From NCBI RefSeq assembly GCF_008642335.1, contig NZ_CP029191.1, positions 434,001 through 498,000 of the forward strand: a DNA stretch of 64,000 bases, in the 5' to 3' direction. This document shows, in pieces, positions 1-64,000 of this stretch. Position numbers and translations under genes: made by a program. The notes under the pieces were generated by a model that saw nothing but the letters and a program-made list of their open reading frames with translations, did not search any database and was not told the origin of the DNA. Numbering within the stretch: the first letter of the stretch is position 1; every line of letters starts with the position of its first letter. The DNA comes from Streptomyces venezuelae (lineage in GTDB: Bacteria > Actinomycetota > Actinomycetes > Streptomycetales > Streptomycetaceae).

Positions 1-1
1 C

Positions 2-409
2 CTCGACGACTACGTGGCCGTCTTCTACCCCGGCGGCCACGGCCCCATGGAGGACCTCGCCGTCGACGCCGAGTCCGGCAAGCTGCTGACCACCGCCCTG
101 GAGACGGGCAAGCCGCTCGGCATCGTCTGCCACGCGCCCGCCGCGCTTCTGGCCGCCGTCTCCGCCGACGGCCTGCCCTCGTTCGCGGGCTACCGCCTCA
201 CCGGCTTCACCAACGCCGAGGAGACCCAGGCCGGCCTCGCCGACCGGGCGAAGTGGCTGCTCCAGGACCGCCTGGTGCAGGGCGGCGCCGACTTCCAGGA
301 GGGCGAGCCCTGGGCCCCGCACGTGGTCGTCGACCGCAACCTCGTCACCGGCCAGAACCCGGCGTCCTCCGCCCCGCTCGCCGTCGAGCTGCTCGGGAAG
401 CTGGCCTGA
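2..409 (+). CDS. DJ-1/PfpI-family (type 1 glutamine amidotransferase-like) protein, 5' end cut off
   Basis: The C-terminal 135 residues are visible; the frame is open to the window edge, so the true start lies upstream. The segment PGGHGPMEDL followed by GIVCHAPAALLA is the nucleophile elbow of the DJ-1/PfpI superfamily, with the reactive Cys in VCHAP. Relatives act as glyoxalase III or deglycase-type stress proteins or as hydrolases in the cytoplasm; which activity applies cannot be told here. The stop is 3 bp before the TetR gene, so the two are probably cotranscribed and the regulator may control this gene. Confidence 0.85.
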   Translation, partial: LDDYVAVFYPGGHGPMEDLAVDAESGKLLTTALETGKPLGIVCHAPAALLAAVSADGLPSFAGYRLTGFTNAEETQAGLADRAKWLLQDRLVQGGADFQEGEPWAPHVVVDRNLVTGQNPASSAPLAVELLGKLA

Positions 410-412
410 ACC

Positions 413-979
413 ATGGGCACCGACCGGCTCGACGAGGTCCTCGACGCCGCCTACGACTGCCTCACGCGGTACGGCGCGCGGCGCACCACGATGGACGACA
501 TCGCCGCCGCCATGGGCGTGTCCCGGTCCGCCGTCTACCAGTACGTGCGCGGCAAGGACGACGCCTTCCGCAGGCTCGCCGGGCGCCTTCACGAACAGGC
601 GCTCCGGCGGGCCCGGACGGCGGCCGCCGCCGACGCCCCGTACGCGGAGAGACTGCACGGCGTCCTGGCCGCCAAGCTCGACCTCGTCCTCCAGCTCGCC
701 GGGGACTCCCCGCACGCCACGGAGCTGCTCGACGGGAAGGCCCGCCTCTTCGGCGACATCTGCACGTCGTTCACGTCGGAGCTGCGCGACGTGCTGACCG
801 GTCTGTTCACCGAGTCGGGCACGGTCGCGGGCGTCACGCCCGCCGAGGCGGCCGACATCTGCGTCGCGCTCGTCGTCGGCCTGGAGGGGGCGCGGGAACC
901 CCGGAGCCTGCTGGCCCCGGCCACCGACGCGCTCGCCACCGGCCTGCTCGGCACGCCGGCCCGCACACGGACCGCGTAG
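413..979 (+). CDS. TetR/AcrR-family transcriptional regulator
   Basis: 188 residues, the usual TetR size. The N-terminal helix-turn-helix is seen around residues 22-50 (TMDDIAAAMGVSRSAVYQYV, then GKDDAF), followed by a variable ligand-binding domain. It starts 3 bp after the DJ-1/PfpI stop and is followed, 85 bp later, by an aldehyde dehydrogenase on the same strand. A DJ-1/TetR/ALDH arrangement suggests a response to reactive aldehydes, but the inducer is unknown. That link is inference from position only. Confidence 0.88.
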   Translation: MGTDRLDEVLDAAYDCLTRYGARRTTMDDIAAAMGVSRSAVYQYVRGKDDAFRRLAGRLHEQALRRARTAAAADAPYAERLHGVLAAKLDLVLQLAGDSPHATELLDGKARLFGDICTSFTSELRDVLTGLFTESGTVAGVTPAEAADICVALVVGLEGAREPRSLLAPATDALATGLLGTPARTRTA

Positions 980-1064
980 CGCACGACGCATCGACCGCAC
1001 GCCGCGCATCGCACTCACACACCGCACATCGCACATCGCACAAGTACTGCTGAGGAATCCCCCC

Positions 1065-2408
1065 ATGACCACCGATGTGACCCTCACCGACCGGACCGCC
1101 GCCCTGGTCGCCCGGCTGCGCGCCACCTTCGCGACGGGCCGCACCCGGCCCCTCGCCTGGCGACAGGAGCAGCTGACCCGGCTGCGCGCCCTGTTCACCG
1201 AGAACCGCGAGGCCATCGCCGACGCCCTCCACAGCGACCTGCACAAGCCCCGCCCCGAGGCATACGGCGCGGAGATCGACCTGCCCGTGCACGAGATCGA
1301 CCACACGCTGGCGCACCTCGCGGAGTGGCTCGAACCGCAGCGGCTCGACCAGGCCTCCCTCGCCGGACTGCCCGAGGGGTCCACGGCCAGCACGCAGTAC
1401 GAGCCGCTGGGCACCGTGCTGGTCATCGCCCCGTGGAACTACCCGGTCCAGCTGTCCCTCGTACCGGTCGCGGGAGCGCTCGCCGCGGGCAACACGGTGA
1501 TCCTGAAGCCGAGCGAACTCGCCCCGGCGACCTCGGCATTGATGGCCCGCCTGGTACCCGAGTACGTGGACCCCGAGGCCGTGGCCGTCGTCGAGGGCGG
1601 CATCCCCGAGACCACGGCGCTGCTCGCCGAGCGCTTCGACCACATCTTCTACACCGGCAACGGCACGGTCGGCCGCATCGTGATGCGTGCCGCCGCCGAG
1701 CACCTCACGCCCGTGACCCTCGAACTGGGCGGCAAGTCCCCGGTGTTCGTGGACCGGGACGCCGATGTCGCCACCGTCGCGGCCCGGCTGGCCGACGCCA
1801 AGTTCCGCAACGCCGGGCAGACCTGCGTCGCGCCGGACTACGTACTGACCGACCCGGACACCGCCCGTGCCCTCGCGGGCGCGCTCGCGGAGGCCGTGGA
1901 GCGGCTCTTCGGCGCCGACCCGCAGTCCTCACCGGCGTACGGGCGGATGGTGAACGAGCGGCACTTCGACCGCGTGAGCGCCCTGCTCGGATCGGGTACG
2001 ACGGCGTTCGGCGGGCGGACCGACCGGGACGACGTGTACATCGCGCCGACCGTCCTGACCGGCGTGACGGCGGACGACCCCGTCATGGCCGAGGAGATCT
2101 TCGGCCCGGTCCTGCCCATCGTGGAGGTGGCGGACCTGGACGAGGCCATCGCGTTCATCAACGACCGCGACAAGCCGCTGGCCCTGTACGGCTTCACGGA
2201 GAACGAGACGACGCGGCGCCGCCTCGCCGCCGAGACCTCGTCCGGCGGGCTCGGCTTCGGGCTGCCGATGGCTCATCTGCGCGTGTCCGAGCTGCCGTTC
2301 GGCGGGGTCGGCGAGAGCGGCATGGGCAGTTACCACGGGCCGCACTCCATCGCCGCGTTCAGCCACCGCCGCGCCCGCCTGGACGTGCCGCTCGGCGCGG
2401 GCAAGTAA
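1065..2408 (+). CDS. NAD(P)-dependent aldehyde dehydrogenase (class 3-like)
   Basis: 447 residues, the short class-3/fatty-aldehyde-dehydrogenase-like form that lacks the longer N-terminus of class 1/2 enzymes. It oxidises aldehydes to carboxylates with NAD(P)+ in the cytoplasm. Seen: the cofactor-binding segment GTVLVIAPWNYPVQL, the general base Glu220 in LELGGKSP, and the catalytic Cys254 in NAGQTC. The C-terminal FGGVGESGMGSYHG motif is typical of the family. It lies downstream of a TetR gene and ends at a strong hairpin. Substrate is not predictable. Confidence 0.92.
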   Translation: MTTDVTLTDRTAALVARLRATFATGRTRPLAWRQEQLTRLRALFTENREAIADALHSDLHKPRPEAYGAEIDLPVHEIDHTLAHLAEWLEPQRLDQASLAGLPEGSTASTQYEPLGTVLVIAPWNYPVQLSLVPVAGALAAGNTVILKPSELAPATSALMARLVPEYVDPEAVAVVEGGIPETTALLAERFDHIFYTGNGTVGRIVMRAAAEHLTPVTLELGGKSPVFVDRDADVATVAARLADAKFRNAGQTCVAPDYVLTDPDTARALAGALAEAVERLFGADPQSSPAYGRMVNERHFDRVSALLGSGTTAFGGRTDRDDVYIAPTVLTGVTADDPVMAEEIFGPVLPIVEVADLDEAIAFINDRDKPLALYGFTENETTRRRLAAETSSGGLGFGLPMAHLRVSELPFGGVGESGMGSYHGPHSIAAFSHRRARLDVPLGAGK

Positions 2409-2421
2409 CCGGACAGCAGCA

Positions 2422-2465
2422 TGCGCGGGTGAGTTGGAGAGGACACTCTCCAACTCACCCGCGCA
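2422..2465. terminator. Perfect 20-bp stem-loop, bidirectional terminator
   Basis: The left arm (2422-2441) and right arm (2446-2465) are exact reverse complements, with a 4-nt loop GACA. It lies 13 bp after the aldehyde dehydrogenase stop and about 35 bp from the end of the convergent fprA reading frame. A bidirectional intrinsic terminator is the simplest reading; there is no T-run, as usual in Streptomyces. Confidence 0.85.
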
Positions 2466-2499
2466 CACAGGGGTCAAACCGCGGTCGAACCGCGGGGCG

Positions 2500-3829
2500 T
2501 TACGCGCCGCTCGCCTTCAGCATGTCCTCGCGCTCGACGATCTTCACGCGCTCGCGGCCGTGCGGCTCACCGAGCGCCTTCTCCGCGGCGTCGAGCCGGT
2601 ACCAGCCGTCCCACGTGGTGAAGCGGACGTTCCGCTCGCCGAGGAAGGCGTCGACGGCCTCGGGCTCGGGCGCGGCGGGGGTGTGCAGCCGGCCGTTCTC
2701 GCGGTCGTCGAGGAGGCTGGCGACGGTCTCGTTGGCGTCGCCCTTGGTGTGGCCGATGAGGCCGACGGGGCCGCGGCGGATCCACCCGGTGACGTACGTC
2801 GACTGCAGGTGCTCGCCGGACTCCTCGATCACGCGGCCCGCCACGTCCGGAACGGTGCCGGAGGTGACGTCCCAGGGCAGCTTGGGGAGTTCGTCGGAGA
2901 GGTAGCCGACGGCGCGGTAGACCGCTCCGAGGTCCCAGTCCTTGAACTCGCCGGTGCCCTTGACGTTGCCGGTGCCGTCGAGGGCGGTGCGCTCGGTGCG
3001 CAGGCCGACGACCTTGCCGTCCTCGCCGAGGATCTCGACCGGAGACTCGAAGAAGTGCAGGAACAATTTGTGCGGGCGGTCGCCGACGTCGCGGATCGCC
3101 CAGTTCTCCAGGGTCTTGGCGACCATGTCGGCCTGCTTGTTGCCGCGCCGGGTCGCGATCGACCCGTCGTCGTAGTCGATGTCCTCGGGGTCGACGATGA
3201 CCTCGATGTTCGGCGAGTGGTCCAGCTCGCGCAGCTCCATCGGGCTGAACTTCGCCTGCGCCGGGCCGCGGCGCCCGAAGACGTGGACCTCCAGGGCCTT
3301 GTTGGCCTTGAGGCCCTCGTGGACGTTGGCCGGGATCTCGGTGGGCAGCAGCTCCTCGGCGGTCTTGGCGAGGATGCGGGCGACATCGAGCGCTACGTTG
3401 CCGACGCCGAGGACGGCGACCTTCTCGGCCTCCAGCGGCCAGGTGCGCGGCACGTCGGGGTGCCCGTCGTACCAGGACACGAAGTCCGCGGCACCGTACG
3501 AGCCGTCGAGGTCGATGCCGGGTATGTCGAGCGCGCGGTCGGCGGTGGCGCCCGTGGAGAAGATCACGGCGTCATAGAAGGTCGACGTTGCCGAAGAGGC
3601 GGATCTGGGGCTTGTCGAGCACCTGGTGCAGGGCCGTGATGATGCCCTTGATCCGGGGGTGGTCGGGGGCGACGCCGTAGCGGATCAGGCCGAACGGCGC
3701 CGGCATCCGCTCGAAGAGGTCGATCGACACACCCGGCTCGACCGCCACTGCGGACTTGAGCAGCGCGTCGGCGGCGTAGATTCCGGCAGGACCGGCTCCG
3801 ACAATGGCTACCCGCAGAGGGCGAGGCAT
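2500..3829 (-). pseudogene. fprA: Ferredoxin/ferredoxin-NADP reductase (FprA-type), frame-disrupted
   Basis: FprA-type flavoproteins pass electrons between NADPH and ferredoxins through FAD. The first 85 residues (3829 down to a stop at 3572-3574) carry the FAD motif VAIVGAGPAGIYAADALL and end at IRLFGNVD. The rest continues in another frame with FYDAVIFSTGA, then the NADP-binding segment VAVLGVGNVALDVARIL and the normal C-terminus to 2500. At the junction (about 3577-3583) relatives have, from memory, some 14 more residues between GNVD and FYDAV. So bases are missing and the frame moves by one. Either the gene is inactivated or the assembly lost a GC-rich segment. An iron-box-like sequence and palindromes lie upstream. 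Confidence 0.85.
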
Positions 3830-3875
3830 GTTCAGGTTCCCTTCGAGCGGTGATGGAGTGACTCGAGGGAAAGCC

Positions 3876-3894
3876 TAAGCTAAGGCAAGCCTAA
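3876..3894 (-). promoter_or_regulatory. Iron-box-like (DmdR/IdeR-type) operator upstream of fprA
   Basis: The 19-bp sequence TAAGCTAAGGCAAGCCTAA matches the remembered actinobacterial IdeR/DmdR consensus TTAGGTTAGGCTAACCTAA at 14 of 19 positions. It is flanked by two copies of AAGCCTAAG (3871-3879 and 3887-3895). It lies 47 bp upstream of the fprA start. Iron-dependent repression of fprA is an inference. Confidence 0.5.
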
Positions 3895-3913
3895 GTAAGT
3901 AGGGGGGTCGGCT

Positions 3914-3940
3914 TTATGACCTCATAAGGCAGCCTTATGA
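3914..3940. promoter_or_regulatory. Overlapping palindromes built from TTATGA/TCATAA half-sites
   Basis: TCATAAGGC-A-GCCTTATGA (3922-3940) is a perfect palindrome with 9-bp arms. It overlaps a second, TTATGA-CC-TCATAA (3914-3927), giving three half-sites in alternating orientation. It lies 85-111 bp upstream of the fprA start and just past the TOPRIM gene's stop, so fprA is the likely target. The binding protein is unknown. Confidence 0.55.
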
Positions 3941-3981
3941 CTCCCATCATATCCGCTTGGGTCCTGCGCGCAGCCGTCGCC

Positions 3982-4599
3982 TCATACGCCCGCGAGCAGA
4001 CCGTCGAGCGGAGCGGGCACTTCGCCGGGGGCCAGCGCCTCCGTCAGGAGACTGCCATAGCGGATCTTGCGCCCCTTCTTCGTGCCGAGGAAGCGCCGCA
4101 GTTGTCGATGGCGCGGCGTGCCCTGATGGGCGGGCTGCCGCTGCAGAGTCTGCCAGGCGCGCAGGTCGCCCTCGTCCCGGATGACCTCCTCGACCCGCTC
4201 GACGCCCAGCGCGCGGATGAGCTCGTCCTCCAGGTCCGCGGCACAGACGTGGACGTCCCGCGGCGACGCCCCGGCCCGCTCGAGACCGCGATCGTAGAAA
4301 CGCTGCTCCCCCACGTCGCACAACCCCGTCAGGCGCAGCCCGAGACCCGGTGCCCCGAGGAGTCCGGCGTACCGGCCGACGCTCATCGCCCCGCCCATCG
4401 GCACGACGCACACCCCCTCGGCGGCGAGATCCCGCCCCCGCCGCGCGGCGAGCGTCTCGACGGCCGCGAGATCGCTGGGCCCTTCCAGGAGCACCGCGGT
4501 CCGCAGCCCCAACTGTCCCGCCAGAGCACGCGCGGGCCCGCCGGGACCACCCGCCGCCCAGCTGCTCACCGCGTCCCTGAACGCCCACATGTCCGCCAT
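3982..4599 (-). CDS. Stand-alone TOPRIM (OLD-type) domain protein
   Basis: 205 residues from ATG at 4599 (MADMWAFRDAV); a second ATG at 4590 is equally possible, as neither has a clear ribosome binding site. The TOPRIM fold is shown by AVLLEGPSDLAAVE, with the conserved Glu and Asp, then VCVVPMGGAMSVGRY and GLCDVGE, as in the nuclease half of OLD-family proteins. The ABC-type ATPase half of OLD proteins is absent. The C-terminus (RRFLGTKKGRKIRYGSLL) is basic and could bind nucleic acid. It is known only as a family found in Streptomyces; role unknown. It lies downstream of katG but is separated from it by a terminator-like hairpin. Confidence 0.75.
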   Translation of the reverse strand: MADMWAFRDAVSSWAAGGPGGPARALAGQLGLRTAVLLEGPSDLAAVETLAARRGRDLAAEGVCVVPMGGAMSVGRYAGLLGAPGLGLRLTGLCDVGEQRFYDRGLERAGASPRDVHVCAADLEDELIRALGVERVEEVIRDEGDLRAWQTLQRQPAHQGTPRHRQLRRFLGTKKGRKIRYGSLLTEALAPGEVPAPLDGLLAGV

Positions 4600-4646
4600 G
4601 GAACGAGTCTGCACGTCAGCCGCGCGGAACGGCACCGAATATCGAA

Positions 4647-4687
4647 GGGCGGCGCGGCCAGGTCGTACCACCCTGGACGCGCCGCCC
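4647..4687 (-). terminator. Terminator hairpin downstream of katG
   Basis: GGGCGGCGCG (4647-4656) pairs perfectly with CGCGCCGCCC (4678-4687). After one mismatch the stem continues with CCAGG/CCTGG. It begins 27 bp beyond the katG stop codon in the direction of transcription and precedes the TOPRIM gene. Confidence 0.75.
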
Positions 4688-4713
4688 GACGGTCACCTCT
4701 CAGTCGGCCCGTG

Positions 4714-7050
<2,337 letters not shown>

Positions 7051-7102
7051 TCACGTGTGGTTTCCTGCCGTTGCCCTGACCCTTGGCTGCCAGCCGGATC
7101 CG

Positions 7103-7130
7103 ATCCTACGATGGACGAATTCCAAGTCAA
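7103..7130 (-). promoter_or_regulatory. Predicted katG promoter in the katG/fur divergent region
   Basis: On the minus strand, TTGACT (7125-7130) and TAGGAT (7103-7108) are separated by 16 bp, a close match to the vegetative sigma-70 (HrdB) consensus. The predicted start leaves a 5' leader of about 155 nt before katG. The AT-rich core GGAATTCGTCC in the spacer is a plausible Fur-family operator; that part is inference. Confidence 0.6.
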
Positions 7131-7192
7131 TACGGAAGACAGGCGCACGCGTATTCATTCGTGAGGGCTCTGCAAAGTAAGGGTTGGTGGTC

Positions 7193-7609
7193 ATGAGTGA
7201 CCTGCTGCAACGGCTCCGCGGACGCGGTTGGCGCATGACCGCACAGCGCCGCGTGGTCGCCGAGGTACTCTCCGGCGACCACGTCCACCTGACCGCCGAC
7301 GAGGTGCTCGCCCAGGCCACCGCCAGGCTCCCGGAGATATCCCGCGCCACCGTCTACAACACCCTCGGCGAACTCGTCTCCCTCGGCGAGGTGATCGAGG
7401 TGACGACGGACGGCCGCGCCAAACGCTACGACCCCAACGCCCACCGCCCGCACCAGCACTTGATCTGCTCGTCCTGCGGCACGATCCGCGACGTCCACCC
7501 CACGGACGACCCCGTGGCAGCCCTGCCCTCCTCCGAACGCTTCGGCTACACGGTCACCGCGGCGGAGGTGACGTACCGGGGACGCTGTCCGGAGTGCGCG
7601 GCGGACTGA
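7193..7609 (+). CDS. Fur-family transcriptional regulator (FurA/CatR/PerR type)
   Basis: 138 residues from ATG at 7193, preceded by GTAAGGG at good spacing; an in-frame TTG at 7184 is less likely. The winged-helix region contains MTAQRRVVAEVL and ISRATVYNTLGELV. The metal-binding C-terminal part holds HRPHQHLICSSCG and the final CPEC, i.e. two CxxC pairs for structural zinc. Family members sense Fe, Zn or peroxide. Divergence from katG suggests a peroxide-sensing FurA/CatR-type repressor of katG and of itself. Confidence 0.92.
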   Translation: MSDLLQRLRGRGWRMTAQRRVVAEVLSGDHVHLTADEVLAQATARLPEISRATVYNTLGELVSLGEVIEVTTDGRAKRYDPNAHRPHQHLICSSCGTIRDVHPTDDPVAALPSSERFGYTVTAAEVTYRGRCPECAAD

Positions 7610-7630
7610 GCCGCGCACTCCCGTCAGCGG

Positions 7631-8053
7631 TCAGCCGAGGAACGAAAGCCGCACCTTCCGGTCCGGATTGTCGACGTTCGTGTCGACCAGGCACACCGAC
7701 TGCCAGGTCCCCAGCTCCAGGCGGCCGTCGACGACCGGCAGGGTCGCGTGGGGCGGGACCAGGGCGGGGAGCACGTGGTCGCGGCCGTGGCCCGGGCTGC
7801 CGTGGCGGTGCTGCCAGCGGTCGTCCGCCGGGAGCAGCGTGTGCAGCGTGGCGAGCAGGTCGTCGTCGCTGCCCGCGCCGGTCTCCAGTACGGCGATGCC
7901 CGCCGTGGCGTGCGGGACGAAGATGTTGAGGAGGCCGTCACGGCCGTCGGCCGCCTCGCGCAGGAAGGCCTCGCAGTCGGCGGTGAGATCACGGACGACC
8001 TCGGTCGATCCGGTGGTGACCTGCAGGACTCGGGTGGTGAACGCATCGGACAT
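7631..8053 (-). CDS. YjbQ/UPF0047 family protein
   Basis: 140 residues from ATG at 8053, with GGGGAAG upstream. The motif LNIFVPHATAGIAVLETG and the later HGRDHVLPALVPPHATLPV plus GTWQSVCLVDTN are typical of the UPF0047/YjbQ fold. The family is sometimes labelled secondary thiamine-phosphate synthase because E. coli YjbQ can make thiamine phosphate when overproduced; the real role is unsettled. It converges on the Fur gene, with only 21 bp between stops. Confidence 0.9.
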   Translation of the reverse strand: MSDAFTTRVLQVTTGSTEVVRDLTADCEAFLREAADGRDGLLNIFVPHATAGIAVLETGAGSDDDLLATLHTLLPADDRWQHRHGSPGHGRDHVLPALVPPHATLPVVDGRLELGTWQSVCLVDTNVDNPDRKVRLSFLG

Positions 8054-8118
8054 GCGTCCATTCTTCCCCACGTCGGCTTCCACTGCCTGATATCGGGAGT
8101 CCGCCTTTCGAGACGCCA

Positions 8119-8148
8119 TTGACCGTGCGTTGCCGAAGTGGCTACGTT
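8119..8148 (+). promoter_or_regulatory. Predicted promoter of the sulfonate operon leader
   Basis: TTGACC (8119-8124) and TACGTT (8143-8148) are separated by 18 bp. The -10 box fits the TAnnnT pattern common in actinobacteria. It ends only 7 nt before the leader-peptide ATG at 8156, which implies a leaderless transcript. Confidence 0.5.
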
Positions 8149-8155
8149 CTGCGGC

Positions 8156-8239
8156 ATGTTGCGTTCAGCCCTGCTCACCACGCGCGGTCACATCGACCTG
8201 CTGCGGGTGGCCTCCTCCGCGTGTCGTCGCGGCTGCTGA
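8156..8239 (+). CDS. 27-residue Cys-ended leader peptide (predicted cysteine-responsive attenuator)
   Basis: The ATG opens a 27-codon frame starting MLRSALLTTRGHIDL and ending ACRRGC before TGA. There is no ribosome binding site, and the promoter-like -10 box is 7 nt upstream, so it is probably translated leaderless. The peptide matches the 'putative leader peptide' type known from Streptomyces ahead of sulfur-assimilation genes. In mycobacteria, leaderless Cys-rich short frames are known to make downstream operon expression depend on cysteinyl-tRNA supply. Here two of the last five codons are Cys and the next genes take up and cleave sulfonates, so the same logic is inferred. Confidence 0.8.
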   Translation: MLRSALLTTRGHIDLLRVASSACRRGC

Positions 8240-8448
8240 CGCCCTTTCCCCGCTTTCGCGTTTCCTTCTTTCCCGGCATCCGCCGTCAGGCGCCCCCGTG
8301 CCGCTCCCGCATGCCGCATGCACGCATGACTGCGTGACTGCATGCAGGGACTGAGCTCGGGTTCGGGCTCGGCCTCAGGGCCCAGCCGCCCGCCCGCCCC
8401 CGGCCACCGGTGCCCCGTCACGCCTGCCCCTCGCCCCGTGGAGCCCCC
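8240..8448 (+). promoter_or_regulatory. Leader mRNA between the Cys peptide and ssuC, with attenuator-like hairpin
   Basis: This untranslated stretch holds a clear hairpin at 8316-8345: outer stem GCATG/CATGC and inner stem CACGCA/TGCGTG around TGAC. It is followed by a G/C-rich tract up to the GTG start. In an attenuation model, ribosome stalling at the Cys codons would change folding here. No U-run is present, so Rho-dependent termination or occlusion of ssuC translation are equally possible. Confidence 0.45.
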
Positions 8449-9311
8449 GTGAGCATCAGCCATGCCCCACCACACCCGCCCGTGCCCGACATATCCCCCA
8501 AGTCGTCTTCCGAGCCGTCCCCAGGACTCGAGCTCCAAGCCCTCGTTCCCTCCTCCACCCGCCGCGCCCGCGTCCCCCGCTGGCTGCGCCGCACCTCCGG
8601 CCCGCTCGCGCTGCTCGCCCTCTGGCAGATCCTGAGCGCCACCGGCGTACTGGCCGGTGACGTGCTCGCCTCCCCCGGGACCGTCGCCCGCGTCGCCGGC
8701 GGTCCTGCAGCCAGGGGGGGGTCTCCCTGCAGCGTGTCGCGCTCGGGCTGCTCTTCGGCACCGTCGTCGGGACGGTGCTCGCGCTCGTCTCCGGGCTCTT
8801 CCGGATCGGCGAGGACCTCGTGGACGCCAGCGTGCAGATGCTGCGCACCGTGCCGTTCGTCGGGCTGATCCCGCTGTTCATCATCTGGTTCGGGATCGGC
8901 GAGGCGCCGAAGATCGCGATCATCACGCTCGGGGTGTCCTTCCCGCTCTACCTCAACGTGTACGCCGGGATCCGGGGCGTCGACGCCCAGTTGATCGAGG
9001 CCGGGGAGTCACTCGGTCTCTCGCGGTGGGGGCTCGTGCGGCACGTCATCCTGCCGGGCGCGCTGCCCGGCGCCATGACGGGGCTGCGCTACTCGCTGGG
9101 CATCTCCTGGCTCGCCCTCGTCTTCGCCGAACAGGTCAACGCCGACGCCGGCCTCGGCTTCCTCATGGTCCAGGCCCGCGACTTCCTGCGCACCGACGTG
9201 ATCGTCGTCTGCCTCGTCGTCTACGCCTTCCTCGGCCTGACGGCCGACTTCGTCGTCCGAACCCTCGAAAGGCTGCTGCTGCAATGGCGACCGACGTTCA
9301 CCGGCCGGTGA
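8449..9311 (+). pseudogene. ssuC: Sulfonate ABC transporter permease (SsuC-like), frame-disrupted
   Basis: Inner-membrane permease of a sulfonate importer. The N-terminal part reads from GTG at 8449 (GTGGAG upstream) through LALLALWQIL to ASPGTVARVA. The remainder, starting with VSLQRVALGLLFGTVVGTVLALVSG and carrying the EAA loop EAGESLGLSRWGLVRHVILP, is in another frame. The break lies at about 8701-8725, around a run of eight G. Relatives have, from memory, about 14 residues between these blocks, so sequence is missing there too. It overlaps ssuB by 28 nt. Either the transporter is inactivated or the assembly is wrong at this G-rich site. Confidence 0.85.
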
Positions 9312-10075
9312 CCACGACCGTGCCCCCCGTGTCCTCCGCGCCCTCCGCGCCCTCCGTGACCTCCGCCGTCCGCGTCGACGGGCTGACCCGTACGTTCGAC
9401 GGGCGTGCCGTCATCCACGACCTGCACCTCGACGTGCGCCCCGGCGAGTTCGTCGCGCTGCTCGGCCGCAGCGGCTGCGGCAAGTCGACGCTGTTGCGCA
9501 TCCTCGCCGGGCTCGACCGCGACATCGAGGGCACCGTGCTCGTGCCGCGCCGCAAGGCCGTCGCGTTCCAGGCGCCGCGGCTGATGCCGTGGAAGCGGGT
9601 GTGGCGCAACGTACTGCTCGGGCTGCCGGGCAAGCCCCACCGGGACGTCGCCGAGCAGGCCCTGGCCGAGGTGGGCCTGAAGCACCGCACCGACGCCTGG
9701 CCCAAGACCCTCTCCGGCGGCGAGGCCCAGCGCGCCTCGCTGGCCCGCGCCTTGGTGCGCGAGCCGGATCTGCTCCTGCTCGACGAACCGTTCGGCGCGC
9801 TCGACGCGCTCACCCGCATCAAGGCGCAGCGCCTCGTCGACGAGCTGTGGCAGCGGCGCGGCTGCGCGGTTCTCCTCGTCACACACGACGTCGAGGAGGC
9901 GGTGCTCCTCGCCGACCGGGTCCTGGTCATGGACGGCGGGGTGATCGCGTACGAGACGGAGATCGACCTGGAACGGCCGCGCGGCATCTCCGACCCCCGC
10001 TTCGGCGAGCTCCGCGCGGAGCTGCTCGAACGGCTCGGCGTCGAGGCGACCGCCGCCGAAACCTCCGCCGCCTGA
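9284..10075 (+). CDS. ssuB: Sulfonate ABC transporter ATP-binding protein
   Basis: 263 residues. Energises sulfonate import. Walker A is LLGRSGCGKST, the signature LSGGEAQRASLARAL, Walker B LLLLDEPFGALDAL, and the switch His is in LLVTHDVEEAV. The segment AVAFQAPRLMPWKRVWRNV is typical of the SsuB/TauB group. The ATG at 9284 lies inside the end of ssuC (28-nt overlap), pointing to translational coupling. ssuA follows after 63 bp. Confidence 0.93.
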   Translation: MATDVHRPVTTTVPPVSSAPSAPSVTSAVRVDGLTRTFDGRAVIHDLHLDVRPGEFVALLGRSGCGKSTLLRILAGLDRDIEGTVLVPRRKAVAFQAPRLMPWKRVWRNVLLGLPGKPHRDVAEQALAEVGLKHRTDAWPKTLSGGEAQRASLARALVREPDLLLLDEPFGALDALTRIKAQRLVDELWQRRGCAVLLVTHDVEEAVLLADRVLVMDGGVIAYETEIDLERPRGISDPRFGELRAELLERLGVEATAAETSAA

Positions 10076-10138
10076 ACACCGCTCCCGCTCCCGCTCCCGC
10101 AACGTCCTCGTCCCCTTACCGAAGCGAACGGAACCACC

Positions 10139-11188
10139 ATGCGACGACCACGCCCCGTCCCCGCCGCCGCCCTGCTGCTCCCCCTGGCCCTGCTGCTCGC
10201 CGCCTGCTCCGGCACCTCGTCCGCCGACAGCTCCATCGGCGGCTCGGGCGGCGGCACCGACGGAAAGGGGTCCTTGACTCTCAACGTCGGTGACCAGAAA
10301 GGCGGTTCGGAGGCCGTGCTGCGCGCGGCCGGGGAGCTGGACGACCTCGACTACAAGATCCGCTGGTCGACCTTCACCTCAGGGCCGCCGCTCCTGGAGG
10401 CCATCAACGCCAAGGCCGTCGACGTCGGCGGCATCGGCAACACCCCGCCCGTCTTCGCGGCGGGCGCCGGGTCGAAGATCACTGTGGTGGCAGCCAGTCA
10501 CGGCTCGGCCGCCGGGGACACGATCCTCGTGCCGGACGACTCACCGCTGAAGAAGCCGCAGCAGCTCAAGGGCAAGTCCGTCGCGGTGGCGCAGGGGTCG
10601 TCCGCGCACTTCAGTCTGGTCGCGTCCCTGAAGAAGGCCGGGCTCGACTTCAAGGACGTACAGGTCAAGTATCTTCAGCCGGCCGACGCGCTCGCCGCGT
10701 TCACCAGCGGCAATGTGGACGCCTGGGCCGTCTGGGACCCGTACACCTCACAGGTCCTGCGGGCGAAGACCGGCCGTGTCCTGACCGACGGCGACGGACT
10801 GGTGAACGGCCTCGCCTTCCAGGCGGCGGCACCCGGGGCCCTGCGCGACAAGAAGAAGGCCGCGGCGATCTCCGACTACCTGGACCGGCTCCGCCGGGCC
10901 CAGGACTGGGTCTACAAGCACCCCAAGGCCTGGGCGAAGGTCTGGGCGCGGGACACCGGTCTCCCCTACGAGGTCGCGCTCGACGCCGTCAAGCGCACCA
11001 ACGGCACCCGGGTCCAGGTGGCCGTGGACAAGAACGTCATCGCGTCCGAGCAGGAGATCGCGGACACCTTCACCGATCTGAAGCTGATCCCGCGCCGCAT
11101 CGACTTCGGCGACTACGTCGACACCCGCTTCAACGGAGATCTGCCGCCCTCCACCACCGAGCCGCGCTCGTACCGCAAGGAGTCCTGA
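10139..11188 (+). CDS. ssuA: Sulfonate ABC transporter substrate-binding lipoprotein
   Basis: 349 residues. The N-terminus is a lipoprotein signal (MRRPRP, hydrophobic core, lipobox LLAAC), placing it on the outer face of the membrane. The mature part has the features of aliphatic-sulfonate-binding proteins: LNVGDQKGG, FTSGPPLLEAINAKAVDVGGIGNTPPVFA and GNVDAWAVWDPY. It delivers sulfonates to SsuCB. Its stop is 2 bp before ssuD, so the genes are one operon. Ligand range is unknown. Confidence 0.93.
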   Translation: MRRPRPVPAAALLLPLALLLAACSGTSSADSSIGGSGGGTDGKGSLTLNVGDQKGGSEAVLRAAGELDDLDYKIRWSTFTSGPPLLEAINAKAVDVGGIGNTPPVFAAGAGSKITVVAASHGSAAGDTILVPDDSPLKKPQQLKGKSVAVAQGSSAHFSLVASLKKAGLDFKDVQVKYLQPADALAAFTSGNVDAWAVWDPYTSQVLRAKTGRVLTDGDGLVNGLAFQAAAPGALRDKKKAAAISDYLDRLRRAQDWVYKHPKAWAKVWARDTGLPYEVALDAVKRTNGTRVQVAVDKNVIASEQEIADTFTDLKLIPRRIDFGDYVDTRFNGDLPPSTTEPRSYRKES

Positions 11189-11190
11189 CC

Positions 11191-12399
11191 ATGAACGTCC
11201 ACCTGCACTGGTTCCTGCCCACGGGCGGCGACGGCCGCACCCTCGTCGACCGGCACGCCTACACCGACGGCGGCATCACCCGCTCCCGCGTCACCCCGGT
11301 GAGCGGCGTGCGCGCCCCCGACATCGAGTATCTGGCCCAGATCGCCAAGGCCGCCGAGCAGTTGGGGTTCGAGGCCGTGCTCACCCCCACCGGCACGTGG
11401 TGCGAGGACGCCTGGCTGACGACGGTGGCGCTCGCCCAGCACACGGAGCGGCTCAAGTTCCTCGTGGCGTTCCGCCCCGGCGTCATCTCCCCCGTGCTTG
11501 CCGCGCAGATGGCGGCGACGTATCAGCGCATCACCCGCGGCCGGCTGCTCCTGAACGTGGTGACGGGCGGCGACTCGACCGAGCAGCGGCGGTTCGGCGA
11601 CCACCTGGACCACGACCGTCGCTACTCGCGCACCGACGAGTTCCTCTCGGTCGTACGAGGGGTGTGGGGCGGCAAGCCGTTCGACTTCCGCGGCGAGCAC
11701 TTCCAGATCGACGGCGGTCTCACCGCGCTGCCGCCGGATCCGCTGCCGGAGATCTTCTTCGGCGGCTCGTCGGCCGCGGCGGGTCCGGTCGCGGCGCGGC
11801 ACACGGATGTGTACCTGACCTGGGGTGAGCCCCCCGAGCAGGTCAAGCAGAAGATCGACTGGATCCGCGGGCTCGCCGAGGAGGAGGGCCGCACGGTGCG
11901 GTTCGGCATCCGGCTGCACACGATCTCCCGCGACTCGGCCGCCGACGCGTGGGCGACCGCGGACCGGCTGCTCGACGACCTCGACCCGGACACGATCGCC
12001 GCCGCCCAGGAGGCACTGGGCCGCAGCGAGTCGGTGGGCCAGCAGCGGATGCTGGCGCTGCACGGCGGCTCGCGCGACAAGCTGGAGATCTCGCCGAACC
12101 TGTGGGCCGGTGTCGGTCTGGTGCGCGGCGGGGCGGGCACGGCGCTGGTCGGCAGCCACGCCGATGTCGCCGACCGGATCGAGGAGTACCACGCGCTCGG
12201 CGTGGAGCACTTCGTCCTGTCCGGCTATCCGCATCTGGAGGAGGCGTACTGGTTCGGCGAGGGCGTCATTCCCGAGCTGGCGGCGCGCGGGCTGCTGCCG
12301 CGGATCCCGGCGTCGCCGCTGTCCGGCGTACCGGCGGCGAACGGACGGCCCGCCTCCGCCCCGGGCGGTGCGCCGCTCCTGGTCGCGGGCGGGCGCTGA
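11191..12399 (+). CDS. ssuD: FMNH2-dependent alkanesulfonate monooxygenase (LLM class)
   Basis: 402 residues, close to the E. coli SsuD length. Uses FMNH2 and O2 to split alkanesulfonates into aldehyde and sulfite, giving sulfur for cysteine synthesis. Seen: WFLPTGGDG at the N-terminus, TGTWCEDAWL with the Cys that corresponds to the active-site Cys of SsuD, LLNVVTGGDSTEQRRFGD, and VYLTWGEPPEQVKQKI. The ATG follows AAGGAG, which overlaps the ssuA end. No FMN reductase (SsuE) gene is adjacent, so flavin must be reduced by another protein. Confidence 0.94.
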   Translation: MNVHLHWFLPTGGDGRTLVDRHAYTDGGITRSRVTPVSGVRAPDIEYLAQIAKAAEQLGFEAVLTPTGTWCEDAWLTTVALAQHTERLKFLVAFRPGVISPVLAAQMAATYQRITRGRLLLNVVTGGDSTEQRRFGDHLDHDRRYSRTDEFLSVVRGVWGGKPFDFRGEHFQIDGGLTALPPDPLPEIFFGGSSAAAGPVAARHTDVYLTWGEPPEQVKQKIDWIRGLAEEEGRTVRFGIRLHTISRDSAADAWATADRLLDDLDPDTIAAAQEALGRSESVGQQRMLALHGGSRDKLEISPNLWAGVGLVRGGAGTALVGSHADVADRIEEYHALGVEHFVLSGYPHLEEAYWFGEGVIPELAARGLLPRIPASPLSGVPAANGRPASAPGGAPLLVAGGR

Positions 12400-12451
12400 G
12401 AGGGGACGGCCGCCCGGGAAGATCCCGGACCCCGGCAGAGTTAGTAGAAGC

Positions 12452-13567
12452 GTGAACGACACCGGGGTACGAGACGCGGCCGCCGCAGCGACGGTCCAGG
12501 ACGTGGACGTGGTGGTCATCGGCGCCGGGCAGGCCGGCCTGTCCGGCGCCTACCACCTGCGGCGGGTCGGCTACGAGCCGGACCGGGACTTCGTGGTCCT
12601 CGACCACGCGCCCCGGCCCGGCGGCGCCTGGCAGTTCCGGTGGCCTTCCCTGACGTACGGGAAGGTGCACGGCATGCATGCGCTCCCCGGGATGGAACTG
12701 ACGGGCGCGGACCCGGCGCGTCCGTCGTCGGAGGTCATCGGGGAGTACTTCGAGGCGTACGAGCGCCGCTTCGACCTGCGCGTACGACGCCCCGTCGACG
12801 TGCACGCAGTCCGCGAGGGCGAGGGCGGCAGGCTGCTCGTCGAGACGTCGGCGGGCACATGGTCGACGCGGGCCCTGATCAGCGCGACGGGCACCTGGGA
12901 CCGGCCGTTCTGGCCGCGCTACCCGGGCCAGGACACGTTCCGCGGGCGGCAGTTGCACACCGCGATCTACCCGGGCCCGGAGGCTTTCGCGGGACAGCGG
13001 GTGATCGTCGTCGGCGGCGGCGCATCGGGCACGCAGCACCTCATGGAGATCGCCCCGTACGCGGCGTCGACCACCTGGGTCACCCGCAGCGAGCCGGTGT
13101 TCCGCGAGGGGCCCTTCGACGAGAACTGGGGGCGCGCGGCCGTCGCCATGGTCGAGGAGCGCGTACGTCAGGGGCTGCCGCCGCGCAGTGTCGTATCCGT
13201 GACGGGGCTGCCCATGAACGACGCGATCCGGCGGGCGCGGGCCGACGGCGTCCTCGACCGGCTGCCGATGTTCGACCGGATCACGCCGACGGGCGTCGAG
13301 TGGGACGACGGCCGCCGCGTGGACGCGGACGTGATCCTCTGGGCGACCGGTTTCCGCCCCGCCGTCGACCACCTGGCCCCGCTCCGGCTGCGCGAGCCGG
13401 GCGGCGGCATCCGCCTCGAGGGCACGAGGGTCGCGGCGGACCCCCGCATCCACCTGGTGGGGTACGGACCGTCGGCCAGCACGATCGGCGCCAACCGAGC
13501 GGGGCGCGCGGCGGTGCGCGACGTTCGGAGGCTGCTGACCGGGGCCTCGGTCCCGAGCCCCGCCTAG
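12452..13567 (+). CDS. NAD(P)/FAD-dependent oxidoreductase (flavin monooxygenase-like)
   Basis: 371 residues from GTG at 12452, chosen because it sits just before the first Rossmann fold. The FAD motif is VVVIGAGQAGLSGAYHL and a second dinucleotide motif VIVVGGGASGTQHL is in the middle; LWATGFRP near the end is typical of flavin monooxygenases of the YUCCA/CzcO-like group. It follows ssuD by 52 bp on the same strand, so it may belong to the sulfonate operon, but no organosulfur substrate can be deduced. It converges on the protease gene, and the two stops overlap in one CTAG. Confidence 0.85.
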   Translation: MNDTGVRDAAAAATVQDVDVVVIGAGQAGLSGAYHLRRVGYEPDRDFVVLDHAPRPGGAWQFRWPSLTYGKVHGMHALPGMELTGADPARPSSEVIGEYFEAYERRFDLRVRRPVDVHAVREGEGGRLLVETSAGTWSTRALISATGTWDRPFWPRYPGQDTFRGRQLHTAIYPGPEAFAGQRVIVVGGGASGTQHLMEIAPYAASTTWVTRSEPVFREGPFDENWGRAAVAMVEERVRQGLPPRSVVSVTGLPMNDAIRRARADGVLDRLPMFDRITPTGVEWDDGRRVDADVILWATGFRPAVDHLAPLRLREPGGGIRLEGTRVAADPRIHLVGYGPSASTIGANRAGRAAVRDVRRLLTGASVPSPA

Positions 13568-14829
13568 CCGAGGTACAGCGTGTAGAGCAGCTTGTCCGGT
13601 GTGACGGGCGGGGTGCCCTGCAGCGCTCCCGTGGTCGCGTTGTCCACGAGGCCCTTCTTGACCTGCGCCGGAGTGTCCGTAGGCCGGAAGCCCAGATGCA
13701 GCGCGGCCGCGCCGGCCGCGTGCCCGGTGGCCATCGACGTACCGCTGAGGGTGGCCGTCGCGGTGTCGCTGTCCTTCCAGGCGGAGGGTATCTGCACACC
13801 GGGTGCGAACAGGGAGACGCACGAGCCGTAGTTGGAGGAGGACGCCCGGCGGTCGGCGCGGTCGCTCGCGCCGACACCGATGGTCTCCGGCACACGGGAG
13901 GGCGAGGTGTTACAGGCGCCGCCGGCCTGGCCGGAGCTGCCCGCGGCGACCGTGTACGTGACACCGGAACGGATGGAGCGCCGCACCGCGCTGTCGAGGA
14001 CATCGCTGGCCGCCCCGCCGAGGCTCATGTTCGCGACCGCCGGTTTCGCGGCCTTCGCCGTCACCCAGTCGATGCCCGCGACGACCCCCGACGTGGTGCC
14101 CGAGCCCTGGCAGTCGAGGACGCGCACCGCGACCGGCCTGGCCTGCTTGGCCACGCCGTACGTCTTCCCCGCCGCGATGCCGCCCACATGGGTGCCGTGC
14201 CCGTTGCAGTCGTCACCGTTCCTGCCGTCGCCGACGGTGTCGATCCCTACAGAGGCGCGGCCGCCGAACTCCGCGTGGGTGGTGCGCAGCCCGGTGTCGA
14301 TGATGTAGATGCTCACGCCGGGGGCGGTGGTGCGGTAGGTGTACGTGGTGGACAGCGGGAGGCGGCGCTGGTCGATGCGGTCGAGGCCCCAGGGCGCGTT
14401 GGCCTGCGTCTGGTCCCTCGCGCCGTCGACGCGGACCCGGGTGTCCTGGCGGACGTACGCGACGCGGGGGTCGGCGGCGAGCCGGGCCGCCTGAGCCCGG
14501 CTCATCCGGGCCGAGAACCCGTGCAGCGCCGCCCGGTACACGTGCCCGAGCCGTGCTCCTTCGGCCCGCCCGACGAGCTCGCGCGCCACGCCGGACAGGG
14601 CGGTGTCGTTCAGCCGCCTCGCGTCCTTCAGCACGACGATCCAGCCGTCTGGCACGGCGACCTCGGAACGGCCCGCCAACCGCAGTTCCCCGGCGGAGGA
14701 GCCGGGTGCGGCATGGGAGGGCGGGGTCACGGAGAGCAGACCGGTGGCCGTCAGCGCGGCGGAGAGCAGCACCGCTGTCTGCCGCCGACGGGAGGGCATT
14801 CTCATTCCCGGTGCACCTGAACCTTTCAT
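13564..14829 (-). CDS. Secreted S8 (subtilisin-like) serine protease
   Basis: 421 residues from ATG at 14829; an ATG at 14805 (MRMPSRRRQ) gives a more usual signal peptide and may be the true start. Order: signal peptide ending near PPSHA, I9 propeptide (VPDGWIVVLKD to VAYVRQDTRVRV), then the S8 catalytic domain. The catalytic Asp is in IIDTGLRTTHAEFGG, His in GNGHGTHVGGIAAG, and Ser in LSGTSMATGHAAGAAALH. Expected to be exported, self-processed and active on extracellular proteins. Confidence 0.94.
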   Translation of the reverse strand: MKGSGAPGMRMPSRRRQTAVLLSAALTATGLLSVTPPSHAAPGSSAGELRLAGRSEVAVPDGWIVVLKDARRLNDTALSGVARELVGRAEGARLGHVYRAALHGFSARMSRAQAARLAADPRVAYVRQDTRVRVDGARDQTQANAPWGLDRIDQRRLPLSTTYTYRTTAPGVSIYIIDTGLRTTHAEFGGRASVGIDTVGDGRNGDDCNGHGTHVGGIAAGKTYGVAKQARPVAVRVLDCQGSGTTSGVVAGIDWVTAKAAKPAVANMSLGGAASDVLDSAVRRSIRSGVTYTVAAGSSGQAGGACNTSPSRVPETIGVGASDRADRRASSSNYGSCVSLFAPGVQIPSAWKDSDTATATLSGTSMATGHAAGAAALHLGFRPTDTPAQVKKGLVDNATTGALQGTPPVTPDKLLYTLYLG

Positions 14830-14958
14830 CGACTGACCAGGGACGGGGTCGGACCATGTGCGGTGCGGTGCTGGGTGCGGCGGAGCCGTGTGGTGCGCGT
14901 GCGGTCGCGCTCGCTGCCAGCCTCTCGCGCCGCTCGGCGCGGCACAAGAGGCGGGAGG

Positions 14959-14986
14959 GCCAGGGGCTCAGGGCCAGGGGCTCAGG
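14959..14986. repeat. Two tandem copies of a 14-bp unit
   Basis: GCCAGGGGCTCAGG occurs twice back to back (14959-14972 and 14973-14986). The second copy contains the stop codon of the ABM protein gene, so the duplication lies at that gene's 3' end. It is probably a replication-slippage product with no function. Confidence 0.7.
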
Positions 14987-15683
14987 GCGCCGCGACGTTC
15001 ACCAGGCTCTTGTACGGGAGATAGCGCGGCACGCTGGGCCGGGTCGGCGCCGGCGTGACGCCGTCCAGGCCCTCGATCATCATGCCCAGTTCGACCGTGC
15101 CGCCGCTCTCGGCGAACCGCCGCCACGCGGACATGTCCCGCCACTCGGCGTGGTTGAGGACCCTGCGGCCGTCCTTGCTCGTGTGGAAGTGGGCCGCGAG
15201 CAGCCCCGGAGGCCGCGTCCGTTCCAGGATCGCGATGACGCCGTCGATGAACGCGCGCTGGCTGTCCGGTCCTTCGGTCTCGAAGATGGGGGTGACGAGG
15301 GCGCCGGGGGTACTCTCCGCGTCCTCTTCGGTCGCGTAGCTGCGGTACAGCGAGTAGCGCACCTCGCCCGGCCGCTCGATGCCGAGCACCATCCGGTCGA
15401 CCCTGCTGATGTCCTCGGAACAGCGGGCCGCGCGTGCCCACTCCCGGTGCGAGTCGTCGTCCGTCCACTGCGCGTAGTTGAGGACCTCGCGGCCGTTCTC
15501 GCTGAGGAAGGTGGTGAACGAGAGCATGGCGTCCGGGCGTTCCTGGTGTTCCCACTCCTCGATCACCAGGTCCGCTGCCTGCTTCTGGACCCCTGCGGCC
15601 GGCAGGGTCCAGGAGCTGACGAGGATCGTCCCGGCGTCCGCCCGCCGGACGTCGGGAAAGGCACATGTTATTGGTGCGGCCAT
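14982..15683 (-). CDS. Tandem antibiotic-biosynthesis-monooxygenase (ABM) domain protein
   Basis: 233 residues from ATG at 15683, fixed by a strong AGGAGG site upstream. Two copies of the dimeric alpha+beta-barrel ABM domain are seen: the first ends near VLNYAQWTDDDSHREW, the second near VLNHAEWRDMSAWRRF. Such proteins are cofactor-free monooxygenases, haem-degrading enzymes or binding proteins; no specific chemistry can be assigned. A near-perfect palindrome upstream suggests a TetR-type regulator, but none is adjacent. Confidence 0.82.
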   Translation of the reverse strand: MAAPITCAFPDVRRADAGTILVSSWTLPAAGVQKQAADLVIEEWEHQERPDAMLSFTTFLSENGREVLNYAQWTDDDSHREWARAARCSEDISRVDRMVLGIERPGEVRYSLYRSYATEEDAESTPGALVTPIFETEGPDSQRAFIDGVIAILERTRPPGLLAAHFHTSKDGRRVLNHAEWRDMSAWRRFAESGGTVELGMMIEGLDGVTPAPTRPSVPRYLPYKSLVNVAAP

Positions 15684-15702
15684 GGTCGGCTCCTCCTGCA
15701 TA

Positions 15703-15719
15703 CTGAGCGGTACGTTCAG
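15703..15719 (-). promoter_or_regulatory. Palindromic operator candidate upstream of the ABM gene
   Basis: CTGAGCG-GTA-CGTTCAG is an inverted repeat with one mismatch per 7-bp arm, 20-36 bp upstream of the start codon. Its core resembles TetR-type operators. A similar GTACGTTC core with a CTGAT flank lies upstream of the desaturase gene at 51731-51751. Confidence 0.45.
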
Positions 15720-15816
15720 AGAAAAGCGTTGTACCTGAACCACGGTTGAGGTCAAGGCGGAGCAGGCGTGTCGGCCGAGCGGACCCCCCTGGCCCCATGC
15801 CATTTTCGGCCTCCCG

Positions 15817-16629
15817 CTACTTCGCCTTGTTGAACTCCCCCACGTTCTTCTGGTGTTCCTGGAAGTCGGATGTGAAACGCGTGTCTCCTGGTTTCACCGT
15901 GACGAAATACAGCCAGTCCCCCGGAGTCGGGTTGATCGCCGCCCGCATCGCTTCCTCCCCGGGGTTGCCGATCGGTGTGGGCGGCAGGCCCATGCGTGCA
16001 TAGGTGTTGTACGGGCTGTTGATCTTCGTGTCGCGTTCGCTGGTGGCGAGTGTCGAACGGTTGAGCGCATAGTTGATGGTGGAGTCCATCTGCAGGGGCA
16101 TGCCCCGGTCGAGACGGTTGTAGATGACCCTGGCGACCTTGCCCATTTCCTCCTTGGAACCGGCTTCGGCCTCGATCATGCTCGCAATGGTGACGCTCTG
16201 GTAGACGTTCAGCGCATTCCGGTCCGCGCCGGCCGTGACTTGGCCGGCACCGAACTTCTTGTTGGCCGTGTTCACCATGTACGACAGAACAGATGCCGGA
16301 GTCGACTCCGAGCTGAGCGGATACGTCGCCGGGAAGAGGTATCCCTCCGGGTTGCCGTCCGCGTCTTTGGGGAGTTTGAGGTCGGCTTTCGGCAGCGCCT
16401 TTTTCGTGGTGCCGGCGGGTACGTCGAGGGCCTTGTCCACGGCCGCGTACACCTGGCCGGCGCGCCACCCCTCAGGGATGGTCAGCGTCTCGGGCCGTTT
16501 GTCGTCGTCGGGAAGCAGCAGCGGCACCGCCACGGCGGCGGCCACGACGACGGCTCCGGTCGCGATCAGGGCGATCCGGCCCCGTCGCGTCAGTCGAATC
16601 GTTCCGCGTCTCGGAGTCTTGGTCTGCAT
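15817..16629 (-). CDS. Endolytic murein transglycosylase MltG-like (YceG family)
   Basis: 270 residues, shorter than typical MltG. A single membrane segment (IALIATGAVVVAAAVAVPLLL) follows a basic N-terminus, then the YceG-like domain: EGYLFPATYPL, SVTIASMIEAEAGSKEEMGKVARVIYNRL with the catalytic Glu in the IEAEAG motif, MPLQMDSTINYAL, SPYNTYARMGLPPTPIGNPG. The family cuts nascent glycan strands at the outer membrane face and sets their length. A second, longer MltG is usual next to ruvX/aroE in Streptomyces, so this is probably an accessory copy. Confidence 0.9.
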   Translation of the reverse strand: MQTKTPRRGTIRLTRRGRIALIATGAVVVAAAVAVPLLLPDDDKRPETLTIPEGWRAGQVYAAVDKALDVPAGTTKKALPKADLKLPKDADGNPEGYLFPATYPLSSESTPASVLSYMVNTANKKFGAGQVTAGADRNALNVYQSVTIASMIEAEAGSKEEMGKVARVIYNRLDRGMPLQMDSTINYALNRSTLATSERDTKINSPYNTYARMGLPPTPIGNPGEEAMRAAINPTPGDWLYFVTVKPGDTRFTSDFQEHQKNVGEFNKAK

Positions 16630-16672
16630 GCGGGCACGGTAACCCGCAAATGGTCATATTCCTGGCATATCT

Positions 16673-18481
16673 TCATGTCGCGGGCTCCAGTTGGGCGTCT
16701 CTGCGCACGAGGGCGGCGTAACGGCCGTCGCGCTCGAGGAGTTCCTCGTGGGTGCCGCGCTCGGCGGCCCGTCCCGCGTCCAGGACCACGATCTGGTCGG
16801 CGCCGCGGACGGTGGAGAGCCGGTGGGCGATGGTGAGGGTGGTCCGGCCCGCGGACAGCGCGTCGATGGCTTCCTGCACGGCGCGTTCCGTGCGGGTGTC
16901 GAGGGCGCTGGTCGCCTCGTCGAGTATGAGGACCGGCGGGTCGCGCAGGATGGTGCGGGCGATGGCCAGGCGCTGCTTCTCGCCGCCGGAGAACCGGTGG
17001 CCGCGCTCGCCGACGACCGTGTCGTACCCCTCGGGGAGGGAGGCGATGTGGTCGTGGATCTGGGCGGCCCGGGCGGCGGTGAAGAGCTCTTCGTCGGTGG
17101 CGTCGGGCTTGGCGAAGCGGAGGTTGTCGGCGACCGAGGCGTGGAAGAGGTACGTCTCCTGGGAGACCACGCCGACGGCGCGCGCGAGGGTGTCGAAGTC
17201 GAGGTCGCGCACGTCGATTCCGTCGAGGGTGACGCGGCCGCCCGTGACGTCGTAGAGCCGGGGGACGAGGTGGCTCAGCGTCGACTTGCCGGAACCGGTG
17301 GGTCCGACCACGGCGAGGCTGCCGCCCGCGGGTATGGCGATGTCGATGTCCTGGAGCGTGGGGTCCGCCTTCTCGTCGTAGCGGAACTCGACGCCCTCGA
17401 AGCGGACCTCGCCCTTGATCTTGTCGAGGTGTACCGGCTGCTTGGGCTCGGTGATGTCGACGGGCAGGTCAAGGTACTCGAAGATGCGCTGGAAGAGCGC
17501 GAGCGAGGTCTGGATCTGCACGCCGGTCGAGAGGAGGCTGACGGTCGGGCGGAAGAGGCCCTGCTGGAGCGAGACGAAGGCGACGAGCGTGCCGATGGAG
17601 ACGGTCGGGCCGCCCATCTGGAAGGCGATGCCCGCGGTCCAGTAGATGACGGCCGGCATGGCGGCCATCACGATGGTGATGACGGCCATGCGCCAGCGAC
17701 CCGCCATGTTGGACCGGATCTCCAGGTCGACCAGCTGCTCGGACTCGTCGGAGAAGGACTTGGTGAGCGAGTCGGCGCGCCCCATCGTGCGGCCGAGGAG
17801 GATGCCGCTGACGGAGAGCGATTCGGTGACGGTCGCGGCCATGACGGCCATCTGCTTCTGGCGCTGCGTGGCGATCTTCTTGCGCTCGCGGCCCACGCGG
17901 CGGCTGATCCACACGAACACCGGGAGCAGCAGGAGCGAGACGACGGTGAGCCGCCAGTCCAGGGCCAGCATGGCGACGACGGTCGCTATGACGCTGGTCA
18001 GGTTGGAGACCAGGGACGTGGCGGTGGAGGTGACGGTCGCCTGCATGCCCCCGATGTCGTTGGCGATCCGGGACTGGACCTCGCCCGTGCGGGTGCGGGT
18101 GAAGAAGGCCAGGGACATGCTCTGCAACCTGCCGTACACCGCGGTGCGCAGGTCGTGCATGACGCGCTGCCCGACGGACGTGCTGATCAGGGTCTGCAGG
18201 ACGCCGAAGACGCTGGTGACGACCGCGCTGAGGACCATGCCGAGCGCGAGCAGGCTCAGCAGGCCCGTGCGCCCCTGCGGCAGGGCGGTGTCGAGGATCT
18301 CCTTCAGCAGGAACGGGGTCGCGACCGAGACGAGCGAGGCGGCGCAGACCAGCAGGCCCACGATCGCGAGGCGGCCTCGGTAGGGACGGAAGAGGCGAAG
18401 GATGCGGCGCATCTGGCGCGGCGGGGGCTCCTCGCCGGGGGCAGGGGGCTGCGGCGTCCAGGTGGGTTCGTCGTGACGCAT
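16673..18481 (-). CDS. ABC exporter half-transporter (fused membrane and ATPase domains)
   Basis: 602 residues. A six-helix exporter membrane domain (about residues 30-320) is fused to a complete ATPase: Walker A VVGPTGSGKSTLSHL, signature FSGGEKQRLAIARTI, Walker B PVLILDEATSALDTRTE, switch His in LTIAHRLSTVRGAD. It could work as a homodimer. The start follows TAGGAG. A MarR-family gene is divergent, with a palindrome inside the predicted exporter promoter, so it is probably a drug- or metabolite-exporter repressed by that MarR protein. Substrate unknown. Confidence 0.93.
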   Translation of the reverse strand: MRHDEPTWTPQPPAPGEEPPPRQMRRILRLFRPYRGRLAIVGLLVCAASLVSVATPFLLKEILDTALPQGRTGLLSLLALGMVLSAVVTSVFGVLQTLISTSVGQRVMHDLRTAVYGRLQSMSLAFFTRTRTGEVQSRIANDIGGMQATVTSTATSLVSNLTSVIATVVAMLALDWRLTVVSLLLLPVFVWISRRVGRERKKIATQRQKQMAVMAATVTESLSVSGILLGRTMGRADSLTKSFSDESEQLVDLEIRSNMAGRWRMAVITIVMAAMPAVIYWTAGIAFQMGGPTVSIGTLVAFVSLQQGLFRPTVSLLSTGVQIQTSLALFQRIFEYLDLPVDITEPKQPVHLDKIKGEVRFEGVEFRYDEKADPTLQDIDIAIPAGGSLAVVGPTGSGKSTLSHLVPRLYDVTGGRVTLDGIDVRDLDFDTLARAVGVVSQETYLFHASVADNLRFAKPDATDEELFTAARAAQIHDHIASLPEGYDTVVGERGHRFSGGEKQRLAIARTILRDPPVLILDEATSALDTRTERAVQEAIDALSAGRTTLTIAHRLSTVRGADQIVVLDAGRAAERGTHEELLERDGRYAALVRRDAQLEPAT

Positions 18482-18518
18482 GGGCTCCTACGGGATTTCG
18501 GACGACTATGACTCAGGG

Positions 18519-18548
18519 AGCATAGCTCACTGTTACCTATACTCACAA
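18519..18548 (-). promoter_or_regulatory. Exporter promoter with MarR-type operator in the spacer
   Basis: On the minus strand TTGTGA (18543-18548) and TATGCT (18519-18524) are 18 bp apart. The imperfect palindrome ATAGCTCAC-T-GTTACCTAT (18522-18540, 7 of 9 arm positions match) fills the spacer and touches the -10 box. A repressor there would block transcription of the exporter, and probably of marR. Confidence 0.55.
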
Positions 18549-18575
18549 TGCACAAGGTCCTGATAAAGTTCCCGC

Positions 18576-19019
18576 ATGAACACCCCGGACCCCGACGGCC
18601 TGCTCGCCGAACAGTTGCTGCGGCTGACGCGCAGGCTGCAGCGGATCCAGAAGCGCCATCTGGTGCCGACCGGTATCACCCCAGCGCAGTCCCGCCTCCT
18701 GCGCACCCTCGCGCATTACGAGACACCGCCGCGCATGGCCGACCTCGCCGAGCGCCTGGAAGTCGTGCCCCGCGCCGTGACCACGCTGGTCGACGGCCTG
18801 GAGGCCGCCGATCTCGTGCGCCGCGCGCCCGACCCCACCAACCGCCGGGTGATCCGCATCGAACTCACCGACGCGGGACTCAAGGCCCTGGGCGAGCTGC
18901 GGGGCGCGCGCCGCGCCGCCGCCGAGGACATCCTTGCCCCCCTGGACGCCGAGCAGCGGGCACAGTTGGGCGTGCTGCTGAACGCACTGTTCGACGTGCC
19001 GGACGTCCGCCGCTGCTGA
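18576..19019 (+). CDS. MarR-family transcriptional regulator
   Basis: 147 residues. The winged-helix core is seen in ITPAQSRLLRTLAHYE, MADLAERLEVVPRAVTTLVDGLEAADLV and the wing RRAPDPTNRRVIRIELT. The ATG at 18576 lacks an obvious ribosome binding site. It diverges from the ABC exporter with 94 bp between them, the standard layout for a MarR repressor and its efflux target. Confidence 0.9.
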   Translation: MNTPDPDGLLAEQLLRLTRRLQRIQKRHLVPTGITPAQSRLLRTLAHYETPPRMADLAERLEVVPRAVTTLVDGLEAADLVRRAPDPTNRRVIRIELTDAGLKALGELRGARRAAAEDILAPLDAEQRAQLGVLLNALFDVPDVRRC

Positions 19020-19079
19020 GATTCCGTCTTCCGCACCTTCGGTCCGCAGGTACGCCGCCGCAACCGCCGAGGAGAGCTC

Positions 19080-22004
19080 ATGCCACTGCTGGAGCCCGAG
19101 CCCGACGCCCTGCGCCCCGGTGCGGCGTCGCGCGTGGACGGACCTGCCCACGACCGCGTGCCGGACGGGCGCGGCGGCGGCACCCCGGAGCCGCTCCGTT
19201 CGGAGCTGATCGCGCTGCTCGGCGCGGACAAGGTGCTGACGAAGATCTCGGACCTGGTGCGGTACGCCTCGGATGCCAGTCCCTACCGTTTCGTGCCGCA
19301 GGTCGTGGTCGTCCCCGAGGACATCGACGACGTGTCGGCCGTCCTGTCGTACGCGCACGGCAAGGGCCGCGAAGTCGTTTTCCGCGCGGCCGGTACGTCG
19401 CTGAACGGCCAGGCCCAGGGCGAGGACATCCTCGTCGACGTGCGCAAGCACTGGTCGGGCGTGGAGGTGCTCGGCGGGGGCGCGCGGGCGCGCATCGGTC
19501 CCGGCACGACGGTCGTGCGGGCCAACGCGACGCTCTCCCGGTTCGGCCGCGTGCTCGGCCCCGACCCCGCGAGCGCGATTGCCTGCACGGTCGGCGGCGT
19601 CGTCGCGAACAACGCCTCGGGCATGACGGCGGGCACCACCCGCAACTCGTACCGCACGGTCGCCTCGCTCACCGTCGTCCTCCCCTCCGGGACGGTCGTG
19701 GACACGGCCGAGCCGGACGCGGACGAGCAGTTGGCGCACGCGGAGCCCGACCTGTGCGCGGGCCTGCTGGCGATCAAGCGCGAGATCGAGGCCGACCCGG
19801 AGCTGGTGGCCCGTATCCGCGAGAAGTACGAGATCAAGAACACCAACGGCTACCGCCTCGACGCGTACCTCGACGGCACGACGCCCGTGGAGATCCTGCG
19901 GGGCCTGATGGTCGGCTCAGAGGGCACCTTCGGCTTCCTCTCCGAGATCGTCTTCGACACACTGCCGCTGGACCGGCACACGAGCACCGCCCTGCTGTTC
20001 TTCCCCTCCCTGCCAGCTGCTGCCGCCGCGGTGCCGCTGTTCAACGCGGCGGGCGCCCTCGCCGTCGAGCTGATGGACGGCAACACTCTGCGCGCGTCCG
20101 TCAGCGTCCGGGGAGTGCCCGCCGACTGGGCGGAGCTGCCGAAGTCGACGGCCGCCCTCCTGGTCGAGTTCCGCGCCCCGGACGAGGCCGCGCAGGAGGC
20201 GTACGAAGCGGCGGCGGCGAAGGCCCTGGAAGGCCTGGAGCTGACCGCGCCCGTGCCGTCGGTGACCAACGCGTTCACGCGCGACGCGAAGACGATCGGT
20301 GGCTACTGGAAGGCGCGCAAGGCGTTCGTCACCGCCGTCGGCGGCTCCCGCCCCTCGGGCACGACGCTCATCACCGAGGACTTCGCGGTCCCGCCCGGCC
20401 GGCTGGCCGAGGCCTGCGAAGCGCTGCTCGACCTCCAGACGCGGCACGGCTTCGACGCCGCCGTCGCGGGCCACGCGGCCCACGGCAACCTGCACTTCCT
20501 GCTCGCCTTCGACGCGGCGGTGCCCGCCGACGTCGAGCGCTATGCCGCCTTCATGGACGAGTTCTGCCGTCTGACGGTGGAGCGTTTCGACGGCTCCCTG
20601 AAGGCGGAGCACGCCACCGGCCGCAACATCGCGCCCTTCCTGGAGCTGGAGTGGGGCCCGAAGGCGACCGAGCTGATGTGGCGCACGAAACAGGTCATCG
20701 ACCCGGACGGGGTGCTCGCGCCGCGCATCGTCCTGGACCGGGACCCGAAGGCGCACCTGCGCGGTCTCAAGACCATCCCGCGCGTGGAGCCGATCGCCGA
20801 CCCGTGCATCGAGTGCGGCTTCTGCGAACCGACGTGCCCCAGCGAGGACCTGACCACGACACCGCGCCAGCGCATCGTGCTGCGCCGCGAGATGATGCGC
20901 CAGCCCGCGGGGTCGCCGGTGGAGGACGGTCTCGTCGAGGCGTACGGATACGACGCCGTGGACACCTGCGCGGGCGACTCGACGTGCAGCATCGCCTGTC
21001 CGGTGGGCATCGACACGGGCGCTCTGATGAAGGAGTTCCGGCACGCGCGGCACTCACCGCGCGAGGAGCGGGCGGCCGCTGTCGCCGCGAAGAACTTCAA
21101 GGCCGTCGAGGCGTCGGCACGGCTCGCGGTGGCCGCCGCCGACCGGATCAGCGACCGGCTGCTCACCGCGGTCACCCGCCGCGCGCGCAAGGCCGTGCGG
21201 CCGGACCTCGTCCCCGAGTGGCTGCCGCGGATCCCCGGGGCCGCGGTGCGCAAGCTGCCGCGCACCGCGCGCGTGGGAGCCACCGCCGTCTACTACCCGG
21301 CGTGCGTCAACCGCATCTTCGGCAGCCCCGGCGACCGCTCCCTGGCGGAGGCCGTCGTCGCCGTCTCCGCGCGCGCGGGGAAGCCGGTTTGGATTCCGGA
21401 CGATGTCGCGGGGACGTGCTGCGCGACGATCTGGCACTCCAAGGGGTACGTCGCGGGCAACCGCGTCATGGCCAACCGCATCGTCGAGGCGGCCTGGGGC
21501 TGGACGGCGGGCGGCCGCCTGCCACTGGTCGTCGACGCGTCGTCCTGCACGCTGGGCATCGCCCACGAGGTCGCCCCGTATCTCACCGCGGACAACCGGG
21601 AGTTGCACCGGGAGCTCACGGTCGTCGACTCGATCGTCTGGGCCGCCGACGAACTGCTCCCCCGGCTGACGGTGCACCGCACGGTCGGCTCCGCCGTCCT
21701 GCACCCCACGTGCTCCATGCAGCACCTCGGCGACGAGGCACAGCTCCGTGCCGTCGCCGAGGCGTGCGCGGACGAAGTGGTCGTCCCGGACGACGCGGGG
21801 TGCTGTGCCTTCGCGGGCGACCGGGGCATGCTCCACAAGGAGCTGACGGAGTCGGCCACGCGCAAGGAGGCCGCGGAGGTCACGTCCCGTCCCTACGACG
21901 CGCACCTCTCCGCCAACCGCATGTGCGAGGTGGGCATGGACCACGCGACGGGCCGCGGGTACTACTCCGTACTCCTCCAACTGGAGCGCGCGACGCGCCC
22001 CTGA
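19080..22004 (+). CDS. FAD-binding and Fe-S-binding oxidoreductase (D-lactate dehydrogenase type)
   Basis: 974 residues, a fusion of the GlcD-like flavoprotein and the GlpC/LutA-like Fe-S subunit. The FAD_binding_4 domain contains FRAAGTSLNGQAQG and GGVVANNASGMTAG. A 4Fe-4S module follows near residue 575 (CIECGFCEPTCPSED) with a second cluster DTCAGDSTCSIACPVG. Cysteine-rich CCG-type motifs are TCCATIWHSKGY and GCCAFAGDRG. Relatives oxidise D-lactate or other 2-hydroxyacids and feed electrons to the respiratory chain. The ATG follows GAGGAGAG. It stands alone, 60 bp after marR. Confidence 0.9.
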   Translation: MPLLEPEPDALRPGAASRVDGPAHDRVPDGRGGGTPEPLRSELIALLGADKVLTKISDLVRYASDASPYRFVPQVVVVPEDIDDVSAVLSYAHGKGREVVFRAAGTSLNGQAQGEDILVDVRKHWSGVEVLGGGARARIGPGTTVVRANATLSRFGRVLGPDPASAIACTVGGVVANNASGMTAGTTRNSYRTVASLTVVLPSGTVVDTAEPDADEQLAHAEPDLCAGLLAIKREIEADPELVARIREKYEIKNTNGYRLDAYLDGTTPVEILRGLMVGSEGTFGFLSEIVFDTLPLDRHTSTALLFFPSLPAAAAAVPLFNAAGALAVELMDGNTLRASVSVRGVPADWAELPKSTAALLVEFRAPDEAAQEAYEAAAAKALEGLELTAPVPSVTNAFTRDAKTIGGYWKARKAFVTAVGGSRPSGTTLITEDFAVPPGRLAEACEALLDLQTRHGFDAAVAGHAAHGNLHFLLAFDAAVPADVERYAAFMDEFCRLTVERFDGSLKAEHATGRNIAPFLELEWGPKATELMWRTKQVIDPDGVLAPRIVLDRDPKAHLRGLKTIPRVEPIADPCIECGFCEPTCPSEDLTTTPRQRIVLRREMMRQPAGSPVEDGLVEAYGYDAVDTCAGDSTCSIACPVGIDTGALMKEFRHARHSPREERAAAVAAKNFKAVEASARLAVAAADRISDRLLTAVTRRARKAVRPDLVPEWLPRIPGAAVRKLPRTARVGATAVYYPACVNRIFGSPGDRSLAEAVVAVSARAGKPVWIPDDVAGTCCATIWHSKGYVAGNRVMANRIVEAAWGWTAGGRLPLVVDASSCTLGIAHEVAPYLTADNRELHRELTVVDSIVWAADELLPRLTVHRTVGSAVLHPTCSMQHLGDEAQLRAVAEACADEVVVPDDAGCCAFAGDRGMLHKELTESATRKEAAEVTSRPYDAHLSANRMCEVGMDHATGRGYYSVLLQLERATRP

Positions 22005-22165
22005 GGGGCGGGCCCGCGACCGGGGTGGCCCCCCAGGGCGGCGCAGGCCTTCGATAAATCCAACTCTTCGGCACCTCCTGTCTCTTGCGTCCCGGGCGGA
22101 CCCCCTACCAGGGTGGCTTCCGCCCCAGTGGTAGAGACCAGCCGCCATTCAGCTACGGAGGTCCG

Positions 22166-23617
22166 ATGCACGACGAGAACGTCACACCGAACCCTGAAGG
22201 CACCACCCCGGACGACGGCACCGAGAGCGGCAGGGCGGGTGACGGCCACTCGCGTCGCGCGGTGCTCCGCACGGCGGGCCTCGCCGGCGCGGGGCTCGGA
22301 GTCGGCGCCTTCACGGGCGGCACGGCGTACGCCGACACGACGGTGGACACGGCCAAGGCGCCCGCACGCAAGGGCAAGACGATGATCGGCGTGCCGTTCC
22401 AGGGCCGCTCGACGGTCCGGGTCGGGATCATCGGACTCGGCAACCGCGGCGGCAGCATGATCGACCTGTTCCTCGCGATCCCCGGCGTGCGCGTCGTCGC
22501 GCTCTGCGACCCGGTCAAGGAGAAGACCGCGGCCGCCGCGAAGAAGGTCACGGCCGCGGGCCAGCCCGCCCCGGCGACGTACACCAAGGGCGAGCACGAC
22601 TACGAGAACCTGTGCAAGCGCGGGGACATCGACTTCGTGTACGTGGCGACGCCCTGGGACTTCCACTTCGCCATGGCCAAGGCGGCGATGCTGAACGGCA
22701 AGCACGTGGGCGTGGAGTGTCCCATCGCCCTGCGCCTGGACGAACTGTGGGAGCTCGTCGACCTTTCAGAGCGCACCCGCAGGCACTGCATGCAGCTGGA
22801 GAACTGCTGTTACGGCAGGAACGAGATGCGGGTCCTGCGGATGGCGCACGCGGGCAAGTTCGGCGACCTGCTGCACGGCGCGGGCGCGTACAACCACGAC
22901 CTGCGCGGCCTGATGTTCGACCCCGACTACTACGAGGGGCCGTGGCGACGCCTCTGGCACACCCGGCTGCGCGGCGACCTCTACCCCAACCACGGCTTCG
23001 GCCCGGTCGCCAACTACATGGACGTCAACCGCGGTGACCGCGCCACGCACATATCCAGCTTCGGCACGCCCTCCCTCGGCCTCGCCGAGTACCGCAAGGA
23101 GCACATGCCTCCGGGCGACCCGAGCTGGAAGGAGACGTACATCGAGAGCGACCGCACCATCAGCCTGGTCCAGACGGCGAAGGGCCGGGTGATCCGCCTG
23201 GAGCACGACGTCAGCACGCCGCACCCCTACTCCCGGATCAACAGTCTCGGCGGCACACGCGGCGTCTTCGAGGACTACCCCGAGCGCATCTACATAGAGC
23301 CGGACCACACGGACGACAAGTGGGGCGACTTCAAGAAGTACGCCGACTTCGACCACTGGCTGTGGAAGGAGCACTCCAACCCGCCCGGCGGCCACGGCGG
23401 CATGGACTACATCATGATCTTCCGTCTGATGCAGACCATGCAGCTCGGTCTCGTCCCCGATTTCGACGTGTACGACGCCGCGACGTGGACGGCCCCCGTG
23501 CCGCTGAGCCATCTGTCGATCAAGGCGAAGGGCGCGCCGCAGGCGATCCCTGACTTCACGCGTGGCTTGTGGAAGAAGGAACGCCCGGGAGTCGACTCGG
23601 AGAAGCCCAAGGCGTAG
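22166..23617 (+). CDS. Tat-exported Gfo/Idh/MocA oxidoreductase, GH109-like (alpha-N-acetylgalactosaminidase type)
   Basis: 483 residues from ATG at 22166, preceded by CGGAGG. The N-terminus carries a twin-arginine signal ([18 protein letters not shown], cleavage near TAYA). The NAD-binding fold is [21 protein letters not shown]109 family members use bound NAD to remove alpha-linked GalNAc; the [21 protein letters not shown] block, [13 protein letters not shown] and [18 protein letters not shown] agree with that family. Assignment to GalNAc is by family only. It converges on a PNGase-A-like gene. Confidence 0.85.
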
Positions 23618-23633
23618 GGGCGCCGGACCGACT

Positions 23634-23673
23634 GGGGGTTGCCGGGCGGCGCACTCGCCGCCCAGCAGCCCCC
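23634..23673. terminator. Bidirectional terminator hairpin between GH109 and PNGase genes
   Basis: GGGGGTTGCCGGGCGGCG (23634-23651) pairs with CGCCGCCCAGCAGCCCCC (23656-23673): 18 bp with two mismatched positions around a CACT loop. It lies 17 bp from one stop codon and 11 bp from the other, in the gap between convergent genes. Confidence 0.8.
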
Positions 23674-23684
23674 GCCCTCTCCGA

Positions 23685-25286
23685 TCAGCAGCGCCGACGG
23701 TCCTGCGTCAGGAATCCTTGCGCGGTGGCGATCGTCCGGTCGTAGCAGCCCGTGTCGCCGGTCAGGCGGTAGCGCTCGCGGGACGTGCCCACGGCGTGCC
23801 GCTGGTCGCGGGGAACGTTCGCGGTGTACGTGGCGTCGCCGTCGTAACGGTCGTCGAGGACGGACCAGCCGGTGCGCCGGCCGCCCGTCCTCGTGACGCT
23901 CTCGGCGCGGTCGCCGAGGGAGATCTCGGTGCGCAGCCGGTCTCCGGCGCCGAGGGTCGTGGTGCCGTCCATGGTGTACGTCCGGTCCGTGCGCACGGAC
24001 CGGCGGCCCGTGGTGACCGTCTCCCGGTCCGTCCACGTGGCCTTGAGGGCGTCCGTCGACTCGCCGTCGGTCCAGCGGTGCAGGGACGTGTTGGCGAGGC
24101 TGCGGGTCACGGTCGTCGCGACGCGGCCGTGCGACGTGTTCACGTACCCCGACACGCTGAGGCGGTGGCCGCCCTCCGTGTCCAGCCGGTGCGCTTCGTC
24201 GCCCGTCCCTGGCGTGTACTCCGACGTGTTGGCGGGCGCGCTTTCCTTGTGGCCGGTCAGCTTGCCCGTGACCCGGTCGCGCTTCTCGTCCTGCCAGACC
24301 AGCACGTTGACGGGTGTGCTCCAGCCGGTCCGCGCCTCGGGGACGCCGACGACGGAGACCTCGACCCGGTGCGGGCGGCCGTCGTTGAGGACGCCCGCGA
24401 AGGGCGTCAGGTCGTACTCGATGGGCTTGATGTCGAAGGCGCGAGGCCCCGGAATCACGTACCAGAGGAAGGGGTTCGACCAGCCGCCGGTCCAGACGGT
24501 CGGGAAGGGTGCCGCGATGCCCGCCAGCTGTCCGTCGACCTTGACCTGCACTTCCCGGTAGGGGCCCTGGTCGGCCTTGCAGGAGTAGGGCGCGGCGTCG
24601 GGTACGGTCAGGTACCAGTACTCCTCGCAGCCTCCGCCGGAGCCGGTGGCGTACACCTCGGCGACGATGCGTTCGCTGTTGGTGGGGGTGGTGAGGGTGG
24701 TGCCGTCCCTGCTGTCACCGAGGGGGAGGACACGGTCGGGTGCCTTCGTCGGCTCGGCCGCCGCGTAGAACGTCAGCGTCGCCTTGACGTCGATGACGCC
24801 GGTGTAGGTGTCGTTGACGACGTTGCCGATGAGCATCTCGACCCGCTGGGCGTGGCTCAGCGTCTCGCGGTAGCGGGTGACGTCCTTCTCCACGGACCAG
24901 GTGATGCCGTCGACCGACGGCTCCGGAGTCGATGTGCGCAGAACTTCGACGCCGCCTATGCGCAGGTACCCGAGACGGTCGTACTGCCGTCCCTTCACCT
25001 TCCCGTCCAGACGCAGCACCACCTTGCCCCAACGGCCCTTGCCGCACTTCGCGGGAGGCGCGTAATCGCCTCTGTACGGGGTGAAGTCCTTGAACTGTGC
25101 CTCGGCGACCGTCACTTCGCAGGACTTGGTGGGCGGCTTCGGCACGGGCGGCGCGGCGGTGACCGGATCGTGCCAGTCGTCACCGAACTCCACCGGTGGG
25201 GCGGCGGCCGCTGCTGGTCCGGCACCGAGGAGGGTGCTCGCCGCGAGGGTCGCTCCGACGAGCATGGACATGACGCGTCTTCTCAT
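23685..25286 (-). CDS. Secreted peptide-N4-(N-acetyl-beta-glucosaminyl)asparagine amidase A-like protein
   Basis: 533 residues with a signal peptide (MRRRVMSMLVGATLAAS, cleavage near GPAAAAA). The body resembles PNGase A proteins of plants, fungi and some actinobacteria: GDYAPPAKCGKGRWGKVVLRLDG in sense, then YDRLGYLRIGGVEVLRTSTPEP, GVIDVKATLTFY, and NPFLWYVIPGPRAFDIKPIEYDLTPFAG. PNGases release N-glycans from glycoproteins. Export plus a GalNAc-ase-like neighbour suggest attack on eukaryotic glycoproteins. The start codon has no clear ribosome binding site; an ATG five codons later is possible. Confidence 0.85.
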   Translation of the reverse strand: MRRRVMSMLVGATLAASTLLGAGPAAAAAPPVEFGDDWHDPVTAAPPVPKPPTKSCEVTVAEAQFKDFTPYRGDYAPPAKCGKGRWGKVVLRLDGKVKGRQYDRLGYLRIGGVEVLRTSTPEPSVDGITWSVEKDVTRYRETLSHAQRVEMLIGNVVNDTYTGVIDVKATLTFYAAAEPTKAPDRVLPLGDSRDGTTLTTPTNSERIVAEVYATGSGGGCEEYWYLTVPDAAPYSCKADQGPYREVQVKVDGQLAGIAAPFPTVWTGGWSNPFLWYVIPGPRAFDIKPIEYDLTPFAGVLNDGRPHRVEVSVVGVPEARTGWSTPVNVLVWQDEKRDRVTGKLTGHKESAPANTSEYTPGTGDEAHRLDTEGGHRLSVSGYVNTSHGRVATTVTRSLANTSLHRWTDGESTDALKATWTDRETVTTGRRSVRTDRTYTMDGTTTLGAGDRLRTEISLGDRAESVTRTGGRRTGWSVLDDRYDGDATYTANVPRDQRHAVGTSRERYRLTGDTGCYDRTIATAQGFLTQDRRRC

Positions 25287-25373
25287 GGGGGATTTCTATG
25301 GGCAGTTGCCGATCACCGCAATGGTGCGGTCCCGCGCATCACATCGACCACGTGCAGCCCCGCGCCCTACGTC

Positions 25374-26114
25374 TCACGCCGCCAGGTTTGCCCGGTCCCC
25401 CATGACCACGACCGGGTGCTGCTTCGGGTCGAGCGTACGCAGCAGGTACGACATGGCCACCTTCGACAGACTCACACAACCTGACGTGCCACTGCCGTGG
25501 TCCATGTGCAGCCAGATGCTGCCGCCCTTGGCCTGCCCCTGCGGGCGCGTCGGATCGTTCGGCGGGGTCCCCTTGGCGCGGTTGTAGTCGATGGCGATGA
25601 CGTAGTCGAAATCGTGCCAGTGCGTCTTCGGCCAGTAGTGCGGGGCCTGCATGGACGACGATTTCGTGTACGGGAACTTGGCGCCCGGGTCCGCGAGGAC
25701 GCCGCCCGCGTCGGTGAGCGTGAACACGCCGACCGGGCTGCGCTTGTCGTTCTCCCGGTGGTCGGTCGTCCAGCCCTTCTTCCCGTTGTGCGCGAGCCAG
25801 CTACGGGTCTTCTCCCAGGTGGTGTCCTTCGCCCCCGACTTCGTGTAGAGCACGACGGTCGACTTCGCCGAGTCCTCACCGTCGCCGTAGACCGCCACGA
25901 CCTGGCGGGACTCCTTGGGGATCTTGGACTGCAGCCGGTCGCCCACATCGGGGATGCGCCGTGCGTCAGCGGCCCCTGCCTGGGGACTCTTTCCATGATC
26001 AGCTCCGGCGCCGCCCTTCTTCGGGCCGTCGTCGCTTCCGCTCGCGCAGGACGTCAGAAGAACACCGCAGGCCGCTGCCGCGACCACCACTCGCACCGAA
26101 CCGCCTATTCGCAT
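25374..26114 (-). CDS. L,D-transpeptidase-family lipoprotein
   Basis: 246 residues. Lipoprotein signal (MRIGGSVRV, hydrophobic stretch, LLTSC), then a linker and a YkuD/ErfK-type domain. The catalytic signature is IWLHMDHGSGTSGCVSLSK, with the nucleophilic Cys in SGC; RSPVGVFTLTDAGG is the usual substrate-loop segment. These enzymes form 3-3 peptidoglycan cross-links or attach proteins to the wall; members of this short subgroup are not well studied. It is 87 bp upstream of the PNGase-like gene on the same strand. Confidence 0.88.
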   Translation of the reverse strand: MRIGGSVRVVVAAAACGVLLTSCASGSDDGPKKGGAGADHGKSPQAGAADARRIPDVGDRLQSKIPKESRQVVAVYGDGEDSAKSTVVLYTKSGAKDTTWEKTRSWLAHNGKKGWTTDHRENDKRSPVGVFTLTDAGGVLADPGAKFPYTKSSSMQAPHYWPKTHWHDFDYVIAIDYNRAKGTPPNDPTRPQGQAKGGSIWLHMDHGSGTSGCVSLSKVAMSYLLRTLDPKQHPVVVMGDRANLAA

Positions 26115-26317
26115 CCGCCCATGGTCGCACCCCGTCCGCGGATCCCCCGTCAGGCCCCGCTGCCCACGCCGTGACCGGGCTGATTCTTTACCTCAGGGCG
26201 GAAAACCGTTTGCCTCGGGCCACCGCGCGAGGCGAACCTTTCACGGTTTGTAACCGCCGTGCGCTCCCGCTACGCATTCGTCCGGGCGACGGCCGCCGCA
26301 CCGATTCCTGGGACGTC

Positions 26318-28252
26318 ATGCAGATTCGCGACCTTCCGTATCCCGACCCCGGCGTCCCCGATGCCCGGTCGGGGCCACGCTTCCTGCTGTGGCTGGGCCG
26401 CAACCAGCTCGGCGGACAACTCAAGTCCCTCGCCTGGGGCCTGCTGCACTTCGGCTCCATCGCGGGCCTGCCGTACATGGTCGGCGTCGCCGTCGAGGCC
26501 GTGCTCGACCGGTCCGGCGGACGGCTCGCCCTCGCGGGCGCGCTGATCCTCCTCCTCGGCGTCGCCATCGCGCTGGGCGACACGATGCTGCACCGCACCG
26601 CGGTCACCAACTGGATCACCGCCGCGGCCCGCGTACAGCAACTCCTCGCCCGCAAGACCGCCGCGCTCGGCTCCGCGCTCACCCGGCGCGTCGCCGCGGG
26701 CGAGGTCGTCGCCGTCTCCACCGGCGACGTCGAGAAGATCGGCTGGTTCGTCGAGGCCCTGTCGCGGTTCGCCGCGGCGGCGCTCACCGTCGTCCTCGTC
26801 TGTGTCGGCCTCCTCGTCTACCAGCCCGCTCTCGGCATCATCGTCGCCATCGGCATCCCTGTCCTTGCCCTCGCCGTCCTTCCGCTGCTGCCCCGCGCCA
26901 CACGCCGCGCGGACCACCAGCGCGAGAAGGCGGGCCGGGCCACCGAGCTGGCGTCGGACACCGTCGCCGGGCTGCGGGTGCTGCGCGGCATCGGCGGCGA
27001 GGAACTCTTCCTCGACCGGTACCGCACCGCGTCGCAGGAGGTCCGCACGGCCGCCGTCCGCAGCGCCCGCATGTGGGCGGTCATCTCGGCGATCCAGGTC
27101 CTGATGCCCGGCCTGCTGCTGATCGCGGTCGTCTGGCAGGGGGTGCACCTCGCCCGCGAGGGCCGTGTCACGGTCGGTGAACTCGTCACCGTCTACAGCG
27201 CCATCATGATCCTCAACTACCCGCTGCGGCACTTCGAGGAGATCGCCATGGCGTACTCCTTCTCGCGCCCCTCCGCGAAGCGGGCGGCCCGCGTGCTCTC
27301 ACTCCAGCGGACGGCGGAGAGTACGGGGTCGCGCACGCGCTCCCGGGACGGAGCTAAGGGCGGAGCTGAGGGCGGGGCTGAAGGCGGGGCTGAGCTCGGA
27401 TCCGCGACGACCTCTGCGATGGCACAGCTTCCCGTCGACGAGTCCCTCACGCCCACCGGTGACCTGTACGACCCGGCGACCGGGCTGCTCGCGCCCGCGG
27501 GACGGCTCACCGCCGTGGTCTGCGGCGACCCGGACGAGGCAGGTCGCCTCGCCGAACGTCTCGGCGGGCATCCGGCGTTCGACGAGGCCGCGGGTATGCC
27601 GTCCGTGCGTCTCGGCGACGTACCGCTGGACGAGCTGCCGCTGGCCACCGCCCGCACCGCCGTCCTGGTCCAGGACAAGGACCCCGTCCTCCTCTCCGGA
27701 ACGCTCCGCGAGCTCCTCGACGTACCGGCGTCGGGAGCCGTCAGCCCCGAGGAAGCGCTCGACGCGGCCCAGTGCTCCGACGTCTTGGACGCCCTCGCCC
27801 AGGCCTCGACCGACGACGACCCGATGGCCGCCCACCTCACGGAACGCGGCCGCTCCCTCTCCGGAGGCCAGCGCCAACGCCTGGCCCTCGCCCGCTCCCT
27901 TGTCACCGACCCCGAGGCGCTGGTGCTCGACGAGCCGACGTCCGCCGTCGACTCGCACACCGAGGCCCGGATCGCCGACGGCATCCGGCGCTTGCGCGAA
28001 GGACGCACCACCGTGGTGCTCACGTCGTCGCCACTGCTCCTGGACCGCGCCGAGCGCGTCGTCTTCCTCGCCGACGGCGAGGTCACGGCGGTGGGCGCGC
28101 ACCGCGAACTGGTGCACCTTGAGCCGCGATACCGCGCGGTCGTCACCCGGGAGACCGACGCGGAACGCACCGCCGCAGGTGCCCCCACGGACACGGACAC
28201 AGAAACCGACACGGACATCCTGACCGAACTCGACATCGAGGAGACGGCATGA
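26318..28252 (+). CDS. ABC exporter subunit with degenerate ATP site (pair 1, first subunit)
   Basis: 644 residues from ATG at 26318. A six-helix exporter domain spans about residues 20-320. The ATPase domain has lost Walker A: AVVCGDPDEAGRLAERL stands where GxxGxGKST is expected. The switch His is replaced too (VVLTSSPLLLDRAERV). It keeps a perfect signature LSGGQRQRLALARSL and Walker B ALVLDEPTSAVD. It must therefore pair with a second subunit. The next gene overlaps by 4 nt (ATGA) and supplies exactly the missing parts. A Gly/Ala-rich repeat (KGGAEGGAEGGAE) links the two domains; the C-terminal tail is a Thr/Asp repeat. Confidence 0.9.
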   Translation: MQIRDLPYPDPGVPDARSGPRFLLWLGRNQLGGQLKSLAWGLLHFGSIAGLPYMVGVAVEAVLDRSGGRLALAGALILLLGVAIALGDTMLHRTAVTNWITAAARVQQLLARKTAALGSALTRRVAAGEVVAVSTGDVEKIGWFVEALSRFAAAALTVVLVCVGLLVYQPALGIIVAIGIPVLALAVLPLLPRATRRADHQREKAGRATELASDTVAGLRVLRGIGGEELFLDRYRTASQEVRTAAVRSARMWAVISAIQVLMPGLLLIAVVWQGVHLAREGRVTVGELVTVYSAIMILNYPLRHFEEIAMAYSFSRPSAKRAARVLSLQRTAESTGSRTRSRDGAKGGAEGGAEGGAELGSATTSAMAQLPVDESLTPTGDLYDPATGLLAPAGRLTAVVCGDPDEAGRLAERLGGHPAFDEAAGMPSVRLGDVPLDELPLATARTAVLVQDKDPVLLSGTLRELLDVPASGAVSPEEALDAAQCSDVLDALAQASTDDDPMAAHLTERGRSLSGGQRQRLALARSLVTDPEALVLDEPTSAVDSHTEARIADGIRRLREGRTTVVLTSSPLLLDRAERVVFLADGEVTAVGAHRELVHLEPRYRAVVTRETDAERTAAGAPTDTDTETDTDILTELDIEETA

Positions 28253-30030
28253 TCGGCCTGGCGCCCCCGGCATACGATCCGGCGGCCCCCACGACGGCGG
28301 AGACCCTGCCCGTCGGCTCGGCCGCGACCGTACGCACCTACGTCACCGAACTGTTCAAACGCCATCGCGGCGCCTTCCTCCTGCTCATCCTGGTGAACAC
28401 GCTCGCCGTCGTCGCCTCGATGGTCGGCCCCTATCTGCTCGGTGACCTGGTCGAGAAGGTCTCGGACGGCGCGCGCGACCTCCACCTGGAGTTCACGATC
28501 GGTCTGTTCGTGGTGGCCCTGCTCGTGCAGGCGATCTTCGTACGGGAGGTGCGGCTGCGCGGCGCGATGCTCGGCGAGCGGATGCTGGCTGATCTGCGCG
28601 AGGACTTCCTCGTGCGGTCCGTCGGGCTGCCACCGGGCGTCTTGGAGCGGGCCGGTACCGGAGACCTGCTCTCGCGCATCACCACGGACATCGACCGTCT
28701 CGCGAACGCCATGCGCGAAGCAGTGCCGCAGCTCGCCATCGGTGTGGTGTGGGTGGTGCTGCTGCTCGGCGGGCTCGTCGTGACGGCACCGCCTCTGGCG
28801 CCCGCCGTGCTCGTCGCCGTGCCGCTTCTCGTGGCGGGTTGTCGCTGGTACTTCAAGCGGGCGCCCGCCGCCTACCGCTCCGAGGCCGCCGGCTACGCCG
28901 CCGTGGCCGCCGCCCTCACCGAGACCGTCGACGCGGGCCGCACCGTCGAGGCGCACCGCCTCGGCCGTCGCCGCATCGAGCTGTCGGAGCGCCGCATCGC
29001 CGAATGGACGGCTTGGGAGCGCTACACGCTCTACCTGCGGTCGGTCCTCTTCCCGGTCATCAACCTCACGCACACGACCGTGCTGTGCTCGACCCTCATG
29101 ATCGGCGGTGTCTTCGTCCTGCAGGGCTGGATCGGAGTGGGGCAGCTGACCACCGGTGTCCTCATCGCCCAGATGCTCGTCGACCCGCTCGGGATCATCC
29201 TCCGCTGGTACGACGAGCTGCAGGTCGCCCAGGTGTCGCTGGCCCGGCTCGTCGGTGTGCGGGACATCGAGCCCGACGCGGGCGATCCCTCCATCGCTCC
29301 GGACGGGCGTGATGTCCGTGCGGACGACGTGCACTTCGGCTACCGCGCGGGCGTCGACGTCCTCCGCGAGGTCTCCCTCGCCGTCGAGCCCGGCTCCCGG
29401 GTCGCCCTGGTCGGCCCGTCGGGCGCGGGCAAGTCGACGCTGGGCAGGCTCCTCGCCGGGATCTACGGTCCGCGCACCGGACACGTCACCCTCGGCGGCG
29501 CCGCACTGTCCGCGATGCCCGCCGAGCAGGTGCGTGCCCACGTGGCCCTCGTCAACCAGGAACACCACGTCTTCGTGGGCTCCCTGCGCGACAACCTCCT
29601 CCTGGCCAGAACGGGGGCCCGGGACGCCGAACTGTGGGCGGCGCTCGGGGCGGTCGACGCGGCCGACTGGGCGCGCGGTCTCGATGAGGGCCTCGACACC
29701 GAGGTCGGCTCGGGCGGTTTCGCGCTGACTCCGGCGCAGGCGCAGCAGATCGCACTGGCGCGCCTCGTCCTCGCCGACCCGCACACGCTGGTCCTGGACG
29801 AGGCGACGTCGCTCCTCGACCCGCGCGCGGCCCGGCACTTGGAGCGTTCCCTCGCCCGCGTGCTGGACGGCCGCACGGTCGTGGCGATCGCGCACCGGCT
29901 GCACACCGCGCACGACGCCGACGTCATCGCGGTGGTCGAGAGCGGGCGGATCGCCGAACTGGGCAGCCACGATCAACTGGTCGCTGCGGACGGCGCGTAC
30001 GCGGCGCTGTGGCGGTCCTGGCACGGATAG
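28249..30030 (+). CDS. ABC exporter subunit with intact Walker motifs but degenerate signature (pair 1, second subunit)
   Basis: 593 residues. Exporter membrane domain followed by an ATPase with Walker A LVGPSGAGKSTLGRLLAG, Walker B TLVLDEATSLLDPRA and a switch His in VAIAHRLHTAHDAD. The signature is degenerate: LTPAQAQQIALAR in place of LSGGQ. Combined with the first subunit it gives one complete ATP site and one dead site, as in known heterodimeric exporters. Its ATG overlaps the preceding stop, so the two are translated together. Substrate unknown. Confidence 0.9.
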   Translation: MIGLAPPAYDPAAPTTAETLPVGSAATVRTYVTELFKRHRGAFLLLILVNTLAVVASMVGPYLLGDLVEKVSDGARDLHLEFTIGLFVVALLVQAIFVREVRLRGAMLGERMLADLREDFLVRSVGLPPGVLERAGTGDLLSRITTDIDRLANAMREAVPQLAIGVVWVVLLLGGLVVTAPPLAPAVLVAVPLLVAGCRWYFKRAPAAYRSEAAGYAAVAAALTETVDAGRTVEAHRLGRRRIELSERRIAEWTAWERYTLYLRSVLFPVINLTHTTVLCSTLMIGGVFVLQGWIGVGQLTTGVLIAQMLVDPLGIILRWYDELQVAQVSLARLVGVRDIEPDAGDPSIAPDGRDVRADDVHFGYRAGVDVLREVSLAVEPGSRVALVGPSGAGKSTLGRLLAGIYGPRTGHVTLGGAALSAMPAEQVRAHVALVNQEHHVFVGSLRDNLLLARTGARDAELWAALGAVDAADWARGLDEGLDTEVGSGGFALTPAQAQQIALARLVLADPHTLVLDEATSLLDPRAARHLERSLARVLDGRTVVAIAHRLHTAHDADVIAVVESGRIAELGSHDQLVAADGAYAALWRSWHG

Positions 30031-30087
30031 CCGCCCTGGCCCGGGGCGTCCTGTTACCGCTGGTGCGGGGGTAGTTAGGGTACGAGG

Positions 30088-31899
30088 ATGGCTGCACCGT
30101 CCACGGATCCCGGCGTCCCCGACCGGCGCGGGCCTGCCCGCTACCTCTGGTGGGTGATCGTCAGCCAGCCGCAACGTGTGCTCCTCGGAGCTCTGTTGGG
30201 CAGCGTGTGGATGGTCTGCCTGACCCTTCCCCCGTACGTCCTGTCGCGCGCCATCGACGACGGTCTGCGCCCGGGCGACCGCTCCGCTCTCGTCGGCTGG
30301 TGCGTGGCCTTGTTCGGCATCGGGCTCCTCAACGCCTGGCTGGCGATCACGCGGCACCGCACCATGACCCGCATCCGGCTCGACGCCTACTTCCGTACCG
30401 TTCGGGTCGTGGTCGACCACGCGACCCGGCTCGGCGCGGCCCTGCCGCGCCAGGTCTCGGCCGGTGAGGTCGTCACGATCGGTCACTCCGACGTCGGTGT
30501 GATCAGCCAGACCCTGACCGTGACGGGCCCCGGAGTGGGCGCGGTGATCGCCTACTTCGTGGTGGCCGCGCTGCTCCTGTCCGTCTCTCCACTGCTCGCC
30601 GTGGTGGTGCTGGTGGGCGTGCCCCTGCTCGCCGTGCTCATCGGTCCGTTCCTCGGCCGTCTGCAGGGGGCGGAGTCGGCCTACCGGGACCGTCAGGGCG
30701 CGCTCTCCGCGATGCTCGGCGACCTCGCCGGCGGCCTCCGTGTCCTGAACGGCCTCGGTGGCAAGGGGGTGTTCGCGGCCCGGTACCGCGAAGGCTCGCG
30801 TCGACTCCGTGACGAGGGCTACCGGGTCGGTTCGAGCATGAGCTGGGTCCAGGCCTTCGGCATCGGCCTGCCCACCCTCTTCCTGGCCGCCGTGACCTGG
30901 CTCGCCGCCCGCATGGCCGCCCAGGGCAGCATCACCGTGGGTGAGCTGGTGGCCGTCTACGGCTACGTCGCCGTCCTCGTCCTGCCGGTGACGTTCCTCA
31001 TCGAAGGCAGCTACGACATCGGCCGCGGCCTGGTCGCCGCGCGGCGGGTCGTGGACTTCCTCAACCTGGCGCCCGGGGAATGGGAGTCCTCCGCGCGCGT
31101 GGAGCCTGTGCCCGGTCCGAAGGGGCCGGCGGTGCTGCGCGACCCGCTGTCCGGTGTGGAGGTCGTGCCGGGGCTCCTCACCGCCCTGGTCAGTGCTCGT
31201 GCCTCCGACGGCACGGACATCGTCGACCGCTTGGGCCGGTTCGCTCCATCCCTCGCCACCTGGGGGTCGGTGCGTCTCGACGCCGTCGCCCTGGACGAGG
31301 TCCGCACCCGGATCCTGGTGGCGGACAACGAGGCCGACCTCTTCGCCGGTACGTTGCGCGCGGCCGTCGCAGGCCGGTGCGCTCCGGACGAGGGAGCGAT
31401 CGCCCGCGCGGTCGACGCGGCCATGGCCCGCGACATCGTCCTCGGCCTGCCGGACGGGCTCGATGCCACGCTCGACTCCCACGGCCGCAACCTGTCCGGC
31501 GGGCAGCATCAGCGTGTCCGCCTGGCCCGGGCGCTCCTCGCCGAGCCGGAAGTCCTCCTGGCCGTCGAGCCCACCTCCGCGGTCGACGCCCACACCGAGG
31601 CGAACATGGCGGCCCGGCTGCGCGCCGCCCGCACGGGCCGGACGACTCTCGTCACCACCACGTCCCCTCTCGTTCTGGACCGAGCCGACGTCGTCCTCTA
31701 CCTGGTCGACGGCCGGGTGACCGCGGCCGGCAGCCACGCCGACCTCTTCGCCCGCCATGCGGACTACCGGCGCCTGGTGTCGCGCGGCACCGACGAGGGC
31801 GCGGAGCACGAGGGCCACGAGGCGGAGGAGCAGCGCGCAGCAGAACGCCGCACGCGCCCTCGCCCTTCCGACGAACCGACTCATGAGGCCCTCCGATGA
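30088..31899 (+). CDS. ABC exporter subunit with degenerate ATP site (pair 2, first subunit)
   Basis: 603 residues, organised like the first subunit of pair 1. Walker A is absent (VVPGLLTALVSARASDGTD at that place), Walker B is altered to VLLAVEPTSAVD (Asp to Val), and the switch region is TTTSPLVLDRAD without His. The signature LSGGQHQRVRLARAL is intact. The C-terminal tail is rich in Glu, His and Arg. It starts 57 bp after pair 1 and overlaps the next gene by 4 nt. Together the four genes look like a duplicated two-gene unit. Confidence 0.9.
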   Translation: MAAPSTDPGVPDRRGPARYLWWVIVSQPQRVLLGALLGSVWMVCLTLPPYVLSRAIDDGLRPGDRSALVGWCVALFGIGLLNAWLAITRHRTMTRIRLDAYFRTVRVVVDHATRLGAALPRQVSAGEVVTIGHSDVGVISQTLTVTGPGVGAVIAYFVVAALLLSVSPLLAVVVLVGVPLLAVLIGPFLGRLQGAESAYRDRQGALSAMLGDLAGGLRVLNGLGGKGVFAARYREGSRRLRDEGYRVGSSMSWVQAFGIGLPTLFLAAVTWLAARMAAQGSITVGELVAVYGYVAVLVLPVTFLIEGSYDIGRGLVAARRVVDFLNLAPGEWESSARVEPVPGPKGPAVLRDPLSGVEVVPGLLTALVSARASDGTDIVDRLGRFAPSLATWGSVRLDAVALDEVRTRILVADNEADLFAGTLRAAVAGRCAPDEGAIARAVDAAMARDIVLGLPDGLDATLDSHGRNLSGGQHQRVRLARALLAEPEVLLAVEPTSAVDAHTEANMAARLRAARTGRTTLVTTTSPLVLDRADVVLYLVDGRVTAAGSHADLFARHADYRRLVSRGTDEGAEHEGHEAEEQRAAERRTRPRPSDEPTHEALR

Positions 31900-33716
31900 C
31901 GTCGTCCCACCGCGGCCAGGCTGCCGTCACCCACGCTCCCGGCCGGCTGCCCGTGGCCGATCGCCGCCAGGTCCGCCGCGCCGCCGTCCACCTCATCCGC
32001 CAGGACACCGGCGCGTTCGTCACGATGATCGCCTTCAACGCGCTCGCGGCGGCAGCGGGCCTCACCGGCCCCTGGCTCCTCGGGCGCATCATCAACACGG
32101 TCAGGGACGGCGGTGGCGTCGATGCCGTCGACCGCCTCGCGCTCGGCATCCTGGCCGGTGCCCTCGCCCAGCTCCTTCTGGCGCGGCACGCCCGCTACCT
32201 CGCCCACCGCTTCGGCGAGCGGACCCTCGCCCGCATCCGTGAACAGTTCGTCGACCGGGCACTCGCGCTGCCCGCCTCGGTCGTGGAGCGGGCCGGTGCG
32301 GGTGACCTGACGGCCCGCGGCACCACTGATGTCTCGACCGCCGGGCAGATGCTGCGCGACACCGGACCCGATGTGTTCGTCGCGGTGGTGCAGGCGCTGT
32401 TCATCCTGGTCGCGGTCTTCCTCCTCGACCCGCTGCTCGGTGCCTGTGGAGTGCTCGGTCTCACCGGCATCTGGTTCGCCACCCGCTGGTACCTGCGCCG
32501 TGCCCGCTCCGCCTACCTGGAGCAGGGCGCGGCACACTCCGCGCTGGCGGAAGTCCTCGCGGCCACCGCTTCCGGAGCCCGCACCGTCGAGGCCCTTCGG
32601 CTGCGCGAGCGCCGTGTCGCGGACAGCGAGGCGGAGATCGAGCGGTGCGTCGCCGCCCATGACCGGACGCTGTTCCTGCGCAGCGTCTTGTTCCCGTCCA
32701 TCGACGTCTCGTACGCGGTCCCGGTCGTCGCCGTGCTTTTCCTCGGCGGCATGCTGCACCAGCAGGGGTCCGTGAGCCTCGGCACAGTGGTCGCCGCTGC
32801 CCTGTACCTTCAGCAGCTCTCCCAGCCCCTCGACACGATCCTTCAGCAGGTCGAACAGGTGCAGGCGAGCGGCGCTTCCTTCGCCCGCGTCGAAGGGCTG
32901 GCGGCCGCCCCCGAGGGAATGTCCGAGCCCTCCTCCGGCGGCACCCCCGAGGATGACCGCATCGAGGTGCGGGGAGTGCGCTTCGCGTACGGCAGCGGGG
33001 GTGATGTGCTGCGCGGGGTCACCCTTTCCGTGCGCCCCGGTGAGCGGCTCGCGATCGTCGGGCCCTCGGGGGCGGGAAAGAGCACCCTGAGCCGACTCCT
33101 GGCAGGCATCGATGCTCCCCTCGACGGAACGGTGACCGTCGGCGGCGTACAGATCGCCGATCTCCCTCCGAACCGGTTGCGCCGGCAAGTCGTCCTCGTC
33201 ACCCAGGAGCACCACGTGTTCCTCGGGACCGTCCGGGACAACCTCCTCATAGCCGCGGAGTGCGCCACGGACGCCGAACTCGGCGCAGCCCTCACCGCGG
33301 TCGGCGCCGACTGGTCGGCCGACCTCCCGCAGGGTCTCGACACCGAGCTGGGCCCCGGCGGCCATCAGCTGCACGGAGCGCAGGCGCAGCAGTTGGCGCT
33401 GGCCCGGGTCGTCCTCGCCGACCCGCACACGTTGATCCTCGACGAGGCCACCGCGCTTCTGGACCCGTCGACGGCACGGCACACCGAGCGGGCCCTGGCG
33501 GCGGTCCTCCGCGGGCGCACCGTCATCGCCATCGCCCACCGGCTGCAGACGGCCCACGACGCGGACCGGGTGGCGGTGATGCAGGATGGCCGGGTGACCG
33601 AGCTGGGCTCCCACGAGGAGCTCGTCGAGGCCGACGGCGCCTACGCCGCGCTGTGGCACTCCTGGCACGGCGAACACCGGCAGGCCGGGGCCGGTGAGCA
33701 GCCGGGCAGGGCATGA
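31896..33716 (+). CDS. ABC exporter subunit with intact Walker motifs but degenerate signature (pair 2, second subunit)
   Basis: 606 residues. Walker A IVGPSGAGKSTLSRLLAG, Q-loop VLVTQEHHVFLGTVRDN, Walker B TLILDEATALLD, switch His IAIAHRLQTAHDAD; the signature is LHGAQAQQLALAR. The C-terminal 80 residues closely match the second subunit of pair 1 (ADPHT.LDEAT..LLDP, then DGAYAALW.SWHG), so the pairs are paralogous. Predicted to form a heterodimer with the preceding subunit. It is followed by a hairpin and a convergent gene. Confidence 0.9.
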   Translation: MTSSHRGQAAVTHAPGRLPVADRRQVRRAAVHLIRQDTGAFVTMIAFNALAAAAGLTGPWLLGRIINTVRDGGGVDAVDRLALGILAGALAQLLLARHARYLAHRFGERTLARIREQFVDRALALPASVVERAGAGDLTARGTTDVSTAGQMLRDTGPDVFVAVVQALFILVAVFLLDPLLGACGVLGLTGIWFATRWYLRRARSAYLEQGAAHSALAEVLAATASGARTVEALRLRERRVADSEAEIERCVAAHDRTLFLRSVLFPSIDVSYAVPVVAVLFLGGMLHQQGSVSLGTVVAAALYLQQLSQPLDTILQQVEQVQASGASFARVEGLAAAPEGMSEPSSGGTPEDDRIEVRGVRFAYGSGGDVLRGVTLSVRPGERLAIVGPSGAGKSTLSRLLAGIDAPLDGTVTVGGVQIADLPPNRLRRQVVLVTQEHHVFLGTVRDNLLIAAECATDAELGAALTAVGADWSADLPQGLDTELGPGGHQLHGAQAQQLALARVVLADPHTLILDEATALLDPSTARHTERALAAVLRGRTVIAIAHRLQTAHDADRVAVMQDGRVTELGSHEELVEADGAYAALWHSWHGEHRQAGAGEQPGRA

Positions 33717-33757
33717 GGCACGACCGCCACGATCGCCACGGCCGCCCTCCGGGCGAG

Positions 33758-33785
33758 GGTGCCCCTTACCGCGTGGGGGGGCGCC
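33758..33785. terminator. Hairpin between the exporter cluster and the convergent YdjM-like gene
   Basis: GGTGCCCC (33758-33765) pairs with GGGGCGCC (33778-33785), including one G-U pair, across a 12-nt loop. An alternative smaller hairpin, CCCTC/GAGGG, overlaps it at 33745-33759. It fills most of the 69-bp gap between convergent stops. Confidence 0.45.
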
Positions 33786-34598
33786 TCAGATGAAGTTGAG
33801 CGCGGCCGCGCCGCCCACTCCCCCGAGCAGCATGAACACCGGCATCAGCACCTTGAGCTCGACCCAGCTGCCGGCCCGGAACCGGAGCGCCTTGGGCGGG
33901 CCGATCGGATACCAGCGCTTGCGGCCGATGGGGATGGGCCACAGGATCGGGCAGCCGGAGACGGTCAGCGCGTCCCCGATGTCGTGCACCAGCGCGCCGA
34001 GCACGATCGGCAGTCCCAGCCACAGGTACTCCTGGCCGGGCTCGGTGAACAGCCAGTCCGCGCCGTTGCCCGCTTTGTCCAGGATCCCTGCGAGGATCCA
34101 GGCGCTCGTCGCCGCGAGCAGCCACACGAGCACATCGCTGCTCGACCCGCGGGCGGCCCGCCACAGCAGGCCCTCGATCGCGAGCACCATGTGGACGAAG
34201 AGGATTCCGAGGACCGCCCAGCGCCCGCCGAAGATCGCCAGGGCCGAGGCGCCCGCTCCGATCAGCACCGCCCAGAGCCACGTGTGCGTGAGCGTACGAT
34301 GCCCGCCCGAGCGGCGCGGGTCCCCCTGTTTGCGGGTCGCCTTGTAGACGGCGTACGAGAGTTTGTCGACGATCTCGCACAAGCCCCGTGAGAGCGGTCC
34401 GAAGGCTCGCGAGATGGTCGCCGACTTGTGGTCCAGGTCGGGCGCGAGCGCCGCTCCCGCGCAGATCAGCGCCCCTACGAGGAGGACCGGCCAGGGCATG
34501 GTGTGCCCCGCCGCCGCTGCGGCAGCGCCGACCCCGAGCCAGGCCGCCGCTCCCGACAGTGAGTGTGCCGGTCCCATCATCGCTGTTGCCCGCCCCAT
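33786..34598 (-). CDS. Metal-dependent hydrolase-like integral membrane protein (YdjM family)
   Basis: 270 residues with about six to seven hydrophobic segments. Conserved polar motifs are GPAHSLSGAAAWL, APDLDHKSATISR, HRTLTHTWLWAVL and GALVHDIGDALTVSG, the His/Asp pattern of the YdjM (LexA-regulated inner membrane) family. Family members are called metal-dependent hydrolases, but the reaction is not established. ATG at 34598 or the in-frame ATG at 34580 may be the start. It diverges from the helicase gene with about 100 bp between. Confidence 0.85.
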   Translation of the reverse strand: MGRATAMMGPAHSLSGAAAWLGVGAAAAAAGHTMPWPVLLVGALICAGAALAPDLDHKSATISRAFGPLSRGLCEIVDKLSYAVYKATRKQGDPRRSGGHRTLTHTWLWAVLIGAGASALAIFGGRWAVLGILFVHMVLAIEGLLWRAARGSSSDVLVWLLAATSAWILAGILDKAGNGADWLFTEPGQEYLWLGLPIVLGALVHDIGDALTVSGCPILWPIPIGRKRWYPIGPPKALRFRAGSWVELKVLMPVFMLLGGVGGAAALNFI

Positions 34599-34701
34599 TT
34601 CCCTTGGTCTGACGCCCCGTCGGCGACACAGCGTAGCGTTCGTGATCTTCGTGGGGACCTCCGGTTCCCTGATCGGGTGGGAAGGAAGGCAAGATGGGGG
34701 T

Positions 34702-37215
34702 GTGACCCTTATCGATCAGCTGCCGCCCGACGCCGACCCCGATGCCCTCTTCGAAGCCTTCTCGTCGTGGGCCGAGGACCAGGGCATCACTCTCTACCCG
34801 GCCCAGGAGGAGGCGCTGATCGAGGTGGTCTCCGGGGCCAACGTGATCTTGTCCACGCCCACCGGCTCCGGCAAGAGCCTGGTCGCGGCGGGGGCCCACT
34901 TCACGGCGCTCGCCCAGGACAAGGTCACCTTCTACACGGCGCCCATCAAGGCTCTGGTGTCGGAGAAGTTCTTCGACCTGTGCAAACTCTTCGGCACCGA
35001 GAACGTCGGCATGCTGACGGGCGACGCGTCCGTCAACTCCGACGCTCCCGTCATCTGCTGCACGGCCGAGGTCCTCGCCTCCATCGCGTTGCGGGACGGC
35101 AAGCACGCCGACATCGGCCAGGTCGTGATGGACGAGTTCCACTTCTACGCCGAGCCGGACCGCGGCTGGGCCTGGCAGATCCCGCTGCTCGAACTTCCGC
35201 AGGCGCAGTTCATCCTCATGTCGGCGACGCTCGGCGACGTCTCCATGTTCGAGAAGGACCTGACGCGCCGCACCGGCCGGCCCACCTCGGTCGTGCGGTC
35301 GGCGACGCGCCCGGTGCCGCTCTCGTACGAGTACCGTCTGACGCCGATCACCGAGACGATCACCGAGCTGCTGGAGACCAAGCAGGCGCCCGTCTACATC
35401 GTGCACTTCACGCAGGCCCAGGCGGTCGAGCGCGCGCAGTCGCTCATGAGCATCAACATGTGCACGCGCGAGGAGAAGGACAAGATCGCCGACCTGATCG
35501 GCAATTTCCGCTTCACCACCAAGTTCGGCCGCAACCTCTCCCGCTACGTGCGCCACGGGATCGGCGTGCACCACGCGGGCATGCTGCCCAAGTACCGCCG
35601 TTTGGTGGAGAAGCTCGCGCAGGCGGGCCTTCTCAAGGTCATCTGCGGCACCGACACCCTGGGCGTCGGCGTCAACGTGCCGATCCGCACCGTGCTGTTC
35701 ACCGCCCTCACCAAGTACGACGGCAACCGTGTCCGCACGCTCCGCGCGCGGGAGTTCCACCAGATCGCCGGGCGGGCCGGGCGTGCGGGCTTCGACACGG
35801 CGGGCTTCGTGGTGGCACAGGCTCCCGAGCACGTCATCGAGAACGAGAAGGCGCTGGCGAAGGCCGGCGACGATGCTAAGAAGCGCCGCAAGGTGGTCCG
35901 CAAGAAGGCCCCCGAGGGTTTCGTCGCCTGGTCCGAGAGCACCTTCGAGAAGCTCATCGCTTCCGAGCCGGAGCCGCTGACGTCCCGCTTCCGGGTCACG
36001 CACACCATGCTGCTGTCCGTGATCGCCCGGCCGGGCAACGCCTTCGAAGCGATGCGTCATCTCCTCGAGGACAACCACGAGCCGCGCAAGCAGCAGCTGA
36101 GGCACATCCGTCGGGCCATCGCGATCTACCGCTCCCTGCTCGACGGCGGGGTCGTGGAGAAGCTCGACGAGCCCGACTCCACGGGCCGCATCGTGCGGCT
36201 GACCGTCGACCTCCAGCAGGACTTCGCGCTCAACCAGCCGCTGTCGACGTTCGCCCTCGCCGCGTTCGAGGTCCTCGACCCCGAGTCCCCCTCGTACGCC
36301 CTCGACATGGTGTCCGTCGTCGAGTCCACCCTCGACGACCCGCGTCAGATCCTCGCGGCCCAGCAGAACAAGGCGCGGGGCGAGGCCGTGGCGCTGATGA
36401 AGGCGGACGGCGTCGAGTACGAGGACCGCATGGAGCGGCTCCAGGACATCACGTACCCCAAGCCGCTGGAGGAGCTGCTCTTCCACGCGTACAACACGTA
36501 CCGCACGAGCCACCCGTGGGTCGGCGACCACCCGCTGTCCCCGAAGTCGGTCATCCGGGACATGTACGAACGGGCGCTGTCCTTCACCGAGTTCACGTCC
36601 TTCTACGAGCTCGCCCGCACCGAGGGCATCGTGCTGCGCTACCTCGCGAGCGCGTACAAGGCCTTGGAACACACCATCCCGGACGACCTGAAGTCCGAGG
36701 ACCTGGAGGACCTGATCGCCTGGCTCGGAGAGATGGTCCGGCAGGTCGACTCCAGCCTCCTCGACGAGTGGGAGCAGCTGGCCAACCCCGAGGTCATGAC
36801 GGCCGAGGAGGCCCAGGAGAAGGCGGACCAGGTCAAGCCGGTCACGGCCAACGCGCGTGCCTTCCGCGTCCTGGTGCGCAACGCGCTGTTCCGCAGGGTC
36901 GAGCTGGCGGCCCTCGATCACGTCGAGGAGCTCGGCGAGCTGGACGCCGAGTCCGGATGGGACGCGGACGCCTGGGGTGAGGCCATGGACAAGTACTGGG
37001 ACGAGTACGAAGATCTCGGCACCGGTCCCGACGCCCGCGGCCCCAAGCTGTTGCGCATCGAGGAGGATCCCGAGCACGGTCTGTGGCGCGTCCGCCAGAC
37101 GTTCGCCGACCCGAACGGCGACCATGACTGGGGCATCAGCGCGGAGGTCGATCTCGCCGCTTCGGACGAGGAGGGCCTCGCCGTCATCCGGGTCACGGAC
37201 GTCGGCCAGCTCTGA
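34702..37215 (+). CDS. DEAD/DEAH-box helicase with C-terminal DUF3516 (Ski2-like)
   Basis: 837 residues from GTG at 34702 (MTLIDQLPP). The N-terminal RecA-like domain has Walker A STPTGSGKSLVA, APIKALVSEKFFDL, the DExH box VVMDEFHFY and SATLGD; the second has GVHHAGMLPKYRRLVEKLAQ, GTDTLGVGVNVPIRTV and HQIAGRAGRAGFD. The C-terminal half (from about residue 390) is the actinobacterial DUF3516 region. Ski2-like helicases unwind RNA or DNA; the substrate in this subgroup is unknown. Alternative upstream starts are open but have no better ribosome binding site. Confidence 0.92.
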   Translation: MTLIDQLPPDADPDALFEAFSSWAEDQGITLYPAQEEALIEVVSGANVILSTPTGSGKSLVAAGAHFTALAQDKVTFYTAPIKALVSEKFFDLCKLFGTENVGMLTGDASVNSDAPVICCTAEVLASIALRDGKHADIGQVVMDEFHFYAEPDRGWAWQIPLLELPQAQFILMSATLGDVSMFEKDLTRRTGRPTSVVRSATRPVPLSYEYRLTPITETITELLETKQAPVYIVHFTQAQAVERAQSLMSINMCTREEKDKIADLIGNFRFTTKFGRNLSRYVRHGIGVHHAGMLPKYRRLVEKLAQAGLLKVICGTDTLGVGVNVPIRTVLFTALTKYDGNRVRTLRAREFHQIAGRAGRAGFDTAGFVVAQAPEHVIENEKALAKAGDDAKKRRKVVRKKAPEGFVAWSESTFEKLIASEPEPLTSRFRVTHTMLLSVIARPGNAFEAMRHLLEDNHEPRKQQLRHIRRAIAIYRSLLDGGVVEKLDEPDSTGRIVRLTVDLQQDFALNQPLSTFALAAFEVLDPESPSYALDMVSVVESTLDDPRQILAAQQNKARGEAVALMKADGVEYEDRMERLQDITYPKPLEELLFHAYNTYRTSHPWVGDHPLSPKSVIRDMYERALSFTEFTSFYELARTEGIVLRYLASAYKALEHTIPDDLKSEDLEDLIAWLGEMVRQVDSSLLDEWEQLANPEVMTAEEAQEKADQVKPVTANARAFRVLVRNALFRRVELAALDHVEELGELDAESGWDADAWGEAMDKYWDEYEDLGTGPDARGPKLLRIEEDPEHGLWRVRQTFADPNGDHDWGISAEVDLAASDEEGLAVIRVTDVGQL

Positions 37216-37261
37216 GAGCCCCGAGGATCCGCGTGCCCCGGACAGGAGTCGAGGAACTGCC

Positions 37262-38164
37262 ATGAACAATCCCGCCGACAAGTTGGTCGACCTGCTGGAC
37301 CTGGAGCAGATCGAGGTCAACATCTTCCGGGGCCGCAGCCCTAACGAGTCCTTGCAGCGCGTGTTCGGCGGGCAGGTCGCCGGCCAGGCGCTGGTGGCCG
37401 CGGGCCGCACCACCGAGGGCGACCGTCCGGTGCACTCGCTGCACGCGTACTTCCTGCGCCCGGGCCGTCCGGGCGTGCCGATCGTGTACCAGGTCGAGCG
37501 GGTCAGGGACGGGCGCTCCTTCACCACGCGCCGCGTCACCGCCGTCCAGCAGGGCCGCACCATCTTCAACCTCACCGCCTCCTTCCATCAGCCCGAACAG
37601 GGCGCCTTCGAACACCAGCTGCCGCCGCGTCTGGCGGCCCCCTCTCCGGAGTCGCTGCCGACGGTCGCCGAAGAGATCAAGGAGCACCTCGGCGCGCTCC
37701 CCGAGCAGTTGGAACGCATGGCCCGACGCCAGCCCTTCGACATCCGGTACGTCGACCGGCTGCGCTGGACCGCCGAGGAGATCAAGGACGCCGAGCCGCG
37801 CAGCGCGGTGTGGATGCGCGCCGTGGGGCCGCTGGGCGACGATCCGCTCGTGCACACCTGCGCGCTCACCTACGCGAGCGACATGACGCTGCTCGACGCG
37901 GTCCGCATCCCGGTCGAACCGCTCTGGGGGCCGCGCGGCTTCGACATGGCGTCGCTCGACCACGCCATGTGGTTCCACCGCCCCTTCCGCGCCGACGAGT
38001 GGTTCCTGTACGACCAGGAGTCCCCCATCGTCACGGGGGGCCGCGGCCTCGCCAGGGGTCGTATCTACGACACTGAGGGCCGCCTTCTGGTGTCGGTGGT
38101 GCAGGAGGGGCTGTTCCGTCCATACGGAGAGCGCCACATGGACGGTCCGACGTCCGGCGCCTGA
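37262..38164 (+). CDS. tesB: Acyl-CoA thioesterase II (TesB)
   Basis: 300 residues, the usual TesB length, made of two hot-dog domains. It cleaves acyl-CoA to free acid and CoA. Seen: QRVFGGQVAGQALVAAGRT and HSLHAYFLRPGRPGVPIVYQVERVRDGRSFTTRRVTA in outline, and the second-domain active-site segment ASLDHAMWFHRPFRADEWFLYDQESP. The conserved Asp is in ASLDHAMWFHR. The start follows GAGGAAC. It is 46 bp after the helicase gene and may be cotranscribed with it. Confidence 0.95.
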   Translation: MNNPADKLVDLLDLEQIEVNIFRGRSPNESLQRVFGGQVAGQALVAAGRTTEGDRPVHSLHAYFLRPGRPGVPIVYQVERVRDGRSFTTRRVTAVQQGRTIFNLTASFHQPEQGAFEHQLPPRLAAPSPESLPTVAEEIKEHLGALPEQLERMARRQPFDIRYVDRLRWTAEEIKDAEPRSAVWMRAVGPLGDDPLVHTCALTYASDMTLLDAVRIPVEPLWGPRGFDMASLDHAMWFHRPFRADEWFLYDQESPIVTGGRGLARGRIYDTEGRLLVSVVQEGLFRPYGERHMDGPTSGA

Positions 38165-38307
38165 GCGGCGAGTGACCCGCTGCTCGCGCGCGGGCAAGGG
38201 GGCGGGGCATATTGCCGGGCATCTGTGTCTCCGTTCGGGATAGGTTCCGGGCACGATCACATGCCCGGGTGTGACAGGGCTGCGGAGGCTGTGAAGGGGA
38301 CGGGGAA

Positions 38308-38820
38308 TTGAGCGGGCATTCGGGTGCGGACAGGGATCGGCTGCTGGCGGAGGCCGTGCGGCTTCGCGAGACGGGTCGGCGCGAGGAGGCCAGGGAGCGA
38401 CTCGTCACTCTCTCCTCCGCGCTGCCGCTGGATGCGGAGGTCGCGTACCAGGCGGCATGGGTCCACGACACGCTGGGTCTGGAGGCCGAGGCGGTGCCGT
38501 ACTACGAGCGCGCGCTCAGCGGATCGGCGCTGACGGATGACGACCGCCGCGGAGCACTTCTGGGTCTGGGGAGTACCTACCGAATCCTCGGGCGTCATGA
38601 GGAAGCCGTCGCCACTCTCAGCGAAGGCGTGGCCGAGTTCCCCGACGACAACGGGCTCAAGACGTTCCTGGCCATGGCCCTGTACAACACGGGTCGAACG
38701 CACGACGCGATGCAGCTGCTACTGACGCTGCTCGTCACCACGACCGGAGACCCCGAGCTCGCGGGCTACCGCCCCGCCATCGAGGAGTACGCCAAGGACC
38801 TGGACGCCACGATGGAATGA
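38308..38820 (+). CDS. Tetratricopeptide-repeat protein
   Basis: 170 residues from a TTG at 38308, supported by the purine-rich AAGGGGACGGGG just upstream. The sequence is helical with TPR-like periodicity: LLAEAVRLRETGRREEARERL, AYQAAWVHDTLGLEAEAVPYYERAL, ALLGLGSTYRILGRHEEAVATLSEGV, FLAMALYNTGRTHDAM. TPR proteins mediate protein contacts. The partner is unknown. Close relatives are small cytoplasmic proteins in Streptomyces and Bacillus. Confidence 0.85.
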   Translation: MSGHSGADRDRLLAEAVRLRETGRREEARERLVTLSSALPLDAEVAYQAAWVHDTLGLEAEAVPYYERALSGSALTDDDRRGALLGLGSTYRILGRHEEAVATLSEGVAEFPDDNGLKTFLAMALYNTGRTHDAMQLLLTLLVTTTGDPELAGYRPAIEEYAKDLDATME

Positions 38821-38870
38821 CATCGTCGCGGACAGAACGGCCGCGGCCAGGGACGGAACAGCTGCGCTGC

Positions 38871-39800
38871 CTAGGGCGTGCGGCGGCGACGCAGCCACTT
38901 CATCAGACCTCGGGACTCCTCCGCCGTCGCGGTATCGCGTGGCGCCGACCATTCCGTGGCGTGGGCGCTCGGTTCGTGATCAGCTCGCGGTGCTGATCGT
39001 GCGGGTCGTGGTGCCGGGCGCTGCGCACGGGCCTGGACGAGGCCGATCAGGAGGCTGGAGCGCAGCCACCGGATCTCGTCGGGATCGTCTGCCGTCGTGA
39101 GCCTTTCCACGATGAGCGCGCCGGGTGATTCCGGTGCTCCATGGCTGCTGCGGGGCGCGGGCTTGAGCCGGTTGATGTAGGCGCGTTCATAGGGGTCCCT
39201 GACGATCTCCGCGATCTGCCCCGGATCGAGCAGTGAAGCCATGACCGCGACCCGCTCCCACGCGTCCTCCGACTGCCGGAGCAGGAACCCGGCGTGCCGT
39301 CCCCGCCAATTGCGTGCCCGCAGGTCCTGGCCTTCTTCCAGTCGTCCCCGCATCGTTTCGGGCAAGCGGCCTTTGAGGAGTGCGGCGTTGAGCTCGGAAG
39401 CGGCGAAATGCTGCAGCTCTTCGGCGAGATAGAGCCAGACGACGGCGCGGTACCGATTGAGGTAGAACTTTACGGGAGTCAGGAAGCCGGCACGGGCAAG
39501 GCGGGTGAAGCGCGCCGTGGTGATGTGCATGAGCTCGGCGCCCTCCGTGGTGCCGACAACTCTGACTCCCTTGCGCAACGATTCGAGACAGCCCTTGTCT
39601 CCGCGCACGCGGTCGATCTCCTCGCGGGTGACGCGGCGCTGCTCGCCCGGCGCTTCTCCTACCGTGCGGATGCGCCCCAGCATGACGGCGAGGTCGAACT
39701 CTCCGCGTTTCAGCCCCAGTTCCCTGGCTGCCCAGGTCGGTGTGACGGTCGGCCGAGCGGTCGTTTCCCCGGCCTGTTGCGTGATGGTGTCACCGGTCAT
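38871..39800 (-). CDS. DUF6397-type protein with HTH-like N-terminus
   Basis: 309 residues; the ATG at 39800 follows GGGGGAAG. Conserved features are WAARELGLKRGEFDLAVMLGRIRTV, which looks like a DNA-binding helical pair, EEIDRVRG, ELMHITTARFTRLARAGFLTPVKFYLNRYRAVVWLY, and a basic C-terminal tail (MKWLRRRRTP). It matches a family of Streptomyces-specific proteins without known function. The gene lies between the TPR gene and a solo roadblock gene, in the same direction as the latter. Confidence 0.75.
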   Translation of the reverse strand: MTGDTITQQAGETTARPTVTPTWAARELGLKRGEFDLAVMLGRIRTVGEAPGEQRRVTREEIDRVRGDKGCLESLRKGVRVVGTTEGAELMHITTARFTRLARAGFLTPVKFYLNRYRAVVWLYLAEELQHFAASELNAALLKGRLPETMRGRLEEGQDLRARNWRGRHAGFLLRQSEDAWERVAVMASLLDPGQIAEIVRDPYERAYINRLKPAPRSSHGAPESPGALIVERLTTADDPDEIRWLRSSLLIGLVQARAQRPAPRPARSAPRADHEPSAHATEWSAPRDTATAEESRGLMKWLRRRRTP

Positions 39801-39910
39801 CGTGTCTTCCCCCGTGCGTTGTGAAGTGCTCTCGGGAAAAACCGTAGACCGATCCTCGCGATTCTCGCTCGACCTGTGGATAACTCTTGACGTGACAGCG
39901 TCAGCGCAGG

Positions 39911-40324
39911 TCAGAGGTCCACGACCGGGGTGCGTTCAGGCTGCCGTGCGTCCACGCCGAGGTGCTCGCCGACGCGGTTCACGAGCAACGTCATCTCATA
40001 GGCGACCTGGCCTATGTCCGCCTCTGCCGTGCTCAGGACGCACAGGCAGCTGCCGTCGCCGGCAGCGGTGACGAAGAGGACCGCGTCGTCGAACTCGATC
40101 ATCGTCTGCCGGACGTTCCCGGCGTGGAAGTGGCGTCCCGACCCCTTGGCGAGGCTGTGCAGTCCCGACGAGACCGCCGCCAGGTGTTCCGCGTCCTCGC
40201 GCTTCAGGTCCGAACTGGCGGCGGTCACCAAGCCGTCGTTCGACAGCACCAACGCGTGTCGTACGTGCTCCATCCGCTGGGTCAGGTCGTCCAGCAGCCA
40301 GCCGAGCCCCATGCTCTGCCCCAT
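39911..40324 (-). CDS. Solo roadblock/LC7-domain protein (CvnB-like)
   Basis: 137 residues from ATG at 40324. The roadblock/LC7 fold is shown by LGWLLDDLTQRMEHVRHALVLSNDGLVTAAS, REDAEHLAAVSSGLHSLAKG and TMIEFDDAVLFVTAAGDGSCLCVL. It is a close paralogue of CvnB in the conservon 1.6 kb away, but has no kinase or GTPase gene beside it. Roadblock proteins bind and regulate small GTPases. A contact with the neighbouring CvnD is an inference. The C-terminal tail is slightly longer than that of CvnB. Confidence 0.9.
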   Translation of the reverse strand: MGQSMGLGWLLDDLTQRMEHVRHALVLSNDGLVTAASSDLKREDAEHLAAVSSGLHSLAKGSGRHFHAGNVRQTMIEFDDAVLFVTAAGDGSCLCVLSTAEADIGQVAYEMTLLVNRVGEHLGVDARQPERTPVVDL

Positions 40325-40426
40325 GTTCCTGTCTCCCCGTGTGCGTTCCGCGTCGAATCCCCCTGGCTGGAGGACTGACCTGCCAGCCTTCCCCACGACC
40401 GGCGGCGCGGCAAGCATGATGAGGAC

Positions 40427-40855
40427 ATGGCACAGAAGATGACCGATGACCAATGGCGCGCCTTCGTCTCACACGGCACGCGCACCGGCAAGCTCTCGAC
40501 CGTCCGGGCCGACGGCAGCCCGCACGTGGCGCCGATCTGGTTCCTCCTCGACGGTGACGATCTCGTCTTCAACACCGGCAAGGAAACCGTAAAGGGCCGC
40601 AACCTCGCGAGGGACGGACGGATGGCCCTGTGCGTCGACGACGATCAGCCGCCGTTCGCCTTCGTCGTCCTGCAAGGACGCGCGGAGCTGAGCGAGGATC
40701 TCGACCAGGTCCAGCACTGGGCGGGACGGCTCGGCGCCCGCTACATGGGCGAGGCCCGTGCCGAGGAGTTCGCCAAGCGCAACGGCGTTCCGGGAGAGCT
40801 CCTGGTCCGCGTGCGCATCGACAAGGTGCTCGCGTATGCCGGGGTCTCCGACTGA
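40427..40855 (+). CDS. PPOX-class F420-dependent oxidoreductase
   Basis: 142 residues. Split-barrel fold of the pyridoxamine-oxidase-like class: LSTVRADGSPHVAPIWFLLDGDDLVFNTGKETVKGRNLARDGRMALCVDD. Actinobacterial members of this size bind coenzyme F420 and reduce small molecules such as biliverdin or xenobiotics; the substrate cannot be read here. An ATG four codons later is also possible. It diverges from the solo roadblock gene with 102 bp between. Confidence 0.88.
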   Translation: MAQKMTDDQWRAFVSHGTRTGKLSTVRADGSPHVAPIWFLLDGDDLVFNTGKETVKGRNLARDGRMALCVDDDQPPFAFVVLQGRAELSEDLDQVQHWAGRLGARYMGEARAEEFAKRNGVPGELLVRVRIDKVLAYAGVSD

Positions 40856-40946
40856 CTCCTCCAACCCGCGGTCTCCCACTGACGCATCCGGCTCGCGCAG
40901 CTCGCCGCGGTCCGGCTCACGTGCTTACTGCTGGTGCACCGGCTGC

Positions 40947-41552
40947 TCATCCGACGGAGTCGAGGAGCCGGGCGGTATGGACCCGCCCGGCGTACTCGAC
41001 GAGACGTATCAACACCTCCTTTCCGGAATCGCGGTCCCGGGCGTCGCACAGCACCACCGGCGTTCCGGGGTCGAGGTCCAAGGCCCGTGACACTTCGCGC
41101 GCACCGTACGTACGCGTATGAGCGAAGCAGTTGACCGCCACGACGAACGGGATGCGACGGTGCTCGAAGTAGTCCACGGCGGGGAAGCAGTCCTCGAGCC
41201 GCCGGGTGTCCGCGAGGACCACGGCACCGAGGGCGCCCTGTGACAACTCGTCCCACAGAAACCAGAACCGGTCCTGGCCCGGGGTGCCGAAGAGGTACAG
41301 CGACAGGCCGGAGCGGATGGTGATGCGACCGAAGTCCATGGCGACGGTCGTCGTGGTCTTGCGGTCGACCCCTTCGGTGTCGTCCACCGACTGGCCGACT
41401 TCGCTCAGCAGTTCCTCGGTGCGCAGCGGGCGGATCTCACTGACCGCGCCCACCAAGGTGGTCTTGCCCACCCCGAAGCCGCCCGCGACCAGAATCTTCA
41501 GCGCCATGGCAGTCGTGTCGCTGCCCATGGCGTCAGAGCGCTCGGAGCCCAT
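40947..41552 (-). CDS. cvnD: Conservon small GTPase-like ATP/GTP-binding protein
   Basis: 201 residues from ATG at 41552, supported by GGAGAGGTG; an ATG eight codons later is possible. P-loop GGFGVGKTTLVGAVSEI, switch region with EGVDRKTTTTVAMDFG, and FGTPGQDRFWFLWDEL are typical of conservon CvnD proteins, a bacterial Ras-like group. It is the last gene of the cvnABCD set and overlaps cvnC by 20 nt. In Streptomyces, conservons form membrane-linked signalling complexes that affect development and antibiotic production; the target of this one is unknown. Confidence 0.95.
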   Translation of the reverse strand: MGSERSDAMGSDTTAMALKILVAGGFGVGKTTLVGAVSEIRPLRTEELLSEVGQSVDDTEGVDRKTTTTVAMDFGRITIRSGLSLYLFGTPGQDRFWFLWDELSQGALGAVVLADTRRLEDCFPAVDYFEHRRIPFVVAVNCFAHTRTYGAREVSRALDLDPGTPVVLCDARDRDSGKEVLIRLVEYAGRVHTARLLDSVG

Positions 41553-41946
41553 CGATCACCTCTCGGAGGATCTTTTCGTCGGGAAGCAGTGCGGGTGGCA
41601 CAGGTCGGCTGACGCCGACGCAGCCCATCTCCAGCAGGTCGCCCAGGAGCACCCTGACCACGCCGACGGGCAGATCCGCGCCCGCGGCGAGCTCGGCGAC
41701 CGACTGTGTCTCCGCACGGCACAGTTCGATGAGTGCCCGGTGTTCGGGGCCGAGTGCCGTGCTGTCGTCGGGCCCCGGCGCACTGTCGTCCAGCGTCACG
41801 AGGGCGATCAGATCGAAGCGGACTCCACGTGGCCCCGGTCTGGTCCGTCCGCCCGTCATCGCGTAGGGCCGGACGAGCGGACCGGCTTCGTTGTCGTACC
41901 ACTGGCTACCCGGCTGCGCGGGGGTGCCGTTCGTGTCCTCGACCAT
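41533..41946 (-). CDS. cvnC: Conservon DUF742 protein
   Basis: 137 residues from ATG at 41946 (a GTG three codons earlier is possible). Seen: SQWYDNEAGPLVRPYAMTGGRTRP, ALIELCRAETQSVAELAAGADLPVGVVRVLLGDLLEMGCV, a winged-helix-like pattern, and LREVIDGLRAL at the end. DUF742 is diagnostic of CvnC. It probably acts in complex with CvnA, B and D rather than as a free DNA-binding protein. It starts about 19 bp after cvnB. Confidence 0.94.
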   Translation of the reverse strand: MVEDTNGTPAQPGSQWYDNEAGPLVRPYAMTGGRTRPGPRGVRFDLIALVTLDDSAPGPDDSTALGPEHRALIELCRAETQSVAELAAGADLPVGVVRVLLGDLLEMGCVGVSRPVPPALLPDEKILREVIDGLRAL

Positions 41947-41964
41947 GGGTGCCACCGCCCCCGG

Positions 41965-42399
41965 TCATCCGGCGGCCGGTGGCTGCTCGGCGAAGCGCGC
42001 CGGGGTGCGGAGATGCTCTCCGACCCGTTTGACCATGCGTGCCATCTCGTACGCCACCAGGCCGATGTCCGCCGTCACCGCAGTGAGTACGGCGAGACAG
42101 GAGCCGTCGCCGGCGGCTGCCACGAACAGGAACGCGTCGTCCATCTCGACCATGGTCTGACGCACGCCGCCCGCACCGAAGTGTCGGCCCGCCCCCTTGG
42201 CGAGGCTGTGGAAGCCCGAGGCGACAGCGGCCAAGTGCTCGGCGTCCTCGCGGGTGAGGGCGGTCGACGCCCCGACGGGGAGTCCGTCGTTGGACAGCAC
42301 CACCGCGTGCCGCACCTCGCTGACGCGGAGCACCAAGTCGTCCAGCAGCCAGTCGAGTTCGCCGGTCCGTCCGGTGGGGATGCTCTGGTCCTGGATCAT
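41965..42399 (-). CDS. cvnB: Conservon roadblock/LC7 protein
   Basis: 144 residues. Roadblock fold with LDWLLDDLVLRVSEVRHAVVLSNDGLPVGAST, REDAEHLAAVASGFHSLAKGAGRHFGAGGVRQTMVEMDDAFLF in outline, and AAGDGSCLAVLTAVTADIGLVAYEMARMV. The ATG overlaps the cvnA stop by 4 nt, so translation is coupled. It is expected to regulate CvnD. The solo roadblock protein at 39911-40324 is very similar over its whole length. Confidence 0.95.
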   Translation of the reverse strand: MIQDQSIPTGRTGELDWLLDDLVLRVSEVRHAVVLSNDGLPVGASTALTREDAEHLAAVASGFHSLAKGAGRHFGAGGVRQTMVEMDDAFLFVAAAGDGSCLAVLTAVTADIGLVAYEMARMVKRVGEHLRTPARFAEQPPAAG

Positions 42400-44975
42400 G
42401 CGGAATCTCCTTTGGGGCTGTCACTGCCCGGTACGGCCCGGGGAGGCGTGGGAGTCGAGCCGCCGATGCCCGGCGGTCGGCCGCCACCGCGTGCCCAGCC
42501 GTTGCGGTAGGCGGTCATGCGGTCGCGCACCTCTTCGGGACTGCGTTCGTCTCTCCCGACCTCCTGTGCCCCGCCGCCGGCGTGGGCGGGGTGGGGTTCG
42601 CGCAGTTGCGGGGCGAGGCTTGCCTGGCGTACGCGGCGCGGTAGTTCACCTGACGCGTCCTGTGCGGCGTCCTCCGCGTCGGCGCCTGCGACATCGAGCA
42701 CATCCGCATGGGTGTGCGGCTCGTCCGACGTTTCGCGCGCGTCCCGGGCGTGGTGCAGCCGCAGTGTGGTGACCCGGGGTGGCGACGCGGCCGCTTCGAC
42801 CGCGGCAGCCAGAGCGGCTCGAGGGGCAGGGGTCGGGACGGAGTCGGCGTTCATGTCGTGGCCCGTTGGTTCGTGCACGCGCGCGTGCTCCTTCGGTGTG
42901 CCGCTGTGCAGGAGGGCGGTCGGCAGCAGGACGACCGCTGTCGTGCCTCCGAAGGGGGAAGTGCGCAGGTGCACTTTGATGTCGTGGTGCGCCGCGAGTC
43001 TGCTGACCACGAAGAGGCCGAGTTGGTCGCTGTCGAACAGGTCGAGCGCCTCGGAGTGCTGGATGCGGCGGTTGGCTTCCGCGAGCGTCTCCTTGCCCAT
43101 GCCCAGCCCGCGGTCCTCGATCTCCAGGGCATAGCCGTTGCCCACCGGTTCGCCACTGACGCGGACCTTGGTGTGCGGGGGCGAGAACTGCGCGGCGTTC
43201 TCCACGAGTTCGGCCAGGAGGTGGGTGAGGTCGGCCACAGCGGTGCCCTGGACTGAGCTCGGGGGAAGTTGTCGCACCTCCACGCGCGCGTAGTCCTCGA
43301 CTTCGGAGACGGCGGCACGCACGACGTTCGTCAGGGAGACGGGCATTCGCCAGGCGCGGCCGGGTGCGGCTCCGGAGAGGATGATCAGGCTTTCCGCGTG
43401 GCGCCTCATCCTGGTGGTCAGGTGGTCCAGCCGGAAGAGGTCGCTGAGCTCGTTGGGGTCCTCGGCCCTGCGCTCCATGGTGTCGAGGAGGGTGAGCTGA
43501 CGGTGGACGAGCACCTGCGTCCTGCGGGCCAGATTGACGAATACTCCGGAGATGCCGCTTGCGAGTTCCGCGCGCTCGATCGCGGCGTGCAGGGCCGCCC
43601 GGTGGACGGTGCCGAGCGCTTCGGCGACCTGACCGATCTCGTCCTCCGCGGGTGGTCCCGGAGGCGCCTCCGTGCGGGTCTCGATCTCTTCGCCCGCGCG
43701 CAGCCGGCTCATGGCCTGCGGAAGTTTGCGTCGTGCGATCTCGAGGGCTCCGTTGCGGAGGCTCACCAGCTCGACCACGAGTCCTCGGCCGATGCGTACG
43801 GAGATGACGAGTGAGGCGGCGACGGCGGCCAGTCCGAGCAGGACAGCGGCGCCCGCCGGTGTGAGCACTCCGTGGGTCAGAGGATCGGAGCGGTCGGCGG
43901 CGCTTCGGTCCGCTTTCTGTTCGATAGCGTGCAGCGCGTCCCGCACTGTCGCGTATGCCTGGTTCCACGTCTTCGCCGGGGCCGCGGCGAGGGCCTTCCG
44001 GCCGGGTCCGGCCACGAGGACCTTGTCCTCGGCCGCCCGAACGTCCCCGTACGCGCTGGCGCTCTCGAGCGTCTTCCACGCCGCCCGCTCGGGACCGCGC
44101 AGGTCCGCGACCGCTGTTTCGGTCAGAGTCCGGCGGGTGTCGACAGCGCCGGTGAACAGCCGCAGCCGCTCGCCCTCCAGGGCGCCGGCCTTTCGCGCCG
44201 CGGCGAGCACGGCGTCCTCACGGGCCAGCATCTCCCCCGCCCTGGAGAATTCGAGCAGCACGCGCGCGTGGGATCCCTGCGTGCTGTCCTGCATGCCGGT
44301 GAGGGCACCGCCCACCGCGAAGGCCTCGGAGATCGCTTTCGTGTACTGGCCGTACGTCGCATCCCAGCCCGTACGTCGGCCCAACACGTCGGCCCGCAAC
44401 GGTCGGAGACCTTCAGCACCGGTGACGAAGGCTTCCAGGCGGTCGACCACCCCTTTCGGGAAGCCTGCTCCGTCGGCGACGGTCCGTTTGTCGCCGAGAC
44501 GCAGCTCGGCCACGGCACGGTCGGTGTGCACGGCCCGGCGCTCCAGCACGTCCCTGCGGTCGGCTCCGGGCTCGACCGCGTAGCGTACGGCGGCGACTCG
44601 TTCGGCCTGGAGCGCGGCGACGGCCGTCTCGACCGGGCCGCGTACGTCGGTGTCGGCACGCTGCACCTGCCGCAGGCGGGCCACGTCCTGCGCGGTGGTG
44701 ACGGTCGCGTACCCCCACAGAGCGAGCAGCGAGACGACGGGCACCATCAGGAGACACACGATCTTGGCCCGTACGGTGCGCGGGCGCGGCCACCACCACC
44801 CCGCGCGCGTGGAGGTCCCGTACGTGGCGGCCTCTACGAACTGGTCGTCTTGGTTCGAGTGTTCGTCGGCCGGGGGACCCGCGTGGGCGCGGCGGCCGCG
44901 GGGCGGGTGTTCAGGAGGCCGGGGGCGCGGTGCCGCGCCCTGTGCTGGATCGGAAATGTTTCGCGTGATGTCCAT
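42396..44975 (-). CDS. cvnA: Conservon sensor histidine kinase-like protein
   Basis: 859 residues from ATG at 44975, which has GGAGG two bases upstream; a GTG at 45020 would add 15 residues. Order: basic cytoplasmic start, first membrane segment (KIVCLLMVPVVSLLALWGY), a large extracytoplasmic nitrate/nitrite-sensing-like helical domain of about 270 residues, second membrane segment (VLLGLAAVAASLVISV), HAMP-like linker, then a GHKL ATPase domain with LAELVENAAQFSPPHTKVRV and IEDRGLGMGKETL. CvnA proteins sense signals at the membrane. The C-terminal 120 residues are disordered and Pro/Ala-rich. Confidence 0.93.
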   Translation of the reverse strand: MDITRNISDPAQGAAPRPRPPEHPPRGRRAHAGPPADEHSNQDDQFVEAATYGTSTRAGWWWPRPRTVRAKIVCLLMVPVVSLLALWGYATVTTAQDVARLRQVQRADTDVRGPVETAVAALQAERVAAVRYAVEPGADRRDVLERRAVHTDRAVAELRLGDKRTVADGAGFPKGVVDRLEAFVTGAEGLRPLRADVLGRRTGWDATYGQYTKAISEAFAVGGALTGMQDSTQGSHARVLLEFSRAGEMLAREDAVLAAARKAGALEGERLRLFTGAVDTRRTLTETAVADLRGPERAAWKTLESASAYGDVRAAEDKVLVAGPGRKALAAAPAKTWNQAYATVRDALHAIEQKADRSAADRSDPLTHGVLTPAGAAVLLGLAAVAASLVISVRIGRGLVVELVSLRNGALEIARRKLPQAMSRLRAGEEIETRTEAPPGPPAEDEIGQVAEALGTVHRAALHAAIERAELASGISGVFVNLARRTQVLVHRQLTLLDTMERRAEDPNELSDLFRLDHLTTRMRRHAESLIILSGAAPGRAWRMPVSLTNVVRAAVSEVEDYARVEVRQLPPSSVQGTAVADLTHLLAELVENAAQFSPPHTKVRVSGEPVGNGYALEIEDRGLGMGKETLAEANRRIQHSEALDLFDSDQLGLFVVSRLAAHHDIKVHLRTSPFGGTTAVVLLPTALLHSGTPKEHARVHEPTGHDMNADSVPTPAPRAALAAAVEAAASPPRVTTLRLHHARDARETSDEPHTHADVLDVAGADAEDAAQDASGELPRRVRQASLAPQLREPHPAHAGGGAQEVGRDERSPEEVRDRMTAYRNGWARGGGRPPGIGGSTPTPPRAVPGSDSPKGDSA

Positions 44976-45031
44976 GGCCTCCTCGCTCGGTTGGGTGGGG
45001 TGCGGTGTCCCGGCCGTCACCGGATGCCTCG

Positions 45032-45809
45032 TCAGGAGGCGACACCGTCAACCGGTCGCTGGGCCGACACGGAGGCCTCGCGCTCGCCCTTGGTCGGGGA
45101 CAGCGCGACGAAGGCTGAGGTGAGGAACAGGTAGGACCCGAGGCCGACGGCGACGGGAAAGATGAACTGCATCGTGGTGGCTCCGGGCGGGCAGGGCCGC
45201 CTCGGAAGGGGTCACCCGCACGCTGACCGCGAGCATTCCGGTGTAGTGCATGCTCGTCACCGCTCCTCCCATGACCAGAGAAGCGGCGGCGACCGCGAGC
45301 GGGGACTTGATGTTGAGGCCGGCCCACAGCGCTGCGGTCGCCGCGACGACGGCGATGACCACGGAGAGCCCTACCAGGACCGGGTCGTACCGCACGTCGC
45401 CGTGCAGGCGCAGGGCAGCCATGCCGAGGTAGTGCATGCTGGCGACGCCGAGCCCTGTGGTGAGTCCGCCCAGCGCGAGGGCGCGTCCTCGGTCGCGGCC
45501 GTATCCCACGGCGAAGACTCCGGCGCCCACGACGGCCATCGCGACCAGGAGGCTCACGAAGGTCAGGAGCACGTTGTAGTGGATCTCCGTGCCGGTGACG
45601 CCGAAGCCCAGCATGGCGACGAAATGCATCGTCCAGATGCCGGTCCCGAGGGCGGAGGCGGCCGTCATGAGCCAGTTCCGTCGCGACCTGCCCGTGGCGT
45701 CCAGGGCACGGACGGTGCAGCACAGCCCGAGAGCGGCGCCGATACTGGCCATCGCGTACGACAGCACGGGGGTCAGCCAGCCGAAGGTGGCGTGGTCCAG
45801 GTGTCCCAT
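45032..45809 (-). pseudogene. MHYT-domain integral membrane sensor, frameshifted near its C-terminus
   Basis: From ATG at 45809 the protein shows repeated MHYT motifs (TMHFVAML, SMHYLGMAAL, SMHYTGMLAVSV) on membrane helices, a family proposed to sense gases through bound copper. After SEAALP the frame changes to a non-hydrophobic tail ending at 45048. In another frame the expected last helix is present (TTMQFIFPVAVGLGSYLFLT, then SAFVALSPTKGE) and ends at a stop at 45032-45034. The shift is at about 45186-45196, in a CCCTGCCCGCCCGG stretch. One extra base or two missing bases explain it. The intact gene would end 56 bp before cvnA, so it may be part of that signalling operon. Confidence 0.8.
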
Positions 45810-45952
45810 GGCCCCGGGACGGTAGTCCGAGGGAGGGCGCACGACGGGGGCGCATTTCGAAAGCTGCTGGAATGTGACAGAGAGGCGGCCCTGAACGATC
45901 GCGTCACGCTCGAACGAGTGCGCCCAACGCGCGTGCGGCACTTTGCGGGATC

Positions 45953-46561
45953 ATGGGTCACATGAGCGACGACCACACGCAGGTCCAGGAGTTCTTCACG
46001 GCCCGCGCGGCCGACTGGGACACGCGCTTCCCCGACGACGGGCCCGCCTATCGAGCCGCCATTGCCGAACTCGCCCTGAGCCCCGGCTCCGCCGTGCTCG
46101 ACGCCGGATGCGGTACGGGACGGGCCCTGCTGGCGCTCAGGGACGCCGTAGGGCCAACGGGGGCGGTGCTCGGCGCCGACCTGACCCCGGCCATGCTGGA
46201 GGCCGCTACGCGGGCGGGCAGGGACCCCGCCGGGCAACTGCTGCTCGCCGACGTGACGCGGCTGCCGGTCCGTACGCAGTCACTCGACGCCGTGTTCGGC
46301 GCCGGACTGATCTCCCATCTTCCCGACCCCGCCGAGAACCTCCGGGAGTTGCGGCGGGTCGTCCGCCCCGGAGGGCTGCTGGCGCTCTTCCACCCCATCG
46401 GCAGGGCGGCGCTCGCGGCACGTCAGGGGCGGCAGATCACTCCGGACGATCTTCGGGCGGAGGCCAACCTGGGACCGCTGCTCGCAGCTTCCGGCTGGCT
46501 CATGACCTCGTACGTCGACGAGGATGCCCGTTTTCTTGCTCTGGCCGTACGCCAGGACTGA
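45953..46561 (+). CDS. Class I SAM-dependent methyltransferase
   Basis: 202 residues from ATG at 45953; ATG at 45962 is equally likely. The SAM-binding motif I is SAVLDAGCGTGRALLALRDA, followed by the acidic GADLTPAMLEAA and DAVFGAGLISHLPDP. It is a Methyltransf_11/25-type enzyme; the substrate cannot be predicted. It diverges from the MHYT gene. Confidence 0.9.
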   Translation: MGHMSDDHTQVQEFFTARAADWDTRFPDDGPAYRAAIAELALSPGSAVLDAGCGTGRALLALRDAVGPTGAVLGADLTPAMLEAATRAGRDPAGQLLLADVTRLPVRTQSLDAVFGAGLISHLPDPAENLRELRRVVRPGGLLALFHPIGRAALAARQGRQITPDDLRAEANLGPLLAASGWLMTSYVDEDARFLALAVRQD

Positions 46562-46597
46562 GCCCACCAGGTCAGCGAGTGCCCAGGACCGGTCGGG

Positions 46598-47350
46598 TCA
46601 TCGTCCGGCGATCGCGGCGACAAAGGCGTCGGCGTTGTCGAACATGACGTTGTGACCCGCTCCCGGCACGGTCACCACGCGTACCCCTGCTGCCGTCAGT
46701 TCGTCGCGCCCGGCAAGCTCCCCGCTCGCGTCCCCCTGCAAGTAGACGCGGTCGATCGGCAGTTCCATGAGCATGTGCCGCATCGTCGGGCGGGTGCCCG
46801 CGACGAGTCCGGTCGCGCTCCGGTGGAGTGCCAGGGGGTCCGCGAGGCGCATGGTGGCCGCCCAGGTGCGGCCGACCTCATTCAGCACGCGCGCGTAGCC
46901 ACCGGCCACGAAATCCTCCTCCGTGTACGTGGCGATGCCGCTGCTGCCTGCCGTGGCGGGCGGGTGAGGGTCGAGGTTGGCCTCGGTGAGGACCAGCCTG
47001 TTCACCAGCTCCGGGCGCCGCTCGGCGAGCACGATGGCCACGGAGCCGCCCATGCTGTGCGCGACGATCTCCGCCCCGGCCACCTGGGCCTCGTCGAGGG
47101 CGGCGGCCAGCGCGTCCGCGTGGGCCTCCAGGCTGTAGGAGAAGTCGGCGGGCCGGTCGCTGAGGCCGTGCCCGGGGAGATCGACGAACAGCGTGCGTCT
47201 GCCCGCCAGTTCAGGCCTCGCGGCTATGTGTGCGTGGTAGACCGTGGACGCCGCGCCGAGCCCATGGACGTAGACACGTGCCGGGCCGGTCCCGTCCGCC
47301 TCGGTCCACCGCACTCGGCTGCCCCGCGCATCGAACTGGGCCTCCTTCAT
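46598..47350 (-). CDS. Alpha/beta hydrolase
   Basis: 250 residues from ATG at 47350; a GTG directly upstream could also be used. The nucleophile elbow is AHSMGGS, the oxyanion-hole region YVHGLGAAS, the FVDLPGHGLSDRP motif is present and the catalytic His is in GAGHNVMF. Small esterases, haloperoxidase-like or C-C hydrolases have this layout. A PadR gene diverges from it and a perfect 24-bp palindrome lies between them, so PadR very probably represses this hydrolase. The inducer may be its substrate, unknown. Confidence 0.9.
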   Translation of the reverse strand: MKEAQFDARGSRVRWTEADGTGPARVYVHGLGAASTVYHAHIAARPELAGRRTLFVDLPGHGLSDRPADFSYSLEAHADALAAALDEAQVAGAEIVAHSMGGSVAIVLAERRPELVNRLVLTEANLDPHPPATAGSSGIATYTEEDFVAGGYARVLNEVGRTWAATMRLADPLALHRSATGLVAGTRPTMRHMLMELPIDRVYLQGDASGELAGRDELTAAGVRVVTVPGAGHNVMFDNADAFVAAIAGR

Positions 47351-47412
47351 CACCGCACCCCGTTTCCTTCGTCGTGTCGTTCACCCCGCCCACCGCCGGG
47401 GCACTACGGAGA

Positions 47413-47436
47413 CAATACATCGGCACCGATGTATTG
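47413..47436. promoter_or_regulatory. Perfect 24-bp palindrome, probable PadR operator
   Basis: CAATACATCGG and CCGATGTATTG are exact reverse complements (11-bp arms) around a CA centre. It lies 62 bp from the hydrolase start and 42 bp from the padR start, between the divergent genes. A PadR dimer site controlling both genes is the natural reading. Confidence 0.75.
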
Positions 47437-47478
47437 CGTATCAGGGGTACAGCGGTTGTGTAGGCATGGTGAGGCAGA

Positions 47479-48021
47479 ATGCAGTGCATGCTCGAACTGG
47501 CCATCCTCGGGTTCCTCCACGACGCCGCCCTGCACGGCTACGAACTGCGCAAGCGCATCACCGCGCTGACAGGACACGTGCGGCCCGTGGCGGAGAGCAC
47601 GCTGTATCCCGCCATCAAGCGGCTGGAGAAGGCGGGACTGCTGGCCAGGGAGACGCAGCCCGGCGCCGTGGCCGCGCCCCGCCACGTCCTGAGTCTCACG
47701 TCGGCCGGCAGGCAGGAACTGCGCAAGCGGCTCGCCGACCCGGCACGGGGGGACATCACCGACGAGAACCGCTGGTTCACACTTCTCGCCTTCCTGCGCC
47801 ACCTCGACGACGCGCAGGCGCAGGCAGGGGTGCTCCGGCGGCGACTCGCCTTCCTGGAGGAGCCGGCCAGCTTCTTCTACGACGGTGAACGGCCCCTGCG
47901 GGCCGAGGAGCTCGACGACCCCTTCCGGCGCGGGATCCTCACGATCGCCCGCGCGACGAGCCGGGCCGAACTCACCTGGCTGCGCGACACCTTGGCGTCA
48001 CTCGACGGGAGCGCTCGCTGA
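47479..48021 (+). CDS. PadR-family transcriptional regulator
   Basis: 180 residues (ATG at 47479; an ATG three codons later, MLELAIL, may be the true start). Winged helix: LELAILGFLHDAALHGYELRKRI, VAESTLYPAIKRLEKAGLLARE, then VLSLTSAGRQELRKRL. The C-terminal part (AFLRHLDDAQAQAGVLRRRLAFLEEP) is the dimerising Vir_act_alpha_C-type helix. It faces an alpha/beta hydrolase with a perfect palindrome between. Its 3' end overlaps the convergent mpaB-like gene by 24 nt. Confidence 0.93.
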   Translation: MQCMLELAILGFLHDAALHGYELRKRITALTGHVRPVAESTLYPAIKRLEKAGLLARETQPGAVAAPRHVLSLTSAGRQELRKRLADPARGDITDENRWFTLLAFLRHLDDAQAQAGVLRRRLAFLEEPASFFYDGERPLRAEELDDPFRRGILTIARATSRAELTWLRDTLASLDGSAR

Positions 48022-48903
48022 GGTGCCCTCGTGCGGCACAGGGCAGCCGCGGACACCCGGAACGGGGAACGAACCTAGCTCTGCGACCACGTACCCGTCG
48101 GGGTACCCCTTGATCTCGCGGTTCTGGCGCGCATAATGCGGCGCCCTGCGTGGCGGCATGAGACGCACCGCGCGCCCTCGCAACCGCACCGCGCCCCGGA
48201 CCAGCGAGCGCGTGAGCGCATCCGGCTCTTCGTAGCGGAACGCCCGCAGCAAGGGCTCGTCCAGCAACGCGATGGTCGCCTTGCGCAGCATGGGCGCCAG
48301 AGGGCTCGGATACCACGAGGCCATCAGGTCCAGAGTCGCGTCGGAGACGCTGCGGGCTCCTTCGTCCCAGCCGAAGTTCGCCTCTTCGTATGCGTCGAGG
48401 ACGTTCTCGAACTCTTCGTAGGAGCGTGGGATGTCCTTGATGCCCATGTGCTGCCCGAGGGTGCGGTAGTACGTGGCAGCGGCGGCCGTCTCGTGCCGCG
48501 AGAGCCTGCGCCAGCCGTAGGTGTCGATCCACCGCTTCGGCACCACGACGAACGTGCACAGCACGTAGCGCATGTCGTCGTTGCTGATGTCGTAACTGCG
48601 GTGCATCTGGTTGATACGCCGGATGGCCGTGCGGCCCTCGTCGCCGGTGAAGCCGTGCTCCACGACGGTGTCGAGCAGCAGGGCCGTGTCGTCGTACCTC
48701 TTCTGCGTACGGTCCGTCAGCTCTGCCGTCTGCGCGAGCAGCCGACCGATGCTGGGCACCGCATACGTGCGATAGAGGGCGAGTTCGAGTGCGCGCGTAT
48801 AGTCCCACGGGAATTCGAACGTCGTGGTCAGACGGTAGATCTCGAGGTAGTCCCGCTCCGGATCGAGGCGCCTGATCTGCTTGAGTCGCTCGAAACGCTT
48901 CAC
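47998..48903 (-). CDS. MpaB-family oxygenase (DUF2236)
   Basis: 301 residues from GTG at 48903, supported by AAGGGGGA upstream. Motifs typical of the MpaB/rubber-oxygenase-like family: RDYLEIYRLTTTFEFPWDYTRALELALYRTYA, ISNDDMRYVLCTFVVVPKRWIDTYGWRRLS in outline, and YYRTLGQHMGIKDIPRSYEEF. The family includes haem-binding oxygenases such as fungal MpaB and latex-clearing protein. No signal peptide is seen, so it is probably cytoplasmic or membrane-associated. Substrate unknown. Confidence 0.85.
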   Translation of the reverse strand: MKRFERLKQIRRLDPERDYLEIYRLTTTFEFPWDYTRALELALYRTYAVPSIGRLLAQTAELTDRTQKRYDDTALLLDTVVEHGFTGDEGRTAIRRINQMHRSYDISNDDMRYVLCTFVVVPKRWIDTYGWRRLSRHETAAAATYYRTLGQHMGIKDIPRSYEEFENVLDAYEEANFGWDEGARSVSDATLDLMASWYPSPLAPMLRKATIALLDEPLLRAFRYEEPDALTRSLVRGAVRLRGRAVRLMPPRRAPHYARQNREIKGYPDGYVVAELGSFPVPGVRGCPVPHEGTSASAPVE

Positions 48904-49004
48904 CGCGCGGTCCCCCTTCTGTCGCCGGAGCACTAACTCTACGTTGATGCAGGGCAGATGCAGGGAACAACGGTGGTGGCACATACCGGGGGAAGGCAGA
49001 CCAC

Positions 49005-49310
49005 ATGTTTGACGCACTCCGCAAATTCTGGCGGGCCGACAAGCGGCCGCAGCCCGGGGACGGGACTGCGCGCGGCCGCGACAAGCACGAGCGCCCGCAC
49101 AACCTCTTCGAAGCGGCCGCCGTCTACGTCGCGGCATGCGCCGAGGACGATCAGACCAGCATGGACGAGGCCACCGGATGGGTCTCTCCGGAGGCACTGT
49201 CCTTCGGCGTCAACGAGCTCGCGTGCCGCGCCGTCATAGCCCTGGCGCGCGAGCGCGACGAGTCACCACGAGACGTGGCCCGACTGCTCCTCGGACTGCC
49301 CGCCGCTTGA
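49005..49310 (+). CDS. Conserved hypothetical protein (101 aa)
   Basis: Not recognised beyond being of a type seen in Streptomyces. The ATG follows GGGGGAAGG at normal spacing. Residues 1-35 are basic and probably disordered (ADKRPQPGDGTARGRDKHERP). The rest is helical: HNLFEAAAVYVAACAEDD, SPEALSFGVNELACRAVIALARERDESPRDVARLLLG. There is no signal or membrane segment. It is transcribed away from the mpaB-like gene. Confidence 0.7.
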   Translation: MFDALRKFWRADKRPQPGDGTARGRDKHERPHNLFEAAAVYVAACAEDDQTSMDEATGWVSPEALSFGVNELACRAVIALARERDESPRDVARLLLGLPAA

Positions 49311-49436
49311 GACAGCTCCCCGCCATGCTCGCCCCGAAAGGCATAGGTTCGTGATTTTCCTGGTCATCCACCTCTCGACGATCTCCGGGGCCAGTGGTTA
49401 GGGTGCGCCGACGGATGAAGCGATGGGGAGGCTGGC

Positions 49437-50258
49437 ATGGCCGGGACGGACGACGCTGTCGCCGCCGATGACGACGCGCTGTACGTACTGACGGCGGTGC
49501 TCCTCACGCCTGCGAAGTTCCCCAGTGTCCTTGGCGACGACTATCCGGAGGCCTGCGCCGCGCTGGATCTGCCGCCGCTGGCCGACGGCTACGGACTCGT
49601 GCTCGGCCAGGACGGCGCGGGCGCGCGCTGGACGGTCGTCGTCGACGACGTGTCGCTCGTCGCCGTGGCGATCGCTTCGTGGGACTGCGGCATGGAGTAC
49701 GACCTCTCCCCCGAGCAACGGACCGTGGTCGCCGCACTCCCCGGATGGCCGCTCGCCGTAGCCGTGGCCGCCCCGGGAGTACCTGCTCCGCACGATCCCG
49801 AACCTGATCCCGACGCAGGCCTCCCCCTGCTGACCCCACCGGAGGCCGGCGACTGGGGCCCGGCACAGCGGCGGCTGGGTGCGGACGAGATAGCGCTGCA
49901 GTGGGCGGAGTGGCGTGCGCAGATCGACGACAGTGACTTCGAGGCCCCGGGGACCGAGAAGGACGTGCCGGCCGATGCCGACGCGGCACCTCTGACCGGT
50001 GTCAGGCGCGTCCTGGCGGAAGCCCGTGCCTATGTGGATACACCGCCGCCCCTCGGACGGGTGCGGTCGGCCTTCGCCTCGGGCGACGCGCGCACGCTGC
50101 GGGCCGATGGTCCTGGCTGGTCACTGGTCGCCAGGACCGACGACATCGCTTTCGTGCTCCTGGACGAAGAGCCGGGGGAAGTACGTCCGGTGGGCCGCGG
50201 TCCCGAGCTCCCCGCGCTCCTGGAGGCCCTCGACAAGATGGCGGTACGTCCGTCCTGA
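49437..50258 (+). CDS. Hypothetical protein (273 aa)
   Basis: The ATG follows GGGGAGG. The protein is acidic, with alternating beta-rich stretches (ALYVLTAVLLTPAKFPSVLG, WTVVVDDVSLVAVAIASWDCG) and a Pro/Asp-rich linker (APHDPEPDPDAGLP). The second half ends with SLVARTDDIAFVLLDEEPGEV and LPALLEALDKM. It has no membrane segment. I do not recognise the family. The regular codon use and the terminator at its stop support a real gene. Confidence 0.72.
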   Translation: MAGTDDAVAADDDALYVLTAVLLTPAKFPSVLGDDYPEACAALDLPPLADGYGLVLGQDGAGARWTVVVDDVSLVAVAIASWDCGMEYDLSPEQRTVVAALPGWPLAVAVAAPGVPAPHDPEPDPDAGLPLLTPPEAGDWGPAQRRLGADEIALQWAEWRAQIDDSDFEAPGTEKDVPADADAAPLTGVRRVLAEARAYVDTPPPLGRVRSAFASGDARTLRADGPGWSLVARTDDIAFVLLDEEPGEVRPVGRGPELPALLEALDKMAVRPS

Positions 50259-50275
50259 GCCGCTTGGCGGCTCAG
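50255..50275 (+). terminator. Terminator hairpin overlapping a stop codon
   Basis: CTGAGCCGC-TTG-GCGGCTCAG is a perfect 9-bp stem with a 3-nt loop. It begins one base before the TGA of the preceding hypothetical gene. It is well placed to end that transcript and to separate it from the convergent small membrane protein. Confidence 0.7.
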
Positions 50276-50339
50276 CCGTCGCCTCACCGCCTCGCCTGCC
50301 CACCCGCTCGCCTGTCGGACCAGCCGGACGGCACGGCTC

Positions 50340-50522
50340 TCAGTGGCCTATCTCCTTGCGGGTCACCCGGCGCAGCCGACGCCGCTGACCCGAGTCGAGC
50401 GTGAGATATGCCGCTGCGGGGACTCCGAGCACGATCAGGAATGCGGCCCACCACGGCAGCCAGATCAGCAGAATGAGCCCGGCCGCCACACCACCTGCGG
50501 CGATCTTCGCCTTCTTCGACAT
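50340..50522 (-). CDS. Small membrane protein (60 aa)
   Basis: ATG at 50522 with a strong AAGGAGG site. The protein has a short basic start (MSKKAKIA), two adjacent hydrophobic stretches (AAGGVAAGLILLIWLPWWAA and FLIVLGVPAAAYLTL) and a strongly basic tail (RRRLRRVTRKEIGH). It probably forms a hairpin or a single long membrane helix with a cytoplasmic basic tail. Function unknown. Its upstream gene on the same strand is the desaturase, ending 121 bp before it. Confidence 0.72.
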   Translation of the reverse strand: MSKKAKIAAGGVAAGLILLIWLPWWAAFLIVLGVPAAAYLTLDSGQRRRLRRVTRKEIGH

Positions 50523-50643
50523 GTGCGTCGCCTCCTTCGCGGCGTGTGCCGCTCTCTGTCCTGAAAAACGGCAACCGCTCCCCCACGGTTCCGGACCACG
50601 ACCCTGAGAGACCCCTGAATCGCGCCCCCTACTGGTTCGGTGC

Positions 50644-51696
50644 CTACTCGACCCGAAGCGGCTCGCCGACTTCGTACATGTGCCGCAGGACCTGCCGGTA
50701 GGAGTCGATGAACCCGGCCTCCGTGTAGGACATGCCCACAGCAGCACAGTGGGCGCGCACGACGGGCTGGGCGAGCCGCAAATGGGGCCGGGGCATGCTC
50801 GGGAACAGGTGATGCTCGATCTGGTAGTTGAGTCCGCCGAGGAACCAGTCGGTCACCGGGCCACCGCGGATGTTGCGCGAGGTGAGCACCTGGCGGCGCA
50901 GATGTCCCCAGCGCTCGCCGTTCGGGTCCGGCATCTCCATGCCCTTGTGGTTGGGCGCGAAGGCCAGTCCGAGGTGCAGGCCGAACAGCGCCTGGTGTAT
51001 CGCGGCGAAGGCGATCGCGTGGCCGAGGGGCATGGCGGCGAGGAGCAACGTCACGTAGCCGACGAGGTGCGCGACCAGCAGCAGGCCTTCGACGACCCGC
51101 TCGCGGGGAGCCTGCCGCCGCAGGTCCTGGAAGCCGTAGATCTTCATGGCGACGCCCTGGAGGAGCGTCAGCGGAAAGAAGAGCCAGGACTGGTTACGGG
51201 TGAGCCAACGCCGGAATCCGACGCGCAGCTTGGCCTGCCTGCTGGTCCACACGAGGACGTTCGCGGCGACATCGGGATCCTTGTCGATGTGGTTCGGGTT
51301 GGCGTGGTGCCTGTTGTGCTTGTCGTTCCACCAGGCCGAGCTCATTCCGAGCAGGAGGTTGCCGTGCACGAGACCGATGGCACGGCTCACCGAACGGTCC
51401 GTCGTTATCTGCGAATGACCCGCGTCATGGCCGATGAACGCTGTCCGGGCGCACAGGACGGACAGCACCGGCGCCAGCAGAAGCACCCACCATGAGGTGC
51501 CGAGCAGAAACATGCCGGCGCCCACGGCGAGCAGAGCTCCGGCATTGACCGCGATGGTCCGCGCGTACCAACCGGTGCGCCGACCGAGGAGGCCCTGTTC
51601 CTTGACCGTGCGCAGGAGCGGGGCGAAATCACTTCCGGCACTTTGCCCGCGAGTGCTGGACGGGGAGCGTTCCGCTACTGCGGCGGCTTGGGACAT
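50644..51696 (-). CDS. Membrane fatty acid desaturase
   Basis: 350 residues; the ATG at 51696 follows GGAGACC. The three His boxes of di-iron membrane desaturases are HDAGH, HNRHH and QIEHH, separated by two pairs of membrane helices (YARTIAVNAGALLAVGAGMF and following; VAHLVGYVTLLLAAMPLGHA). The QIEHH form is typical of front-end or linoleoyl-CoA-type desaturases. It should introduce double bonds into acyl chains of lipids, using O2 and electrons from a ferredoxin or flavoprotein. Temperature or stress control is plausible but not shown. Confidence 0.93.
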   Translation of the reverse strand: MSQAAAVAERSPSSTRGQSAGSDFAPLLRTVKEQGLLGRRTGWYARTIAVNAGALLAVGAGMFLLGTSWWVLLLAPVLSVLCARTAFIGHDAGHSQITTDRSVSRAIGLVHGNLLLGMSSAWWNDKHNRHHANPNHIDKDPDVAANVLVWTSRQAKLRVGFRRWLTRNQSWLFFPLTLLQGVAMKIYGFQDLRRQAPRERVVEGLLLVAHLVGYVTLLLAAMPLGHAIAFAAIHQALFGLHLGLAFAPNHKGMEMPDPNGERWGHLRRQVLTSRNIRGGPVTDWFLGGLNYQIEHHLFPSMPRPHLRLAQPVVRAHCAAVGMSYTEAGFIDSYRQVLRHMYEVGEPLRVE

Positions 51697-51730
51697 GGTG
51701 GGTCTCCGGTCTTCATGACAACGGGCTGAC

Positions 51731-51751
51731 CTGATAGAACGTACGGATCAG
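51731..51751 (-). promoter_or_regulatory. Possible operator upstream of the desaturase
   Basis: CTGAT and ATCAG arms enclose AGAACGTACGG, 35-55 bp upstream of the desaturase start. The core GTACGTTC (minus strand) plus CTGA flank resembles the site upstream of the ABM gene (15703-15719). A shared TetR-type regulator is possible; the arms are short, so this is tentative. Confidence 0.3.
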
Positions 51752-51943
51752 TGACCTGGGGCAACCATGGCGGCACCACCCGTGTCCACCGGGGGGCCAG
51801 CACCGTCCGACAGGGGGGTTGACTACACCCCCTCGCGAAAAGTGACCCGGATCACCGCACCATGACACCCAAGAAGGCCTTTGCGTGCTGTACTCTCGGC
51901 CGCTCCGGTCTCAGTAGTCAAATTTGAGGAATGCGCCATCGCT

Positions 51944-54820
51944 GTGCACAGGCTCCCTGTCGTGTCCCCCTCCGAGATCTCCGAACTGTCGCGCTGTTCC
52001 GTTCTCTTCGTGCCCGCCGACCCGCCCCGTGACGGACGTGTCGCCTTCTGGCACGCCGACGGCACCGAGCCGCCGCACACCTCCGCCGGTGTCCACGAAG
52101 AACTCACCCTTGTCGTACCGGGGGACGAGGGCGTGGAACTGGCGACGGTGTCCGCAGTTCTGGTTCCCGTCCGTGCCGCGCTGCCGGTCCTCACGCGCGC
52201 GCGTGCCGCTACGGAGACGCACCCGACCGGTGCCTTCTGGGGCACGGCGGGGGTGTTGGCCCTGCAACTGGCGGCACGCGGCCTGCTGCTGCCGGGGCTG
52301 ACCGTCGGCGACCACGACGCGTGGCGCGCCGGCCCGCTGAGTGCCGAGGATCTGCAACGGCTGCGCGAGCTGGCCGCCGCGATGCCGCCGGCCGCCCATG
52401 CCCTGCCGCTGGGCGGCAGCGAGCCGCCGCGGCTGCCCGAACCCGAGCACGTCCTGCGCCAGTTCCTCGACGCCGTGGCCGACACGCTTCCCCGCTCCCC
52501 CGCCGCGCAACTGGCCGTGGGCGGACCCGTGTTCGCCGCTCCGGAGCCACAGCACGTACCGGAGCAACGCGCCTGGGCGCTGGACGTCGCCGCCGGGCAC
52601 GACGCCGGGGTACGGATCTCTCTGCGCCTGGAGATTCCCGGCCTCGCCACGGTGGCCGACGACGGTACCCGGCTGCCCTTCCGGGCCGTGCTGCAGTTGC
52701 ACAGTGTCAGTGATCCCTCGCTCGTCGCGGACGCCGCGGAGGTGTGGGCGGGGTCCGGCGCCTCGGGTCAGGCCTTCGGCGCGCGTGCACGTATGGACGC
52801 TCTGCTCGCGCTGCGTCGCGCCACGCGCGCGTGGCCGCCGCTCGCCCCTCTGCTGTCGGCCACCGTCCCCGACGCGATCGAGCTTGCCGACGAGGACGTC
52901 ACCGCGCTCCTGAGCGACGGCGCCCGCCTGCTTGCGGCCGCGGGCGTCGACGTGCACTGGCCCAGGGAACTGGCGCGCAATCTCACCGCACACGCCGTCA
53001 TCGGGCCGACGGACGACGACGAGAGTGACCAGAAGGGCCCGCACAAGCTCTCCTCGGACACGCCGTCCTTCCTCTCGGCCGACGCACTTCTCGCCTTCAA
53101 CTGGCGCTTCGCGCTGGGTGATCAGCAGCTCACGCGGGCGGAGCTTGACCGCCTCGCGGAGTCGAACCGTCCAGTCGTCCGCCTGCGGGATCAGTGGGTC
53201 GTGGTCGACCCGGCGGAGGTCCGCCGCGCGCGCGACCAGCAGGATCACAAGGTCACCCCTATGGACGCGCTCGGCGCCGCGCTGACGGGCACGGCCGAGG
53301 TCGGGGGGCAGCGAGTCGACGTGGAGCCGACGGGCTGGCTCGCCACTCTGCGGGAGCGGCTCGCCGACCCGGAAGGAATGGAACCCGTCGGCCAACCCGC
53401 CGCCCTTGCCGCCGAGTTGCGCGACTACCAGCTGCGCGGACTGAACTGGCTGGCACGCATGACATCGCTCGGGCTGGGCGCCTGTCTCGCCGATGACATG
53501 GGTCTCGGCAAGACGATCACGCTGATCTCCTTGCACCTGCACCGTCAGACGCAGGAGGAGTCCGCCGGGCCCACCCTGGTGGTCTGTCCGACGTCCCTCA
53601 TGGGCAACTGGCAGCGCGAGGTCGAGAAGTTCGCGCCGGGCACGCGTGTACGCCGGTTCCACGGCTCTCAGCGCGACCTCGACGATCTGGCGGACGGCGA
53701 GTTCGTCCTGACCACCTACGGAACGATGCGACTCGACGCGGAGAGACTGGGCCGGACCACCTGGGGCATGGTCGTCGCCGACGAGGCACAGCATGTCAAG
53801 AACCCCTACTCGGCCACGGCGAAGCAGCTGCGCACCATCAGTACACGCGCGCGCGTGGCGCTCACCGGTACACCTGTGGAGAACAACCTCTCCGAACTGT
53901 GGGCCATCCTCGACTGGACGACCCCCGGCCTGCTCGGGCGGCTCGGCACCTTTCGTACGCGCTACGCCCAGGCCGTCGAGGGCGGCTCGGATCCTGGTGC
54001 CGCCGAGCGGCTCGGACAGCTCGTGCGACCGTTCCTGCTGCGCCGCCGCAAGTCGGATCCGGGAATCGCTCCCGAGCTGCCGCCCAAGACGGAGACCGAC
54101 CGTGCCGTCTCGCTCACCGCGGAGCAAGCGGGCCTCTACGAAGCGGTGGTTCGGGAGACGCTCGCAGACATCTCCGGCGCCGACGGGTTCGCGCGCAGGG
54201 GTCTGATCGTCAAGCTCCTGACGGGTCTCAAGCAGATCTGCAACCACCCCGCGCAGTACCTCAAGGAAGACGAGCCCCGCATCCCGGGCCGCTCCGGAAA
54301 GCTGGAGCTGCTCGACGAGTTGCTCGACACGATCCTCGCGGAAGAGGCGAGCGTGCTCGTCTTCACTCAGTACGTCCAGATGGCGCGGCTCATCGAACAG
54401 CATCTCGCGGCACGTGGTGTGCCCTCGCAGTTCCTGCACGGGGGTACTCCTGTAGCGCAGCGGGAAGCCATGGTGCAGCGCTTCCAGGAGGGTGAAGTGC
54501 CGGTCTTCCTGCTGTCGTTGAAGGCGGCCGGGACGGGCTTGAACCTGACTCGTGCCGAGCACGTCGTGCACTACGACCGCTGGTGGAATCCCGCCGTTGA
54601 GGCGCAGGCCACCGACCGCGCGTACCGCATCGGGCAGACGCAGCCGGTGCAGGTGCACCGGCTGATCGCGGAGGGGACGATCGAGGACCGCATCGCCGAC
54701 ATGCTGCTGCGCAAGCGGGAGCTGGCGGACGCCGTCCTCGGCTCCGGCGAGGCCGCTCTCACCGAGCTGACCGATGCCGAACTGTCGGATCTTGTGGAGC
54801 TGCGAGGGGGCACGCGATGA
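51944..54820 (+). CDS. SNF2-family helicase (RapA/YwqA-like)
   Basis: 958 residues from GTG at 51944; GAGGA is 13 bp upstream, and an earlier TTG is possible. The N-terminal 480 residues form the bacterial SNF2-associated region. The motor has Walker A ADDMGLGKTITLISL, VVCPTSLMGNWQREV, the DEAQH box, ALTGTPVENNLSELW, then the second lobe with VLVFTQYVQMARLIEQHL, FLLSLKAAGTGLNLTRAEHV and RIGQTQPVQVHRL. It should be a DNA translocase or a transcription/repair factor. The next gene overlaps by 4 nt and encodes a SWIM zinc-finger protein, as in the ywqA-ywqB arrangement of Bacillus. Confidence 0.94.
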   Translation: MHRLPVVSPSEISELSRCSVLFVPADPPRDGRVAFWHADGTEPPHTSAGVHEELTLVVPGDEGVELATVSAVLVPVRAALPVLTRARAATETHPTGAFWGTAGVLALQLAARGLLLPGLTVGDHDAWRAGPLSAEDLQRLRELAAAMPPAAHALPLGGSEPPRLPEPEHVLRQFLDAVADTLPRSPAAQLAVGGPVFAAPEPQHVPEQRAWALDVAAGHDAGVRISLRLEIPGLATVADDGTRLPFRAVLQLHSVSDPSLVADAAEVWAGSGASGQAFGARARMDALLALRRATRAWPPLAPLLSATVPDAIELADEDVTALLSDGARLLAAAGVDVHWPRELARNLTAHAVIGPTDDDESDQKGPHKLSSDTPSFLSADALLAFNWRFALGDQQLTRAELDRLAESNRPVVRLRDQWVVVDPAEVRRARDQQDHKVTPMDALGAALTGTAEVGGQRVDVEPTGWLATLRERLADPEGMEPVGQPAALAAELRDYQLRGLNWLARMTSLGLGACLADDMGLGKTITLISLHLHRQTQEESAGPTLVVCPTSLMGNWQREVEKFAPGTRVRRFHGSQRDLDDLADGEFVLTTYGTMRLDAERLGRTTWGMVVADEAQHVKNPYSATAKQLRTISTRARVALTGTPVENNLSELWAILDWTTPGLLGRLGTFRTRYAQAVEGGSDPGAAERLGQLVRPFLLRRRKSDPGIAPELPPKTETDRAVSLTAEQAGLYEAVVRETLADISGADGFARRGLIVKLLTGLKQICNHPAQYLKEDEPRIPGRSGKLELLDELLDTILAEEASVLVFTQYVQMARLIEQHLAARGVPSQFLHGGTPVAQREAMVQRFQEGEVPVFLLSLKAAGTGLNLTRAEHVVHYDRWWNPAVEAQATDRAYRIGQTQPVQVHRLIAEGTIEDRIADMLLRKRELADAVLGSGEAALTELTDAELSDLVELRGGTR

Positions 54821-56136
54821 GTGACATGCATGGTGAGGCGTACGACGATGCGGACGGCACGCGCGTGGGCGCGCAGTCGGAGGAGCGCACGTTCGCGGCG
54901 TTGCCGCCCGCACATGGGCGAGGTTTCGCGCAGAGCTGGTGGGGCCAGGCCTGGTTGAAGGCCCTTGAGGACACCGCCCTGGATCTGCAGCAGTTGAAGG
55001 CCGGCCGTCGTCTCGCGCGCGCGGGCGCGGTGGGTGCGGTTTCCGTGCGCCCCGGTCGCATCACGGCTGTGGTCAAGGACCGGGACGGTGCGCCGCACCG
55101 TTCCGATGTGCTGCTGCAGGAGCTGAGCCCGGAGGCGTGGAACCGCTTTCTGGACATGGCGATCGAGAGGGCGGGGCACATCGCCGCGCTCCTGGACCGC
55201 GACATGCCTCCGCACCTGGTGGAGGATTCCGCGGCGGCAGGCGTCGAACTCCTGCCTGGGATCGGCGATCTCGAGCCCGAGTGCGACTGCGACGCGTGGG
55301 ACCACTGTGGGCATACGGCCGCCCTCTGCTACCAGGTGGCGCGTCTCCTCGACGAGGACCCGTTCGTGCTGCTGCTGATGCGGGGGCGCGGGGAGCGGGT
55401 GCTTCTCGACGAGCTGCAGGCGCGCAGTGCTTCGACGGCCGAAGCCCAGGAGGCTCACGGGGACGCCCAGGAGGCCGACCCAGAGGGCGTGGACGCCGCT
55501 GAGGCGTACGCGGACGGCGCCATCCTCCCGCCGCTGCCCGCCCTGCCTCCGCTGCCCGCGGAGCCCGGTGTGCCGCCGTCCCTCGACACGGAGGCGGAGC
55601 CCGCTCCGGGCCTCGACGTGGCCGCGGTCGAGTTCCTGGCCGCACAGGCCGCCGTCGAAGCACACCGACTCCTGGCCGACGCGCTCGCACCGGGGCATGA
55701 ACGTCACCCCATAGAGAACGACTTGACGACCGGCGAGGACGCTGTCCGGATGGCGGCGGCGCGACCCGGCATCGCGGTCGAAACGCGGCTCGCTGCGGCG
55801 TCCGACCGCGGCCGGGACGGTCTCGACCTTGCCGTCCGGGCCTGGAGATACGGGGGTCGGGCCGCCCTCCACGTCCTGGAAGAGACGTGGACGCCGCAGG
55901 ACGAAGCGCTGGCACGCGCGCGTGCCGCACTGGACGCCGCATGGGACGAGGAGGAGCGTCCCCCGCTTCGTGCCGACCACAACCGCTGGACCGTGGTCGG
56001 CACGGATGTGCAGCTGCGCCATGGGCGCGACGGCCGCTGGTGGCCCTACCGCAAGGAAGGGGGCCGTTGGGCTCCCGCGGGGCCCGCGGCCCAGGACCCG
56101 GCGACGGCACTGGCCGTCGCCGACGGAAACGAGTGA
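54817..56136 (+). CDS. SWIM zinc-finger protein
   Basis: 439 residues. A SWIM motif CxCx(n)CxH is seen as CDCDAWDHCGH at about residue 155, preceded by SWWGQAWLKALEDTALDLQQL and GRAHIAAL-like helices. The middle is an acidic Pro-rich linker (LPPLPALPPLPAEPG). The C-terminal part ends with RWWPYRKEGGRWAPAGPAAQD. Such proteins are constant partners of SNF2 helicases and probably bind DNA or the helicase. Its ATG overlaps the helicase stop (ATGA), so the two are made together. Confidence 0.9.
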   Translation: MSDMHGEAYDDADGTRVGAQSEERTFAALPPAHGRGFAQSWWGQAWLKALEDTALDLQQLKAGRRLARAGAVGAVSVRPGRITAVVKDRDGAPHRSDVLLQELSPEAWNRFLDMAIERAGHIAALLDRDMPPHLVEDSAAAGVELLPGIGDLEPECDCDAWDHCGHTAALCYQVARLLDEDPFVLLLMRGRGERVLLDELQARSASTAEAQEAHGDAQEADPEGVDAAEAYADGAILPPLPALPPLPAEPGVPPSLDTEAEPAPGLDVAAVEFLAAQAAVEAHRLLADALAPGHERHPIENDLTTGEDAVRMAAARPGIAVETRLAAASDRGRDGLDLAVRAWRYGGRAALHVLEETWTPQDEALARARAALDAAWDEEERPPLRADHNRWTVVGTDVQLRHGRDGRWWPYRKEGGRWAPAGPAAQDPATALAVADGNE

Positions 56137-56282
56137 CGACGCGACCCATGCGGGGTGACCTGGCCCCTCCTGGAGGAGGCGCCGTCGGCACGTCCCTCTG
56201 AGTTCACCCGCAGGCCTCCTCTGGTTCGTGATGGCGGCGAAGTCTGACCGCTGTCACGAACCTTGTGCCTCAGGAGGCCCCG

Positions 56283-57632
56283 ATGTCCCCGCACGCCGCC
56301 CGTACGGGCCGTGTCCGTCGTTCCATAGCCATCGGCCTGCCGCTCGCAGTGGTCGCCGCCCTGACGGTGGCAGGCACCGCGACGGGCCGGCCGGGTGGCG
56401 GGCACGGTGCGGCGCGCGTGACCGCCACCGCGACGCTCGACGACATACCGCTGGGCACCTTCAGCAACAAGCTGATGCCGGGCACGGTGAAGGACGACCG
56501 GGGTGTCGACCTCGGCGGTATCGGCAGCGACCTGTACCCGACAGGCCGCAAGGGTGAGTTCTGGGCGGTGACCGACCGAGGACCCAACGGCCAGATCAAG
56601 ATCGACGGCAAGAAGCGCCGCACCTTCCCGGTCCCTGGTTTCGACCCGGCGATCGTGAAGATCCGGGTCCGTGGGGACAAGGTCGATGTCGTTTCCGCCC
56701 TGCCGCTGACGACCTCCTCGGGGAAGCCCGTCACCGGATTGCCCAACCAGGAAGGCCGCGACGAGGCCCCGTACTCGTACGACGCGAAGACCCCCGTGTC
56801 GTACGACCCGAACGGTTTGGACACGGAGGGGCTAGTCCGTGCCCCGGACGGCACCTTCTGGCTGGTCGACGAGTACGGGCCGTCCCTGGTCCACGTCTCC
56901 GCGCGCGGGAAGGTCATCAAACGGTACGTTCCGCGCGGGCTGAAGCTGCGCGGCGCCGACTATCCGGTGGTCGAGGCCCTGCCCGGGGTCCTTCTGCACC
57001 GCAAGACGAACCGCGGCTTCGAAGGCCTCACCCAACTCCCCGGCGGAGACCTGGTGATGGCCGTGCAGAGTCCGCTCTCCCTGCCGGACGAGGACGCGGG
57101 TGAGGGCTCGCGCACCACACGGCTGTTGCGCTTCTCGCCGCGGAAGCAGGCCGTCACCGCCGAGTACGCCTACCGGTTCGATCCCGTGGGTCGCGTCGAT
57201 CCCGGTGAGGACGACACGTCCGAACTGAAGATCTCTTCCGTCGTCGCCACAGGCCGCGACAGACTCCTCGTCCAGGAGCGCACCGACAAAGCCGCACGCC
57301 TCCACGCCGTCACACTGCACCGTGGCGCGAACATCCTGGGCGGCAAGTGGGACAGGAGCACGACGCGGCCCTCCTTGGAGCAGCTCGACGATCCCGCCGC
57401 CTCCGGAGTGCCCGTCCTCGACAAGCGACTGGTGGTCGACCTGAACACGGTCGACGGCGTGCCCGGCAAGATCGAAGGCGTCGCCCTGGTCGACAGTCGC
57501 ACGCTGGCCCTCATCAACGACAACGACTTCGGGATGAGCGACGGCCCGGAGGCCTTCGACAAGGACGGCCGACTGGTGGACAGCGGTACGGAGACCACGG
57601 TGACGTACGTACGGCTCCCCCGACGGTACTGA
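56283..57632 (+). CDS. Secreted esterase-like phytase-family protein
   Basis: 449 residues from ATG at 56283, fixed by AGGAGG. Signal peptide: RTGRVRRSIAIGLPLAVVAAL, cleavage near TATGR. The mature part is a beta-propeller-like 'esterase-like activity of phytase' domain: GGIGSDLYPTGRKGEFWAVTDRGPNG, DTEGLVRAPDGTFWLVDEYGPSLVHVS in outline, NRGFEGLTQLPGGDLVMAVQSPL and KIEGVALVDSRTLALINDNDFGM. These secreted proteins hydrolyse phosphate or ester substrates; activity is uncertain. It is 5 bp from the convergent septum-formation-like gene. Confidence 0.88.
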   Translation: MSPHAARTGRVRRSIAIGLPLAVVAALTVAGTATGRPGGGHGAARVTATATLDDIPLGTFSNKLMPGTVKDDRGVDLGGIGSDLYPTGRKGEFWAVTDRGPNGQIKIDGKKRRTFPVPGFDPAIVKIRVRGDKVDVVSALPLTTSSGKPVTGLPNQEGRDEAPYSYDAKTPVSYDPNGLDTEGLVRAPDGTFWLVDEYGPSLVHVSARGKVIKRYVPRGLKLRGADYPVVEALPGVLLHRKTNRGFEGLTQLPGGDLVMAVQSPLSLPDEDAGEGSRTTRLLRFSPRKQAVTAEYAYRFDPVGRVDPGEDDTSELKISSVVATGRDRLLVQERTDKAARLHAVTLHRGANILGGKWDRSTTRPSLEQLDDPAASGVPVLDKRLVVDLNTVDGVPGKIEGVALVDSRTLALINDNDFGMSDGPEAFDKDGRLVDSGTETTVTYVRLPRRY

Positions 57633-57637
57633 CTTGG

Positions 57638-58438
57638 TCAGGACAGTGGCTCGGTGAGCTTGTGCCTGCCCGGGCCGCTGTCCCCCGCCAGACTGCACGC
57701 GACGTTGTCGATGCCCACCTTGTAGCCCGTGGTGTCCGGGTACTGCACCAATGTCCCGCGCACCGTTCCGGAGGGCTGGTTGCGCGCCTTGCGTTCCAGG
57801 GGCCGTTCGCAGAGGGCCGCCGCCGCCTTCTTCAGGGCTGCGTCCGTCGTGTAGGCGCCCTTCAGCTCGGCGAACTCGACGACTTCGGCGTCGTGCGGTT
57901 CGTGGCACGACCTCTTCGCGGCCTGTCCGGGCCGGCTGCTGTCGATGTTGAAGCAGTCGCCTGTCTTCAAGTGGTAGTACGGAACCTGGTCATCCGCGGG
58001 CGAGGGTCTGACCGAGTCGAGGTCGCTCGGGAAATCGGTCGGCAGCGTGGGGAAGTCGGTCGGCAGCGAAGGGACGTCACTCGGCAGACCCGTGGGCAAC
58101 TGGCTGGGGATCCGGGACGGGATGCTCAAGGAGGGGGTGGGTTCACGCGCTGTACTGCTGTCCGACTCGGCGGGTTCCTTCCTGCCGTCGCCGTCGTCAC
58201 GGGTGACCAGCAGAACCACCGCGGCGACGGCTCCGAGAGCCACGATGATCGCGAGCAGGACGAAGAGGCCGTTGCGCCGTCCCGGCGGCCCACCTTCAGG
58301 GGGCGGCGCCCAGCCCCCGGGCCCCGGCGGCGGGCCGTACCCGCCGCCCGGCGGAGGACCGAACCCTCCCCCGCCGGGCGGCGGACCACTGGGCGGAGGA
58401 GGCGGCTGCGGCGGTACGGGCGGCATGGCCATACCCAC
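57638..58438 (-). CDS. Septum-formation-family membrane protein with Pro-rich N-terminus
   Basis: 266 residues from GTG at 58438 (GAGG 8 bp upstream); ATG codons at 58432 and 58426 are alternatives. The first 50 residues are almost only Pro and Gly (PPQPPPPPSGPPPGGGG), then a membrane helix (LFVLLAIIVALGAVAAVVLLV). A Ser/Pro linker carries a short repeat (LPSDVPS, LPTDFPT, LPTDFPS). The outer domain, with DCFNIDSSRPGQAAKRSCHEPHDAEVVEF in outline and later Cys residues, fits the Septum_form family. Its role in division is known only by family name. Confidence 0.75.
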   Translation of the reverse strand: MGMAMPPVPPQPPPPPSGPPPGGGGFGPPPGGGYGPPPGPGGWAPPPEGGPPGRRNGLFVLLAIIVALGAVAAVVLLVTRDDGDGRKEPAESDSSTAREPTPSLSIPSRIPSQLPTGLPSDVPSLPTDFPTLPTDFPSDLDSVRPSPADDQVPYYHLKTGDCFNIDSSRPGQAAKRSCHEPHDAEVVEFAELKGAYTTDAALKKAAAALCERPLERKARNQPSGTVRGTLVQYPDTTGYKVGIDNVACSLAGDSGPGRHKLTEPLS

Positions 58439-58505
58439 CAGAGTCGCCTCGTACCGGTCATATGGCGAGCCCCCTGCGCGGGTTGCTCGAAGGTGGTACC
58501 GAGGA

Positions 58506-59672
58506 TCAGCTCCTGGCCGCCAGCAGGTGGTCCATGGCCAGCTGGTCGAGTCGCTCGAACGCCATCCCGCGTGCTGCGGCCTCCGCCACGTCGAACGCCT
58601 CGTACGCGCTCCTGTCGGCGAGCAGGCCGGAGAGGCCGTCCTCGGCCGTGGGAAGGGCCAGCTCGTCCAAGCGCGCGGCACTGAGCGCCGCACGCACCTC
58701 GGGGTCGGCCCGGAACGCGGCCGCACGCTCGCGCAGGATCAGATAGTTGCGCATGCAGCCCGCAGCCGAGGCCCACACCCCCTCGAAGTCCTCCGTGCGC
58801 GGCGGCTTGAAGTCGAAGTGCCGGGGGCCGTCGTACCCGCCCCGCTCCAGGAGGTCCACCAGCCAGAAGGCGCTGCGCAGATCACCGGCCCCGAACCGCA
58901 GATCCTGGTCGTACTTGATGCCGGTCTGGCCGTTGAGGTCGATGTGGAAGAGCTTGCCCGACCACAGCGCCTGAGCGATGGAGTGCGGGAAGTTGAGGCC
59001 GGCCATCTGTTCGTGCCCCACCTCCGGGTTGACGCCGTAGAGTTCCGGACGCTCCAGGCGCTCGATGAACGCGAGGGCGTGGCCGACGGTGGGCAGCAAG
59101 ATGTCGCCACGCGGCTCGTTGGGCTTCGGCTCGATGGCGAAACGCAGGTCGTAGCCCTGTGTGGTCACGTACTCGCCGAGCAGGTCGAAGGCCTCCTTCA
59201 TCCGGTCGAGCGCGACGGTCACGTCCTTCGCGGCACCGGATTCCGCGCCCTCCCTGCCGCCCCACGCCACATAAGTGTGGGCGCCCAGCTCCGCCGCGAG
59301 GTCGATGTTGCGCATCGTCTTCCTCAGCGCGTAACGCCGCACATCGCGGTCGTTGGCGGTGAACCCCCCGTCCTTGAAGACGGGGTGGGTGAAGAGGTTC
59401 GTGGTGGCCATCGGCACGACGAGGCCTGTGGCGTCCAGCGCCTGCCGGAACCGCTTGATGTGCCCCTCCCGTTCCGCGTCGGACGACCCGAAGGGGATCA
59501 GGTCGTCGTCGTGGAAGGTCACTCCGTAGGCGCCCAGTTCGGCGAGGTGCCGCACCGAGTCGGCAGGGTCGAGCGCGGCCCGGGTGGCGTCTCCGAACGG
59601 GTCCCGGCCCTGCCAGCCGACCGTCCACAGGCCGAAGCTGAACTTGTCCTCAGGGGTGGGCTGATAGTTCAT
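58506..59672 (-). CDS. xylA: Xylose isomerase
   Basis: 388 residues, the short actinobacterial class I form. Converts D-xylose to D-xylulose (and glucose to fructose) with two divalent metals. Seen: [12 protein letters not shown] with the catalytic His region, [47 protein letters not shown] and [11 protein letters not shown], which supply the metal ligands. The ATG at 59672 follows GAGGGAG. It diverges from xylB with 123 bp between, holding an AT-rich palindrome, so both are probably controlled by the downstream ROK repressor. Confidence 0.97.
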
Positions 59673-59706
59673 GTGCGGCTCCCTCGCCTATTTCGTCATG
59701 GCGCTT

Positions 59707-59718
59707 TACAAATTAGTA
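59707..59718. promoter_or_regulatory. AT-rich palindrome in the xylA/xylB intergenic region
   Basis: TACAAATTAGTA is a 12-bp near-palindrome (10 of 12 positions) in an otherwise GC-rich gap between the divergent xyl genes. ROK-family XylR sites are AT-rich inverted repeats, so it is a candidate xyl operator. Confidence 0.45.
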
Positions 59719-59795
59719 TCCGAGGGCGCTGCTGGGAAGGTCGAGGAGTGAACTCCGGAGCGCACCCGGGGACAGCCGCAGAAACGGAGACCGTG

Positions 59796-61250
59796 ATGTC
59801 GTCAGCGCCCACCGCTCAGGGCCCCCTTGTCGTCGGGGTGGACAGCTCCACGCAGTCCACCAAGGTCCTGGTCGTCGACGCCCCCACCGGCCGGGTGATC
59901 GCGCGTGGGCAGGCGCGGCACCGCGTCAGCTCCGGCGAGCACCGTGAAAGCGACCCTCAGGAGTGGTGGGACGCCCTGTGCGCGGCCCTGGAACAGTGCG
60001 GACAGGCGGCCCGCGAGGCCTCCGCCGTGTCCATCGGCGGGCAGCAGCACGGTCTCGTCACCCTCGGCAAGGACGGCAGCCCGGTGCGCCCGGCGCTGCT
60101 CTGGAACGACGTGCGATCGGCCCCGCAGGCCCGGAGCCTCGTGGAACGTCTCGGCGGGCCCGAGGTGTGGGCCGATCGGGTCGGCAGCGTTCCGGGCCCT
60201 TCCTTCACCGTGACGAAGTGGGCCTGGCTCACCGAGCACGAACCCGCATCGGCCCGCGCCACCACCGCCGTGCGCCTGCCCCACGACTACCTGACGGAAC
60301 GGCTGAGCGGCCTCGGCACGACCGATCGCGGCGACGTCTCCGGAACGGGCTGGTGGGCGTCGGGGCCGGAGCAGTACGACGAGGACATTCTCGGCATGGT
60401 GGGGCTCGACCCTGCGCTGCTCCCCCGCGTCGCACGGCCCGGGGAAGTCGTCGGGACGGTCCGGGACGGCGGTGAACTGCCGTTCTCCAAGGGCACACTG
60501 GTCGCCCCCGGCACCGGCGACAACGCGGCTGCGGCACTGGGGCTAGGGCTGCGACCCGGAACACCGGTGCTGAGCCTCGGCACGTCGGGCACGGTGTACG
60601 CCGTCTCGGAGCGCCGTCCCGCCGACCCGACCGGTACCGTCGCGGGCTTCGCCGACGCGCGTGGCGCCTGGCTGCCGCTTGCCTGCACCCTGAATTGCAC
60701 CCAGGCCGTGGACCGAGTGGCCGAACTGCTCCACCTGGAGCGTGACGCGGTGGAACCGGGGGGCTCGGCCACGCTCCTCCCCTACCTGGACGGTGAGCGC
60801 ACCCCGAACCTGCCGCACTCCTCAGGAGTCCTGCACGGCCTCCGGCACGACACGACGCCCGGGCAGCTGCTGCAGGCCGCGTACGACGGAGCCGTGCACT
60901 CGCTGCTCGGTGCCCTCGACCGGGTCCTGGACGCCGACGCGGACCGGTCGACCCCGCTGTTGCTCATCGGAGGCGGCGCGCGGGGCAAGGCCTGGCAGCA
61001 CACCGTGCAACGCCTCTCCGGGCGCCCCGTGCAGGTCCCTGAAGCACAGGACCTGGTGGCGCTCGGAGCCGCGGCGCAGGCGGCCGGTCTGCTGACCGAG
61101 GAGGACCCGAGCGCCATCGCGAGGCGTTGGGACACCGCTCGGGGACCCGTGCTCGACCCCGTGGAGCGCGACGAGGCGGCACTGGCCAGGATCTCCGGGG
61201 TACTCTCCGACGCGGCGCCGCTCCTGGACAGGGCGCCCCAAGGGGAGTGA
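59796..61250 (+). CDS. xylB: Xylulokinase
   Basis: 484 residues from ATG at 59796. FGGY-family carbohydrate kinase that phosphorylates D-xylulose to D-xylulose 5-phosphate for the pentose phosphate pathway. Seen: VVGVDSSTQSTKVLVVD at the start, ISIGGQQHG-like (VSIGGQQHGLVTL), PALLWNDVRSAPQA, the second-domain APGTGDNAAAALGLGL, LSLGTSGTVYAVS and LLIGGGARGKAWQHTVQRL. It is divergent from xylA and is followed after 14 bp by the ROK repressor gene. Confidence 0.96.
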   Translation: MSSAPTAQGPLVVGVDSSTQSTKVLVVDAPTGRVIARGQARHRVSSGEHRESDPQEWWDALCAALEQCGQAAREASAVSIGGQQHGLVTLGKDGSPVRPALLWNDVRSAPQARSLVERLGGPEVWADRVGSVPGPSFTVTKWAWLTEHEPASARATTAVRLPHDYLTERLSGLGTTDRGDVSGTGWWASGPEQYDEDILGMVGLDPALLPRVARPGEVVGTVRDGGELPFSKGTLVAPGTGDNAAAALGLGLRPGTPVLSLGTSGTVYAVSERRPADPTGTVAGFADARGAWLPLACTLNCTQAVDRVAELLHLERDAVEPGGSATLLPYLDGERTPNLPHSSGVLHGLRHDTTPGQLLQAAYDGAVHSLLGALDRVLDADADRSTPLLLIGGGARGKAWQHTVQRLSGRPVQVPEAQDLVALGAAAQAAGLLTEEDPSAIARRWDTARGPVLDPVERDEAALARISGVLSDAAPLLDRAPQGE

Positions 61251-61264
61251 GGACTGACCGAGGC

Positions 61265-62605
61265 ATGACCGCACCGCTGCACGACCAGCGCCGGGGATCA
61301 TCCGGCGTGCGGCTGCCCGACACCCAGCAGGGAATGCGCCGCCGCAATCTGTCCCGGGTGATGCACGCGGTGGCCACGCACGGACCACTGTCCCGTGCCG
61401 CGGTGGCCTCCCGCATCGGGCTGACACGGGCTGCCGTGTCCACGCTCGTGGACGAACTGATCCGGTCGGGGCTCCTGGACGAGCTGGGCCCCGAGCGGCC
61501 CGGACGGGTGGGGCGCCCGGGATCGGCTCTCGCGGTCAGTGCGACGGGCCCCGTCGGGATCGGTGCCGAGGTGGGGGTCGACCATCTGGCGGTGTGCGCG
61601 GTCGATCTGCGGGGTGAGATCCGCGCACGCGCCGAGCGACGGTCCGCCAACCGTGGCCGCGCCCCCGCCCCCGTGCTGACGGAGCTCTCCGCCCTGGTGA
61701 GGCAGGTGTGCGCCGAGGCGTACCAGCAAGGGCTGGCTCCCGCAGGCCTTGCGGTGGCCGTGCCCGGACTGGTCGCCCGCGACACCCGGACCGTCGTCCG
61801 CGCTCCCAACCTCGGCTGGCGCGACATCGACCTGGGCCGCCTCCTGCCCGGCGACCTGCCGCTGACGGTGGACAACGAGGCCAACTTCGGCGCGCTCGCC
61901 GAACTGTGGCTCGGCGAGGAATCACCCGAGGACTTCCTCCACGTGTCGGCGGAGATCGGCATCGGCGCGGCACTCGTCGTCGATGGACGACTCCTGCGGG
62001 GGACGCGCGGATTCGCCGGCGAGCTGGGACACGTGCCCGTCCATCCCGACGGGCCCGCCTGCCCCTGCGGAGGACGCGGCTGTCTTGAGCAGTACGCGGG
62101 TGAGGGCGCGGTGCTGCGTGCCGCGGGACTGGGCCCGGGTGGCGTGGGCGACTCGGGTGATCCAGGTGACCCAGATAGCACAAGTGACCCGGGTGGCATA
62201 GATGACCCGGATGGCACAGGTGACCCGGGTGAGGAACGTGGCGAAGTGCTTGCCGAGCGCGCCGCCGCAGGTGACGAAAGCGTGCGGCGCGCACTCAGCG
62301 ACGCCGGAACGGCTCTCGGCATCGCTCTCACCGGCGCGGTGAATCTGGTGGATCCGCAGGCCGTCGTGCTGGGCGGTGCGCTGTCTCGGCTCGCACCGTG
62401 GCTGCTGCCCGCGCTGGAGCGGGAGTTGTCGGAGCGCACGGCGCGCCGGGCCTGTGGGGTGACGGTGTCCCGGCTCGGCTCTGACGGGCCGCTGTTGGGG
62501 GCGGCGCACTCGGTGGCGCGAGCGGTGTTGGACGACCCGGCGGGTCTCGGTGTGGGCGGGTCGACTTCCGGTGAGGCCCAAGCGGAAGCAGCTCAGCGGA
62601 CGTAG
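61265..62605 (+). CDS. xylR: ROK-family transcriptional repressor (XylR) with a repeat insertion
   Basis: 446 residues. N-terminal winged helix (MRRRNLSRVMHAVATHGPLS, RAAVASRIGLTRAAVSTLVDELI) followed by a ROK domain with GFAGELGHVPVHPDGPACPCGGRGCLEQYA, which holds the zinc-binding His and Cys residues. Between ARC-like helix AGEGAVLRAAG and GEVLAERAAAGD there is an unusual Asp/Gly/Pro-rich stretch of about 30 residues encoded by an imperfect repeat (62141-62235). It lies 14 bp after xylB and is the likely repressor of xylA and xylB, relieved by xylose. Confidence 0.93.
   Translation: MTAPLHDQRRGSSGVRLPDTQQGMRRRNLSRVMHAVATHGPLSRAAVASRIGLTRAAVSTLVDELIRSGLLDELGPERPGRVGRPGSALAVSATGPVGIGAEVGVDHLAVCAVDLRGEIRARAERRSANRGRAPAPVLTELSALVRQVCAEAYQQGLAPAGLAVAVPGLVARDTRTVVRAPNLGWRDIDLGRLLPGDLPLTVDNEANFGALAELWLGEESPEDFLHVSAEIGIGAALVVDGRLLRGTRGFAGELGHVPVHPDGPACPCGGRGCLEQYAGEGAVLRAAGLGPGGVGDSGDPGDPDSTSDPGGIDDPDGTGDPGEERGEVLAERAAAGDESVRRALSDAGTALGIALTGAVNLVDPQAVVLGGALSRLAPWLLPALERELSERTARRACGVTVSRLGSDGPLLGAAHSVARAVLDDPAGLGVGGSTSGEAQAEAAQRT
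62141..62235 (+). repeat. Imperfect 18-bp tandem repeat inside xylR
   Basis: About four units of a GGTGACCCGGATGGCATA-like sequence encode a hexapeptide pattern such as SDPGGI, DDPDGT, GDPGEE. Codons in it are less GC-rich at third positions (GAT, ATA, AGT) than in the gene around it. It looks like a slippage-expanded minisatellite. It keeps the frame and lies between two conserved blocks of the ROK domain, presumably in a surface loop. Confidence 0.7.
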
Positions 62606-62635
62606 GAAGCGGACGTGGGAAGCGGACGTGGGCAG
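62597..62635 (+). repeat. Three tandem 13-bp units at the end of xylR
   Basis: CGGACGTAGGAAG, CGGACGTGGGAAG and CGGACGTGGGCAG follow each other. The first unit contains the xylR stop codon. No function is evident. Confidence 0.7.
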
Positions 62636-63325
62636 CGGCCGGGACCGCCGCCCGTTCAGCGGACTGAGAAGGCGACAGGGTGCGTTTGGTGGAACGCCGC
62701 TCCCCCGAACGAGTGGCCGAGATATCCACAACCACGATGCTGTGCACAGATCCGACGCGGGCCCTTCCACCTCAACCGGCGGCCGCCGTAACGTAAATCA
62801 CGCGAGGTCCCGCAGCGGTGACGACACGTCAGCGTCGGGGGCGGCCTCGCGGATCGGGACCCGTGCCAGTCGCGCGGCCCACCCGGTCGGACCGACGGCC
62901 CATCCGGCCAGAGTGGAGCGGCGCAGCGATGAATGATGCTCAGATCCTTACCGTACGGCCCGAGCCGGGCGAGTACGCCTCGGCGTCCGCCTCCACCACC
63001 ATCCCCCTGTTCGGAGCCCTCACGTCCACGCACTCCACCGCTTCGCTCCAGGCGCCCCTGCCCGAAACCGTGTGGATATGGGAGCTCGACCGGGCCCGCC
63101 GCGCCGCACGGTTCAGTGAGCGGGGCAGTGGCTTCACGGTCGAACTGTGCGCCATGAACAGAACGCGTTCCGCGCCCCGCATAGAGCACGGCCCCACGCC
63201 CCGCATAGAGCTCAGTGTCAGTCCAGCCACCGTTCCCCCCTCCTCCCCCCCGCCCCGACTCAGAGCTCAGCGCCAGTCCAGCCACCGTTCTCTCCCCCAC
63301 CCCCCCACCGAGAGGCAGGCCAGTC
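62606..63325. other. 720-bp stretch without a secure gene; possible degenerate ORF and direct repeats
   Basis: Nothing firm is seen in 62636-62928. From ATG at 62929 (GGAG upstream) the plus frame has Streptomyces-like codon use for about 75 codons (MNDAQILTVRPEPGEY ... WIWELDRARRAARF ... GFTVELCA). After about 63155 this bias is lost and the frame runs on, without a stop, into the amidase gene in a different frame. A small gene that lost its proper end through an indel is one explanation. Direct repeats at 63174-63290 follow. I do not recognise the protein, and coding is uncertain. Confidence 0.4.
63174..63290. repeat. Two sets of direct repeats upstream of the amidase gene
   Basis: GCCCCGCATAGAGC occurs at 63174-63187 and 63198-63211. 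A 28-bp element beginning GAGCTCAG and ending AGCCACCGTTC occurs at 63208-63235 and 63263-63290 with two differences. The copies are separated by a C-rich tract. They may be slippage products or operator copies; position just upstream of the amidase allows either. Confidence 0.65.
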
Positions 63326-63925
63326 ATGGATCGAGTGAGACCCTTCCCCAGTCGGCGCCGACTGCTGCAGGGCGCGGTCGCAGCCGCCGTGCCCGCCGCG
63401 CTCCTGCCCCCCACCCACGCCGCCGCACAGGCTCGCGCGGTCGACTACCCCCTGGCCGAATGGGTACCGGCCAGCACCTCCAACTACACGGCGGCCAACC
63501 GCCCCACCACCTATCCCATCGACTACGTGATCATCCACGTCACTCAGGAGACGTACGCCGACACGCTCGCCATCTTCCAGAACCCGGCGAAGAAGGTCTC
63601 GGCCCACTACGTCGTGCGCTCCAAGGACGGTCACATCGCCCAGTGCGTCCGTGAGCGCAACGTCGGGTGGCACGCCGGGAACTGGACCTATAACACACGA
63701 AGCATCGGAATCGAGCACGAAGGGTGGGTCGACAAACCTGAATACTTCACCAACGCGATGTACGAGCAGTCCGCCGCGCTGACCGCCGCCATCTGCGCCA
63801 AGTACGACATCCCGAAGGATCGCGAACACATCATCGGCCACCATGAGGTCCCCGGTTCGGACCACACGGATCCCGGCCCGTACTGGGACTGGTCGCGCTA
63901 CCTGCGCCTGGTCAACTTCGCCTGA
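63326..63925 (+). CDS. Exported N-acetylmuramoyl-L-alanine amidase (amidase_2/PGRP-like)
   Basis: 199 residues from ATG at 63326 with AGAGG upstream. The N-terminus has a Tat-like signal (FPSRRRLLQGAVAAAVPAALL, cleavage near THAAA). The mature amidase_2 domain shows the zinc ligands in VIIHVTQ, IGHHEVPG and SDHTDPGPYWDW, and the core VSAHYVVRSKDGHIAQCV, VGWHAGNW and SIGIEHEG. It cleaves the lactyl-amide bond between MurNAc and the stem peptide outside the cell. No cell-wall-binding repeat is present. Confidence 0.95.
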   Translation: MDRVRPFPSRRRLLQGAVAAAVPAALLPPTHAAAQARAVDYPLAEWVPASTSNYTAANRPTTYPIDYVIIHVTQETYADTLAIFQNPAKKVSAHYVVRSKDGHIAQCVRERNVGWHAGNWTYNTRSIGIEHEGWVDKPEYFTNAMYEQSAALTAAICAKYDIPKDREHIIGHHEVPGSDHTDPGPYWDWSRYLRLVNFA

Positions 63926-64000
63926 GTCGTCGCGCATCCTTGTCGGCTTCCGTCTCCGGGGCGACGATGGCAGCACCGCGTCCGCCGTCCTGGGAGGCAG

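Follow-up and report, generated by a model that had tools for sequence, protein, structure and literature searches.

The polycysteine leaderless short ORFs of mycobacteria are reportedly the subject of Canestrari 2020. Later papers cite the tests of that study in M. smegmatis, and the passages concerned depict a leaderless short frame placed before sulfur genes, with Cys near its end (PMC9094748, PMC9031893, PMC13236596); according to portions of two further articles, Cys leaders had been proposed for mycobacteria in 2005 and again in 2015 (PMC1262725, PMC4633059). One of these articles, in the portion that treats them, places such leaders before cys operons in Mycobacterium and Propionibacterium acnes and before cbs in Bifidobacterium longum (PMC1262725).

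Here we describe a leader frame upstream of a sulfonate operon in the window, by which we mean the whole 64,000-nt stretch of Streptomyces venezuelae DNA that was analysed (GCF_008642335.1, NZ_CP029191.1, positions 434,001-498,000 of the forward strand). Like the mycobacterial polycysteine ORFs, it is a short and putatively leaderless frame before sulfur genes with Cys near its end; unlike them, it lacks a contiguous Cys run, its Cys codons being Cys23 and Cys27 only, and has one invariant UGU. The leaders before cys operons and cbs share with it a short frame with Cys codons and no conserved terminator hairpin, Rho being suggested by the authors, but they carry runs of Cys codons, and Streptomyces sulfonate genes are not described in the relevant portion of that article (PMC1262725). 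Ribosome-mediated attenuation on Cys codons has also been proposed for uORFC-8-2 before cysS in Rhodobacterales, which differs in its two tandem Cys codons, in the dominance of UGC (the opposite choice) and in its intrinsic terminator, as far as the part of the report devoted to it goes (PMC8632094). The window leader passes the cut-off of NCBIfam NF042934 (cis_reg_atten; 29.3 bits against 27, and 27.9 bits, still above the cut-off, in a genome-wide search), a family that differs from our description in having a bare name, "putative leader peptide", with no mechanism or codon rule attached. The Ms4527A Cys-rich leader family NF042936 aligns with it over residues 7-24, but at 19.8 bits against a cut-off of 45 the window leader is not a member. 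The frame is real, and it belongs to a named but unexplained family.

A leader frame ahead of the ssu operon

The sequence-only reading of this DNA had proposed a 27-codon leader-peptide frame ending CRRGC ahead of ssuCBAD, with no ribosome binding site and with a -10 box 7 nt before the ATG, a placement suited to a leaderless start. These claims were borne out: the frame is present in the sequence and the order ssuC, ssuB, ssuA, ssuD is backed by Pfam, no purine-rich stretch or ribosome binding site was found 5' of the leader ATG at the locus, TACGTT lies at the claimed distance, and membership of NF042934 agrees with the identity as a leader peptide (Table 1).

Table 1 Features of the leader and ssu region, in window coordinates.
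Feature	Position	Strand	Remarks
-35 hexamer TTGACC	8119..8124	+	TTGAC at equivalent place before most ssu leaders elsewhere
-10 hexamer TACGTT	8143..8148	+	18-nt spacer from -35; 7 nt to ATG
Leader peptide frame MLRSALLTTRGHIDLLRVASSACRRGC	8156..8239	+	27 codons; NF042934 29.3 bits
Leader start ATG; stop UGA	8156; 8237-8239	+	
Codons of conserved motif R10-G-H12-I-D14-L15-L-R17	8183..8206	+	Arg, Asp, Arg in 175/175 leaders (partly through profile selection)
Invariant Cys codon UGU (Cys23), then pyrimidine C8225	8222..8224	+	UGU in 236/240 leaders with Cys there
Pyrimidine-rich, G-poor tract directly 3' of leader stop, candidate Rho-loading region	8240..8289	+	
Shine-Dalgarno GGAG of ssuC	8440..8443	+	ssuC start GTG 8449
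ssuC, ABC permease, frameshifted near 8700-8724	8449..9311	+	PF00528 in second frame
ssuB, ABC ATPase	9284..10075	+	PF00005
ssuA, substrate-binding protein	10139..11188	+	PF13379, PF09084
ssuD-type luciferase-like monooxygenase	11191..12399	+	PF00296

The promoter arrangement recurs in part of the family. Of 245 leaders, 128 have TAnnnT 5-8 nt ahead of an in-frame start (95 of them at exactly 7 nt) and 117 lack it in this interval; shifted controls placed 14, 24, 34 and 44 nt upstream contain it in 42, 9, 8 and 24 of the 245. Only 2 of the 128 TAnnnT leaders have a Shine-Dalgarno-like 4-mer. Half of the eight leaders of the source genome pass this test, the window leader included, and half fail it, while among ssuD-linked leaders TAnnnT lies 5-8 nt before a start in 62/68. 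The sections on promoters in a reannotation of S. lividans describe leaderless genes as having TAnnnT some 6.3 nt ahead of their starts, together with TTGACn (PMC8079986), a pattern that the promoter of the window leader fits. From the promoter and start sequences we infer that the window leader is probably transcribed without a 5' leader. A divergent UPF0047 frame abuts this region (window 8053-8119); translated from its first ATG, it would start on the leader's -35 box, and an internal start near 8053 seems the likelier one.

The operon itself has one irregularity, in that ssuC is split over two frames by a net loss of 19 nt near 8700-8724 relative to Streptomyces atriruber (L351), whose ssuD is 98% identical to that of the window. 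The same net loss is seen against two further loci (L028 and L030), a run of 8 G lies at the site, and the frameshift may be either a real mutation or an assembly fault. Separately, seven named draft assemblies (L278, L280, L285, L302, L311, L320 and L344) extend 1.07-1.14 kb before ssuD and then reach a contig end, at a place matching the ssuB-ssuA junction in the window, about 10045-10130, where GCTCCC repeats occur.

The leader family, its peptide motif and its UGU codon

Leaders were chosen by hand from the best-scoring rows of longer lists. They came from the source genome (8), a search with the leader as query (29), top loci (58), stretches (80), a phylum sample (21) and an A2 profile covering positions 1-18 only (55), for a deduplicated total of 251; exceptions are enriched, given that L160-L166, whose matches stop short of profile position 19, were deliberately included. 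Numbering follows NF042934, in which position 19 corresponds to Cys23 of the window leader. The profiles score amino acids and hence are blind to UGU versus UGC, and the A2 profile excludes the Cys position altogether.

The source genome has eight NF042934 matches at E <= 0.003, six of them above the cut-off, and all eight leaders have UGU at the site. Judged by eye from translations, they precede a sulfatase (also supported by Pfam), a ThiS/CysO-like protein with a cysteine synthase-like protein, a cysteine dioxygenase, a sulfite reductase, a rhodanese-type sulfurtransferase, ssu, a dicarboxylate or cystine symporter, and a flavin reductase. Matches were found in 31/31 genomes of a Streptomyces sample, 3 to 14 in each, and there are therefore probably thousands in actinomycete genomes; a class sample gave matches in 91/118. 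A phylum sample of 149 genomes, class members included, returned a sole match in another class, L189, which is weak, has no Cys at the site and is probably a chance match, and a plasmid search returned one match without an annotated feature.

Across relatives, the commonest named downstream families are sulfur genes. Pfam assignment of 150 downstream proteins, drawn from every locus with a downstream frame in the set with only 4 ssu-search loci kept, gave rhodanese 20, DUF4395 18, sulfite/nitrite reductase 16 (two domains), luciferase-like monooxygenase 10, cysteine dioxygenase 7, ThiS 7, SBP family 5 6, sulfatase 6, GST C-terminal 6, SDF symporter 5, PALP 4, PAPS reductase 4 and ROK 4, among the 25 of 35 families listed; DUF4395, SBP, GST, SDF and ROK are not sulfur labels per se, and the counts are lower bounds because some frames were wrongly picked by length (e.g., that of L165). 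Of 80 named loci, the best 80 of a longer list of ssuD relatives, 68 have the leader motif upstream of ssuD when either Cys codon is allowed. Nine of the 12 loci without a leader have <=2.8 kb of upstream sequence, and three (L310, L323 and L356) have 5 kb. The ssuD-linked leaders span Streptomyces, Actinacidiphila, Kutzneria, Streptoalloteichus and Actinoallomurus, with one member each in Pseudonocardiaceae and Streptosporangiaceae.

The peptide retains a motif R-x-[H/A]-V-D-L-x-R, with the Cys codon six residues past the last Arg. Arg6, Asp10 and Arg13 occur in 175/175 leaders, partly through profile selection. Codons at Arg6 (CGC 0.43, CGG 0.29, CGA 0.11, CGT 0.09, AGG 0.08) are close to those used for Arg in genes (0.43, 0.30, 0.11, 0.13 and 0.03, in the same order), and near gene-like codon use at Arg, Asp and Arg indicates that conservation acts on the peptide. 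The last residue of the leader is variable among relatives, often Cys, often Arg, elsewhere His, Phe, Ser, Gly, Pro or Asp, and sometimes absent; therefore, the CRRGC ending is not the signal.

Position 19 behaves differently from the other codons. Of the 251 leaders, 236 have UGU there, 4 have UGC and 11 lack Cys, such that UGU makes up 236/240 where the residue is Cys; the other Cys codons of the same leaders (position 1 to stop) are UGU in 65/309, those of downstream genes in 80/454 and those of window genes in 14/77. Fisher tests on the UGU excess gave vanishing p-values, although the leaders share descent; as they are related, we counted each distinct 18-residue core once, which left UGU in 160/164 cores with Cys. 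UGU leaders were likewise recovered by the A2 profile from which the Cys position had been removed, and UGU was found in 68/68 leaders at ssuD-linked named loci. Per-codon deviation from gene usage (G/n, 175 leaders) is 3.38 at position 19 and <=1.02 elsewhere, the next most biased codons being Ser16 (AGC 0.64 vs 0.22 in genes) and then Arg21; the bias at position 19 is by far the strongest, though not the sole codon bias. Among the 236 UGU leaders, 64 have one Cys codon, 93 two, 58 three and 21 four or more, and UGU lies 3 or 4 codons ahead of the stop in 165. Leaders with Cys runs (L076, L078 and L079), which come from genomes of the class and which we guess to be mycobacterial, have UGU at the same site.

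The four UGC leaders are as follows. L174 has no clear promoter and a regulator-like frame downstream; L188 has a UGU two codons earlier within a Cys run; L221 has a UGU at position 12; and L240 has an internal duplication with UGU at the matching place of the second copy. Most leaders without Cys at the site (L160, L161, L163-L166, L260, L261 and L271) are of a common type, LTSRRHIDLxRV[CS]SA, to which L162 is near although it ends there. Leaders of this type keep the peptide motif, with Ser or Gly codons, or a stop, replacing UGU, and the type may have lost the sensor or may sense something else. The products after L160-L164 and L166 are alike by eye, which fits a correspondence with the six GST_C_2 matches among the 150 proteins; GST-like products thus seem to lie behind six of the seven leaders L160-L166.

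The base following UGU is also constrained: it is C in 179, U in 43, G in 9 and A in 5 of the 236 leaders, or a pyrimidine in 222, compared with 49% after Cys codons in genes (n=453). Counted by distinct cores, a pyrimidine follows in 149/160. The preference spans next codons for Arg, Pro, Cys, Leu, Gln, His, Ser and stop, and the purine cases are Ala (9), Thr (4) and Met (1). Of the possible 3' bases, a pyrimidine has the weakest stacking on the codon-anticodon helix. The source genome has 68 tRNA matches, among them one gene with an incomplete anticodon and two unconfirmed matches, one looking like TCC by eye; ARAGORN reads two tRNACys genes, both with anticodon GCA. MiaB is encoded in the source genome (483 bits, cut-off 355) and would presumably modify A37 of tRNACys by thiolation, aiding the decoding of UGU.

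Candidate outputs of a putative pause

A downstream frame was present at 174 loci; a rule-based search gave a Shine-Dalgarno for 116 of them, and 111 were folded. In these folds the downstream Shine-Dalgarno pairs most with the leader's final 10 nt (per-locus mean 0.140 vs 0.003-0.088 for other 10-nt bins), above 0.3 in 17/111 loci, and the complementarity of leader ends to their own Shine-Dalgarno is 4.12, higher than in all 200 re-pairings (<=3.97; 101 loci). If the leader is masked as far as a ribosome paused at UGU, the opening cost falls by >2 kcal/mol in 24/111 loci vs 7 for shuffled means; the median relief is small, 0.25 vs 0.18 for shuffles (Wilcoxon p = 0.009). Given these pairing, complementarity and relief results, an output that frees the Shine-Dalgarno is predicted for part of the family.

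Most ssu loci depart from this pattern. At the window locus, a pause at UGU leaves the predicted opening cost of the ssuC Shine-Dalgarno unrelieved (5.60 to 5.84 kcal/mol), and predicted relief exceeds 2 kcal/mol in only 6/81 ssu loci, a further difference from the mycobacterial polycysteine ORFs. An anti-Shine-Dalgarno was looked for at the ssu leader end and not found. As a separate observation, in 17/81 ssu loci the ssuC Shine-Dalgarno is predicted to pair at >0.3 with leader nt 70-61 before the leader end; this segment is near the leader start and outside the cover of a ribosome at UGU. A scan of 8000-8500 returned 0 terminator-like sites, the classical-terminator test of the leader-to-ssuC stretch gave a fold z-score of -1.00, an Rfam scan of the window gave no match at gathering score, and no conservation of the leader-to-ssuC sequence was seen in the inspected part of a 29-locus alignment.

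What is retained behind the ssu leaders is base composition. The tract after the window leader is 78% pyrimidine, with a percentile among window 50-mers of both strands printed as 1.0, and in the window together with 62 named ssuD-linked loci the 50 nt after the stop average 72% pyrimidine and lie above the local 95th percentile in 90%. The tract is weaker in the family as a whole, with only 39% of the 251 leaders above that percentile. At the leader stop the C/G skew climbs, from 0.06 over the final 20 nt of the leader to 0.30 over the 20 nt that follow (175 leaders). Per locus it is 0.26 behind the stop vs 0.007 ahead of the promoter (165 loci); the mean in the window's other intergenic stretches is 0.078 (s.d. 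0.17, n=18), and three of these exceed 0.3. By composition, this is a C-rich, G-poor tract of the kind sought in a candidate Rho-dependent attenuator, and composition kept without sequence would fit what a Rho-loading region keeps. The footprint of a ribosome paused at UGU would end about where the pyrimidine tract starts. Hiding of the tract by the pause is therefore not evident, and Rho could make the sign of control opposite.

Proposed mechanism, alternatives and wider bearing

The frame, its promoter match, its family, the conservation of UGU and peptide, the pyrimidine tract and the predicted anti-Shine-Dalgarno pairing in part of the family are read from the sequence. One interpretation, which we hold with moderate confidence, is that the window leader acts as a leaderless cysteine attenuator in which one weak codon serves as the sensor, probably with help from the nascent peptide; here we infer the leaderless transcript, the pause with its cause and direction, and the Rho step. 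The leader frame would be the first item translated on a leaderless mRNA, and a shortage of cysteinyl-tRNA would slow or stop the ribosome at Cys23. One Cys codon could suffice because no Cys codon is weaker than UGU, which tRNACys(GCA) decodes by wobble and which has a pyrimidine as its next base, and the nascent R-x-H-V-D-L-x-R, at a fixed distance from UGU, probably assists the pause. Pause versus run-through would set expression of the sulfur operon, most likely higher when cysteine is scarce, and the read-out would differ among members: some would pair their final leader codons and stop with the downstream Shine-Dalgarno, which a paused ribosome would release, and in ssu the more likely output is Rho termination on the pyrimidine tract behind the stop. 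Of the cysteine logic that the sequence-only reading had placed before a sulfur operon, the sulfur operon stands and the dependence on cysteine is plausible; comparison across relatives, of the kind it had suggested for Streptomyces, recovered a conserved peptide motif and UGU, but neither a conserved leader-to-ssuC stretch, in the inspected part of the alignment, nor a consistent RNA partner for the third U.

Alternative scenarios must be weighed against this interpretation. The nascent chain might, as in TnaC, bind cysteine or another thiol and arrest the ribosome, in which case the Cys residue and not the tRNA would matter; the invariant Arg, Asp and Arg at fixed spacing, with codon choice nearly free, agree with such an arrest peptide, yet a residue sensor should ignore UGU versus UGC, and UGU in 236/240 makes this account unlikely. 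We give a smaller chance to a classical attenuator that counts several Cys codons, here the spaced Cys23 and Cys27. The two Cys codons at the leader end, which the sequence-only reading had taken as the working feature, and the presence of the Cys-run leaders L076, L078 and L079 in the same family would both suit it. Spaced codons are not supported as a working feature by the comparison with relatives, however, in that Cys27, the terminal Cys, is not conserved and 64/236 leaders have a single Cys codon, and the scan of 8000-8500 gave no terminator-like site.

Two further accounts are less likely still. Conservation at the nucleotide level would be expected if UGUY belonged to an RNA fold or to a site bound by a protein, with its translation incidental; we consider this very improbable, as the third U has a partner at P > 0.5 in only 69/167 leaders, with partners spread between -100 and +190 relative to the leader end, and as the distance to the peptide motif is constant and keeps the reading frame. 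Least probable in our assessment is that the leader merely exposes a Rho-loading tract as a constant polarity device, in which case a pause upon Cys shortage would not raise, and might lower, expression. Such a device would account for a tract that begins at the stop and exceeds the local 95th percentile in 90% of the window and 62 named loci, but it leaves UGU and the peptide motif unexplained.

The attenuator with a single weak codon, which we prefer to these accounts, might be extended into a two-key arrest device across Actinomycetes, combining a tunnel motif with the hardest-to-decode Cys codon, such that one codon would be able to sense cysteinyl-tRNA. As UGU should lean most on the A37 modification of tRNACys, the bolder form of this extension is that the device may read sulfur status via tRNACys thiolation; we advance the two-key device and this bolder form tentatively, as possibilities more doubtful than not.

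As NCBI already names the family "putative leader peptide", the idea of a leader is not new; the stronger result is the UGU rule, with a pyrimidine next and a fixed distance from a conserved nascent peptide, class-wide. Among the articles listed by a literature search in which UGU and HVDL were barely used as terms, there was no report of the UGU rule or of the R-x-H-V-D-L-x-R motif. One synonymous codon that stays fixed while its neighbours drift provides a handle on what leaders sense, and the rule bears on how a single codon could do the work of a codon run in other attenuators. It would also link the control of sulfite reductase, rhodanese, sulfonate, sulfate-ester and probably cystine genes. 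The table of 8 attenuators in the S. lividans reannotation, within the portion of that article concerned with them, has no leader with R-x-H-V-D-L-x-R (PMC8079986). The same portion lists a metL leader before metNIQ as Met-dependent (PMC8079986); this leader ends CMCRRMCAF and, as far as that entry goes, may be a Cys leader instead.
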